Origin: Flavihumibacter sp. CACIAM 22H1 | GTDB lineage: Bacteria > Bacteroidota > Bacteroidia > Chitinophagales > Chitinophagaceae | Assembly (NCBI RefSeq): GCF_001601815.1 | Contig: NZ_LUKG01000027.1 | Coordinates: 8,081-51,735, forward strand | Direction: 5' to 3' | DNA: 43,655 nucleotides | Shown here: piece after piece, positions 1 through 43,655 of the stretch | How the letters are laid out: every line of letters starts with the position of its first letter | Numbering within the stretch: position 1 is the first letter of the stretch | Program-made: the position numbers and the translations under genes | The notes under the pieces: model-generated | The model's input: the letters and a program-made list of their open reading frames with translations, nothing else | Databases searched by the model: none | Told to the model about the DNA's origin: nothing

Positions 1-2759
1 ACCAGCCCAATCAGCATAATCATGCCGATTTGCGAAAAGATATTCAGCGTCTGGTCAAATAGCCAAAGCGAAATTAAGGCCCCTGCTATTGCCAGCGGTA
101 CCGTAAACATGATTATGAACGGATCAATAAAACTTTCGAACTGAGCAGCAAGAATCAGGAAAATAAGACCCAGGGCCAATAAAAAAGCAAAAAGCATATT
201 ACTGGAGCTTTCCTGAAAATCTCTGGAGGAACCGGATAAAGCGGTAGAAAAAGTTTCATCCAGCAAGCCATTTGCAATTTTTTCCATTTCGGCAATACCA
301 TCCCCAATAGTTTTTCCAGGCGCTAAGCCGGCTGAAATGGTGGCCGATTTATAGCGGTTAAAGTGATAAATTGTAGGCGGGGTGGTTTCTTCCTCAAAGC
401 TGACGATATTATCGAGTGAAATAATCTGACCAGTGGCGCTTCGTACGTACACTGTTTTTAGATCAGTTGGCTCATCCCGGTCATTCCGGGATAGTTGTCC
501 GATAACCTGGTATTGTTTACCGTCCTTGGTAAAATAACCCAAACGCCGGTTACTTAACGCCAGTTGAAGGGTAGAGGAAACATCTTCTACGGAAATCCCT
601 AACTGGCTCGCTTTCAGACGGTCAACATTTAACCGTAATTCAGGTTTATTGAATTTCAGGTCGGCATCCACGCTCTGCAAAACCGCGCTCCGATTGGCTT
701 CTTCCAGGAATTTTGGTAGTACCTCCCGGATCTTTTCAAAGTTTACGTTTTGGATTACGAATTGAATGGGTTGTCCTCCGCGCCGGTTTTGCTGAATGGT
801 TTGTTCCTGTATGGCAAAGGCTCGCCCTTCATTAAATTTTGGCAGGTTTCTGTTTACCATATCCACTATTTCCTGCTGGCTACGAACACGTTGATCCGGG
901 TCTACCAGCGTCATCCGAAGGAAGCCTGAATTGGCGGAGCCCGTACCTGAAAAACCGGGCGATGTAACAGTGATCATTACCCGTTTTTCAGGAACAGAAT
1001 CCAATACGAAATTTCCGATACGGTCGATATAAGTGTCCATATAATCGAAGGATGTTCCTTCGGGTGCGGTTATGGATAAACGAAACTGGCTCCGGTCTTC
1101 CATAGGGGCCAGTTCCGATTGCATGGTAGAACCTATGAAATAAATGGCTGCAAAACAGGCAACGATAATAATAAAAGCTACCCAGCGCACCCGCATAAAC
1201 CCCGCCAAAGTGCGTCGGTAAAGGTTTTCCATTCCCTCGAAAAAAGGTTCTGTTTTACGGTAAAACCAGGATTGTTTTTGCGATTTCCTGGTGAGTTTTA
1301 CGTTCAATACCGGGGTAAGCGTTAAGGATACAAAAGCAGAAATAAGCACAGCCCCGGCCACTACAATTCCAAACTCCCGAAAGAGCCGCCCAACAAATCC
1401 TTCCAGGAACAGGATCGGAAGAAATACCACTGCCAGGGTAATGGACGTGGCAATAACGGCAAAATAGATTTCCTTGGAACCCTCTTTGGCGGCCTGCCAT
1501 TTATCCATGCCCTTTTCCATCTTTTTAAAGATGTTTTCGGTTACCACGATACCGTCATCCACTACAAGGCCGGTTGCCAGCACAATTGCCAATAACGTCA
1601 GTACATTAATGGTAAACCCGAACAAATACATGATAAAAAAAGCACCGATCAGGGAAACAGGTATATCAATCAAGGGACGAATAGCAATAATCCAGTCGCG
1701 GAAAAAGAAATAAATGATCAATACAACCAGTACAAATGCTATTATAAGCGTTTCTTCCACTTCCAGGATAGACCGGGTTATAAACTTGGTCTGATCCAGT
1801 GCAATATCCAGGGTTATATCCTGCGGAACATCTTTCTTAATCTGTTCAAAGCGTTTGTAAAATTCCTCGCTGATGGCTACATAGTTGGAACCCGGCTGTG
1901 GAACCAGGGCCAGGGCAATCATTGGAATGGTACTTTCTTTCAGTACCGTTTCTTCATTTTCCGGGCCCAGCACCGCTTCCCCGATATCTTTGAGTTTGAT
2001 ATCGGCACCATTTACGTTTTTAATAATGATATTGTTGAATTCTTCTTCGGTATTGAGCAAACCAAACGTACGTACAGATAATTCTGTAGCGTTTCCTGAT
2101 ATCTTACCTGAAGGAAGTTCAATATTCTGTGTTCTCAATGCTGCCTGAACATCTGCTGGCGTAAGGCCATAGGCAGAGAGCCTGGCCGGGTCAAACCAGA
2201 TCCGCATGGCATAGCGTTTTTCTCCCCAGATCTGTATACCGCTGACGCCTGGTATAGTCTGCAACCGTTCCAGCAGATTATTGGTGGCATATTCTGTTAC
2301 CTGCAACTGGTTGCGGGTATTACTTTGCACGGTCATTGAAATAATTACATCTGAACTGGCATCTGCTTTCGATACCACCGGTGGGGCATCCAAATCATCA
2401 GGAAGTGACCGAACAGCCTGTGAAACTTTATCCCGTACATCATTAGCAGCAGCTTCCAGGTCGATCGAAAGATCAAATTCCACCGTTATATTCGAAGTTC
2501 CCTGGCTGCTGCTGGAGGTAATATTCTTAACGCCCGCAATTCCGTTAACGGCTTTTTCTAAGGGCTCGGTGATTTGTGATTCTATAATGTCGGCATTGGC
2601 ACCCGGGTAGGAGGTACGTACGTTTACGATGGGTGGGTCAATGGCGGGATAGTCACGAACTCCCAAGAACTTATAACCAATCAATCCGAAAACGATGATT
2701 ACCACATTCAGTACAATGGCAAGTACCGGTCTCCGCAAACTTAGTTCGGATATATTCAT
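1..2759 (-). CDS. RND (AcrB/HAE1-type) multidrug efflux permease, partial
   Basis: Inner-membrane proton-driven drug/solute exporter, the pump of a tripartite efflux system. The frame starts at ATG 2759 (MNISELSLRRPVLAIVLN, the usual N-terminal helix of the family) and stays open to the left edge, giving about 919 residues of a usual ~1,030-1,060. The missing end should hold the last transmembrane helices. The proton-relay signature in TM4 is intact: GLVVDDGIVVTEN, with the Asp-Asp pair, is encoded around 1540-1580. The porter-domain motif near the start (NVRTSYPGANADIIESQI) is also typical. Its start lies 6 bp after the stop of the adaptor gene, so the two form an operon. An outer-membrane factor gene may follow beyond the window edge (inference). 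Substrate cannot be read from sequence. Confidence 0.93.
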   Translation of the reverse strand, partial: MNISELSLRRPVLAIVLNVVIIVFGLIGYKFLGVRDYPAIDPPIVNVRTSYPGANADIIESQITEPLEKAVNGIAGVKNITSSSSQGTSNITVEFDLSIDLEAAANDVRDKVSQAVRSLPDDLDAPPVVSKADASSDVIISMTVQSNTRNQLQVTEYATNNLLERLQTIPGVSGIQIWGEKRYAMRIWFDPARLSAYGLTPADVQAALRTQNIELPSGKISGNATELSVRTFGLLNTEEEFNNIIIKNVNGADIKLKDIGEAVLGPENEETVLKESTIPMIALALVPQPGSNYVAISEEFYKRFEQIKKDVPQDITLDIALDQTKFITRSILEVEETLIIAFVLVVLIIYFFFRDWIIAIRPLIDIPVSLIGAFFIMYLFGFTINVLTLLAIVLATGLVVDDGIVVTENIFKKMEKGMDKWQAAKEGSKEIYFAVIATSITLAVVFLPILFLEGFVGRLFREFGIVVAGAVLISAFVSLTLTPVLNVKLTRKSQKQSWFYRKTEPFFEGMENLYRRTLAGFMRVRWVAFIIIVACFAAIYFIGSTMQSELAPMEDRSQFRLSITAPEGTSFDYMDTYIDRIGNFVLDSVPEKRVMITVTSPGFSGTGSANSGFLRMTLVDPDQRVRSQQEIVDMVNRNLPKFNEGRAFAIQEQTIQQNRRGGQPIQFVIQNVNFEKIREVLPKFLEEANRSAVLQSVDADLKFNKPELRLNVDRLKASQLGISVEDVSSTLQLALSNRRLGYFTKDGKQYQVIGQLSRNDRDEPTDLKTVYVRSATGQIISLDNIVSFEEETTPPTIYHFNRYKSATISAGLAPGKTIGDGIAEMEKIANGLLDETFSTALSGSSRDFQESSSNMLFAFLLALGLIFLILAAQFESFIDPFIIMFTVPLAIAGALISLWLFDQTLNIFSQIGMIMLIGL

Positions 2760-2765
2760 AGGAGC

Positions 2766-3827
2766 TTAATTAAGTTTGGAAATGGCAATTTTAGCTTCGG
2801 GTTTAATGGACAATAAACCGGTGGTAACGATGGTGTCACCGGCTTTCAGGCCTGCTGTTATCTGTACATAACTGCTGTCCCGTACCCCCGTGGTTACGGT
2901 CTCAAATACAGCAATTCCACCACGGTAAACAATTACTTTTTTCGACCTTGCCTGGGGAATAACGGCCTGGGTGGGTATCATCAGCGCTTTATTGTCTGTA
3001 CCGAAATCGAGCTGCACTTTGGCAAAGGCTCCGGGAATTAGTTGTGGTGCACGGCCTTGTACAACCGCCCTGATACGCAGGCTGCGGGTATCTTCCATGA
3101 CGGCCTCTTCGGTAGCCAGTACTTTTGCAGGAATCGATTTTTCCTGTCCCTCAACAGTAAACCTTACTACTGTTCCGGCTTTTATGCGGCTGCTGTATTT
3201 TTCCGGAACGGTGAATTCCAGTTTCAGCTCATTTTCCTGCCTGATATTAGTAATAAGCGTAGCCGGGGTAACATAGGCACCCATACTGATGTTTCTAAGC
3301 CCAAGCCTACCTGTAAAAGGGGCCCGGATTTCCGTTTTTTCAATGGAAGTCCGGATTAATTCAATGTCTGCTTTTATATTATTTACCTGTAAAACACTTA
3401 AGTCATATTCCTGCTTACTAATACCGTCAATTTTCAGAAGTTCGGCCTGGCGGCTGGCAGTTTGTTCATATATATTCAGTTGAACCTGCAATTTTTTTAA
3501 CTGGGCCTGCAGATCATCGTCATAAAGTTTAACCAGCAGGGTTCCTTTTGCAACCTGCTGACCTTCCCGGATATTGAGTTGGGTAATTCTTCCCGATACC
3601 TCGGGGCGCAATTCGGTGGCTTCGTAGGGCATCAGGCTGCCCGGAACTTCCAGCTTCTCACTTACACTGCTGGTTTTAAGTTCAAATGCTTCTACCTTGA
3701 TCTCCTGTGGTGGACGGGCAGAAGTTCCTGCCTTTGGAGGGGCTATTTTTTTTTGTTTGTCTGATTTACAACCGCTGATGATGCCTATAAATAAAAAGAC
3801 AGGGAGACAGTAGGAAAGCGCTCTCAT
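2766..3827 (-). CDS. RND efflux periplasmic adaptor (HlyD/MFP family) lipoprotein
   Basis: Membrane-fusion protein that links an RND pump to its outer-membrane channel. The 353 residues start with a lipoprotein signal: a hydrophobic stretch ends in IISGC, with the lipidated Cys at residue 20. Then come the half-lipoyl/barrel-sandwich segment (around 65-110, with VSGRITQLNIREGQQVAKGTLL), an alpha-helical hairpin (~110-150), the second lipoyl half (IRAPFTGRLGLRNISMGAYV) and a beta-barrel plus membrane-proximal domain to the end. Length and layout fit AcrA/MexA homologues. It is the first gene of the efflux operon, 6 bp before the pump gene. A 17-bp palindrome sits 55 bp upstream and may be the operator of the operon. 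No regulator gene is adjacent. Confidence 0.93.
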   Translation of the reverse strand: MRALSYCLPVFLFIGIISGCKSDKQKKIAPPKAGTSARPPQEIKVEAFELKTSSVSEKLEVPGSLMPYEATELRPEVSGRITQLNIREGQQVAKGTLLVKLYDDDLQAQLKKLQVQLNIYEQTASRQAELLKIDGISKQEYDLSVLQVNNIKADIELIRTSIEKTEIRAPFTGRLGLRNISMGAYVTPATLITNIRQENELKLEFTVPEKYSSRIKAGTVVRFTVEGQEKSIPAKVLATEEAVMEDTRSLRIRAVVQGRAPQLIPGAFAKVQLDFGTDNKALMIPTQAVIPQARSKKVIVYRGGIAVFETVTTGVRDSSYVQITAGLKAGDTIVTTGLLSIKPEAKIAISKLN

Positions 3828-3881
3828 GTAAGTGTTTACTGGTTTTAGTGTTGCTCAATGGTAAATTTAACAGATAAAAGC

Positions 3882-3898
3882 TGCCTAAAGTTTAGGCA
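3882..3898. promoter_or_regulatory. Palindromic candidate operator of the efflux operon
   Basis: Perfect interrupted palindrome: TGCCTAAA, one G, then TTTAGGCA. It lies 55 bp upstream of the adaptor start. A one-mismatch version of the Bacteroidota -7 box (TATCCTTG on the minus strand, 3904-3897) touches its edge, so a bound repressor would cover the transcription start region. The symmetry and placement resemble TetR/MarR-type operators; the regulator is unknown. Confidence 0.5.
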
Positions 3899-3993
3899 AG
3901 GATAGAAGTCGACGAAATAGGGGCATTTCCTATTTCCTTTGGATGAGCGGTCTATAAACAGTATGACCGGAAAACACATAGTTTAAATTTTGC

Positions 3994-5115
3994 TCAACTT
4001 TTTACCTTTAGCAGTCTTTTTACTTGGTGGGCCTTTCGAACCAGATCGTGGCGATCTTTCCCCAAGATGGTTACATGCCCCATTTTTCTTCCGGGTTTGG
4101 TTTGATTTTTTCCGTAGAGATGTACATAAACATCTTCCATAGCCAATACGTCCTCCAGGCCTTCATACCGAACATTCCCGGAAAATCCGGTTTCTCCGAT
4201 AAGATTAACCAGTGACGAAGGCAGGATGGCAGCTGTGGAACCCAGGGGGTAGTCGAGCAAAATCCGCCAGAGCATTTCATACTGTGACGTTGTATGCGCT
4301 TCAATAGTATGATGACCACTGTTATGAACCCGTGGAGCTGCTTCATTTACCAATACTTCTCCCTCCTTATCTATAAAAAGCTCCACGGCAAAAAGCCCGG
4401 GCGATTGCAAGGCTTTTACCAGTTTCAATGCAATGGCTTCTATTTTCCAGAGTATTTTATCCTCCAGGTCGGCGGGTGCAATCTGATAATCGAGCAAATT
4501 AAGCTGGGGGTCAAAAACCATTTCAACAGGCGGGTAAATAGCCATTTCTCCTTTACTGTTGATGCCTATCAAAACGGCGATTTCTTTTTCTATAGCAACT
4601 TTTTTTTCCAGTACACTGGGTGCATCAAAGGCCAGGTCCAGGTCTTCTTCTCCATGCAGCAACTGAACGCCTTTTCCATCGTATCCACCTTCTCCCAGTT
4701 TTTGGGCGGCCGGTAAAAAGGCAAAATGTTCTTTCAGCCCTTCTTTATCGGCAACCGTATGAAATTCTGCTGTAGGTATACCGTTTGCCTGGTAGAACTC
4801 TTTCTGAACGATTTTATTTTTAATGATTCGAAGAGCAGCCGGACTTGGAACTACTTTTACCCCTTCTTTTTCCAATTGTTCCAACGCATCCACGTTCACC
4901 GCTTCAATTTCAATGGTAATGGCATCAAGTTGTTTTCCAAATTGGTATACATCCTCAAAAGAGCGGATATTGCCGGTAATAAAATGATGACAAAGATGTG
5001 CAGCCGGACAGGCGGGGTCATTTTCCATTACCCAGGTTTCCACGGGGTAATTGGCCGCTTCCTGTAATAACATCCGGCCTAATTGACCACCTCCGAGTAT
5101 TCCAATTTTTTTCAT
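3994..5115 (-). CDS. purK: 5-(carboxyamino)imidazole ribonucleotide synthase
   Basis: ATP-dependent carboxylation of AIR to N5-CAIR in de novo purine synthesis, cytoplasmic. The 373 residues show the ATP-grasp PurK pattern: N-terminal GILGGGQLGRM, then EIEAVNVDAL (~71-80), the glycine-rich ATP loop KLGEGGYDGKGVQ (~138-150), and the C-terminal NEAAPRVHNSGHHTIEA signature. Length matches the family. An exact -7 promoter box ends 4 nt before the start codon, so the transcript may be leaderless. The usual partner purE is not in the window. The efflux operon lies downstream on the same strand after a 166-bp gap, but its own candidate operator suggests separate control. Confidence 0.96.
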   Translation of the reverse strand: MKKIGILGGGQLGRMLLQEAANYPVETWVMENDPACPAAHLCHHFITGNIRSFEDVYQFGKQLDAITIEIEAVNVDALEQLEKEGVKVVPSPAALRIIKNKIVQKEFYQANGIPTAEFHTVADKEGLKEHFAFLPAAQKLGEGGYDGKGVQLLHGEEDLDLAFDAPSVLEKKVAIEKEIAVLIGINSKGEMAIYPPVEMVFDPQLNLLDYQIAPADLEDKILWKIEAIALKLVKALQSPGLFAVELFIDKEGEVLVNEAAPRVHNSGHHTIEAHTTSQYEMLWRILLDYPLGSTAAILPSSLVNLIGETGFSGNVRYEGLEDVLAMEDVYVHLYGKNQTKPGRKMGHVTILGKDRHDLVRKAHQVKRLLKVKS

Positions 5116-5119
5116 GTAG

Positions 5120-5127
5120 CAAAAATA
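5120..5127 (-). promoter_or_regulatory. Candidate -7 box of purK
   Basis: TATTTTTG on the minus strand matches the Bacteroidota TAnnTTTG element exactly and ends 4 nt before the purK ATG. No clear -33 TTG is seen at the usual distance. Transcription would start at or next to the ATG. Confidence 0.45.
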
Positions 5128-5163
5128 GTGATTCCACTGCCTGTTAGATTCGGAAAAGACGGA

Positions 5164-5197
5164 TTGTTATCCAGGTTCCGGTGGATTCCTATCTTTG
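5164..5197 (+). promoter_or_regulatory. Candidate promoter of hppD
   Basis: TTG at 5164-5166 and TATCTTTG at 5190-5197 (exact TAnnTTTG) are separated by 23 bp, close to the Bacteroidota -33/-7 arrangement. It would give a 5' leader of about 150 nt before the hppD ATG at 5355. Confidence 0.5.
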
Positions 5198-5354
5198 TGG
5201 CATGAAGCCCGATTATCCCCATAAACTTTTTCCTGATTTCAGGCATCAATACTGCCTGTTGATGGAATCTCTTGCCATGGGTTCTGCTGCATGGAGCTGA
5301 TTGTTAGCTACCGGCCATTTCACGGCCATTTTTTTGCAGTTAAATTTTAAACCA

Positions 5355-6482
5355 ATGAGTCAGGTATTATCCCAACTCCGAGCGCATGCTGCAGCTGATT
5401 TTTTACCGCTGCAGGGCACGGATTATGTAGAATTTTATGTAGGCAACGCTAAACAAGCTGCCCATTTTTATAAAACCGCCTTCGGTTTCCAAAGTCTTGC
5501 CTATGCAGGCCCTGAAACGGGTATCAAAGACCGGGCAAGTTATGTGGTTCGTCAGAACAAATTGACCTTTGTATTTACTACACCACTACGGGCCAATAAC
5601 CCGCTGGCCGACCATATCTATAAACATGGAGACGGCGTAAAAGTATTGGCTTTGCGGGTAGAGGATGCGGAAAAAGCCTGGAAAGAAACTACCGCGCGCG
5701 GGGCTGTATCCTGCCTGGAACCAGTACGCCAGCAGGACGAACAGGGCGAAGTGGTGCTGAGCGGAATTCATACCTATGGCGAAACCGTTCACTATTTTAT
5801 AGAACGTAAAAACTATGCAGGCGCTTTTTTACCAGGTTATCAACCCTGGATATCCGCCTATAATCCATCAGAAACAGGACTGCAATATGTAGACCATTGC
5901 GTAGGTAATGTGGGATGGAACCAGATGCAGCGATGGGTTCGTTTTTATGAGGAAGTAATGGGATTTAAAAATATCCTCAGTTTCGATGATAAAGATATTT
6001 CTACCGAGTACTCCGCGCTGATGAGCAAAGTAATGTCAAGCGGAAATGGATTTGTGAAGTTCCCGATCAATGAACCAGCTGAGGGCAAAAAGAAAAGCCA
6101 GGTGGAAGAATACCTCGATTATTACGACGGGGAAGGATGTCAACATGTGGCGCTGGCCACCCATAATATCATTGAAACCGTTACCGCCTTGCAAAGCAGA
6201 GGAGTGGAATTTCTAAAAGTGCCCGGTTCTTATTACGAGGATTTACTGGACCGGGTAGGGCAAATCGATGAGGATCTGGCGCCTCTCAGGGAATTAGGCA
6301 TCCTGGTAGACCGTGACGAAGAAGGGTATCTTCTCCAGATATTTACCAAACCGGTAGAGGATCGGCCCACGCTGTTTTTTGAAATAATTCAACGAAAAGG
6401 AGCCAGGAGTTTCGGAAAAGGAAACTTTAAAGCCTTGTTCGAAGCCATCGAAAGAGAACAGGAAAAACGAGGAAATTTATAA
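5355..6482 (+). CDS. hppD: 4-hydroxyphenylpyruvate dioxygenase
   Basis: Non-haem Fe(II) enzyme that converts 4-hydroxyphenylpyruvate to homogentisate in tyrosine catabolism. The 375-residue protein has two vicinal-oxygen-chelate domains. The iron ligands of the 2-His-1-Glu triad are visible: His181 in VDHCVGNV, His264 in GCQHVAL, and Glu343 in LFFEIIQRKG. The C-terminal helix region RSFGKGNFKALFEAIE is typical. An in-frame TTG at 5301 would add 18 residues, but ATG 5355 gives the normal family N-terminus (MSQVLSQL...). It is followed by an intrinsic terminator, so it appears to be a single-gene unit. Other homogentisate-pathway genes (hmgA, fahA) are not nearby. Confidence 0.96.
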   Translation: MSQVLSQLRAHAAADFLPLQGTDYVEFYVGNAKQAAHFYKTAFGFQSLAYAGPETGIKDRASYVVRQNKLTFVFTTPLRANNPLADHIYKHGDGVKVLALRVEDAEKAWKETTARGAVSCLEPVRQQDEQGEVVLSGIHTYGETVHYFIERKNYAGAFLPGYQPWISAYNPSETGLQYVDHCVGNVGWNQMQRWVRFYEEVMGFKNILSFDDKDISTEYSALMSKVMSSGNGFVKFPINEPAEGKKKSQVEEYLDYYDGEGCQHVALATHNIIETVTALQSRGVEFLKVPGSYYEDLLDRVGQIDEDLAPLRELGILVDRDEEGYLLQIFTKPVEDRPTLFFEIIQRKGARSFGKGNFKALFEAIEREQEKRGNL

Positions 6483-6489
6483 TAAACAG

Positions 6490-6516
6490 CCCCGGAACAG
6501 CGTTTCCGGGGATTTT
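6490..6516 (+). terminator. Intrinsic terminator after hppD
   Basis: Perfect 8-bp stem CCCCGGAA / TTCCGGGG (6490-6497 and 6504-6511) with a 6-nt loop, followed by a short T run (ATTTT). It starts 7 bp after the hppD stop codon. Confidence 0.75.
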
Positions 6517-6568
6517 AGGGCTTTCTTATCAATACTTTGTATTATTTTAGTGCAGTTCTGTTCAGACT

Positions 6569-7756
6569 ATGAAAAAAATCAGCATCACCCTATTCATACT
6601 CAGCTGGGTATTTGTTGGTTATTCGCAAACGGCTTATCCTACCAGTTTTGCAGAGTACCAGCGTAATTTTCCCCGACTGAATGATATCCTTCGGAAAAAA
6701 GAAGACAGTCTCCGTCGACAATTCAACGAAAAGGGATTAAGCTGGCCGGCTAAATACATTTACCTGCGTTCTTTTAAATACGATAGTCAACTGGAAGTCT
6801 GGGTCAAGAACGAAAAAAATCAACCCTTTCAATTATTCAAAACCTATAAGGTATGCGCCATGGCGGGTACACTTGGGCCAAAGCGTATGGAAGGAGATTA
6901 CCAGGTTCCGGAAGGTTTCTATTACATAAATGAATTTAATCCAAGAAGCGTTTATCACCTGTCGCTTGGTCTGAACTACCCCAATGCGTCGGACCGTTTT
7001 TTGAGTGATGCTATCCAGCCCGGTGGCGATATATATATTCATGGAAGCTGTGTAACAACCGGTTGTATTCCTATCACAGATTCCCAGATTGAAGAATTAT
7101 ATGTACTGGCTACTTATGCCAAATCTTCGGGCCAGGATTTTATTCCCGTACATATTTATCCCGTGCGGTTTGATGTTAAAAAAAGTGCCGATTACCTTGG
7201 AAAATACGTACGTGATTTTGCTGACTATGCGCACCTGGCCAATAGCATGAAAGAAGTTTTTTACTATTTTGAAAAATATAAAAAACTACCGGTGATCATG
7301 GTCAATAACCGGGGTAGTTATGTACTGGATCAGGAAGTGAAAAATGCGCTTCCTTCTGCGGAAAAGAAGTCCTTACCGGTTCCGGTATTGAAAAAGAAGC
7401 GGCACGTGGCTGCATTTGATGAATCTGAAATACCTACTACCGTTCATAAACTACCTGAGTTTCCCGGGGGGGCAGATGCCTTTAAACAGTATTTGCGCGA
7501 CTTAAATAACAAACTGAGTACCTATCTGAATGAAGAGCAGCATACGGCCTATATTTTGGTAGAATTCATTGTAAACAACAAGGGCAAGGTATTGAACCCG
7601 CGCATAATCCGGGGCGGTAATGATCTCCTGAACGAACATTTATTAGACGCGCTGGAAATTATGCCCGATTGGCTTCCGGCTGTCAGGGAAGGTAAACTTG
7701 TTCCCATGAAGCTGAAACAAACCATCGTGGTTGAAAAAACTGGGGAGAAAGGATAA
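6569..7756 (+). CDS. Secreted L,D-transpeptidase (YafK-like) fused to a TonB C-terminal-like domain
   Basis: Predicted cell-envelope protein of 395 residues. A signal peptide (residues 1-~19, ending GYSQ) is followed by a YkuD/YafK-type L,D-transpeptidase domain (~60-205). The catalytic signature HGSCVTTGC is present, with His158 and Cys166 as candidate catalytic residues. After a linker with KKK and Pro residues, residues ~293-390 resemble the C-terminal domain of TonB proteins: it starts LPEFPGGADAF and contains VEFIVNNKGKVLNPRIIRGG. L,D-transpeptidases cross-link peptidoglycan or attach proteins to it. The TonB-like module may bind a partner but could also be a structural domain only. Flanked by the hppD terminator and a convergent aspartokinase, it stands alone. 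Exact substrate is unknown. Confidence 0.8.
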   Translation: MKKISITLFILSWVFVGYSQTAYPTSFAEYQRNFPRLNDILRKKEDSLRRQFNEKGLSWPAKYIYLRSFKYDSQLEVWVKNEKNQPFQLFKTYKVCAMAGTLGPKRMEGDYQVPEGFYYINEFNPRSVYHLSLGLNYPNASDRFLSDAIQPGGDIYIHGSCVTTGCIPITDSQIEELYVLATYAKSSGQDFIPVHIYPVRFDVKKSADYLGKYVRDFADYAHLANSMKEVFYYFEKYKKLPVIMVNNRGSYVLDQEVKNALPSAEKKSLPVPVLKKKRHVAAFDESEIPTTVHKLPEFPGGADAFKQYLRDLNNKLSTYLNEEQHTAYILVEFIVNNKGKVLNPRIIRGGNDLLNEHLLDALEIMPDWLPAVREGKLVPMKLKQTIVVEKTGEKG

Positions 7757-7795
7757 TAAGGGAGAGCGGATACTAAGGAGAGAAAGGATACTAAG
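7744..7795. repeat. Three imperfect 17-18 bp tandem copies
   Basis: GGAGAAAGGATAATAAG (7744-7760), GGAGAGCGGATACTAAG (7761-7777) and GAGAGAAAGGATACTAAG (7778-7795) stand head to tail. The first copy contains the stop codon of the transpeptidase gene, so the copies fill the gap between two convergent genes. Looks like a local duplication; no function is evident. Confidence 0.75.
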
Positions 7796-7807
7796 TAACG
7801 GGCACTT

Positions 7808-9076
7808 TTATCCCGTCTTCAATAGCGCCTGAACGGTTTCTCTTGTTTCCTGTTTCAGAATCCATTCTTTCCCTTGGATGAGTTGATCCAGGAGCCCTGG
7901 TACATTATGCCGGATGGTTAGTAAAGAGAGGCCTTTTTCCATGCTTACTTCAAAAAATTGCGCTGCCTCAAAAGCCAGCTGTTCTAATTTTTCTGCATTT
8001 TCATCAAGTACGCAGGTAAAGCTGATGGCGCCGTTTTGGGTCATATTCGGCCGCATGGAATGTTGTGCAAAAATATGGTACAACGCCGCCACCGGTTTTT
8101 CCCCAACAAAAGAAAAGTCTTTCGATTTCAGTTGCAAAAGCACCTGAGCTTGTTTCCAGACGATAATAGGTGGCAGGTTTTTTACCGGTTCATTATGGAT
8201 CAGGGTGCCCGGTAAACTGGTATCCAAAAAGCATTTAACCTGTAAGGGAATGCCTTTGTTTTGCAGCGGCTTAATTGTTTTAGGATGAATTACCTGTGCA
8301 CCATAATAAGCCATTTCAATTACTTCTGTATAATTCAGGGTGGAAATAAGTTGTGCAGTCGGAAAAATTTTGGGATCAGCATTCATAACCCCGGCAACAT
8401 CTTTCCAAATGGTTTGTTTTTCCGCGTTTAAGAGGTTGGCAAAAACGGCAGCGCTGTAATCGCTTCCTTCGCGCCCTAAGGTAGTGCTTTCATTCTCATC
8501 CGTGGATCCGATAAAGCCTTGTGTCAGTACGATTCCATTATCGGCTAACAAGGGTTTTACCAGTTGGTTCACCTTTGAAGCACTGAACTCCCAATCAATA
8601 TTTGCATCTCTGAAATTATCATCGGTCCGGAGTATATCCCGTACGTCCAGCCATTCATTTTTTATTCCGGATTCATTCAGGAAAGCACTCACAATAGAAG
8701 TAGAAAGCAGTTCGCCAATACATACTATCTGGTCATAATAGTAGTCGTAGGACTGCACTGGCTGGTCATGCAGTAACCACTCAACTTCTGTAAAAAAATT
8801 AAGAAGTTGCTCTTCGCAGCTATGGTAGCTGGCTGTTAATAAGGCTTTTGCAGTTTGGTAATGCTCCTGCTTGATTTGATCAAAAAGTTGCAGTGCCTTC
8901 TCTTTATCCTGCCGATAAAAACTTTCCGCTACTTTTTCCAGCGCATTGGTTGTTTTTCCCATAGCTGAAATAACCACCAGGATGGATTGTCCGGCATTTT
9001 CCCTGAAGATCTGTACGAGTGATCTGATACGTTCCAGACTATTAACACTGGCACCGCCGAATTTAAATACCTGCAT
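7808..9076 (-). CDS. lysC: Aspartate kinase (monofunctional)
   Basis: Phosphorylates aspartate, the first step towards lysine, threonine, methionine and diaminopimelate. The 422 residues begin MQVFKFGGASV (the amino-acid kinase KFGG motif), contain the GSTDENESTTLGREGSDYSAA substrate/nucleotide region (~196-216) and WKDVAGVMNADPK (~228-240), and end in a degenerate ACT regulatory region. The start was set at ATG 9076: a longer reading to 9097 would add 7 residues and place its ATG beside the -7 box at 9095-9102. No homoserine dehydrogenase domain is attached. The gene is divergent from fbp with back-to-back promoters. The symbol lysC is used generically; thrA/metL-type specificity cannot be told apart here. 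Confidence 0.92.
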   Translation of the reverse strand: MQVFKFGGASVNSLERIRSLVQIFRENAGQSILVVISAMGKTTNALEKVAESFYRQDKEKALQLFDQIKQEHYQTAKALLTASYHSCEEQLLNFFTEVEWLLHDQPVQSYDYYYDQIVCIGELLSTSIVSAFLNESGIKNEWLDVRDILRTDDNFRDANIDWEFSASKVNQLVKPLLADNGIVLTQGFIGSTDENESTTLGREGSDYSAAVFANLLNAEKQTIWKDVAGVMNADPKIFPTAQLISTLNYTEVIEMAYYGAQVIHPKTIKPLQNKGIPLQVKCFLDTSLPGTLIHNEPVKNLPPIIVWKQAQVLLQLKSKDFSFVGEKPVAALYHIFAQHSMRPNMTQNGAISFTCVLDENAEKLEQLAFEAAQFFEVSMEKGLSLLTIRHNVPGLLDQLIQGKEWILKQETRETVQALLKTG

Positions 9077-9094
9077 GAAGAATCGAAATTTTAT

Positions 9095-9102
9095 CAAAGA
9101 TA
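9095..9102 (-). promoter_or_regulatory. Candidate -7 box of aspartate kinase gene
   Basis: TATCTTTG on the minus strand is an exact TAnnTTTG match, 18 nt before the ATG at 9076. This placement decides the start codon, because the alternative ATG at 9097 overlaps the box. Confidence 0.5.
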
Positions 9103-9154
9103 GGAGGGTTGTGTTTTACAGACACGACAATTATAAAAGACAATCATTTCCGGT

Positions 9155-9162
9155 TATTTTTG
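9155..9162 (+). promoter_or_regulatory. Candidate -7 box of fbp
   Basis: TATTTTTG matches TAnnTTTG exactly and ends 24 nt before the fbp ATG at 9187. It lies inside the longer reading that would start at 9109, supporting the shorter start. No convincing -33 TTG is seen. Confidence 0.45.
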
Positions 9163-9186
9163 TTTGAACTCAAAAACGACTGCTAC

Positions 9187-10197
9187 ATGACTACTGTAAA
9201 CCGCCAGGTGCTTACCCTGGATGAATTCACTATTCAGCAATTGCGTAATTTTCCGAAAGCAACCGGGCAGCTTAGTAACCTGTTGCGTGATATTGGCCTG
9301 GCTGCAAAACGTATAAACGTAGAAGTGAACAAAGCCGGGTTGGTTGACATACTCGGTAGTTATGGAAGCGTAAATGTACAGGGAGAAGAGGTGAAAAAAC
9401 TGGATGTATTTGCCAATAACCAGATGATTGGCGTATTACGTCATGGAATCAGTTGTGCAGGGGTGGGGAGTGAAGAAATGGACGATATCGTGGTATTTGA
9501 TGATGAGGTCAGCAACCAATCCAAGTACGTAGTTTTATACGATCCGTTGGATGGTAGCAGCAATATTGATGTAAATGTTTCCATTGGTACTATTTTTTCG
9601 GTATTTCGGAGGGTGAGTGAAGTCGGAAAACCCTGTACCATGGCAGATTTTATTCAAAAAGGTATTTACCAGGTAGCGGCTGGTTATATTATTTATGGTA
9701 GTAGTACCATGTTGGTTTATGCAACCCGAAGGGGGGTAAATGGGTTTACCCTCGATCCTTCAATTGGTGAATTTTGTTTAAGTCACCCTTCAATGAAATG
9801 TCCGGAATTCGGCCAGATTTATTCGGTTAACCACGGAAACTATTTTCAATACGAGGAAGGGGTTCGGAAATATATTACGGCCTGCCAACAGAAAAATGCA
9901 TCGAACGGAGGCCCCTACACGCAACGCTATATTGGCAGTATGGTCAGCGACGTGCATCGCAACCTGATCAAAGGAGGCATATTTATGTACCCAGGTACCA
10001 CCGGAAAGCCGGAAGGTAAACTTCGGCTGATGTATGAATGCAATCCATTTGCTTTTATATTGGAAGTTGCGGGCGGCAGGGCCACCGATGGTACGCAGCG
10101 GATACTGGAAATACAGCCTGGCTCCCTGCATGAACGTTCGCCTTTTTTTGCCGGCAGTAGTAGTATGATGGATGAATTAGAAGATTGTATGGCTTGA
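9187..10197 (+). CDS. fbp: Class I fructose-1,6-bisphosphatase
   Basis: Removes the 1-phosphate from fructose 1,6-bisphosphate in gluconeogenesis. The 336 residues carry the class I metal/substrate motif YDPLDGSSNIDVNVSIGTIF (~118-137), the upstream acidic pair in EEMDDIVVFDD, and the C-terminal GKLRLMYECNPFAFILEVAGG signature with the catalytic-site Lys and Glu. A GTG at 9109 would add 26 residues, but those run through the -7 box; ATG 9187 gives the usual N-terminus. It is followed 53 bp later by a CAP lipoprotein gene on the same strand. Length is normal for the family. Confidence 0.96.
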   Translation: MTTVNRQVLTLDEFTIQQLRNFPKATGQLSNLLRDIGLAAKRINVEVNKAGLVDILGSYGSVNVQGEEVKKLDVFANNQMIGVLRHGISCAGVGSEEMDDIVVFDDEVSNQSKYVVLYDPLDGSSNIDVNVSIGTIFSVFRRVSEVGKPCTMADFIQKGIYQVAAGYIIYGSSTMLVYATRRGVNGFTLDPSIGEFCLSHPSMKCPEFGQIYSVNHGNYFQYEEGVRKYITACQQKNASNGGPYTQRYIGSMVSDVHRNLIKGGIFMYPGTTGKPEGKLRLMYECNPFAFILEVAGGRATDGTQRILEIQPGSLHERSPFFAGSSSMMDELEDCMA

Positions 10198-10250
10198 AAT
10201 TTTCAATAACTTTAATCATAGGAAAAAAATCGACGCAAAATCAGTGAGCT

Positions 10251-10751
10251 ATGATTAAAACAGGGTTTTGGTTATTGCTTTTGTTGGCATTTCTTCAGGC
10301 CGGCTGCAAAACCGGCCCCTCCAGGAAAACAGAGGCAGCTGAGCCGGTGAAGCTGGAATCAAATCTTACCGCGGCTTCTCTTGAGCAATCGATTTTAACA
10401 GAAGTGAATGAATACAGGAAACAAATGAAACTGGCTCCTCTTCGGGTAAATTCTGTAATAGCAACCGAGGCAGGTTTACATAGCCAGGCAATGGCACGTA
10501 AACAGGTGGCATTTGGCCATGGAGGATACGGAGGCAGGGTTAAAAGAATCAGCATACGGTTGGAAGGGCTGGTCGGTTCCGCTGAAAATGTAGCCGTAGG
10601 TAAAATGAGTGCGAAAGAAGTGGTTAAACGCTGGTTAAACAGTCCTACGCATCGAAAGAATATTGAAGGCCCTTATAATTTAACCGGTATAGGAGTGTCA
10701 AAAGACGCAACAGGTCGTTTTTATTATACCCAATTATTTATTCGAAAATAA
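10251..10751 (+). CDS. CAP (SCP/YkwD-like) domain lipoprotein
   Basis: Envelope lipoprotein of 166 residues. The signal peptide ends in LQAGC, with Cys19 as the lipidation site. Residues ~45-164 form a CAP-superfamily domain: an N-terminal helix with LTEVNEYRKQMKLAPLRVN, the FGHGGYGG-type His (~86), SAENVAVG, and the closing HRKNIEGPYNLTGIGVS motif. Bacterial CAP proteins are secreted and mostly uncharacterised; a hydrolytic role has not been established in general. The next gene starts 3 bp after its stop, so the two are probably cotranscribed, but no functional link is obvious. Confidence 0.85.
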   Translation: MIKTGFWLLLLLAFLQAGCKTGPSRKTEAAEPVKLESNLTAASLEQSILTEVNEYRKQMKLAPLRVNSVIATEAGLHSQAMARKQVAFGHGGYGGRVKRISIRLEGLVGSAENVAVGKMSAKEVVKRWLNSPTHRKNIEGPYNLTGIGVSKDATGRFYYTQLFIRK

Positions 10752-10754
10752 GTT

Positions 10755-11279
10755 ATGGATCCACGTTTTCCCATCGGCCAGTTTGAACCCCAGCCTTATA
10801 CCGAAAAACAGTTTCAGGAATGGCTGAACGATATCCGGTATTTACCGCGTTTGCTGGAGAATGCCGTGCTGAACCTGAACGAAGAACATTTGCAGGTTCC
10901 TTACCGGGAGGGGGGCTGGACCTCGAACCAGGTGGTTCATCATGTTGCAGATAGCCATATGAATGCCCTGATCCGCTTCAAACTTGCCTTAACAGAGGAA
11001 CAGCCTACCATTAAGCCTTATGATGAAGCGGCCTGGGCAAAACTTCCGGATGTGGAAGCATTGCCTGTTAATATATCCCTCACCCTACTCCATGCATTAC
11101 ACAGTCGCTGGTATCACCTGATAAAAGGCCTCGATGAAACAACCCTGCTGAATCGCTCAGTGATTCACCCACAACACGGAAAAATAATGTCTTGCTGGCA
11201 TTTACTGGGTATGTACAGTTGGCATGGAAGGCACCATGTGGCTCATATTACCCGCTTACGAGATCGGATGGGTTGGTAA
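10755..11279 (+). CDS. DinB-superfamily protein of the YfiT type (putative metal-dependent transferase)
   Basis: 174-residue four-helix-bundle protein of the DinB/YfiT group. The metal-site histidines are in VVHHVADSHMN (His62/His63, His68) and near the C-terminus in WHGRHHVAHITRLRDRMGW (His160, His161, His164). Bacillus YfiT binds nickel, and related proteins act as thiol (bacillithiol) transferases; whether this organism makes bacillithiol cannot be seen here. It starts 3 bp after the CAP lipoprotein gene and no signal peptide is present, so it should be cytoplasmic. Length matches the family. Confidence 0.88.
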   Translation: MDPRFPIGQFEPQPYTEKQFQEWLNDIRYLPRLLENAVLNLNEEHLQVPYREGGWTSNQVVHHVADSHMNALIRFKLALTEEQPTIKPYDEAAWAKLPDVEALPVNISLTLLHALHSRWYHLIKGLDETTLLNRSVIHPQHGKIMSCWHLLGMYSWHGRHHVAHITRLRDRMGW

Positions 11280-11336
11280 GGACCGCGGCATGGCCGGCAA
11301 ATTGGGCAACTCCCTTAATTACTGTTTCTTTGTCAG

Positions 11337-11888
11337 ATGAAATGGAAAACACTGGATTCAACCTATATAAGTGATCATGTTTACTTTACAGCCCGTCGTG
11401 ATCGGTGTGAAAGAGAAGACGGAACCATCATCGATCCTTATTTTGTAGTTGAAATGCCCACCTCGGCAACCGCACTGGCTATTACTGCAGAAAACAAGAT
11501 ACTCCTGGTTAAGCAATACCGGCATCCGCTTGGAGAAGTTATTTTGGAGTTCCCTGGTGGATTTGTGGATCCGGGCGAAACATTTGAAGAAGGTATGCGA
11601 CGCGAATTACTGGAAGAAACAGGGTATGCTTTCGGGCAGGTTGAATGGGTGGGAAAAGTAGCTGCCAATCCGGGAGTTTTAAACAATTACACGGAATTAT
11701 TCCTGGCAACGGGTGGTGTAAAGGTACAACAGCAGGAGCTTGATAGGAATGAAGAAATTGAAGTACTGGAATTTACTATGGAAGAATTTTTTGAAAAAAT
11801 ACGTCGGCAGGAAATTGTTCAGGCCCTACATGTAAGCTGCCTGTTTTTTGCCCTGCTGAAAGCTGGTAAATTGGCATTTACCGGTTAA
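11337..11888 (+). CDS. NUDIX hydrolase, ADP-ribose pyrophosphatase-like
   Basis: 183 residues with a complete Nudix box, G-x5-E-x7-REUxEExGU: it starts at GFVDPGE and ends RRELLEETGY (~75-98). The preceding ILLVKQYRHPLGEVILEFPGG region is typical of ADP-sugar pyrophosphatases of the NudF/ADPRase group. It probably hydrolyses ADP-ribose or other nucleoside diphosphate sugars. A -7-like box with one mismatch (TTTCTTTG, 11325-11332) ends 4 nt before the ATG. Its last 11 nt overlap the end of the convergent folC gene. Confidence 0.9.
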   Translation: MKWKTLDSTYISDHVYFTARRDRCEREDGTIIDPYFVVEMPTSATALAITAENKILLVKQYRHPLGEVILEFPGGFVDPGETFEEGMRRELLEETGYAFGQVEWVGKVAANPGVLNNYTELFLATGGVKVQQQELDRNEEIEVLEFTMEEFFEKIRRQEIVQALHVSCLFFALLKAGKLAFTG

Positions 11889-13167
11889 TCTCGGCAATGA
11901 CAAATACACTTCCACAAACCAGGATCAGGTCATTTTTTGCGGCTTTTGCTTTGGCAGCATCCAATGCTTTATTCACTTCCGGATAAGCGTTGCCCGCAAG
12001 GCCCGCTTCCGCAGCCCGGGCTTTTAAGTCCTCAAAAGGTAAAGCACGGGGTATCTGTGCCTGTGTAAAATAATAAGAAGCGGTAGGTGGCAGCAATGAC
12101 AATACGGTGGAAATATCTTTGTCCTTCACCATTCCAATGATCAGGTGAAGGTGATGATAAGAACTCAGTTCTACTTGTTTTAACAATGCCCGGATACCAT
12201 CTTCATTATGCGCCACATCCAACACAATATCGGGCGACGAATGAATCAATTCCCATCTGCCATGCAAGCCGGTTAATTGTTTTACCTGCGCTAATGCAGC
12301 ACTGATATGACTAAAATGAATGCTCCAGCCAGCTTGTTGCAGTACAGAAACAGCCTGCAGTACAGTACGTATATTCTGTAGCTGGTAGTAGCCCGGTAAA
12401 TCAAGTTCAAGGTGATGGGCATCCGCGGATGAAACCGGTTTAACCGTAACCAATAACCGATGATTTGTCTGTTTCCACTCAATAATTTCCTGTTCTTCTT
12501 CCGCAAAGAAAAGCGCTGATTGGTTTTTGATGGCAAAAGCTTCAAAAACCGGCCTGGTTTCAGGAATAGATTCACCGATTACCACCGGTATACCGGGTTT
12601 TATGATGCCTGCTTTTTCAGCAGCTATACTAGCCAGGTCATTCCCCAGGAGCTGCATATGGTCCCACCCTATATTGGTGATAACTGATACTTCCGGTAGA
12701 ATTATATTGGTGCTGTCTAATCGTCCGCCCAAACCTGTTTCAATAACCGCAATATCTACTGCTTCCTCAGCAAACCACTGGAACGCCATGGCTACCGTTA
12801 TTTCAAAAAATGAGGGATCAATAGCATCCATTAATGGAATGAAGGCCTGTGTTAATTCTATTACCCGTTGCTCGGGAATCATATGGCCATTAATACGGAT
12901 CCGTTCGCGAAAGTCTTTCAGATGGGGCGAAGTATACAAACCTGTTTTATAACCTGCTTTTTGAAGGATGGCTGCCAGCATATGGCTGGTGGATCCCTTA
13001 CCGTTGGTACCGGCAATATGTATGCTTTTAAACTTCGTGTGCGGATTACCGGTTGCTTTTTCGAGGGCAAGAATATTATGCAGGTCCTTTTTTATGGCAC
13101 TGGCGCCCTGTTTGCTGAATAGGGGTAATCTGCTGTATAGAAAATGGATGGTTTCTGCGTAATTCAT
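11878..13167 (-). CDS. folC: Folylpolyglutamate synthase / dihydrofolate synthase
   Basis: Adds glutamate to dihydropteroate and folates; Mur-ligase superfamily, cytoplasmic. The 429 residues show the P-loop IAGTNGKGSTSHML (~50-63), the YTSPHLKDFRERIRINGHMI folate-loop region (~78-98), ETGLGGRLDSTN (~142-153), the ITNIGWDHMQLLG segment and a C-terminal HGRWELIHSSPDIVLDVAHNEDG motif. Length is normal. An exact -7 box ends 5 nt before its ATG, so a leaderless transcript is possible. It lies directly downstream of the opposite end of the efflux-unrelated TonB-like gene in the order TonB-like then folC (both minus). Confidence 0.96.
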   Translation of the reverse strand: MNYAETIHFLYSRLPLFSKQGASAIKKDLHNILALEKATGNPHTKFKSIHIAGTNGKGSTSHMLAAILQKAGYKTGLYTSPHLKDFRERIRINGHMIPEQRVIELTQAFIPLMDAIDPSFFEITVAMAFQWFAEEAVDIAVIETGLGGRLDSTNIILPEVSVITNIGWDHMQLLGNDLASIAAEKAGIIKPGIPVVIGESIPETRPVFEAFAIKNQSALFFAEEEQEIIEWKQTNHRLLVTVKPVSSADAHHLELDLPGYYQLQNIRTVLQAVSVLQQAGWSIHFSHISAALAQVKQLTGLHGRWELIHSSPDIVLDVAHNEDGIRALLKQVELSSYHHLHLIIGMVKDKDISTVLSLLPPTASYYFTQAQIPRALPFEDLKARAAEAGLAGNAYPEVNKALDAAKAKAAKNDLILVCGSVFVIAEINR

Positions 13168-13172
13168 CCACG

Positions 13173-13180
13173 CAAAGCTA
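13173..13180 (-). promoter_or_regulatory. Candidate -7 box of folC
   Basis: TAGCTTTG on the minus strand, an exact TAnnTTTG match, ends 5 nt before the folC ATG. It lies in the 45-bp gap after the TonB-like gene, so folC may have its own start as well as read-through from upstream. Confidence 0.45.
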
Positions 13181-13212
13181 GTGCTTCCTCCGTCGTAGAA
13201 AAAACCGGGAGC

Positions 13213-14088
13213 TTAATTTTTCAGTCGGAAATTAAAAACGATGGTTCCCATCTGTTCTTCGCTGCCGCTGTTAAATTTTAACTGCATGGCTTTGCGCGCT
13301 GCAATGGCTTTGAGGTTGCTGTTGGAAGTGGTAGACCCCCTTGGCTGGTAAACGGCAGAAATCACTTTTCCCGCCGGGTCTATTCTTATATCAACGGCTA
13401 CTTTGGCATTTTCATTGAAATCGTCTTCGAATGATGGTTGCTGCACAATACTTCTTCCAGCCAGGCCCCGGGAAATAAAAACACCCGATTTTCCTTTGCC
13501 GCCATTACCTTCATAGTTAGTGGAGTTGGGATCTCCCCCCGGCTTACCCTGGTCTCCTGATCCACCTGCAATTCCCTGGTTACCTCCTTTCTGGTAAGAA
13601 TCGGCTTCATTTCCACCGGCACCTGTTCCACTTACGCCTTTAAATACCGCCTTTGGTTTTGCGGTAGCGGGGGCTGGCTTTTCTACCGGTTTGGCCGGTG
13701 TTTTAACCGCTTTCGGGGCCTCGTCTTTTTCAGGAATTTTGGTAGCATTGGGTTTTGGCTTTGCCGGTGGTTTTACCACGGGCGCATCTTCTTCGGTATC
13801 ATCGGTTTCAATATCGCGTGCATTGTCGGCGGCAGCGGCAGTGGCCCTGGGCGGCGTATAATTAGCGGGTTGAGACGGAGCCGGGCTCTCAGGCGACATG
13901 GGCTGGTCATCGCCCAATCCTTCGTCGCTATTACCCAGGTTCACTTCAATTCCTTCATCAAGGGGGGGAGGAGGGGGTACAGGAAGTGTCCAGCGGATAA
14001 AAAACAATACCACCAGTAACAATACCAGCACCAATGCGGTATAACCGCCTGCTTTTATATTTTTCTGAACTTCAAATTCGTTTACCAT
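13213..14088 (-). CDS. TonB-like energy transducer
   Basis: Inner-membrane anchored protein with the three-part TonB layout: a short cytoplasmic N-terminus (MVNEFEVQKNIKAGG), one transmembrane helix (YTALVLVLLLVVLFFIRW), a long Pro/Ala/Lys-rich periplasmic linker starting with PVPPPPPLDEG, a Gly-rich segment, and a C-terminal domain (~215-291) with VAVDIRIDPAGKVISAVYQPRG. TonB proteins pass the proton motive force to outer-membrane receptors. ATG 14088 gives 291 residues; an alternative at 14187 adds 33 residues and overlaps the end of the permease gene by 26 bp, so the shorter start is preferred but not certain. ExbB/ExbD genes are not next to it. Confidence 0.82.
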   Translation of the reverse strand: MVNEFEVQKNIKAGGYTALVLVLLLVVLFFIRWTLPVPPPPPLDEGIEVNLGNSDEGLGDDQPMSPESPAPSQPANYTPPRATAAAADNARDIETDDTEEDAPVVKPPAKPKPNATKIPEKDEAPKAVKTPAKPVEKPAPATAKPKAVFKGVSGTGAGGNEADSYQKGGNQGIAGGSGDQGKPGGDPNSTNYEGNGGKGKSGVFISRGLAGRSIVQQPSFEDDFNENAKVAVDIRIDPAGKVISAVYQPRGSTTSNSNLKAIAARKAMQLKFNSGSEEQMGTIVFNFRLKN

Positions 14089-14161
14089 ACTATCAGCATT
14101 CGCACCATAAAGGTACACCACAATTTTACGCACTTTAGCTGAAGCAACTTCATGTAGCCTG

Positions 14162-15088
14162 TTAAAGTTTTGGCCGAAGGTTGGCAAGTATCAGCCCAAC
14201 CAGGATAAGCGCACCGCTTATCAGGTGAATACGGGTTAACTCTTCGCCCAGTAACAAGAGCGCTTCAAAACTGCTGAACAGGGGAATCAGGTTGCCGAAT
14301 AAGGCCGTACGTACTGCGCCAATTCGTTGGATAGCTCCGTTCCAGCACAGGAAGGCCAATACGGATGCGCCCAGGCCAAGGTAAAGGATAATAGCAGCCA
14401 ACGCAGGAGTCCACTGAATGGGGGGCTGTACCCGATTTTCCCAGAACCAAAAGGGAAGCAGACAGATGGTTCCCAGTGAGAAGGCCAGGAACAAAAAGGC
14501 AACCGGTGAAAGGCGGTCGTTTTTCCGGCGTACGAGTAGGGTATAAATGGAAAAGGCGAAAGCGCCGGCAAGAATCCAGGCATCGCCTCTTCCAAAGCGA
14601 AGAGCGAGCAGGTTTTCCCAGCTTCCTTTCGACAATAAATAAAAAATACCCAGCAGGCAGGTAATTAATCCGGCTAAACGCAGCCAGGAAATCTTCTCTT
14701 TCAGAAAAAGACTTCCTAACAGAATTACCAAAATAGGCGAGCTGGTGGTACCAACCAATGCCATATTTATGGCGGTTGTATATTTCCCGGCTACGTATAC
14801 CAAGGTATTAAACAGGCTTACTCCTGTTACCGCAATGGCAACATAATAGCCAGGATTTCCGGCTATTGCCTGCACCATTTCTTTTCTCGCTGACCAGGCA
14901 AATGGCAACAGGATCAAGCTCGCCGTTAACCACCGGTAAAAAGCCAAATTAACAGGCGGAATACTCGAATGAACAGACCTTGCCACGATAAAATTTCCGC
15001 TCCAGATTAAAGTAGCCGTGATAGCTAGTAAGATACCGATCCAAAACTTGGAACTAGCAGTTCGGTGATCAGGTAGCCCGGTTTCCAT
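14162..15088 (-). CDS. EamA-family (DMT superfamily) permease
   Basis: 308-residue integral membrane protein with about ten hydrophobic helices in two EamA repeats (first half ~15-150, second ~165-305). Typical family features are LLAITATLIWSGNFIVAR near the N-terminus and the end-of-repeat segments ALLLLGEELTRIHLISGALILVGLILA. Members export amino acids, other metabolites or nucleotide sugars; the substrate cannot be predicted here. Its ATG shares one base with the stop codon of the upstream radical SAM gene (TAATG), which indicates translational coupling. Confidence 0.9.
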   Translation of the reverse strand: METGLPDHRTASSKFWIGILLAITATLIWSGNFIVARSVHSSIPPVNLAFYRWLTASLILLPFAWSARKEMVQAIAGNPGYYVAIAVTGVSLFNTLVYVAGKYTTAINMALVGTTSSPILVILLGSLFLKEKISWLRLAGLITCLLGIFYLLSKGSWENLLALRFGRGDAWILAGAFAFSIYTLLVRRKNDRLSPVAFLFLAFSLGTICLLPFWFWENRVQPPIQWTPALAAIILYLGLGASVLAFLCWNGAIQRIGAVRTALFGNLIPLFSSFEALLLLGEELTRIHLISGALILVGLILANLRPKL

Positions 15089-16380
15089 TAATGAGCAAAA
15101 TCAAGTTCATAATTGCCTTTCATTCGCTCAATAGGCGGGTTATAATAACCAAATTTCAAGGCAGGAAACTCTTCCCTGATCAATTCCATTAATTGTTTAA
15201 CCCCCATACATTCCCCGGTATCCGTAACCCCAATTTTGCCCAGGTACCAGTCTGGATCAATATTGAAATTTCTCCATTGAATCATACAAAGGTCGGTTTC
15301 CCGGATCAGTTTTCGGAGTGCTTCGTATTCGGCAATGCTGTCGGTCATGCCCGGGAAAACAAAATAGTTTATGGATGTCCAGCCGCCGTAGCTACGCATT
15401 ACTTTAAGGCTTTCTACAATATCCTCAAAAACATAGTTATTAGGTCGGTAATAGGGCATATAAATTTCACTGCGGGCACTGTTGGTAGAAACCCGCATAC
15501 TGTTCAAACCAGCTTCACACAAGGCTTTGACAGCATCCGGGCGCGATCCGTTGGTGTTGATATTGATACTGCCGTTGGGGGTATGTTTGCGGATTTCAAG
15601 AATGGCATCCCGGAGGGTATCCCAAACCAGTAGGGGTTCACCTTCACAGCCCTGTCCGAAACTGATAATGGGGTACGGGGCGGTTTGCAGGTGGGGTACG
15701 GTATATTCCACAATTTCCTCCGGGCTGGGTCTGAACGTCAGCCTGTCTTGCGTGGAAACAATTGCTTCTTCATCGGGTTGCAGGGAAATACATCCCACAC
15801 AATTTGCATTACAGGCCGGGGAGGCGGGTACGGGGCATTCCCATCGGCCCATAAAATAGTTGCGGGCAGCGGGACAATGATAGGTATTGCAACAATTATC
15901 AGCCAGGTGTTTTACCAGGCGATTATGAGGGTAAGCCTGCACCAGTTGAGCAAGACCGGATTGTATGATAGCATCATCATAGCCCCGGCATTCCTGCCGT
16001 ATATCTGCTTCAATACGAACTGCCGGCACAACAAACTCATCGTTCAACCAGCCTGCCGCGGTATAGCAAAAAAGCGGCAAGGTAGGCGCATCTGGCAGGG
16101 TTTCATAAGCCGCCAGGAATAAACCGGTATGGGCAGGCGGAATAAAGGCCGCCACCGCCCAGCCTTTTTCACAAAGCCGCATTTCACCTGTTTGCACGTC
16201 TATACCAATACCTCTTCTGCCAGGTAACTCGTACAGGTTGCCGCCATCAGGAAGTGTTATCCAGTCTTCATCCGGAACGGGATACACATCCCAGCCGCTT
16301 CTGCCCGTTGCATAGAGGGTTTCATCTTCGAAAATATTACCCTTACCATCGGAATAAAGGAGAAAAGGTGTAGTTGCCAT
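15088..16380 (-). CDS. Radical SAM protein of unknown function
   Basis: 430-residue radical SAM enzyme. The cluster-binding motif is C-x3-C-x2-C at Cys190, Cys194 and Cys197 (ACNANCVGC), followed by a SAM-binding stretch SFGQGCEGEPLLVWDT and later NINTNGSRPD and NSMRVSTNSAR. A long N-terminal part (~1-160) has no family I recognise, and just before the cluster lie extra cysteines (Cys163, Cys164, Cys169, Cys182) that could hold another metal or cluster. ATG 16380 was chosen because an exact -7 box lies 4 nt upstream and a longer reading would pass through it. It is translationally coupled to the EamA permease downstream, which hints that its product or substrate is transported. Confidence 0.82.
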   Translation of the reverse strand: MATTPFLLYSDGKGNIFEDETLYATGRSGWDVYPVPDEDWITLPDGGNLYELPGRRGIGIDVQTGEMRLCEKGWAVAAFIPPAHTGLFLAAYETLPDAPTLPLFCYTAAGWLNDEFVVPAVRIEADIRQECRGYDDAIIQSGLAQLVQAYPHNRLVKHLADNCCNTYHCPAARNYFMGRWECPVPASPACNANCVGCISLQPDEEAIVSTQDRLTFRPSPEEIVEYTVPHLQTAPYPIISFGQGCEGEPLLVWDTLRDAILEIRKHTPNGSININTNGSRPDAVKALCEAGLNSMRVSTNSARSEIYMPYYRPNNYVFEDIVESLKVMRSYGGWTSINYFVFPGMTDSIAEYEALRKLIRETDLCMIQWRNFNIDPDWYLGKIGVTDTGECMGVKQLMELIREEFPALKFGYYNPPIERMKGNYELDFAH

Positions 16381-16384
16381 CCGG

Positions 16385-16392
16385 CAAAGATA
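16385..16392 (-). promoter_or_regulatory. Candidate -7 box of the radical SAM gene
   Basis: TATCTTTG on the minus strand, an exact TAnnTTTG match, ends 4 nt before the ATG at 16380. It sits in the 28-bp gap behind the upstream membrane-protein gene. Confidence 0.45.
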
Positions 16393-16408
16393 GAAAGATG
16401 CGGTTGAT

Positions 16409-16960
16409 TTATTCGGCTTTGAGCTGTTGCCGGCAATAGTCGTTGAATTCGTCTTCCTCGCAATCATCCTCCTCATCATCAATTGTTTCCCGCTGTAACA
16501 GGCGGTTATTGGTGAAGTCCATCGTAAGCAGGTTGTCTTTTAATACGATGTTGGTGAAAGCAGACCAGCTATATTTTTTCCGGGGAAGGGTATTGAAAAC
16601 GATTTCATTATTGGAGAAGCCGATTTCCAGGTCTTTTTTTGCCTGTTGTTCGAATAAACCCATTACCAGTAGTACAATGCTAAGCCAGGGGTAAAAAGGC
16701 ATACCTGCCCAAACCAGCCCGGTTATCATCAGTACATAATTGTACCGGATACGCCATTTTTTGTTCAGTAACTGGATGATATTCCAGGTGGTAAGTGCTG
16801 CTACCACAATTCCTCCCAGTAATAAAAGCAGCGGACGTTCAGCGCTGGTAATATAGGTGTATAAAAATAACAGTGCAGAAACACCGCAAACCAGACTACT
16901 GAAACGGTCAATGGCAGCTCGTTGCTGGTTTTTTAATGTAACTACGTACTCGTAAATCAT
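16409..16960 (-). CDS. Uncharacterised membrane protein with acidic tail
   Basis: 183 residues of no family I recognise. Residues ~20-60 and ~72-105 contain three or four hydrophobic helices (e.g. PLLLLLGGIVVAALTTW and LSIVLLVMGLF). Residues ~110-160 look like a small soluble beta domain (IGFSNNEIVFNTLPRKKYSWSAFTNIVLKDNLLTMDF), a pattern similar to PH-like or YcxB-like domains, but this is only a resemblance. The C-terminus is strongly acidic (DDEEDDCEEDE). It starts 17 bp after the stop of the ureohydrolase gene, so cotranscription is likely; no shared function is evident. Confidence 0.7.
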   Translation of the reverse strand: MIYEYVVTLKNQQRAAIDRFSSLVCGVSALLFLYTYITSAERPLLLLLGGIVVAALTTWNIIQLLNKKWRIRYNYVLMITGLVWAGMPFYPWLSIVLLVMGLFEQQAKKDLEIGFSNNEIVFNTLPRKKYSWSAFTNIVLKDNLLTMDFTNNRLLQRETIDDEEDDCEEDEFNDYCRQQLKAE

Positions 16961-16977
16961 TGAAATGGATATAGAAC

Positions 16978-18018
16978 TTATAGATTAGCCGAAGTCAGCA
17001 GGTTGCAGAGCTTATACAATACCCGGGCACCTACATTGGCATCCCAGTTATTATCACCAACACCTACTTCATTGAGGTCAAAGCCAATTATTTTTCGGCC
17101 GCTGTCAGCCAGTTTTTTAAACAGGTAAAAGACCTGTTCTGCTTCAAAACCACCAAATACGGGTGTACCGGTGTTCGGACAGTTTTTGGGATCCAAGCCG
17201 TCAATATCAAAACTGATATATACATGATCGGGCAGGCTGGCAACAATATCTTCGGTAATATTTTTCCAGCTATCGCCTTCGTACTGGCGGTGTTTGATAT
17301 CCTTATCAAAAAAAGTGGTTATTTTTCCGTTGCTGCTACGTATATAATTCACTTCCTCATCGCAGTAATCACGTACACCTACCTGAACAAGACGGTTAAC
17401 CGCCGGAATTTCTTCCAGCACATTGTACATAATGCTGGCATGGGAATAATTAAATCCTTCGTATTGTTTTCGCAGGTCGCAATGAGCATCTATCTGAAGA
17501 ATGCCGAAATTCTTGTAGCGCTCTCCCAGTGCTTTGATGTATCCGAAAGGCGTGCTGTGATCGCCTCCCAAGAGGCCCACCAGTTTACCTTTTTCCAGTA
17601 ATTCCCTGGTTTGTCCAAAAACCCAGTTATTCAGGAAATTACTGCCTTCATTGATTTCGCGAAGGGAGCGGCACATGAAGTTATTTTTCTGCACTTCGTC
17701 CCCATTGGAGATATAATCGATGTATAATTCGGCCTCTTTGCGGAGGTAATCACTTTTTAACAAAATTTTTTTATCGACATCGCGCATAAAAAACCCCTGT
17801 CTCCAGCAATCGTGGTAGTCGGCATCATAGAGGTCTACCTGCAGGCTTGCTTTGGCAATATTATCAGCAGCCCGGGCGGTACCGGCGCTGTAGCTTACGG
17901 TAACTTCCCACGGTACCGGCACTACGACCAGCCTGGCATCCAGTTCATCTGTAGGCAGACCAAACAGGTTATTATTGGGGTTGCCAAGACTATTGGCATC
18001 GTGTTGCGAAAGGTCCAT
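16978..18018 (-). CDS. Ureohydrolase (arginase/agmatinase/formimidoylglutamase family)
   Basis: 346-residue binuclear manganese hydrolase. The metal ligands are seen in GGDHS (151-155), DAHCDLR (177-183), and SFDIDGLDP (269-277), and YSHAS (191-195) supplies the conserved His near the active site. The family cleaves guanidino compounds such as arginine, agmatine or formimidoylglutamate; the substrate cannot be decided from these motifs. The start was set at ATG 18018, since a longer reading (to 18069) adds 17 residues unlike the family N-terminus. The N-terminal ~140 residues are longer than in minimal agmatinases. It is divergent from ccmE and followed by a membrane-protein gene. Confidence 0.9.
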   Translation of the reverse strand: MDLSQHDANSLGNPNNNLFGLPTDELDARLVVVPVPWEVTVSYSAGTARAADNIAKASLQVDLYDADYHDCWRQGFFMRDVDKKILLKSDYLRKEAELYIDYISNGDEVQKNNFMCRSLREINEGSNFLNNWVFGQTRELLEKGKLVGLLGGDHSTPFGYIKALGERYKNFGILQIDAHCDLRKQYEGFNYSHASIMYNVLEEIPAVNRLVQVGVRDYCDEEVNYIRSSNGKITTFFDKDIKHRQYEGDSWKNITEDIVASLPDHVYISFDIDGLDPKNCPNTGTPVFGGFEAEQVFYLFKKLADSGRKIIGFDLNEVGVGDNNWDANVGARVLYKLCNLLTSANL

Positions 18019-18100
18019 GATTGAATCATTAAAACGGCCGCAAGTTACTGCAGTCCTGCATAGATGCAAAATTTAAACCATAGGTTGTATCCGTAAAGAA

Positions 18101-18133
18101 TTGGCGCGGCAATCGCAAATTGGACTAACTTTG
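18101..18133 (+). promoter_or_regulatory. Candidate promoter of ccmEF
   Basis: TTG at 18101-18103 and TAACTTTG at 18126-18133 (exact TAnnTTTG), 22 bp apart, match the Bacteroidota -33/-7 layout. The ccmE ATG follows 19 nt after the -7 box, leaving a short leader. This is the best-supported promoter in the window. Confidence 0.6.
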
Positions 18134-18152
18134 CGGCGTTAGACTTGCGAGT

Positions 18153-18557
18153 ATGAAAAAAACACATATTATCATCCTGATTTTCATTGCAGTAGCAATT
18201 GCCGTACTGATTAGTTTTATGGGCGACCTTACTACCTATGATACCGTAGCGTCTGCCCGGCAGAAAGAAGGAAAATTTGTTCACCTGATTGCCAAACTGG
18301 ATAAATCCCAACCCGTGGAATACGACCCCATTGCCAACCCCAATTACATGCGTTTTGTGGCAATCGATACTTTGGGGCATTCTACACCGGTAATCTATCA
18401 TAACGCCAAGCCTACAGATTTCGAGAAAAGTGAGCGGCTGGTTTTAAAAGGTAGTATGAAAGCCGGAACTTTTGAATGTGATGAGATGTTAATGAAATGC
18501 CCGTCTAAATATAAAGACGATGTTGAAGCAAATAAGAACAACCTGAGCTCTAATTAA
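18153..18557 (+). CDS. ccmE: Cytochrome c maturation haem chaperone CcmE, CxxxY type
   Basis: Periplasmic haem chaperone of System I cytochrome c maturation, anchored by one N-terminal helix (residues 4-23). The 134 residues fold as an OB-type beta barrel, with RFVAID and SERLVLKGSM in the strands. In E. coli the haem-binding motif is His130 in LAKHDENY; here the aligned stretch is LMKCPSKY, so Cys116 takes the place of His and Tyr120 is kept. Such CxxxY forms are known from archaea and some bacteria. The gene starts a two-gene unit with ccmF (12-bp gap). Confidence 0.9.
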   Translation: MKKTHIIILIFIAVAIAVLISFMGDLTTYDTVASARQKEGKFVHLIAKLDKSQPVEYDPIANPNYMRFVAIDTLGHSTPVIYHNAKPTDFEKSERLVLKGSMKAGTFECDEMLMKCPSKYKDDVEANKNNLSSN

Positions 18558-18569
18558 TGTGGTTTTCTC

Positions 18570-21020
18570 ATGAATTATATAGGTGAACATCTTTTGCCCG
18601 GGCAACTGGGCCATTTTTTTATTGTACTGGCCCTGGTATCCTCTCTGGTAGCGATGATTGCTTTCGCAAAGTCCACCAATTCAACAGATCCTTTACTGGA
18701 GCGTAGCTGGAGACGCATTGGTCGAATTGCATTCGGCATTGATGCATTTTCAGTATTGGCCATTTTTGGCTTATTATTCTACATAATTTCCACGCATAAA
18801 TTTGAATATTATTACGCCTGGAACCATAGCAGCCGTGATATGAGCATGGAATACCTGCTTTGTTCCATCTGGGAAGGGCAGGAGGGAAGTTTCCTGCTTT
18901 GGTCCTTCTGGTACGGGGTCATTGGCGTATTTATGATTGCCCGCGGAACAAAGTGGGAAGCGCCTATTATGACAGTACTGGCTTTTGCACAGGTTTGCCT
19001 GGCCACCATGGTACTGGGTATGTATATTGGCGATACCATGATCGGCAGTAACCCCTTCCTGCTTGTACGTGAAAAATTTGCCGATGCGCCTGTTTTTTCC
19101 CGGGCAGACTATTTAAGCCTGCCCCAGATGCAGGACGGCCAGGGGCTGAACCAACTGCTCCAAAACTATTGGAATGTTATCCACCCGCCGATTTTATTCC
19201 TGGGCTTTGCTTCCACCATTCTTCCCTTTGCTTTTGCTATAGCGGGGCTGTGGAAAAAAGATTTCACCGGTTGGACCCGTATAGCGTTGCCTTATGCCTT
19301 GTTTTCAACCGGAATATTGGGTTTGGGTATTATGATGGGAGGTGCCTGGGCCTATGAATCGCTGACGTTTGCCGGTTACTGGGCATGGGATCCGGTAGAA
19401 AATGCTTCGCTGGTTCCCTGGCTGATTTTGGTGGCAGGCATTCACACGCAGGTGGTGTATAATGCCACCGGTCATTCTTTACGGGCCACCTACCTGTTTT
19501 TCCTGTTGGGTTTTATCATGATTTTGTTTTCCACTTTCCTAACCCGTAGTGGCGTATTAGGAGATAGCTCCGTGCATTCTTTCACTGACCTGGGAATGAA
19601 TACACAGTTATTGCTGTTTTTATTAGTGTTTACGTTGCCTGGTCTGGCGCTGTTTGCCTACCGGTTTAAAGGCATACCTCATATTCCGAAAGAAGAAGAA
19701 ACCTCATCGCGCGAGTTTTGGATGTTTATCGGCTCACTGGTGCTGTTTTTGAGTGCTGCTGTAATCACCTGGCAAAACTCTTTTAATCCCATCTACAATA
19801 AAATAACCGGTCAAAACACAGCTGCTCCGGAGGATATTGAGTTTTCCTATAATAAGATCCAGATTTTTGTAGCTATTGTGATCGGGGCGCTTACTGCGGT
19901 AGCACAGTACCTCAAATACAAAAAAACTGCTGGGGGCTGGCTTCGGAAAATTGCCGTACCAACTGCTATTGCGGCAGTAATTACGGTACTGTTTTTTGTT
20001 TTCAGCGGGTTAGAATACGATAAAAAAGGCATCGGTTTCCAGGCCGCTATTCACCTGGCCTTCTTTACCAGTGTATATGCCCTGGTAACCAATTTGGCCT
20101 ATATCTGGATTGGTATTAACGGCAAACTCAAAGCTGCTGGTGGTTCTATTACCCATGTAGGCTTTGCACTTAGCCTGGTAGGTATCCTTATCTCTTCTTC
20201 TAATAAAAAAGTGTTGAGCTACAATACTACCGGTATTAACCTGAAATGGGATGAACGTTCAAAGGAAAAGCCACTGGAAAACCTAACCCTTATTAAAGGA
20301 GTACCTACTGATATGGGTAGCTATATGGCAACGTTTGTAAATGCCGATAGTGTAAATAAAAATGGTACGATCAGTTATTACCGGATTGATATGATGCGAA
20401 AGGATAGTTCGGAAAGTTTTTCTCTGTACCCCAATCTGATCAGAAACACCAAGGGAATGGAAGGCTTTTCGAATAATCCGGACTCCAAGCATTACCTGCA
20501 TAAAGATATTTTCAGTTATATCACTTATGCGGCCGATATGGACAACCGCGACGATACAGCCCAGTTTAAAAAATACACGGTAAATGTGAAAGACACGGTT
20601 TACTACTCGAATGGGTTTTTCACCCTTAATGCTGTGGTACCCAATCCGAACAATAAAAAGTACCAGTTTCAGCCTACTGACACTGCTTTGATGGCGGATA
20701 TCACCGTTTTTTCGAAAGAAGGTTCCCGCTATGCTGCACAGCCGGTTTTTTATGTGAAGGAAAATGAAGCCAGGTTTATGGTAGATACGGTATTTGCCCA
20801 GAATATTGCTATTGCTTTCAGCCGTGTACTGGAAAACCAGAAAATTGAATTGCAGGTGAAAGAAAGCAACCGGATGGTTCCCTTTGTTGCGTTAAAAGTG
20901 TATGAATTTCCCCATATCAACCTTTTATGGGCAGGGATCGTGATTATGACGATCGGGTTTGGCGTTAGTGCGGCCTATCGCAGTAGGCAGGGGCGTTTAA
21001 AAGCAGTCAACAAAATTTAG
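18570..21020 (+). CDS. ccmF: Cytochrome c haem lyase subunit CcmF (CcmF/CcsA family)
   Basis: Large integral membrane protein (816 residues) that receives haem from CcmE and attaches it to apocytochrome c in the periplasm. The tryptophan-rich WWD haem-handling motif is at ~259-284 (AWAYESLTFAGYWAWDP then VENASLVPWL). Other family segments are NHSSRDM (~85-91), IWEGQEGSFLLW (~100-111) and WNVIHPPILFLGF (~201-213, with a conserved His205). About 13-15 hydrophobic helices are present, and a soluble periplasmic domain (~555-775) precedes the last helix. In proteobacterial CcmF the second segment reads WGGHEGS; here His is Gln. It is the second gene of the ccmEF unit. Confidence 0.93.
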   Translation: MNYIGEHLLPGQLGHFFIVLALVSSLVAMIAFAKSTNSTDPLLERSWRRIGRIAFGIDAFSVLAIFGLLFYIISTHKFEYYYAWNHSSRDMSMEYLLCSIWEGQEGSFLLWSFWYGVIGVFMIARGTKWEAPIMTVLAFAQVCLATMVLGMYIGDTMIGSNPFLLVREKFADAPVFSRADYLSLPQMQDGQGLNQLLQNYWNVIHPPILFLGFASTILPFAFAIAGLWKKDFTGWTRIALPYALFSTGILGLGIMMGGAWAYESLTFAGYWAWDPVENASLVPWLILVAGIHTQVVYNATGHSLRATYLFFLLGFIMILFSTFLTRSGVLGDSSVHSFTDLGMNTQLLLFLLVFTLPGLALFAYRFKGIPHIPKEEETSSREFWMFIGSLVLFLSAAVITWQNSFNPIYNKITGQNTAAPEDIEFSYNKIQIFVAIVIGALTAVAQYLKYKKTAGGWLRKIAVPTAIAAVITVLFFVFSGLEYDKKGIGFQAAIHLAFFTSVYALVTNLAYIWIGINGKLKAAGGSITHVGFALSLVGILISSSNKKVLSYNTTGINLKWDERSKEKPLENLTLIKGVPTDMGSYMATFVNADSVNKNGTISYYRIDMMRKDSSESFSLYPNLIRNTKGMEGFSNNPDSKHYLHKDIFSYITYAADMDNRDDTAQFKKYTVNVKDTVYYSNGFFTLNAVVPNPNNKKYQFQPTDTALMADITVFSKEGSRYAAQPVFYVKENEARFMVDTVFAQNIAIAFSRVLENQKIELQVKESNRMVPFVALKVYEFPHINLLWAGIVIMTIGFGVSAAYRSRQGRLKAVNKI

Positions 21021-21086
21021 GAAAGCAGTAACAGCTAAATGGGTCACACTTGTGTCTTAGTGGGATTAATGATATATTAGTTGCGT

Positions 21087-21764
21087 ATGATGAAAACTTC
21101 CCATAAGGCGGTTAAGCTACTCCTTCTCGCAGGGGTTGTGTTGCTGGGATTGATCGCCCATGGGCAAGCTCCTGTTCCATCGCCACTACAACCCCGCCAG
21201 CCGGCTCCTGTTCCCGGCCCCCTTCCTTACAATCCCAAATGGGGACCGAACGATACGATCATTGTTCCGATTTTTGTGCTGGAAGGCGATACCTTGCCGT
21301 CTGGCTGGTTACAATACGCTTATGTAACGGCTCCGATGCCACCTGCAATGCGGAAACGCTATGCCAAGTGGACAAGGCTAAGAAATGCGGTATATGTAAC
21401 CTACCCCTATGCTAGAAAGGCAGGCATTATCATAAACGATATCAATGCTAAGATGGAGGGGATGTCAAAAAAAGAACGGAGAAAATACCTTGAATCCAGG
21501 GAAGAGGAATTAAAAAAAGAATTTTCCGGACCGCTTACCAAACTATCTGTATACCAGGGTAAAATACTAATGAAACTAATTAACCGGCAAACGGGCAACA
21601 ATTGTTATACCCTGGTTAAAGAGTACAGGGGAGGAGTATCTGCCCGGTTCTGGCAAACGGTTGCTTTCTTTTTTGGATCCAGCCTGAAACAGCCTTATGA
21701 CCCGGTAGAAGAAGACAAAGAAATAGAGCTGATCGTACAGGAAGTAGAAAGGATGTACCAATAA
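21087..21764 (+). CDS. DUF4294 domain protein, secreted
   Basis: 225-residue protein with an N-terminal signal peptide (hydrophobic AVKLLLLAGVVLLGLIAHGQA). A Pro-rich stretch (residues ~28-50) leads into a DUF4294-type domain (~60-225) with VLEGDTLPSGWLQYAYV, YPYARKAG and QTGNNCYTLVKEYRGG. The family is restricted mainly to Bacteroidota and has no assigned function. The start was set at ATG 21087, two codons after a possible TTG. It lies 66 bp after ccmF and ends facing the CBM48-HhH gene, with an inverted repeat over its stop codon. Role unknown; envelope location is likely from the signal peptide. Confidence 0.82.
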   Translation: MMKTSHKAVKLLLLAGVVLLGLIAHGQAPVPSPLQPRQPAPVPGPLPYNPKWGPNDTIIVPIFVLEGDTLPSGWLQYAYVTAPMPPAMRKRYAKWTRLRNAVYVTYPYARKAGIIINDINAKMEGMSKKERRKYLESREEELKKEFSGPLTKLSVYQGKILMKLINRQTGNNCYTLVKEYRGGVSARFWQTVAFFFGSSLKQPYDPVEEDKEIELIVQEVERMYQ

Positions 21765-21778
21765 AGTAATACATCCTT
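21749..21778. terminator. Inverted repeat over the end of the DUF4294 gene, possible bidirectional terminator
   Basis: Perfect 9-bp arms AAGGATGTA (21749-21757) and TACATCCTT (21770-21778) with a 12-nt loop that contains the stop codon TAA. It lies between convergent genes. There is no strong T run, so a terminator role is only plausible. Confidence 0.4.
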
Positions 21779-21789
21779 CCTGAAATTAT

Positions 21790-22404
21790 TTATTTGCCGC
21801 CTTTAAGTTCTTTTTGCCATTTTTTCAGCTCTTCCCATTTACCAGCTGCTGCAAGTTTGGCTTGCTTCGGCCAGGTGGCGGGATCATGTACATTGAACTT
21901 AGAGCCCGCAGCATCCAGTATAGTTTTGAGCTTTTTAGGTGTGGCTTTGGAAAGCTCCTGGAACCCGCTAATTCCGCCTGCCATCAATAATTCTGCAATT
22001 TTTTTACCGATACCTTCAATTTTAGTAAGGTCGTCTGGTTTGGCTGCTTTCGGAACGGCTGTTTCCGTTTCAACGCTGGTATCTGCTGCAGGTATTGCCT
22101 TTTTTTTGGAACTGATTTTTTTAGCGGGAACGGTGATTACACAATTATCAACATGGTAAACAGGATCAAAATTGTAATAATCGGCGTTGCCATCGTTTAC
22201 CCAGCGGCCATCATTCAATAGGTAGCGGTATTGGTAGGTTTGACCCGGTTCAAGCGCTACGGTGGCTTTCAGGCTACCATCTTTCTGAACTTTTAAGCCA
22301 ATTGCTTCACTGGGATTCCAATTATTAAAATCACCAACTAACATTGCCTCTGTGGCTTCTCCAACAATTTCAGGGCTCAGGGTAAAGGTTACTTTGGTTG
22401 ACAT
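21790..22404 (-). CDS. Fusion of a glycogen-binding (CBM48/AMPK-type) domain with a helix-hairpin-helix domain
   Basis: 204-residue cytoplasmic protein. Residues ~1-92 are an isoamylase-early/AMPK-type carbohydrate-binding domain (EAMLVGDFNNWNPSEAIGL, then TYQYRYLLNDGRWVNDGNADYY). A Lys/Ala-rich linker (93-123) leads to a C-terminal module that starts DDLTKIEGIGKKIAELLMAGG, a helix-hairpin-helix motif, and ends DPATWPKQAKLAAAGKWEEL. That C-terminal module resembles the HhH extension found on some NuoE and ribosomal L21 proteins. The gene faces the DUF4294 gene and is divergent from the MocA oxidoreductase. The job is unknown; binding of a glucan together with a nucleic acid or protein is an inference. 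Confidence 0.8.
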   Translation of the reverse strand: MSTKVTFTLSPEIVGEATEAMLVGDFNNWNPSEAIGLKVQKDGSLKATVALEPGQTYQYRYLLNDGRWVNDGNADYYNFDPVYHVDNCVITVPAKKISSKKKAIPAADTSVETETAVPKAAKPDDLTKIEGIGKKIAELLMAGGISGFQELSKATPKKLKTILDAAGSKFNVHDPATWPKQAKLAAAGKWEELKKWQKELKGGK

Positions 22405-22477
22405 GTTTTGCTTTTTTATTATTTATCCAACCATTAATACTATGCCAGAAGAATGGTAACCCCACCTGATACCTGCT

Positions 22478-22500
22478 ATTTTCCACAGCCTGTGGAAAAT
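22478..22500. promoter_or_regulatory. Perfect 23-bp palindrome in a divergent promoter region
   Basis: Arms ATTTTCCACAG (22478-22488) and CTGTGGAAAAT (22490-22500) flank a single C. It lies 73 bp from the CBM48-HhH start and 51 bp from the oxidoreductase start, so one regulator dimer could control both. Each arm contains TTTTCCACA, which also fits the relaxed DnaA-box consensus TTWTNCACA. Regulator unknown. Confidence 0.55.
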
Positions 22501-22551
22501 TCGTTGCAGAATCCCTATTTTTAGAATCCAAATTTCTTAAAACAAGCAACA

Positions 22552-23709
22552 ATGAACCGAAAATTACGAATGGGTATGATTGGCGGAGGCAATGATGCCT
22601 TTATAGGTGCCATCCATCGCCTGGCCGCCAATATGGATGGAAAAATTGAACTGGTATGTGGTGCACTTAGTATTAACAAAGATATTGCCATCGAAAGTGG
22701 GAAATCGCTGTTCCTGGCTCCGGAGCGTACCTATACCACCTACGAAGAAATGTTGGAAAAAGAAGCCTCTTTACCGGAGGATGTACGGATGGATTTTGTT
22801 ACCATCGTAACACCCAATTTCGCACATTTTGCTCCTGCTATGATGGCATTGGATAAAGGTTTTCATGTGGTTATTGAAAAGCCGATTACACTTTCATTGG
22901 AAGAAGCTGTTGCACTGGATAAAAAAGTTAAAGAAACCGGACTGGTTCTCTGCCTTACACACACCTATACCGGGTATCCCCTGGTAAAAGAAGCCCGCCG
23001 GCTGGTTCAGGAAGGCAAAATCGGAAAACTGCGTAAGGTATATGTTGAATACCGGCAGGGCTGGTTAAGTAAACTGTCTGAAAGAGAAGGAAATGCGGGT
23101 GCAGCCTGGAGAACAGATGCAAAAAAATCAGGTAAAAGCGGTGTAATGGGGGATATTGGTACCCATGCGTTTAACCTTACGGAATATATCACTGGCCTGG
23201 AAGTTTCTGAACTTTGTTCCAACCTTAATATTGTGGTAGAAAACCGGGCGCTGGATGATGATGGGGCAGTTTTGCTGAAATTTAATTCCGGGGCTACCGG
23301 TGTATTGATGGCCACCCAGGTGGCCGCCGGCGAGGAAAACAACCTGGCCATTCGGATCTACGGAGAGCTAGGCGGACTAGAATGGCATCAGCAGGAGCCC
23401 AATTCCCTGTTGTTGAAATGGTATGATAAACCAATGGAAACCATCCGGGCAGGATCGGGTTACCTGAGCGATATTGCCCGTCATAATTGCCGCACCCCGG
23501 GTGGACACCCGGAGGGGTACCTGGAAGCGTTCGCTAATATCTACCGCAATTTCAGCCTAACCCTGGCAGCGAAAATAAACGGTACCACCGTTAATAGCGA
23601 AGTGGTTGAATTTCCCTCTGTAAAAGAAGGAATTCGCGGTATGGCATTTATCGAAAACGTGGTGAGAAGTAACGAGAGCGGCGAAAAATGGACAAAATTT
23701 GAATTGTAA
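22552..23709 (+). CDS. Gfo/Idh/MocA-family NAD(P)-dependent oxidoreductase
   Basis: 385-residue sugar- or inositol-type dehydrogenase. The N-terminal Rossmann domain has GMIGGGNDAFIGAIHR (8-23) and the family EKP signature (VVIEKPITLSLEEA, ~103-116). The C-terminal alpha/beta domain includes GDIGTHAFNLTEYITG, whose His is a usual catalytic-site residue. Substrate cannot be read from sequence. A weak -7-like box (TATTTTTA, 22516-22523) and the 23-bp palindrome lie upstream; a strong terminator follows 14 bp after the stop. It therefore looks like a single-gene unit under specific control. Confidence 0.9.
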   Translation: MNRKLRMGMIGGGNDAFIGAIHRLAANMDGKIELVCGALSINKDIAIESGKSLFLAPERTYTTYEEMLEKEASLPEDVRMDFVTIVTPNFAHFAPAMMALDKGFHVVIEKPITLSLEEAVALDKKVKETGLVLCLTHTYTGYPLVKEARRLVQEGKIGKLRKVYVEYRQGWLSKLSEREGNAGAAWRTDAKKSGKSGVMGDIGTHAFNLTEYITGLEVSELCSNLNIVVENRALDDDGAVLLKFNSGATGVLMATQVAAGEENNLAIRIYGELGGLEWHQQEPNSLLLKWYDKPMETIRAGSGYLSDIARHNCRTPGGHPEGYLEAFANIYRNFSLTLAAKINGTTVNSEVVEFPSVKEGIRGMAFIENVVRSNESGEKWTKFEL

Positions 23710-23723
23710 AAAGGACTACAACT

Positions 23724-23755
23724 AAAAAAGACCGGCATTTTCCCGGTCTTTTTTT
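23724..23755. terminator. Bidirectional intrinsic terminator
   Basis: 12-bp perfect stem: AAAAAAGACCGG (23724-23735) and CCGGTCTTTTTT (23743-23754) around a 7-nt loop, with T tracts on both strands. It serves the convergent oxidoreductase (+) and rfaE2 (-) genes. Confidence 0.88.
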
Positions 23756-23785
23756 AGTTCCAGTTTATTACGACAGGCAATTTCA

Positions 23786-24283
23786 TTACTGCTCATTTCC
23801 AAGTTTCTTCAGGATGCTGGTAGTACTAAAACCTTCTACGATCGGGTTAATGATAACCTGTCCGCCATTTTCCAGGATCTCACGGTGCCCTACCACCTGT
23901 TCAACCCGGTAATCACCTCCTTTAACCAGTACATCCGGCATCAGGGAGAGGATCAGTTCATACGGCGTATCTTCCTCAAAAAGTACCACCGCATCTACCA
24001 TAATCAGGGAAGCCATCAGCATAGCCCTGGATTGCTGGTCGTTTATAGGGCGTTCAGGGCCTTTATTCAGCCGTTTAACAGAGCTGTCGGCATTAAGGCC
24101 TACAATCAGGATATCGCCTTCCTGTGCCGCCTGTGAAAGTGAATAGATATGTCCTTGGTGCAGAATATCAAAAACTCCGTTGGTGAAAACAATCCGTTTG
24201 TTCAGGAATTTCCACACCAATACCTGGCGTACCAGCTTTTCCCTGGTATAGATTTTCTGGTGTATGATATTTGCGTTTCGCAT
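23786..24283 (-). CDS. rfaE2: RfaE2-like nucleotidyltransferase (heptose 1-phosphate adenylyltransferase)
   Basis: 165 residues of the cytidylyltransferase superfamily. The HxGH nucleotide-binding motif is in FTNGVFDILHQGH (~33-45), preceded by KRIVF; further family motifs are VGLNADSSVKRLNKGPERP (~61-79), DVLVKGGDY and a C-terminal GFSTTSIL near the end. This is the stand-alone form of the HldE/RfaE C-terminal domain, which makes ADP-heptose for lipopolysaccharide in many bacteria; a kinase partner is not in the window. It is the last gene of the panC-panD-flippase-like operon, 11 bp after its upstream neighbour, and ends at the shared terminator. Confidence 0.88.
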   Translation of the reverse strand: MRNANIIHQKIYTREKLVRQVLVWKFLNKRIVFTNGVFDILHQGHIYSLSQAAQEGDILIVGLNADSSVKRLNKGPERPINDQQSRAMLMASLIMVDAVVLFEEDTPYELILSLMPDVLVKGGDYRVEQVVGHREILENGGQVIINPIVEGFSTTSILKKLGNEQ

Positions 24284-24294
24284 ATAGCTGATGG

Positions 24295-25299
24295 TTAGGT
24301 TGTTTTTTTTCTGTTGAGCATGGGTAGTAATAGTAGAGAAGCGGCGCCTGCTACCAGGATCAGCAAAAACTGTGCAAGCCAGAGGATATAGCCAAATGCG
24401 TTACCGATCCCTTCGCTTAATCCATAGAGCGACATTGTTTCCTGTACCAGAATAGGGTAAGCACCCATTCCCCCCGGTGTTACAATCATTCCTACGCTGC
24501 CTAAAGATAAGACAGAAAAGGAGGGCAGCCATCCGTACATACTGGTAGGTTCCATAGCATAAAAACCGATCCGGATACTGGCCAGGTAAAGAAACCATAT
24601 TAAAAAGGAGTGAAACAGGAACCAGCCCCTGTTTTTAAGGTGTCGGATGCTGTTAATTCCCTGCCAGATCCCCTGTAATACCAAACCGGTTTTTTTAACC
24701 AGGCCGCTATTGGCATATTTTTTTGCCAGCCACCAGCCCAGAAGCAACAACAACAGCATTATTCCCAGCCCGATATAAAGGCCCTTATTTCCTGCCTGTT
24801 CAGCCCCCCCATAGAGCAGTTTATTAATCATATCCCGCACATATGGCCCAATCGTAGAGAGCTGGGAGAAAAAAGTTATAGCAAAAACAAGCAGGAGGCA
24901 AACGAGGTCAAAAGCACGTTCTGCAACAATAGTTCCGATAAGTTTATCGGCCGGAACTTTTTCATACCTGCTAAGTATGGTACATTTTAATACCTCGCCT
25001 AACCTGGGTACACCCTGATTGGCAAAATAGCCGATCAAAACTGCCAGGTAGGTATTCAGGAGGGATGGTTTAAACCCCATTGGTTCCATCAGAATTCTCC
25101 AACGGATAGCCCTGCTCAGGTGGCTTACGAGCAAAGCTATTGCCACCGGAATAAGTAACCAGTAATTGGTTTCACGCATCGCTGTTTTCATTTCTTCCCA
25201 GTGCTGGTCAGAAATTTTGCTCAGGCTCCACCACACCAAAAAGATCGCCAGCCCCAGGAAAAATGCATATTGAAGCAGGCTGTTGATCTTCTTTTTCAT
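24295..25299 (-). CDS. Lysylphosphatidylglycerol synthase-type (AglD/MprF N-terminal) membrane protein
   Basis: 334-residue integral membrane protein of the flippase-like LPG_synthase_TM family, with about eight hydrophobic helices. Family features include HLSRAIRWRILMEPMGFKPSLLNTYLAVLIGYFANQGVPRLGEVLKCTILSRYE (~60-113) and the C-terminal VTPGGMGAYPILVQETMSLYGL. Related proteins flip or transfer lipid-linked substrates (lysyl-PG, archaeal AglD); no aminoacyl-transferase domain is attached here. It lies 11 bp upstream of rfaE2 and 10 bp downstream of panD, so is clearly cotranscribed. An envelope-lipid role is likely, the substrate is unknown. Confidence 0.85.
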   Translation of the reverse strand: MKKKINSLLQYAFFLGLAIFLVWWSLSKISDQHWEEMKTAMRETNYWLLIPVAIALLVSHLSRAIRWRILMEPMGFKPSLLNTYLAVLIGYFANQGVPRLGEVLKCTILSRYEKVPADKLIGTIVAERAFDLVCLLLVFAITFFSQLSTIGPYVRDMINKLLYGGAEQAGNKGLYIGLGIMLLLLLLGWWLAKKYANSGLVKKTGLVLQGIWQGINSIRHLKNRGWFLFHSFLIWFLYLASIRIGFYAMEPTSMYGWLPSFSVLSLGSVGMIVTPGGMGAYPILVQETMSLYGLSEGIGNAFGYILWLAQFLLILVAGAASLLLLPMLNRKKTT

Positions 25300-25309
25300 A
25301 CGGCAAATT

Positions 25310-25654
25310 TTACAACAAATTACCTTCTTTCGGGAAAATCACCCAGGGTTGGAAGGTTTTTGCTTCGTCAAAGTTCATGCGTGCGTAAGAAATAATTATT
25401 ACGATATCGCCCACTGTGCCCTGGCGGGCTGCCGGACCATTTAAACAACAAACCCCGGATCCTCGTTTACCTTTGATAAGATAGGTTTCAATTCTTGACC
25501 CGGTATTTACATTAACTACCTGAATTTTTTCATGTTCAATCATATTGGCTGCATCCATCAGGTCCTCGTCCAGGGTAAGGCTGCCAACATAATGCAGGTT
25601 TGCTTCTGTAATAGTAAGGCGGTGTACTTTGGATTTTAGTATCTCGATGTCCAT
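25310..25654 (-). CDS. panD: Aspartate 1-decarboxylase (pro-enzyme)
   Basis: Makes beta-alanine from aspartate for pantothenate and CoA. The 114-residue pro-enzyme self-cleaves at a Gly-Ser bond to form a pyruvoyl group; that bond is visible at Gly24-Ser25 in [13 protein letters not shown]. The lysine and arginine of the N-terminus ([12 protein letters not shown]) and [13 protein letters not shown] are typical. It sits between panC (49 bp upstream) and the flippase-like gene (10 bp downstream) on the minus strand, so beta-alanine and pantothenate synthesis are coupled. Confidence 0.96.
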
Positions 25655-25703
25655 TTGGGTGTGTTTATTACAGTGAAAACGGATCGCAAGGTAGGCATTT
25701 TGT

Positions 25704-26558
25704 TTACTTTATGGAATGGATTAACATATTGTCAATTAACCGCACTCCTCCAATATAGGCAGCAGCCAAGGCTACCAGGGGCTCTTTGCCATCCCAGGTT
25801 TCTATCAGTTGCAGGGTGCGGGCATGGGCAAGGGCTACATAGTCTACCTTGAAACCAGCCGACTCCAGTTTTTGCTGAGCGTTCTGCAACAGGCCTTTAA
25901 CGGATCCGGGTTGTACTTCGTTACGGATTGTTTCCAATACCTGCGAAATTAACCGGGCTGTTGACCGGTCTTCGGCCGATAGCCGTACATTCCTGCTGCT
26001 CATTGCCAGTCCATCTGCTTCCCGCAAAGTGCTACAGGTATGCAGTTTGGTGGTAATGCCGGTCAGGTTCAGTAACCTGTCTACCACCATACATTGCTGA
26101 TAATCTTTCTGCCCCATGTAAAGGTGATCGGCATTCACCAGGTCGAGCAGGCGGTGCATTACCTGGCACACCCCCTGGAAATGGCCCGGCCGATAATGCC
26201 CTTCCAGGATGGTTTCCAGGAAACCGATCGCATAGGTGGGCAAATCCTGCGTGCCCTCCGGGTAAATTTCTCGGATGGATGGTAAAAATAATATATCTAC
26301 GCCTGCCTGTTCCAATAACTCGATATCTTTTTCCAGGGTTACCGGATATTTTTCGAAATCAGCCGGATCATTGAATTGGGTAGGGTTCACAAAAATGCTG
26401 CAAACCACGGTACTGTTTTCTTTGCCAGCGGCTTCGAGTAAGGACAAATGCCCCTGGTGTAGGGCCCCCATTGTGGGAACAAAACCAATGCTGCCGCCTG
26501 CCTGCAGGAGGGTCTGAAGCTTGTGCCGGAGGCGGGCTGCCTGCTTAAAAAGGATCAT
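25704..26558 (-). CDS. panC: Pantothenate synthetase
   Basis: ATP-dependent condensation of pantoate with beta-alanine. The 284 residues show the nucleotidyltransferase motif [16 protein letters not shown] (~25-40, with HxGH), the pantoate/ATP region [17 protein letters not shown] (~57-73), [10 protein letters not shown]-like [13 protein letters not shown], and [13 protein letters not shown] near residue 180, which contains the SSRN signature. First gene of the panC-panD-flippase-rfaE2 operon. A weak -7-like box (TATTTTTC on the minus strand) lies upstream, in the 88-bp region divergent from the GT5-like gene. Confidence 0.96.
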
Positions 26559-26586
26559 GTAATGAGGGTTTTAGGCGGAAAAATAC

Positions 26587-26594
26587 TACCTTTG
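26587..26594 (+). promoter_or_regulatory. Candidate -7 box of the GT5-like gene
   Basis: TACCTTTG matches TAnnTTTG exactly, in the intergenic region divergent from panC. The ATG follows 52 nt later, so a normal leader is expected. No clear -33 TTG was found. Confidence 0.45.
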
Positions 26595-26646
26595 CACACT
26601 ATTTGAATGAAAAAACAGAAGGTTTTCACCAATAGTAACCGATCAA

Positions 26647-27459
26647 ATGTCAACAAAGAAAAGAATTTTATTCATTGCTAACGAAATGTCGCCGTACCTG
26701 GAGCTGACAGAATTTTCTGAAATTGTGAACAGGCTGGCGATCAAATCAAACGACAATGGTTTTGAAGTACGTTGCATTATGCCAAGGTTTGGTACCATTA
26801 ATGAACGTCGCCATCGGTTACATGAAGTGGTACGGTTATCCGGAATCAATGTTGCGGTAGACAATGATGATTTTCCGCTTCAAATCAAGGTAGCATCTTT
26901 ACCCAACGCCCGTTTACAGGTATATTTTCTCGACAATGAAGACCTTTTCAAACGGAAGTTTGTTTTCCATGACGACCGGGAAGAATGGTTTGAAGATAAT
27001 AGTCTGCGTACCATCTTTTTTTGCAAAGGCGCGCTTGAAACCGTAAAGAAATTCGGCTGGCCGCCAGACATTATTCACTGTAGTGGTTGGATGAGTGGTT
27101 TAATTCCCCTGTACCTGAAAACAGCGTATAAAAAAGAGCCGGTATTCAGTCATAGTAAGGTTGTTTATACGATCGGCCAGAATACCTTTAAAGAAAAGCT
27201 GGGAGCAGATTTTCTGAAGCAGGCTGCTATTCATGCCAATATCAAAGAAAAAGATATGGAGCCTTTTAAAGAGGCCAATAATATCGCCCTGTTCAAGGGA
27301 GGAGCCACCTATGCCGATGCAGTAACGTTTGGTGCAGAAAAAGTGGAGAAGAAACTGGCAGAGGAATTTGCGAAGGCAAAAGGTAAAAAAATACTGGCAT
27401 ACAATGCAGAATCTGATTTAACAGACTATTTACAACTGTATACCGACCTTGCCAAGTAA
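26647..27459 (+). CDS. Stand-alone starch-synthase N-terminal domain (GT5-like), catalytically degenerate
   Basis: 270 residues resembling only the N-terminal Rossmann domain of glycogen/starch synthases (GT5). The start FIANEMSPYL and the middle segments PDIIHCSGWMSGLIPLYL and SKVVYTIGQNTF (~135-190) line up with GlgA. The ADP-glucose loop that in GlgA reads KTGGLADV is here ELTEFSEIV, so its catalytic-site Lys and Gly-Gly are missing, and the whole C-terminal GT-B half is absent. Glycogen synthase activity is therefore unlikely. Proteins of this length appear in other Bacteroidota beside panC/panD and DUF4270 (recalled, not searched). Role unknown. Confidence 0.75.
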   Translation: MSTKKRILFIANEMSPYLELTEFSEIVNRLAIKSNDNGFEVRCIMPRFGTINERRHRLHEVVRLSGINVAVDNDDFPLQIKVASLPNARLQVYFLDNEDLFKRKFVFHDDREEWFEDNSLRTIFFCKGALETVKKFGWPPDIIHCSGWMSGLIPLYLKTAYKKEPVFSHSKVVYTIGQNTFKEKLGADFLKQAAIHANIKEKDMEPFKEANNIALFKGGATYADAVTFGAEKVEKKLAEEFAKAKGKKILAYNAESDLTDYLQLYTDLAK

Positions 27460-27500
27460 GTGGGCATTTCTACTATTTAAGACAAAATAACCGGTTTTTT

Positions 27501-28952
27501 GTGAAGAAACTTCTGTATAGCCTTTCCTTTGTAATCGCTACCGTGCTTCTTATTGAGTCCTGTACCAAGATCCGGACAACCCAATTGGGGGGAGGTTTGA
27601 TCCCTGCCGTGGACAATGTAAACGTATTTGATACAACCATGGAGGTATTGACCACGGCCTATGAATTGCCCGACAGTACCCGTATCTCCTCCACCGCTTT
27701 ACATGCGTTCGGGTTACTGGAAGACCCTGTTTTTGGCAAAACAACCGCAGAAATTTACCTGCAGCTGGAGCCCTCCACTTTTTCGGGCTACCCTTTCGGA
27801 TCGGTACCGGACAGTATCATCGGATTAGATTCTGTTATTCTCTCACTTCGCTATAATTCAGTTTACGGAGACACCAATTCCATACAATCTTTCAAAGTAT
27901 ATGAAATTGACCAATCTGCTCCTTTTACCGATACCTCGCTTGGTTATCTGATCAGTCATCCAACTTTTCAGCTGGCGCAGCAGATCGGGGAAAAATTGAA
28001 TGTGCCTTTCCATACACTCAATGATAGCTTAACGTATATACGGGTTAAAGACACGGTAAAAACCGTGAATGAACTGCGCATTCCCCTTACCAATGAATTT
28101 GGAATGAAGCTGATCAATATTGACACCGCCACTTATAATTCCAAAAAGGATTCGGCATTTGAGAAAAAGTTCAGGGGATTGGCAATTGTTCCGGATGCAG
28201 GCTCCTCGGTAAAAAAGGCCCTGGCTTATTTCAATATTGCAGATGCAGAAGGAACCAAAATCAGCTTCCACTATCGCAGAACCCGTAACGGCGCACCCGA
28301 TACTACCATTACCACTTTTATCTATAATTCAGCGGATGGTTCCTATACCAACCGGGGAAATGCCAACCTGATTTACCGCGATGTTTCCGGCACGCCGTAT
28401 GAAACTATGTTACAGAATGGCGCTAACAACAGCCAGCAGGAGCTCTACCTTCAAAGTACCCCGGGTTCTTACAGCTTACTTAAGATTCCTGGCCTACAGG
28501 CATTAAATAACCGGGTTATTTATAAAGCCGCGCTTATTATGGAACCTTTGGAAGGGAATGAGGAAGCCAGTTTTCCTGCACCTGGATTGTTATTCCTGGA
28601 CGCGGTAGACAGCGCCAACTCGCGTTTTATTACCGTTCCCAACTCCTGGGTTTTTCAGCAAAACAGTTCTCCTTTATTTTATGATCCGGGAAGTTTTGGC
28701 GGATTCCTGCTGAATAAAAAGATTGAATTTGACCTTTCTGCTTATGTACAGGGAATTGTAACGCGTAAAGAAAAATCCTATGCGCTCCGCTTATTTGCAC
28801 CGTACTCAACCAGACCAGTTATTTCTCCGTCAGGAACCAATCAAACCCAACTCCAGATCAGTAACCGCGTGGCTGCCGGCAGAGTAGTGGTAGGAGGAGG
28901 GGCACATCCCACTAAAAAATTGAGGCTTTACCTCGTTTATTCCAGGTTGTAA
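27501..28952 (+). CDS. DUF4270 lipoprotein
   Basis: 483-residue protein starting at GTG 27501 with a lipoprotein signal peptide (LYSLSFVIATVLLIESC; Cys21). The mature part is typical DUF4270: it starts with TQLGGGLIPAVDNVNVFDTTMEVLT and ends in the predicted beta-rich LRLYLVYSRL. The family is abundant in Bacteroidota and uncharacterised, with an outer-membrane or surface location expected from the lipidation. It follows the GT5-like gene by 41 bp on the same strand, so the two may share a transcript. No catalytic motif is seen. Confidence 0.88.
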   Translation: MKKLLYSLSFVIATVLLIESCTKIRTTQLGGGLIPAVDNVNVFDTTMEVLTTAYELPDSTRISSTALHAFGLLEDPVFGKTTAEIYLQLEPSTFSGYPFGSVPDSIIGLDSVILSLRYNSVYGDTNSIQSFKVYEIDQSAPFTDTSLGYLISHPTFQLAQQIGEKLNVPFHTLNDSLTYIRVKDTVKTVNELRIPLTNEFGMKLINIDTATYNSKKDSAFEKKFRGLAIVPDAGSSVKKALAYFNIADAEGTKISFHYRRTRNGAPDTTITTFIYNSADGSYTNRGNANLIYRDVSGTPYETMLQNGANNSQQELYLQSTPGSYSLLKIPGLQALNNRVIYKAALIMEPLEGNEEASFPAPGLLFLDAVDSANSRFITVPNSWVFQQNSSPLFYDPGSFGGFLLNKKIEFDLSAYVQGIVTRKEKSYALRLFAPYSTRPVISPSGTNQTQLQISNRVAAGRVVVGGGAHPTKKLRLYLVYSRL

Positions 28953-28964
28953 TGGTTTGACAGT

Positions 28965-28972
28965 TATATTTG
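28965..28972 (+). promoter_or_regulatory. Candidate -7 box of metK
   Basis: TATATTTG matches TAnnTTTG exactly, in the 51-bp gap before metK, with the ATG 31 nt downstream. A TTG at 28947-28949 is only 15 bp upstream, closer than usual for a -33 element. Confidence 0.45.
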
Positions 28973-29003
28973 CTGCGAATTTTTTTAATAAATAAATAGT
29001 TAC

Positions 29004-30257
29004 ATGCCTTATTTATTCACTTCCGAAAGTGTATCAGAAGGACATCCTGATAAAGTGGCCGACCAGATTTCTGATGCCCTGATTGATAATTTCCTGGCAT
29101 TCGATCCTCAATCGAAAGTGGCTTGTGAAACCCTGGTTACTACCGGTCAGGTAGTTTTGGCAGGCGAAGTAAAATCGAAAGCTTACCTGGATGTACAGGA
29201 AATAGCCCGTGGAGTGATCCGGAAAATAGGGTATACCCGGAGTGAATATATGTTTGAAGCCAATTCCTGTGGGGTATTCTCCGCCATTCATGAACAATCT
29301 CCCGATATCAACCAAGGGGTTGATCGGAAGAAGAAAGAAGAACAGGGTGCGGGAGACCAGGGTATGATGTTTGGGTATGCTACCAACGAAACAGAAGATT
29401 ATATGCCCCTGGCATTGGACCTGGCGCATAAATTATTGCAGGAACTGGCCGCCCTTCGCCGGGAAAATAAACAGATCAAATACCTGCGCCCCGATGCAAA
29501 AAGCCAGGTTACCCTGGAATATGATGATAACAACAAACCGGTTCGTATTGATGCCATCGTGATTTCTACGCAGCACGATGATTTTGATGCGGAGGGAAAA
29601 ATGCTGGCGAAAATTAAAAAAGACATGATCGAGATCCTTGTACCAAGGATTAAATCAAAATATAAAAAATACGCCAAGCTCTTTAATGACAAAATCAAAT
29701 ACCATATCAATCCTACTGGTAAGTTTGTGATCGGAGGCCCGCATGGTGATACCGGCCTGACCGGCAGAAAAATTATTGTAGACACCTATGGCGGAAAAGG
29801 TGCACATGGTGGAGGTGCTTTCAGTGGAAAAGATCCTTCCAAAGTAGACCGTTCTGCAGCGTATGCCACCCGCCATATTGCAAAAAATCTGGTTGCTGCC
29901 GGGTTATGTGACGAGGTGCTGGTTCAGGTATCCTACGCCATCGGAGTTGCCCAGCCAATGGGAATTTATATCAACACCTATGGTACGGCAAAAGTAGACC
30001 TAACGGATGGCGAAATTGCTAAAAAAGTGGAGAGCATCTTCGATATGCGCCCTTATTATATTGAGCAGCGGCTTAAGTTACGTTCGCCTATCTACAGTGA
30101 AACGGCTGCCTATGGCCATATGGGCCGTAAACCGGAGATCGTGGAGAAATCATTTAAATCACCCGATGGTAAAATAGTGAAGAAAAAAGTGGAACTTTTT
30201 ACCTGGGAAAAACTGGATTATGTAACCAAAGTCAAAAAAGCCTTTGGTCTCAAATAA
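29004..30257 (+). CDS. metK: S-adenosylmethionine synthetase
   Basis: Forms S-adenosylmethionine from methionine and ATP. The 417 residues hold the family signatures [21 protein letters not shown] (3-23, catalytic His15 and metal Asp), [12 protein letters not shown] (~113-124) and [21 protein letters not shown] (~270-290). Somewhat longer than the ~384-residue E. coli enzyme, by insertions in the middle and C-terminal region, as in other Bacteroidota. Own promoter box upstream and a strong terminator downstream make it a single-gene unit. No SAM riboswitch fits in the short upstream gap. Confidence 0.97.
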
Positions 30258-30262
30258 AGAGG

Positions 30263-30285
30263 AAGCCACCTTCGGGTGGCTTTTT
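30263..30285 (+). terminator. Intrinsic terminator after metK
   Basis: 8-bp perfect stem AAGCCACC / GGTGGCTT (30263-30270, 30275-30282) closed by a TTCG tetraloop and followed by a T run to 30285. Begins 5 bp after the metK stop codon. Confidence 0.92.
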
Positions 30286-30300
30286 GATTAACTTTACAAC

Positions 30301-31077
30301 ATGAAGTCATTTCGTTCCCAACCGCAAAACCGGCCAAAAAAATCTAGCCTGATCATCGGAAAAGCAAAATTGCTGGCTGCCCTTAAAGAAGGCAAACAGT
30401 TGGAGCGGATTTATCTAATGCAAACCCTTCACGGAGCCGAGGTAGAGGAAATAAAAAAACTGGCCACCCAGCAACAGGTACCTATTAATAAAGTACCGGT
30501 GGAAAAACTCAACGGTTTTAATATAACGGACCATGAAGGGGTGGTGGGCCTGATTGCTAAGATCCAGTACCAGGACCTCCAGGATACCATCAGTTTTATC
30601 GTAGAAAAAGGCGAAACGCCGTTATTACTGATCCTGGATGGAATTACGGATATCAGGAATATTGGTGCAATTGCCAGAACCGCGCTCTGTTGTGGCGTAC
30701 AGGCCATTATTATTCCAGATAAAGGAGTAGGTGCATTAACGGAAGATGCTATTCAAACCTCGGCAGGGGCTCTTGAAAAAATTGCTGTTTGCCGGGTAAA
30801 CAGTCTGATGAAAGCGGTTGATACCCTTCACCTTAACGGAATACAGGTACTTGCCAGCGAAATGACCGCGGCAGATTTAGTATACGATTGTGACTTCAAA
30901 CAACCTATAGCCATAATTATGGGAAGTGAAGACAAAGGAATATATCCGGCACTGATGAAAATTGCAGACGGCGTTTTCCGGATACCGATGCTGGGCGGTT
31001 TTGAATCATTGAACGTGTCCGTAGCTACCGGCATGATCCTGTATGAAGCACAAAGACAACGGAATCGTTCCATTTAA
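30301..31077 (+). CDS. rlmB: TrmH/SpoU-family RNA 2'-O-methyltransferase, RlmB-type
   Basis: 258-residue SPOUT methyltransferase. An N-terminal substrate-binding part (~15-90, with IIGKAKLLAALKEGKQLERIYL) is followed by the knotted SPOUT domain with the three family motifs: LLILDGITDIRNIGAIARTA (~108-127), IIMGSEDKGI (~201-210) and RIPMLGGFESLNVSVATGMILYE (~227-249). This layout fits 23S rRNA Gm2251 methyltransferase RlmB, though TrmH-like tRNA targets cannot be excluded. A -7-like box with one mismatch (TAACTTTA, 30289-30296) ends 4 nt before the ATG, right behind the metK terminator. Confidence 0.9.
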   Translation: MKSFRSQPQNRPKKSSLIIGKAKLLAALKEGKQLERIYLMQTLHGAEVEEIKKLATQQQVPINKVPVEKLNGFNITDHEGVVGLIAKIQYQDLQDTISFIVEKGETPLLLILDGITDIRNIGAIARTALCCGVQAIIIPDKGVGALTEDAIQTSAGALEKIAVCRVNSLMKAVDTLHLNGIQVLASEMTAADLVYDCDFKQPIAIIMGSEDKGIYPALMKIADGVFRIPMLGGFESLNVSVATGMILYEAQRQRNRSI

Positions 31078-31112
31078 TTTAAAACAACGAATTTAGCGTA
31101 CTTTACTTGCCT

Positions 31113-31988
31113 ATGTCCACTACTCAACACTTGCAACTGGTGGAGTGCCCCCGGGATGCTATGCAGGGATGGCCGCAAATGATCCCTGCTTTCCAGAAAG
31201 TAGCCTACATTAATGCGCTCTTACATGTAGGATTTCATACCATCGATTTCGGAAGTTTTGTGTCGCCCAAAGCAATACCACAGATGGCAGATACTAAAGA
31301 GGTACTGGAAGCACTTGACTTAAGTGCTACCCGATCCGGCTTACTGGGTATTGTTGCCAACACAAGAGGCGCGGAGGAGGCGGTTGTTTATGATAGCATC
31401 CGGTCGCTCGGCTTCCCTTTTTCAGTATCTGAAACCTTTCAACGCAGAAATACCAATAGCACCATTGAACATTCTTTTCAGACCGTGGAGGAAATTCAAC
31501 GTCTCTGCGAAAAGAAAGGCAAGGAACTGGTAATCTATCTTTCCATGGGCTTCGGTAACCCGTATGACGATCCCTGGTCGGAAGAAATAGTCCTGGACTG
31601 GGCAGAAAAAATTGCCGCGTTAGGCGTACCGGTAATATCACTGGCGGATACCGTCGGGTTGGCAAGCCCGGAACAGATCAGCCGTTTAACAAGCACACTT
31701 ATAGAGGCATTGCCAGCAGTGCAAATTGGGGTACACCTGCATGCCAAAGCGGATAACCGTACGGAAAAGCTCGAAGCCGCGTTTAACGCCGGCTGCCGTC
31801 GTTTTGACGGTGCCCTGAAAGGCATTGGCGGATGCCCGATGGCAGGAGATGTACTGGTGGGTAATATGGATACTGCCTTTATTATTAGTTACCTGGAATC
31901 AAGAGGCATAGAAACAGGGATTCATAAAGGAGCACTTCAAAAGTCGATATTACTGGCTAAAGAAGTCTTTTCGCCGGTTGTACTATGA
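31113..31988 (+). CDS. Hydroxymethylglutaryl-CoA lyase
   Basis: Cleaves HMG-CoA to acetyl-CoA and acetoacetate, the last step of leucine breakdown. The 291 residues form a TIM barrel of the HMGL-like family. The metal and catalytic residues appear as: Arg14-Asp15 in ECPRDAMQ, the His-Leu-His pair in IGVHLHAKADN, the catalytic Cys in KGIGGCPMAGD and Asn in VGNMDT. The motif HxHD of the human enzyme ends in Ala here. The start was set at ATG 31113, two codons after a TTG. The stop overlaps the start of the GSCFA gene by 4 nt (ATGA), so both should be translated together. Confidence 0.9.
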   Translation: MSTTQHLQLVECPRDAMQGWPQMIPAFQKVAYINALLHVGFHTIDFGSFVSPKAIPQMADTKEVLEALDLSATRSGLLGIVANTRGAEEAVVYDSIRSLGFPFSVSETFQRRNTNSTIEHSFQTVEEIQRLCEKKGKELVIYLSMGFGNPYDDPWSEEIVLDWAEKIAALGVPVISLADTVGLASPEQISRLTSTLIEALPAVQIGVHLHAKADNRTEKLEAAFNAGCRRFDGALKGIGGCPMAGDVLVGNMDTAFIISYLESRGIETGIHKGALQKSILLAKEVFSPVVL

Positions 31989-32974
31989 AATGGATGACAG
32001 ATATTCAATGGAAGGGACCAGAACCGGGAATCTGCTATAAAGACCCGGTATTTCTGATCGGCTCCTGTTTTACTGAACATATCGGTAACAAGCTTCAGGA
32101 ACTGAAGTATTCGGTTCTACAAAATCCGCATGGCATATTATTCGATCCTATCAGTGTTTGCAACAGCCTGGTAAGTTATCTCGAAAACAAACGATACCAG
32201 GAAGAGGACCTGTTTTATTACAATGAACTCTGGCATAGCTGGTCACATCATTCCAGGTTTTCCGGAATACACAAGCAGGCTGTATTAGAAGGAATGAATG
32301 CAGCAAGGGAGGCCGCCACGGAGTTTTTGAAAAAATCCAGGTGGCTGATTATTACACTTGGCTCGTCTTATTCGTATCGCCTAACAGAAAAAGGGGAGTA
32401 CCCCGTTGCAAACTGCCATCGGTACCCTGCCCAGCACTTCCGGAAGCATTTGTGCAGTATTGATGAAACGGTGGCTGCCCTCGACAATGTGCTGCATCGG
32501 TTGTTTCGGTTTAACCCATCGCTGGAAGTGATATTTACCGTAAGCCCGGTACGGCATTTGCGCGATGGTGTGGTGGAAAATAACAGGAGTAAAGCCAGGT
32601 TGCTGGAAGCTGTACATCACCTGGTGGATAAATTCAACCGGCTCCATTACTTTCCGGCCTATGAACTGGTCATTGATGTACTACGCGATTATCGTTTTTA
32701 TGATATCGATCTTGCACACCCTAATTACCAGGCTACCAGCTATGTGTTGGAACAATTCAAGCAAACTTATATTCAACCAGACGCGCAGCTTCTGATGGAT
32801 AAAATTCAACAAGTGGTAATTGCCGGAAAACATACTGCTTTTCAGCCGGAGACAACTGCACACAAGAATTTTCTTCAAAATTTTGCCCAAAAAACACGCG
32901 AGCTGCAGGACGCCTATCCCTACCTTGATTTTTCGCGCGAACTGGCTTATTTCCAGTCGGGCGAAAAAGGTTGA
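31985..32974 (+). CDS. GSCFA-domain protein
   Basis: 329 residues with the naming motif GSCFTEHIGNKL (~27-38) of the GSCFA family, a group of putative SGNH-type hydrolases. Other family segments are NPHGILFDPISVCNSL (~46-61), ITLGSSYSYR (~119-128) and HLAHP-like DLAHPNYQATSYV (~246-258), which provides the His expected in the SGNH catalytic set. Substrate unknown; no signal peptide, so cytoplasmic. It is translationally coupled to HMG-CoA lyase, and its last 28 nt overlap the end of the convergent pseudokinase-like gene. Confidence 0.85.
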   Translation: MKWMTDIQWKGPEPGICYKDPVFLIGSCFTEHIGNKLQELKYSVLQNPHGILFDPISVCNSLVSYLENKRYQEEDLFYYNELWHSWSHHSRFSGIHKQAVLEGMNAAREAATEFLKKSRWLIITLGSSYSYRLTEKGEYPVANCHRYPAQHFRKHLCSIDETVAALDNVLHRLFRFNPSLEVIFTVSPVRHLRDGVVENNRSKARLLEAVHHLVDKFNRLHYFPAYELVIDVLRDYRFYDIDLAHPNYQATSYVLEQFKQTYIQPDAQLLMDKIQQVVIAGKHTAFQPETTAHKNFLQNFAQKTRELQDAYPYLDFSRELAYFQSGEKG

Positions 32975-33933
32975 ACCGCTTCCATTTTTTCGAGCAGGAT
33001 CAACTGGTTAAAAGCTCGGTGCAGGTTCAGGTCTTCCTCGTTGAAGGTAGTGCGCGGGGCATTCCTAAGGTAATCAGTCGTAAACAGGAGGGCCTGCAGG
33101 TAAGTGACCAGTAATCCCGCGCAGGGTAGCAGTTTTATTTCCTCTTCGGTAAGGCTATTTTTTACTAATTGCAGGTAAGTAGTAAGCAAGCTGTCGTAAA
33201 CGGGCTGGGAAATACCTACATTTTCCCAAACCCGGCTGTCCTCGTCTTCGGTAGAGGCAACGGTGCGTAGGAGTTCGCCCAGGTCTGAAAAGAATAGGCC
33301 TGGCTTTACTTGCTCTATACCCAGCACCGACCAGGCTTTATGTGTTTCGGCATCAAACAGCGTATTGCCGGGCCCGGCACTACCATGCATCCATCGCAGC
33401 GGAAAGGTTTTTTTATCGGATAGGATCCGGTTATACAAAGCCAAATAAGGAACTCTTTCGCGCAGGCTGGCAATTACATGGGTGGCTTTCAATAACTTTT
33501 TAATAGGGGCCTGCTCAATAGCTGTTTCCAAGCCCTTTTTACCAGCGTTTAAATTGTGCAGATCGGGTAAGCCTGGCTGTCGATCAACCATAGGTTGTTG
33601 GTTGGCAGTTCTAAAAAAGCGGGCATACGCGCTGGCAATCTCTGTTGCCAGGGGAGCATCGCAGCGGGTTATCTGATAAAGATCCGGAACAGCACCGAGG
33701 ACAGTCCAAATAACAGGTGCTTCCACCGTTTCTGTGTTACACAGCCATTGCCAGCTACCCTCCAGGTTGTTAGCTAAAGCTGTTATTGGTAGTTCCTTCA
33801 GTATAAAGGCTGGCCCTTGTACCGGCAGCACTTCGTAACTGGAAAGATTTGCCAGTTTGCCGAGGGGTACTATATTGGCTATTTGCCGGCAAAACTGCGT
33901 AGCAGCTTTTTTTACGTACTCAGGTACTTGCAT
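32947..33933 (-). CDS. NahK/APH-fold protein, predicted pseudokinase
   Basis: 328-residue protein of the aminoglycoside phosphotransferase/N-acetylhexosamine kinase fold. A glycine-type loop (IVPLGKLANLSSYEV, ~21-35) and FILKEL (43-48) match the N-lobe. The C-lobe aligns with NahK over MHGSAGPGNTLFDAETHKA (182-200) and VLGIEQVKPGLFFSDLGELLRT (203-224). Against the NahK pattern HND...N and IDLD, the catalytic Asp is Ser185, the Asn before it is Gly184, and the metal-binding Asp is Gly205; the Asn of HxDxxxxN (Asn190) and DxGE (217-220) are kept. Phosphotransfer is thus unlikely unless rescued. It lies 11 bp after miaE, so cotranscribed; role unknown. Confidence 0.75.
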   Translation of the reverse strand: MQVPEYVKKAATQFCRQIANIVPLGKLANLSSYEVLPVQGPAFILKELPITALANNLEGSWQWLCNTETVEAPVIWTVLGAVPDLYQITRCDAPLATEIASAYARFFRTANQQPMVDRQPGLPDLHNLNAGKKGLETAIEQAPIKKLLKATHVIASLRERVPYLALYNRILSDKKTFPLRWMHGSAGPGNTLFDAETHKAWSVLGIEQVKPGLFFSDLGELLRTVASTEDEDSRVWENVGISQPVYDSLLTTYLQLVKNSLTEEEIKLLPCAGLLVTYLQALLFTTDYLRNAPRTTFNEEDLNLHRAFNQLILLEKMEAVQPFSPDWK

Positions 33934-33944
33934 AAACGGCTTGT

Positions 33945-34560
33945 TTAATGAATCCGATCACCCCGCACGCTAAGTTGCTGCATGATCAAGGTTTCAGCTT
34001 CCAGCCATTCAGCCCAGCGTTTACGAACGATCTCTTTATCTATATAATGTTCTGCCAGTTCAATAAAAAGTTTATAATGCCCTGCTTCACTTTCCATGAA
34101 ACGGCGATAGAATTTGCGGAGGTATTCGTCTTGTAAACCTTCGCTCAGACGTTTAAAGCGCTCGCAGCTACGTGCTTCGATCATAGCCATGGTTAGAAGG
34201 CGATCCAGGAAACGAAGGTCTTCATGACCACCTTTTTGCTGAAAGTTAAGCAGGTGATTGACGTATTCGTCCTTGCGTTGCTTTCCCAGCCTGCCCCCTC
34301 TTTTTTCCAATTCCTGTAATACCAGCCTGAAATGCCCCCTATTCTTCCGTAACTATGGGGGCCAGCTCTTTTACCAGCAGGGTTTTATCAGAATAGCGTT
34401 GAATAAGAGAAATGCAGGTGGTAGCCGCTTTTTGTTCGCAATACGCATGATCGGTAAGGATATCTTCCATGGAAATTGCGGCCAGGTCTACCCACCTGGG
34501 GTCGGTGGGTAATTGCAGGCCCAGTATGTTCCTGACTTCTGATGAAATTTCTTCTTCCAT
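33945..34560 (-). pseudogene. miaE: tRNA-(ms2io6A)-hydroxylase, broken by a single-base insertion
   Basis: Ferritin-like di-iron enzyme that hydroxylates the tRNA modification ms2i6A. Two frames carry one gene. The upstream part (34560-34339, MEEEISSEV... to LAPIVTEE) stops at TAG; the downstream part (from 34334 back to 33945) continues the same protein as GHFRLVLQELEKRGGRLGKQRKDEY and so on, with iron-ligand motifs EARSCERFK and ESEAGHYKLF intact. Removing one base (34340, an A on the coding strand) restores GAA-GAA-TGG-GGG-CAT, encoding EEWGHF, the family's ExxH metal motif, and a 204-residue protein of normal length. The break sits beside a run of five G. It is either a real disruption or a sequencing/assembly error. 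Confidence 0.85.
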
Positions 34561-34600
34561 ATGTTGCGTAAAATTTGAGGACAACCCGTATGGTTGCACG

Positions 34601-34608
34601 CAAAAATA
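34601..34608 (-). promoter_or_regulatory. Candidate -7 box of miaE
   Basis: TATTTTTG on the minus strand, an exact TAnnTTTG match, lies 40 nt upstream of ATG 34560 and immediately upstream of the alternative GTG at 34599. It supports 34560 as the start. Confidence 0.42.
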
Positions 34609-34636
34609 GGAAATGGTGCCGGCTTCCGCTTGCTGG

Positions 34637-34729
34637 TTATTTGATCAGCATCAGTAGCAGCAATACCATAAACAAAAAACCAAGTAGGTGTTTTGCCTTC
34701 AGAGTTGATATAATTGTCCTGCTTTTCAT
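34637..34729 (-). CDS. Possible 30-residue single-helix membrane peptide
   Basis: Short frame of 30 codons in the 260-bp gap between miaE and the penicillin acylase gene. It begins MKSRTIISTLKAKHLL (positive N-terminus) and continues with a fully hydrophobic stretch (GFLFMVLLLLMLIK) that looks like one transmembrane helix. No ribosome-binding site or exact promoter box was found, and no family is known to me. A chance frame is quite possible. Confidence 0.28.
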   Translation of the reverse strand: MKSRTIISTLKAKHLLGFLFMVLLLLMLIK

Positions 34730-34821
34730 ACGTATTTGACAACAAAACAGCCACTTGGTTAGCTTAAATAGTGTTAAATGGAAATTAATATTATTTTTAG
34801 CGCATATTAACCTTGCGCTAT

Positions 34822-37281
34822 ATGAGGAGATACCTGAGTTTTGCCGCCGGAGCGCTGGCTACTATCGGACTTGTTTATACGCTGGACAGCCGGCAAGTAT
34901 TACCGGCGCCCCTGGGTAAATTGCTGAGCCCTCAACATGGAATCTGGCAAAATGCAGAACCTGTTGATCAAACCTATAACCTGACTTTTTCCTTTCCAGA
35001 GCTTTCAGGCCCGGTTTCCGTTTATATGGATGATCGTCTGGTGCCCCACGTGGTTGCCGGTAATGAGCCCGACCTTTATTTTGTACAGGGGTTTTTGCAT
35101 GCCAAATTCCGTCTCTGGCAAATGGAGTTTCAGACGCATGCGGCGGCTGGGCGAATTAGTGAAATCCTGGGTACAGGTCCGGGCGGCCGCATCCTGAACT
35201 ATGACCGAAGTATGCGGAGGTTGGGCATGGTCTATGCCGCCGAACAATCGGTTAAAGAAGTGGAAAAATCGCCGGAATCACTGGCGCAGTACGAAGCCTA
35301 TGCAAAAGGGGTGAATGCGTATATTGACCAGCTAACCATTGCGGAGCTGCCTATTGAATATAAATTACTTGGCTATTATCCCGAAAAATGGTCGATCCTG
35401 AAAACGGCTCTTTTCCTGAAATACATGAGTTATGACCTGGCAGGTTCGGAGTCTGACCTGGAATTTACCAACGCACGCAGCGTTTTTTCCCAGATGGACT
35501 ATGAACAATTGTTTTACTACCTGGCCGATTCTCTGAAACCCGTGGTGCCAAACACGCTGCAGCAACCCTACCCGGCTGGTCCGGCTATGAACCTGGAGCC
35601 ACCGGCAGATGCGGATTCTCTTTATTTTTCTTTCCAGGGAGATACGGTCAGCAATGTGCTGGAAAATAAACCAAACCCTGAAAATGGAAGTAATAACTGG
35701 GCGGTATCCGGTGCTAAAACAGCCTCTGGGCGGCCCATTTTGAGCAATGATCCACACCTTGGGTTAAACCTGCCTTCGCTCTGGTTTGAAATGCAGTTAA
35801 CAACGCCCGAATTCAGCGCCTATGGCGTTAGCTTTCCCGGATCGCCGAATATAATTATCGGGTTTAATGAAGATATTTCTTTTGGGTTTACCAATGCTGG
35901 CAGGGATGTAAAGGATTATTATGAAATCAGGTTCCAGGATGCCACCAAATCGGCGTATTGGTTTAACGGCGCCTGGAAACCAGCAGAGAAGCGGGTTGAA
36001 ATCATTAAAATCAAAGGAGAACCAGATTTACAGGACACCGTAACCTACACGCATTTTGGCCCGGTAATGTACGATGATTCCTACAAGATCGATGATCAGA
36101 CCATCCGCTACCTGGCCGTACGCTGGAAAGCACATGATCCCAGCAATGACGGACGTGCTTTTTATGAGCTGAATCACGCAAAAAACCTGGCCGACTACCA
36201 GGAAGCTATTAAATACCTTACCTGTCCTGGTCAGAACTGCATCTTTGCCTCCAAAACCGGCGATATAGCCCTTACACAACAGGGTGTTTTCCCGGCAAAA
36301 TGGAGAAGGCAGGGTGACTTTATTATGAAAGGGACCGATAGCTCCTATATGTGGCGAGGCATGATTCCGACTGAAGAGAATCCAAGGATGATCAACCCGG
36401 AACGCAATTATGTAAGCAGCGCTAATCAATTGGTAGCGGATGGCAGCTATCCCTATTATACAGGAACAGAATTTCCTATCTACAGGGGCTATATGATCAA
36501 TCGGCTGCTCGATTCCATGCAGCAGATCCGTCCGGAGCAAATGATGGAAATGCAACTGAATGATTATGTGGTGAAAGCAGAGTTTGCCCGGCCTATTCTG
36601 CTAAAAACAAACCCGGCCAGCCTAACAGAATCGGGTAGAAAATACCTGGAGATCTTTAGAAAATGGAATTTAAGAAATGAGCCCGGCTCGGAAGGCGCTA
36701 CTGTATTTGATTTCTGGTGGAAGCAATTGGAGCGTTCTGTATGGAGCGACGAGTTTGAACAAACCGATCTGCCAATGCCCTGGCCCTCCGAGTTTACGCT
36801 GGTGGAAAGCCTCCTGCGAGACTCAGTGTATTCCTTTACCGATAATATCAATACAGAAACAAAAGAAGGACTGGAAGACCTGCTGGCCAGCTCTCTTAAC
36901 CTGGTTTCAGATTCGTTGGATAAACTAGCGGCAAAAAATGAGCTAGCCTGGGAAAAAGTAAAGGCAACCGGGGTGAATCATCTTTTAAAAGTTATCAAGC
37001 CGTTTAACCGGTCTGACCTACCGGTAGGGGGTGGCAAAGGAGTAATCAATGCTACCAGTGCTGATCATGGACAAAGCTGGCGAATGGTAATTCATATGAC
37101 AGATGATGTGGAAGGATATGGGATTTATCCGGGCGGACAAAGTGGTAACCCGGGCAGTAAATACTATGATAGCTTTGTAGACGACTGGGCAGCGGGTAAG
37201 CATTACCGTTTGCTCTTCCTGAAACGCGGAACAACCAGCGATCCGAAAATCAGGTGGACGATGGAATTCCGCAAAGGCTAG
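34822..37281 (+). CDS. Penicillin acylase family (Ntn hydrolase) protein
   Basis: 819-residue precursor of an N-terminal nucleophile hydrolase of the penicillin/cephalosporin/AHL acylase family. The N-terminal hydrophobic segment (LSFAAGALATIGLVYTL) is a signal or anchor. The A chain (~50-280) contains DLYFVQGFLHAKFRLWQME. The catalytic Ser at the start of the B chain is Ser290 in GSNNWAVSG, followed by the usual ILSNDPHLGLNLPS. After self-processing these enzymes hydrolyse acyl amides; the substrate is unknown (lactones, beta-lactams or peptides). ATG 34822 is preferred to TTG 34813. The 6-bp inverted repeat AGCGCA / TGCGCT at 34799-34819 lies just upstream. Followed 18 bp later by a small membrane-protein gene. 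Confidence 0.93.
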   Translation: MRRYLSFAAGALATIGLVYTLDSRQVLPAPLGKLLSPQHGIWQNAEPVDQTYNLTFSFPELSGPVSVYMDDRLVPHVVAGNEPDLYFVQGFLHAKFRLWQMEFQTHAAAGRISEILGTGPGGRILNYDRSMRRLGMVYAAEQSVKEVEKSPESLAQYEAYAKGVNAYIDQLTIAELPIEYKLLGYYPEKWSILKTALFLKYMSYDLAGSESDLEFTNARSVFSQMDYEQLFYYLADSLKPVVPNTLQQPYPAGPAMNLEPPADADSLYFSFQGDTVSNVLENKPNPENGSNNWAVSGAKTASGRPILSNDPHLGLNLPSLWFEMQLTTPEFSAYGVSFPGSPNIIIGFNEDISFGFTNAGRDVKDYYEIRFQDATKSAYWFNGAWKPAEKRVEIIKIKGEPDLQDTVTYTHFGPVMYDDSYKIDDQTIRYLAVRWKAHDPSNDGRAFYELNHAKNLADYQEAIKYLTCPGQNCIFASKTGDIALTQQGVFPAKWRRQGDFIMKGTDSSYMWRGMIPTEENPRMINPERNYVSSANQLVADGSYPYYTGTEFPIYRGYMINRLLDSMQQIRPEQMMEMQLNDYVVKAEFARPILLKTNPASLTESGRKYLEIFRKWNLRNEPGSEGATVFDFWWKQLERSVWSDEFEQTDLPMPWPSEFTLVESLLRDSVYSFTDNINTETKEGLEDLLASSLNLVSDSLDKLAAKNELAWEKVKATGVNHLLKVIKPFNRSDLPVGGGKGVINATSADHGQSWRMVIHMTDDVEGYGIYPGGQSGNPGSKYYDSFVDDWAAGKHYRLLFLKRGTTSDPKIRWTMEFRKG

Positions 37282-37299
37282 CATGAAAATAATTTTAAC

Positions 37300-37644
37300 A
37301 TGAAATTTATCATTTCAACGATACTCACTGCACTGTTAAGTTTTGTTCTCGGTTTATATTTACCGTGGTGGAGCATAGCTATTGGTGCATTCATAGTTGC
37401 CATTGCCATACCCCAGGCAGGATGGAAAGCATTTTTATCAGGATTTATTGCACTGTTTTTATTATGGAGTATTCATGCCTGGTTGATCAATGCGGCAAAT
37501 GAAGGAATTCTTGCAAAAAGAATGTCCATGCTTTTGCTTAACATCGAAAATCCCCTGCTCTTGATCCTGGTTACAGGTGGGTTAGGAGCATTGGTAGCCG
37601 GATTAGCAGCACTAACAGGTAGCCTTGCCAGGAAGATGTTTTAA
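37300..37644 (+). CDS. Small integral membrane protein of unknown function
   Basis: 114 residues, almost entirely hydrophobic, with about four predicted helices (segments ~4-22, 23-40, 45-65, 83-108). No family is recognised. It lies 18 bp after the penicillin acylase gene and 3 bp before the DUF5686 gene, so the three genes are probably cotranscribed. GLYLPWWSIAIGAF is its most distinctive region. Function unknown. Confidence 0.75.
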   Translation: MKFIISTILTALLSFVLGLYLPWWSIAIGAFIVAIAIPQAGWKAFLSGFIALFLLWSIHAWLINAANEGILAKRMSMLLLNIENPLLLILVTGGLGALVAGLAALTGSLARKMF

Positions 37645-37647
37645 CCT

Positions 37648-40119
37648 ATGCAGAAATTTTTATTGGTTTTATTAATGCTGCTCCAGCAGGGGCTGCTACG
37701 TGCCGGTACCATCAGTGGATATGTCAGGGATGAAAATGGCAAACCCTTGCCCTATGCTTCCATCTATATCAAAAACGGAAAGGAGGGTACCACATCCGGT
37801 GTAAATGGCTTTTATCAACTGAATTTACCCAATGGAAATTATACCCTGGTTGCCCAACATGTGGGATATACCAAACTGGAGCGTAGCATTGAGCTAAGCA
37901 GTGCCAGCTCCCAGCTAGATTTTACCTTACAATTACAGCAGGCAACACTAAGTGAAGTAGTGGTAAAACCAGGGGCGGAAGACCCTGCATATGAAATAAT
38001 CCGAAACGCCATTAAAAAAAGAAAGGAATACCTGGAGGAAATGAGTGGTTTCCAGTGTAAAGTATATACCAAAGAACAATTGCAGCTGCGTGATTTTCCG
38101 AACAGGTTCCTGGGGCAGCGAGTTGATTTTGAAGACGGTGATACCAGTAAACGGAAAATCCTTTATTTATCAGAAACGGTCTCTAATTATTCCGTGAAAG
38201 GCCCGGGTTTGGATAAACTTGAAGTGGTCTCTACCCGGGTAAGCGGAAATAGTAATTCATTCGGATTGAGCCTGCCGCGGATTATCAATTTTTACCAGAA
38301 TAGTATTGTGGTGCAGGGCCTGAACCAGCGGGGGTTTATAAGCCCGATTGCCAGCAATGCCCTGCATTATTACCGCTATAAATACGAAGGAAGTTTCTGG
38401 GAAGAAGGAAAAGAGATCAACCGTATCAAAGTTATTCCGAAACGGAAATTTGAACCGGTATTTTCCGGAACCATTCTGATCACCGAAAATGACTGGCGCA
38501 TTCACAGCCTGCAGTTACAATTGTTGAAGGAATCACAAATGGAAATCCTGGATACGCTGAAGATTGAACAGTTATATGCACCCTTCGAAAACGATCAACA
38601 ATGGGTTATCCGTAAGCAGGTACTTTATCCAACTATAAAAAGATTTGGTTTTGATGCCATCGGAAGTTCGGTGACGGTTTATTCCGATTTCAACCTTGAA
38701 CCAGGATTCGCCCCCAAATTCTTTAACAATATTGTGATGAAGTATAACGAGGGATCGAATCGGAAATCGGTTGAATACTGGGATTCTATCCGCCCCCTTC
38801 CCCTGCAGCCGGAAGAATTATTGGATTACCGTAAAAAAGATAGCCTGGAGCTGGCTCGCAAGGATCCACGTTACCTTGATTCACTGGACAGGATTCGAAA
38901 CAAATTATCCATAATGGGTTTATTACTGACGGGAGAAAGTTTCAGCATCCAAAAAAAGCGGGTAACCATCAACGTTAATTCATTGCTGCAATCCGTGAGT
39001 TATAATACGGTAGAAGGGTTGGCACTAGCGGTATCGGGGGTATGGAATAAACGACTTGATTCGCTTAATAGCGGAAAATCTATCAGCCTGAAGCCTACGA
39101 TCCGGTATGGGTTTTCCAACGGCCACCTCAATGCAAGGTTGCAGGGCACGTATAATTTCGGAACCAGTAATGCTTCCAGCCTCAGCTTCAGCGGGGGGAA
39201 ATACGTATTTCAGTTTAACAATGAAGCACCGGTTGGCCCCCTGGTTAACAGCTTTGCCACTTTGTGGAGAGAGCTCAATTATATGAAAATTTACGAGGCC
39301 TGGTATGGAAAACTCCAGTACCGGAAAGAATTAAACAATGGATTTGTTATAACCGGCGGATTAAATTATCAGGACCGCTGGTCGGTGAACAATACCACGG
39401 ACTATAAATGGCGCGATCTTAAAGCAAGGGAGTTTTCACCCAATTTACCCGGGGCACTGCTGGCAGCGCCGATGGAAGCGCACAAGGCATTTAGTACGGA
39501 ACTTGCCATTAGCTGGAAACCAGGATTGCGTTACGTAGAGTTTCCCGATAGGAAATTAAACCTGGGTTCTAAATATCCTTCCATGTCCCTGGCGCTGACG
39601 AAAGGATGGAAGGGGATCTTTGGTTCGGATGTAGATTACCTTAAATGGGAATCGGGCATCCGGGATGAGTTGAACCTAAAGATCGGCGGCCTGTTTCAGT
39701 ACAATGTTTCGGTAGGTGGTTTTTTGCAACGGAATGCGGTTCAGGTGCCTGATTTGAAACATTTTAATGGTAATCAATTATTGTTTGCCAATCCGTATAT
39801 GAGTAGTTTCCAGGCATTGCCTTATTATGCCTATAGTACCAATTCGCGTCTCTGGATGGAAGGCCATGTGGAACATCATCTGAATGGATTGCTTACCAAT
39901 AAAATTCCTGGCTTCCGGCAACTCAATTGGTTTTTAGTGGGTGGGGTCAATGCAATTTGGCTTGATGGAAATCGTCATTATGGAGAAGTGCTGATAGGTT
40001 TGGAAAATATTCTCAAAATTATGCGGGTAGACCTGGTAATGCGCTTCGACCAGGGGCGTTTTTCAGGAACTTATGGCAGGCTATCCATCCGGGGGTTCTC
40101 CTTTGGTTCCAACGATTAA
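37648..40119 (+). CDS. DUF5686 outer-membrane protein with carboxypeptidase-like regulatory domain
   Basis: 823-residue protein with a signal peptide (FLLVLLMLLQQGLLRAG), a carboxypeptidase-regulatory-like beta-sandwich domain (~18-105: GTISGYVRDENGKPLPYASIYIKNGKEG and VAQHVGYTK), and then the long DUF5686 region (~110-823). The C-terminal half looks like alternating beta strands and probably forms an outer-membrane beta barrel, ending in a phenylalanine-containing segment. The family is found in Bacteroidota and uncharacterised. It lacks the TonB-dependent-receptor plug despite sharing the N-terminal domain. It follows the small membrane-protein gene by 3 bp. Confidence 0.9.
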   Translation: MQKFLLVLLMLLQQGLLRAGTISGYVRDENGKPLPYASIYIKNGKEGTTSGVNGFYQLNLPNGNYTLVAQHVGYTKLERSIELSSASSQLDFTLQLQQATLSEVVVKPGAEDPAYEIIRNAIKKRKEYLEEMSGFQCKVYTKEQLQLRDFPNRFLGQRVDFEDGDTSKRKILYLSETVSNYSVKGPGLDKLEVVSTRVSGNSNSFGLSLPRIINFYQNSIVVQGLNQRGFISPIASNALHYYRYKYEGSFWEEGKEINRIKVIPKRKFEPVFSGTILITENDWRIHSLQLQLLKESQMEILDTLKIEQLYAPFENDQQWVIRKQVLYPTIKRFGFDAIGSSVTVYSDFNLEPGFAPKFFNNIVMKYNEGSNRKSVEYWDSIRPLPLQPEELLDYRKKDSLELARKDPRYLDSLDRIRNKLSIMGLLLTGESFSIQKKRVTINVNSLLQSVSYNTVEGLALAVSGVWNKRLDSLNSGKSISLKPTIRYGFSNGHLNARLQGTYNFGTSNASSLSFSGGKYVFQFNNEAPVGPLVNSFATLWRELNYMKIYEAWYGKLQYRKELNNGFVITGGLNYQDRWSVNNTTDYKWRDLKAREFSPNLPGALLAAPMEAHKAFSTELAISWKPGLRYVEFPDRKLNLGSKYPSMSLALTKGWKGIFGSDVDYLKWESGIRDELNLKIGGLFQYNVSVGGFLQRNAVQVPDLKHFNGNQLLFANPYMSSFQALPYYAYSTNSRLWMEGHVEHHLNGLLTNKIPGFRQLNWFLVGGVNAIWLDGNRHYGEVLIGLENILKIMRVDLVMRFDQGRFSGTYGRLSIRGFSFGSND

Positions 40120-40138
40120 ACCACTGATCAGAATTTCA

Positions 40139-40146
40139 TATCTTTG
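40139..40146 (+). promoter_or_regulatory. Candidate -7 box of trhO
   Basis: TATCTTTG matches TAnnTTTG exactly, in the 81-bp gap after the DUF5686 gene, with the trhO ATG 54 nt downstream. No -33 TTG at the usual spacing. Confidence 0.45.
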
Positions 40147-40200
40147 CGGCGTTCAGGAAATTTTGTTCACCAGGCAAGTGTCCTTAAAATTTCATAATTA

Positions 40201-41262
40201 ATGCCCGTATTACACAATAGAGTCTCCCAGGAGGAGCTGAAGCGTCGTTTAATGGAGGAAACCGAACCCCGGACCACCATATCTTTTTACCAGTATTTTT
40301 TGATAGAAGACCCCCAGGCATTTCGGGATCAGTTGTATGTCCGGTTAAATGCATTAAAGGTATTTGGCCGCATTTATGTGGCGAAGGAAGGTATTAATGC
40401 TCAAATTAGCGTGCCCTCCGGAAACCTGGAGGCTTTTCGAAGCTATTTGTATAGTATTGAACCCTTAAGCGGGCTCCGGTTGAACATTGCCGTGGATGAC
40501 GATGGCAAATCCTTCTGGGTTTTGAAAATTAAAGTTCGGGATAAGATCGTGGCAGATGGAATTGAGGATCCGACGTTCGATATGCAAAATAAAGGCCGCT
40601 ATGTAGATGCGGCAACCTTTAATAGCCTTACAGATGACCCCTCCACCATTGTGGTAGATATGCGGAATCATTATGAATATGAAGTAGGGCATTTTGACCG
40701 TGCTATTGAAGTACCGAGTGATACATTCCGGGAGCAGTTGCCGATGGCGGCAGAGATGTTAGAGGCAGATAAGGATAAAAATATTATCATGTATTGCACG
40801 GGGGGCATCCGTTGTGAAAAAGCAAGCGCCTATTTGCTGCACAAGGGGTTTAAAAAGGTATTTCACCTCGAAGGTGGCATTATTCAATATGCCAATAAAG
40901 CAAGGGAACAGGGGCTGCCGAATAAGTTCAGGGGTAAAAATTTTGTGTTTGATAACCGGCTGGGAGAGCGGATCTCCGATGAAATAATTGCCCGCTGCCA
41001 CCAGTGTGGCGAACCGGCAGATGATCATACCAATTGTGTAAATGAAGGCTGTCACCTGCTTTTTATACAGTGCAAAGCCTGTTCAGAAAAATACGAAGGT
41101 TGCTGTAGTGCGGCCTGTCAGGAAGTAATTCATCTGCCTTTGGAGCAGCAACAGGCGCTTCGTAAAGGCATTACCAAAGACCAGAATATCTTTAATAAAT
41201 CCCGTCGTCACCGGTCGGGTGCCACCGGTTCGGTTGCTGCTGGAGACAATACAACTCTTTGA
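40201..41262 (+). CDS. trhO: tRNA uridine(34) hydroxylase (YceA/TrhO, rhodanese domain)
   Basis: Makes 5-hydroxyuridine at tRNA position 34. The 353 residues show an N-terminal acylphosphatase-like domain (~28-115), then a rhodanese domain whose active-site loop is CTGGIRCEK at 199-207 (catalytic Cys199, second Cys205), as in TrhO. Unlike E. coli YceA, it ends with a cysteine-rich tail (~265-310: [14 protein letters not shown], then [24 protein letters not shown]) that could bind zinc; this tail is common in Bacteroidota homologues. Its last base pairs overlap a possible TTG of the kinase gene by 4 nt, but the kinase probably starts later. Confidence 0.94.
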
Positions 41263-41312
41263 TCCTCGTTTATTTAGTTCGGCCTGGTGGAGGGCCGGAA
41301 AATAGGTGCCTT

Positions 41313-42665
41313 ATGATCAATAGACTGTTGTTACAGGTGGGCTGGGCCCAGAAAGAAAGGGTGGTAGAAGAGGATCGGGCCATGGATTCTTTAGAAATGC
41401 GGAAAATGCGCATTTTTAACCGGTTAAACTGGATGGGATTGTTGACTGGTATCTGCTTGCCCATAGCCGGTTTGTTAAACAATGATCAACTTCCCGTAAT
41501 TGCCTGGGTGGTGGCTTGTTCCCCGGCGTTTATAAGTGGAACGGTTTTGGCCTTTACTTACTGGGAAAAATCAACTGCTGCATTAATGATTTATTTCACC
41601 TGTTACCCGGTATTGAGTACCCTGGTGTATGCAGCTGATCTTGACCTGGGAATTGAACTGTTTTTTATATTATACGGCGTATTATCGGTTTTTTTTCTGC
41701 CCAAACTACAACAGGTTATCTTCTGCGGTACCATCGCAGCCCTCTGCTATATACTGGTATATGTGCTCAAGCAGGATTATACGACGGAACTCTCAACCCT
41801 TAATTATCCATTTTTTGTCGGCAATCATTTATTAGCGCTTTTCTTTATTTTTTATGCCTTGTACCTGATAAAGAAAGAAAATACGGGGTACCAGGCAGAA
41901 CTTATTGCTTTCAATGAGCGTTTGCAGGCGAAAAAAAAATTGGTGGAAATGCAATCTGCCCAGTTAAGCGAACTCAACACGCTCAAGAATAAGTTGTTTT
42001 CGGTAATTGCCCATGATCTGAGAACTCCGATGTATGCCCTGAAAAACCTGTTTCGTAATATCGAGCAATACGATTTGCCCGCTGAAGAAGTGAAGATGAT
42101 GATTCCGGAAATAAACCAGGAAATGCAATTCACCACCAACCTAATGGAAAACCTGCTACAATGGGCCAAAAGCCAGCTGCAGGCTGCAGCTTCTTGTCCC
42201 GAGCAGCTTAATATGGCGGTATTGACCAGGGAACTTGTTGCACTGGTACGGCTGCAGGCAAATTCTAAATCAATCGAACTAAGCAATGAACTGAAGGAAG
42301 ATGCCCTGGTTTGGGCCGATAAGGATATGACTCAGATGGTGCTCCGGAATTTGGTGACCAATGCGCTGAAGTTTACGCCTGAGAGGGGGTTGGTGCAGAT
42401 TGGCGCAAGGGAACTGGATACACATATCGAGGTCTATGTGAAAGATAACGGCAAGGGAATGACGGCTGAAACCATCGAAAAATTACAGGAAAATGCTTTT
42501 TTTACCACCCAGGGAACCAATAACGAGGCAGGTACCGGCATTGGCTTAATGCTTTGTCGCGAGTACCTGCACCGCAACGGAGGTTGGCTGAGCATCAGCT
42601 CTGAACCGGGCCGCGGAAGTGAATTCCGTTTCACACTGCCGCGCACTCAACCGGTGAAAAACTAA
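41313..42665 (+). CDS. Membrane sensor histidine kinase
   Basis: 450-residue kinase with no periplasmic sensor domain. Residues ~37-190 carry six hydrophobic helices, followed by a coiled coil (~205-230, KKENTGYQAELIAFNERLQ). The HisKA domain has the phosphoacceptor His234 in SVIAHDLRTPM, and the HATPase domain has the N box NLVTNALKFTPE, G1 box DNGKGM, and G2 box GTGIGLMLC. A TTG at 41259 would add 18 residues but has no support; ATG 41313 is used. No response-regulator gene is adjacent, so the partner is encoded elsewhere. The membrane-embedded sensor suggests detection inside or near the lipid phase (inference). Confidence 0.92.
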   Translation: MINRLLLQVGWAQKERVVEEDRAMDSLEMRKMRIFNRLNWMGLLTGICLPIAGLLNNDQLPVIAWVVACSPAFISGTVLAFTYWEKSTAALMIYFTCYPVLSTLVYAADLDLGIELFFILYGVLSVFFLPKLQQVIFCGTIAALCYILVYVLKQDYTTELSTLNYPFFVGNHLLALFFIFYALYLIKKENTGYQAELIAFNERLQAKKKLVEMQSAQLSELNTLKNKLFSVIAHDLRTPMYALKNLFRNIEQYDLPAEEVKMMIPEINQEMQFTTNLMENLLQWAKSQLQAAASCPEQLNMAVLTRELVALVRLQANSKSIELSNELKEDALVWADKDMTQMVLRNLVTNALKFTPERGLVQIGARELDTHIEVYVKDNGKGMTAETIEKLQENAFFTTQGTNNEAGTGIGLMLCREYLHRNGGWLSISSEPGRGSEFRFTLPRTQPVKN

Positions 42666-42673
42666 GAATCCCC

Positions 42674-42681
42674 TAACTTTG
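42674..42681 (+). promoter_or_regulatory. Candidate -7 box of mutS2
   Basis: TAACTTTG matches TAnnTTTG exactly, 9 bp after the kinase gene's stop, with the mutS2 ATG 39 nt downstream. Confidence 0.45.
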
Positions 42682-42688
42682 CCGGGCT

Positions 42689-42706
42689 GAGGCCGGAAAA
42701 GGCCTC
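42689..42706 (+). other. Hairpin near the predicted 5' end of the mutS2 mRNA
   Basis: GAGGCC (42689-42694) and GGCCTC (42701-42706) form a perfect 6-bp stem with a 6-nt GGAAAA loop. If transcription starts about 7 nt after the -7 box, the mRNA would begin with this stem. It could stabilise the 5' end; function not shown. Confidence 0.4.
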
Positions 42707-42720
42707 CGGAAGATCAGCTT

Positions 42721-43655
42721 ATGAAATTGTTTCCAGAATCGGCGGTAGTACAACTGGAGTTTGAAAAAATCAAGACCCTTTTAGAAGCGCATTGTAAAAC
42801 TGAATATGCCCGTTCCAAAGCCCGGGAGCTCAGGATTCATACCCGTCTTAGCTTTATCGAAACCGAACTCAGGCAAAGTCATGAGTTCAGGACCCTGTTG
42901 CAAAACGCACTTTATTTCCCCAATGATTTTGTCCTTAACCTGGCGAAAGAATTAAAACTGCTGGGTATTCCTGGTGCCGTATTATCGGGCGAGCAATTTG
43001 TAGAAATTCGCAAACTCGCCGAAAATATGGACCGGATTTTTCGCTGGTTCGATAAAGAACGCAGAGAAACCTATCCTGGCCTCACCCGGGTAATTGAAGG
43101 CAGTTATTACGAAAAAGCCATCCAGGCCGCTATACAGGAAGTATTGGACGAAAACGGAAATGTGTTGGATCATGCCTCTGAAGACCTGCGGCGAATCCGC
43201 ATTAGCTTGTATAAAAAAAAGGCGGATCTCCGAAGAGTGTTTGAACGTGTTATCCAGAAATTAAATAAACAGGGATACCTGGCAGATATCGAAGAGTCTT
43301 TCCTGAATGGGCGTAGGGTGGTAGCAATTTTTGCCGAGCAAAAACGCATGATCAAGGGTATTCTGCACGGTGAAAGCGATACCCGCAAAACCGCCTTTAT
43401 TGAACCCGAGGAAACCATTGAACTGAATAATGAAGTATACTCCCTCGAAAATGAAGAAAGCAGGGAAGTGTACCGGATTCTGCGAAGTTTAACAGCGCAG
43501 ATGGCAAAACATGCCCCGCTGCTGACATCCTATCTCGATATTTGTGGCGAATATGATTTTATCCGTTCTAAAGCCCGGTTTGCAGACGAATACAACGGTG
43601 AATATCCCATTGTAGTAGACAAAGCCCATATACACCTGGTAAAAGCCTATCATCC
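42721..43655 (+). CDS. mutS2: Endonuclease MutS2, N-terminal part
   Basis: Open from ATG 42721 to the right edge: 311 complete codons. The sequence begins MKLFPESAVVQLEFEKIKTLLE and has the MutS2-type lever/clamp region with LYKKKADLRRVFERV, VVAIFAEQKRMIKGILHGES and AFIEPEETIELNNEV (MutS2 hallmark FxEPxxxxxLNN). The ATPase (Walker A), clamp and C-terminal Smr nuclease domains lie beyond the window. MutS2 splits collided ribosomes or acts on recombination intermediates in different bacteria. No frame break is seen in the part shown. Confidence 0.93.
   Translation, partial: MKLFPESAVVQLEFEKIKTLLEAHCKTEYARSKARELRIHTRLSFIETELRQSHEFRTLLQNALYFPNDFVLNLAKELKLLGIPGAVLSGEQFVEIRKLAENMDRIFRWFDKERRETYPGLTRVIEGSYYEKAIQAAIQEVLDENGNVLDHASEDLRRIRISLYKKKADLRRVFERVIQKLNKQGYLADIEESFLNGRRVVAIFAEQKRMIKGILHGESDTRKTAFIEPEETIELNNEVYSLENEESREVYRILRSLTAQMAKHAPLLTSYLDICGEYDFIRSKARFADEYNGEYPIVVDKAHIHLVKAYH

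Follow-up and report, generated by a model that had tools for sequence, protein, structure and literature searches.

A predicted pseudokinase of the NahK type next to miaE in Flavihumibacter, possibly reduced to a non-catalytic C-lobe role

The gene at positions 32947–33933 (minus strand) of the window, by which we mean the whole 43,655-nucleotide stretch of the Flavihumibacter sp. CACIAM 22H1 genome that was analysed, encodes a protein that, judged by its sequence, is a kinase homologue without essential catalytic residues and hence a predicted pseudokinase. The explanation that we favour, with a probability of roughly 0.55, is that selection has retained this reduced protein for a non-catalytic role in its C-lobe, and that two shorter relatives in the same genus are further along. 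At one address, different members of one genus have the enzyme intact, dead but of nearly full length, cut down to one of two successively smaller remnants, or cleanly lost. Since all these stages occur at a single address, the part kept by selection would be directly readable.

The frame starts with ATG 11 bp after miaE and runs for 328 codons without an internal stop, in agreement with the sequence-only reading of this DNA, which had described it as intact. Its 3′ end overlaps by 28 bp (32947–32974) the 3′ end of the convergent GSCFA-family gene (31985–32974, plus strand), which served as a synteny anchor. GC3 of the gene is 0.497, against 0.490 for its neighbours. The upstream miaE (33945–34599, minus strand) lies in two frames in this assembly, with a break near 34339. 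By eye, it contains one extra base as compared with the copy of Flavihumibacter sp. UBA7668 (G014), reflecting either a sequencing error or a recent break; miaE has no stop in the other 13 genomes of the genus that match it.

By significant sequence similarity, the window protein is a homologue of N-acetylhexosamine 1-kinase (NahK) and of the APH phosphotransferases. In phmmer searches it matched the Bifidobacterium NahK entries 4ocu (E 1.2e-13, residues 176–318), 4wh1 (5.9e-13) and 4ocj (6.4e-13), its closest solved relatives by sequence, over residues 176–319 at most, with HGS aligned to HND and GIE to DLD. Unlike these enzymes, it lacks the catalytic Asp, the metal-binding Asp, the glycine loop and the lid, and in the remnants as a group the N-lobe is degenerate or missing. 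The Pfam APH model (PF01636) gave 18 bits, below the cut-off of 23.2, as compared with 35.5 and 47.5 for two intact orthologues. Searched against solved structures, a profile combining the window protein with four intact orthologues reached NahK with an E-value of 6.9e-52; the hits comprised three NahK sequences and a single APH entry. In the homologue tree, the window protein pairs with that of G014 (100/94) and then with the intact orthologue of G011 (98/81), within a 27-row clade (97/96) that contains these two reduced proteins and 25 intact sequences and is separate from the canonical paralogues. One such paralogue, L032, is encoded on a different contig of the window genome. It belongs to the same family and is 29% identical to the window protein, but it has all the catalytic motifs (HHDTKISN and DLDTVMAG intact) and lacks the KATH motif described below. 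A canonical NahK is found elsewhere in all three genomes that carry a remnant (L032, L031 and L024).

The loss of catalytic parts was assessed in an alignment of the copies from the window and from G014 to 59 intact homologues, drawn from the best-matching loci of searches that gave at most 30 loci each. The sequence-only reading had placed HGS at residues 183–185, where HND is expected, Asn at 190, Gly at the metal-binding position 205 and DLGELLRT at 217–224; this numbering proved exact (H183-G184-S185, N190, G205, D217-LGELLR-T224), and both the NahK match and the alignment bear out the substitutions. Ser185 stands at the catalytic Asp and Gly205 at the metal-binding Asp, and both aspartates are present in 59 of 59 intact homologues, which upholds the predicted pseudokinase assignment. 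Equally invariant are the Lys two residues after the catalytic Asp, the Asn, the second Asp of DxD and the Thr that follows; at these six columns, in order, the window protein reads S, G, N, G, E and Q. The dead catalytic loop, HGSAGPGN (residues 183–190; 33364–33387, minus strand, as for all features of this gene), corresponds to HHDCKINN in the G011 orthologue, and GIE (residues 205–207; 33313–33321) replaces DLD in the homologue alignment. In DLGELLRT (33262–33285), D217, G219 and R223 are kept and D254, in L002 numbering, has become Glu; K221, D241, T242, R317 and the two lid tyrosines (same numbering) are missing. At 47 columns, at least 95% of the intact homologues agree. Of these, the window protein retains none of the nine N-lobe columns, 2 of 4 in the linker, 9 of 18 in the catalytic region, all three in the middle of the C-lobe and 8 of the 13 C-terminal ones. 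Seen against this alignment, the replacement of the HxD and DxD aspartates is more than chance. The ATP-binding N-lobe with its GLI loop could not be recognized in the degenerate N-lobe and linker (residues 1–133; 33535–33933), which are shortened by gaps relative to intact orthologues. It had been suggested that the protein might bind a sugar or nucleotide that it no longer phosphorylates. Binding of ATP or sugar appears unlikely, because precisely the parts required are lost: all nine conserved N-lobe columns and the lid are gone, and the shorter relatives lack both the ATP half and the catalytic loop. Nor did the proposal that Ser and Gly might be the rule among homologues survive the comparison; since the 59 intact homologues all have Asp and G014 and G001 lack the segment altogether, the change is a lineage-specific loss and not the signature of a Ser/Gly family.

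The locus was then compared across the genus. miaE and the GSCFA gene occur together in 14 of 15 Flavihumibacter genomes, and G010, which is 75% complete, has neither. At the 14 loci, the kinase is full in four (G006, G007, G009 and G011), absent in seven and present as an open, kinase-dead remnant in three. A stop flagged in G009 turned out to be the gene's own terminator and no interruption. No kinase match was found at the locus in G002, G003, G004, G005, G008, G012 and G013, where the miaE and GSCFA matches lie 6–31 positions apart. The remnants measure 328 codons in the window, 176 in G014 (also retrieved as L038, from the same contig and place) and 101 in G001; the two shorter ones retain the same helices. 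That of G014 has lost the N-lobe and the catalytic loop, and it shares the MQVPE start and a similar C-terminal tail with the window protein. The G001 form, an AT-rich frame between miaE and GSCFA (L085 1174–1479, minus strand; GC3 0.257 against 0.369 for its neighbours), comprises the KATH helices and the final two, without ATP lobe or catalytic loop, and keeps only 9 of 19 C-terminal columns conserved in the subfamily. Pfam searches gave no match at E 1 for the 101-aa form and only sub-threshold, unrelated matches for the 176-aa form. All three remnant frames begin just after miaE and terminate at the end of GSCFA, their deletions are in frame, and no broken remnant was seen among the 14 loci. 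In a species tree built from four neighbour genes, the window genome (G000) and G014 are sisters (100/100) and adjoin a four-genome clade without the gene (100/100); G011, with its full kinase, falls outside this assemblage, and G001 lies elsewhere, its exact place unsettled. Because G001 sits apart from G000 and G014, reduction would have happened at least twice, perhaps three times. On the same tree, absence of the kinase resembles three separate losses (G002; G012 and G013; G003, G004, G005 and G008).

Eight regions of other genera were compared: three have miaE, kinase and GSCFA within 12 kb, three have miaE and kinase, and two have kinase and GSCFA. On the strength of these groupings, a full kinase at the miaE–GSCFA address is probably ancestral. 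When 394 genomes of the family were searched with the 101-aa form, 17 matched, and every match other than that of G001 itself lay in a frame of at least 349 aa; further small remnants may exist, since the search was insensitive enough to miss the window's own copy. Within 1.5 kb of GSCFA in 27 genomes beyond the genus, a kinase match was present in four (two almost complete, two truncated where the locus ends) and absent in 23. No broken remnant was seen beside GSCFA in these 27 genomes, most of whose loci may never have had the gene.

Structure prediction was informative for the 176-aa form only. AlphaFold2 models of the window protein built from two sequences reached a pLDDT of 38.8 and were uninformative. 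For the 176-aa form, also modelled from two sequences and without templates, the best model had a pLDDT of 70.6 and a pTM of 0.71, as against pLDDT values of 33–36 for the other four. This model superposed on 4ocu (chain residues 142–345) with a Z-score of 13.0 and an rmsd of 3.8 over 167 aligned residues, a score that helical bundles can reach by chance (Z about 13); choline and homoserine kinases followed at Z 7.6–9.3, and the Foldseek E-values were weak, 8.6e-3 at best. The match to the NahK C-lobe is nevertheless favoured, because six NahK entries head both lists and the homologous stretch is the one covered. The 176-aa form is thus predicted to have the NahK C-lobe fold, Bifidobacterium NahK (4wh1, 4ocj and 4ocu) being the structure that the model resembles most.

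Constraint along the gene was estimated with neutral branch lengths taken from the GSCFA, HMG-CoA-lyase-like, miaE and penicillin-acylase-like genes, placed on a tree of seven genomes (tips of 2.25 substitutions per codon for G000 and 2.21 for G014), because pairwise omega values of intact orthologues mostly hit the branch-length bound. Codon estimates for the N-lobe were set aside, since this part aligns unreliably and is missing from G014 and G001. Over residues 96–319, omega was 0.081 for the background, 0.071 for the G000+G014 stem, and 0.358, 0.23 and 0.176 for the window, G014 and G001 tips, respectively. The window value differs from 1 (2dlnL 76), a difference part of which may predate inactivation. 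Along the window branch, omega was 0.176 in residues 134–165, 0.23 in 210–240, 1.07 in 241–261, 0.038 in the C-lobe helix 262–290 (33064–33150), 12, at the bound, in the lid 291–300 (33034–33063), and 0.030 in the C-terminal helix 301–319 (32977–33033). The estimate for the catalytic segment 166–209, 0.70–0.92, is insecure, because the absence of the segment from G014 leaves stem and tip indistinguishable; once the stem was freed, the tip was no different from the background (2dlnL 0.6), and a two-part test of this segment against the C-lobe, which has the same limitation, gave 2dlnL 4.5. A neutral fraction shared by all structural segments was rejected (2dlnL 51.1, 6 df, p 2.9e-9), also when 166–209 was left out, with the stem tied or free (2dlnL 46.0, 5 df, p 9e-9). 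As the segment borders were drawn after the alignment had been inspected, tests on equal blocks provide the cautious figures: for the window branch, p was 0.0028 with 27-codon blocks and 0.048–0.05 with blocks of the columns common to G014. Unevenness on the other branches had p 7e-4 (G001) and p 0.088 (G014).

Constraint on the window branch thus looks mosaic, the lid and residues 241–261 evolving as if neutral and the KATH and last helices being constrained. The direct comparison with G014 is of the same kind. The KATH stretch (32 codons) contains 12 synonymous and 7 amino-acid differences, and the C-terminal helix (19 codons) 9 synonymous differences and a single amino-acid difference, leaving 18 of 19 residues as in G014. 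In the lid (10 codons), which reads NDIYYKTTEP in G011, there are no synonymous differences and 10 amino-acid differences, so that none of the ten residues is shared. The KATH helices (residues 134–165; 33439–33534), which include APIKKLLKATHVIASLRER, carry a subfamily-specific motif present in all three remnants. E170, L181, T185, H186, I188 and R192 (L002 numbering) each occur in 25 of 25 subfamily members, and all six are found in the window, G014 and G001 proteins; with the exception of I188, none of these residues is the majority one among 34 other homologues. Across the subfamily, the KATH helix is a concrete candidate for a site on a sugar kinase that serves no catalytic purpose.

Retention by selection has to be weighed above all against neutral decay, in which the kinase would recently have become useless, the three remnants would be still-open pseudogenes and their constraint would be left over from the active period. 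We give this explanation distinctly less than an even chance, yet it is a strong and serious rival, because half of the genus lacks the gene, the sister clade included, and the cautious tests are moderate. Any function retained would be dispensable, since 7 of 14 genomes do without the gene, and four of these seven make up the sister clade of G000 and G014, as for an outgoing gene. The tips are relaxed overall (0.36, 0.23 and 0.18 against 0.08), and an omega below 1 may predate inactivation. Relaxation also appears to be young, since the stem leading to G000 and G014 is still as constrained as the background. Equal blocks common to G014 leave the unevenness borderline, and the adjoining miaE is likewise broken in this assembly. 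Decay would, however, be expected to act uniformly along the gene, and uniformity is rejected on the structural segments; it would also not be expected to leave only in-frame deletions and open frames in all three remnants. In simulations of neutral evolution by substitutions only, without indels, about 4–7 stops are expected in the window gene for the implied neutral phase of about 0.35–0.8 substitutions per codon (from the profile), and the probability of no stop is 0.018–0.001. For G001, worked out by hand, it is 0.018 at a phase of 0.96, and for G014, also by hand, an unremarkable 0.11 at a phase of 0.26. The broken frame by which a pseudogene would be recognized is found neither in the 328 open codons of the window gene nor in the other two remnants. 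The selected function that the intact frame had suggested to the sequence-only reading is putative, but favoured by the mosaic constraint, the stop simulation and the three open frames.

Two further explanations seem far less probable. The protein might still be a kinase, with another acidic residue such as Glu207 or Glu220 having taken over catalysis; Glu indeed replaces D254 and the second Asp of DLD, and the abstract of PMC10211241 mentions that in some pseudoenzymes catalytic residues have migrated. Continued kinase activity is very hard to reconcile with the disappearance of Q50, N53, R110 and K221 along with the glycine loop and both the catalytic-base and the metal-binding aspartates, and with two shorter relatives that have no catalytic segment at all. 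Alternatively, the sequence might be an artefact of assembly or sequencing, as the window genome is a draft of 169 contigs and the adjoining miaE has a frame break. Errors would not, however, yield an intact 328-codon frame with a GC3 matching that of its neighbours, and two other genomes carry further reduced copies; we consider an artefact highly improbable.

Under the preferred reading, a C-lobe role retained by selection, the gene descends from a miaE-linked sugar kinase of the NahK type in which every catalytic motif was present. From the window protein the lid, the catalytic base and the metal-binding Asp have disappeared together with the motifs for ATP binding, and selection seems to keep part of the all-helical C-lobe, namely the KATHVIASLRER helix together with the final two; reduction has gone further in the 176-aa and 101-aa forms. 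On the simplest account, the intact kinase would already have had a second, non-catalytic job in its C-lobe, as a partner-binding, scaffold or regulatory element, and this job may have outlived kinase activity where a canonical NahK exists elsewhere in the genome. The intact relatives would then be active, and the remnant would be expressed with miaE and bind a putative partner. It is tempting to speculate, as a tentative idea to which we assign less than even odds, that in Chitinophagaceae the miaE-linked NahK subfamily has two functions, sugar phosphorylation and partner binding by the C-lobe, and that Flavihumibacter has repeatedly kept only the latter module, down to 101 residues. If decay were the true explanation, the locus would instead be a snapshot series of in-frame bacterial gene loss.

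A parallel is provided by the bacterial spore kinases (BSK), pseudokinases of the choline/aminoglycoside kinase group. According to PMC2860764, several BSK classes lost catalysis, independently in the authors' model, BSKC6 lost the entire N-lobe, and a common non-enzymatic function was inferred. BSK are spore-coat proteins of endospore formers, whereas the parent here is a NahK-type sugar kinase of Bacteroidota; unlike in BSK, reduction here proceeds past the catalytic loop to 101 aa, and full, reduced and absent states are found at one address within one genus. In the open-licence papers searched, the only one that joins NahK and pseudokinase is off topic by its title.

Interrupted copies also occur in the wider family. 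In G239, which belongs to another genus and whose genome is 79% complete in 840 contigs, the kinase gene (L152) has an interruption that leaves the catalytic motif intact, so that a broken full-length gene does occur in the family; among the matches listed, a stop was also flagged in the kinase of G132. The gene order at L152 is miaE, the interrupted NahK-type kinase, an aldose 1-epimerase-like gene (named by eye) and GSCFA. A mutarotase adjoining the kinase there would suit an anomeric sugar kinase.
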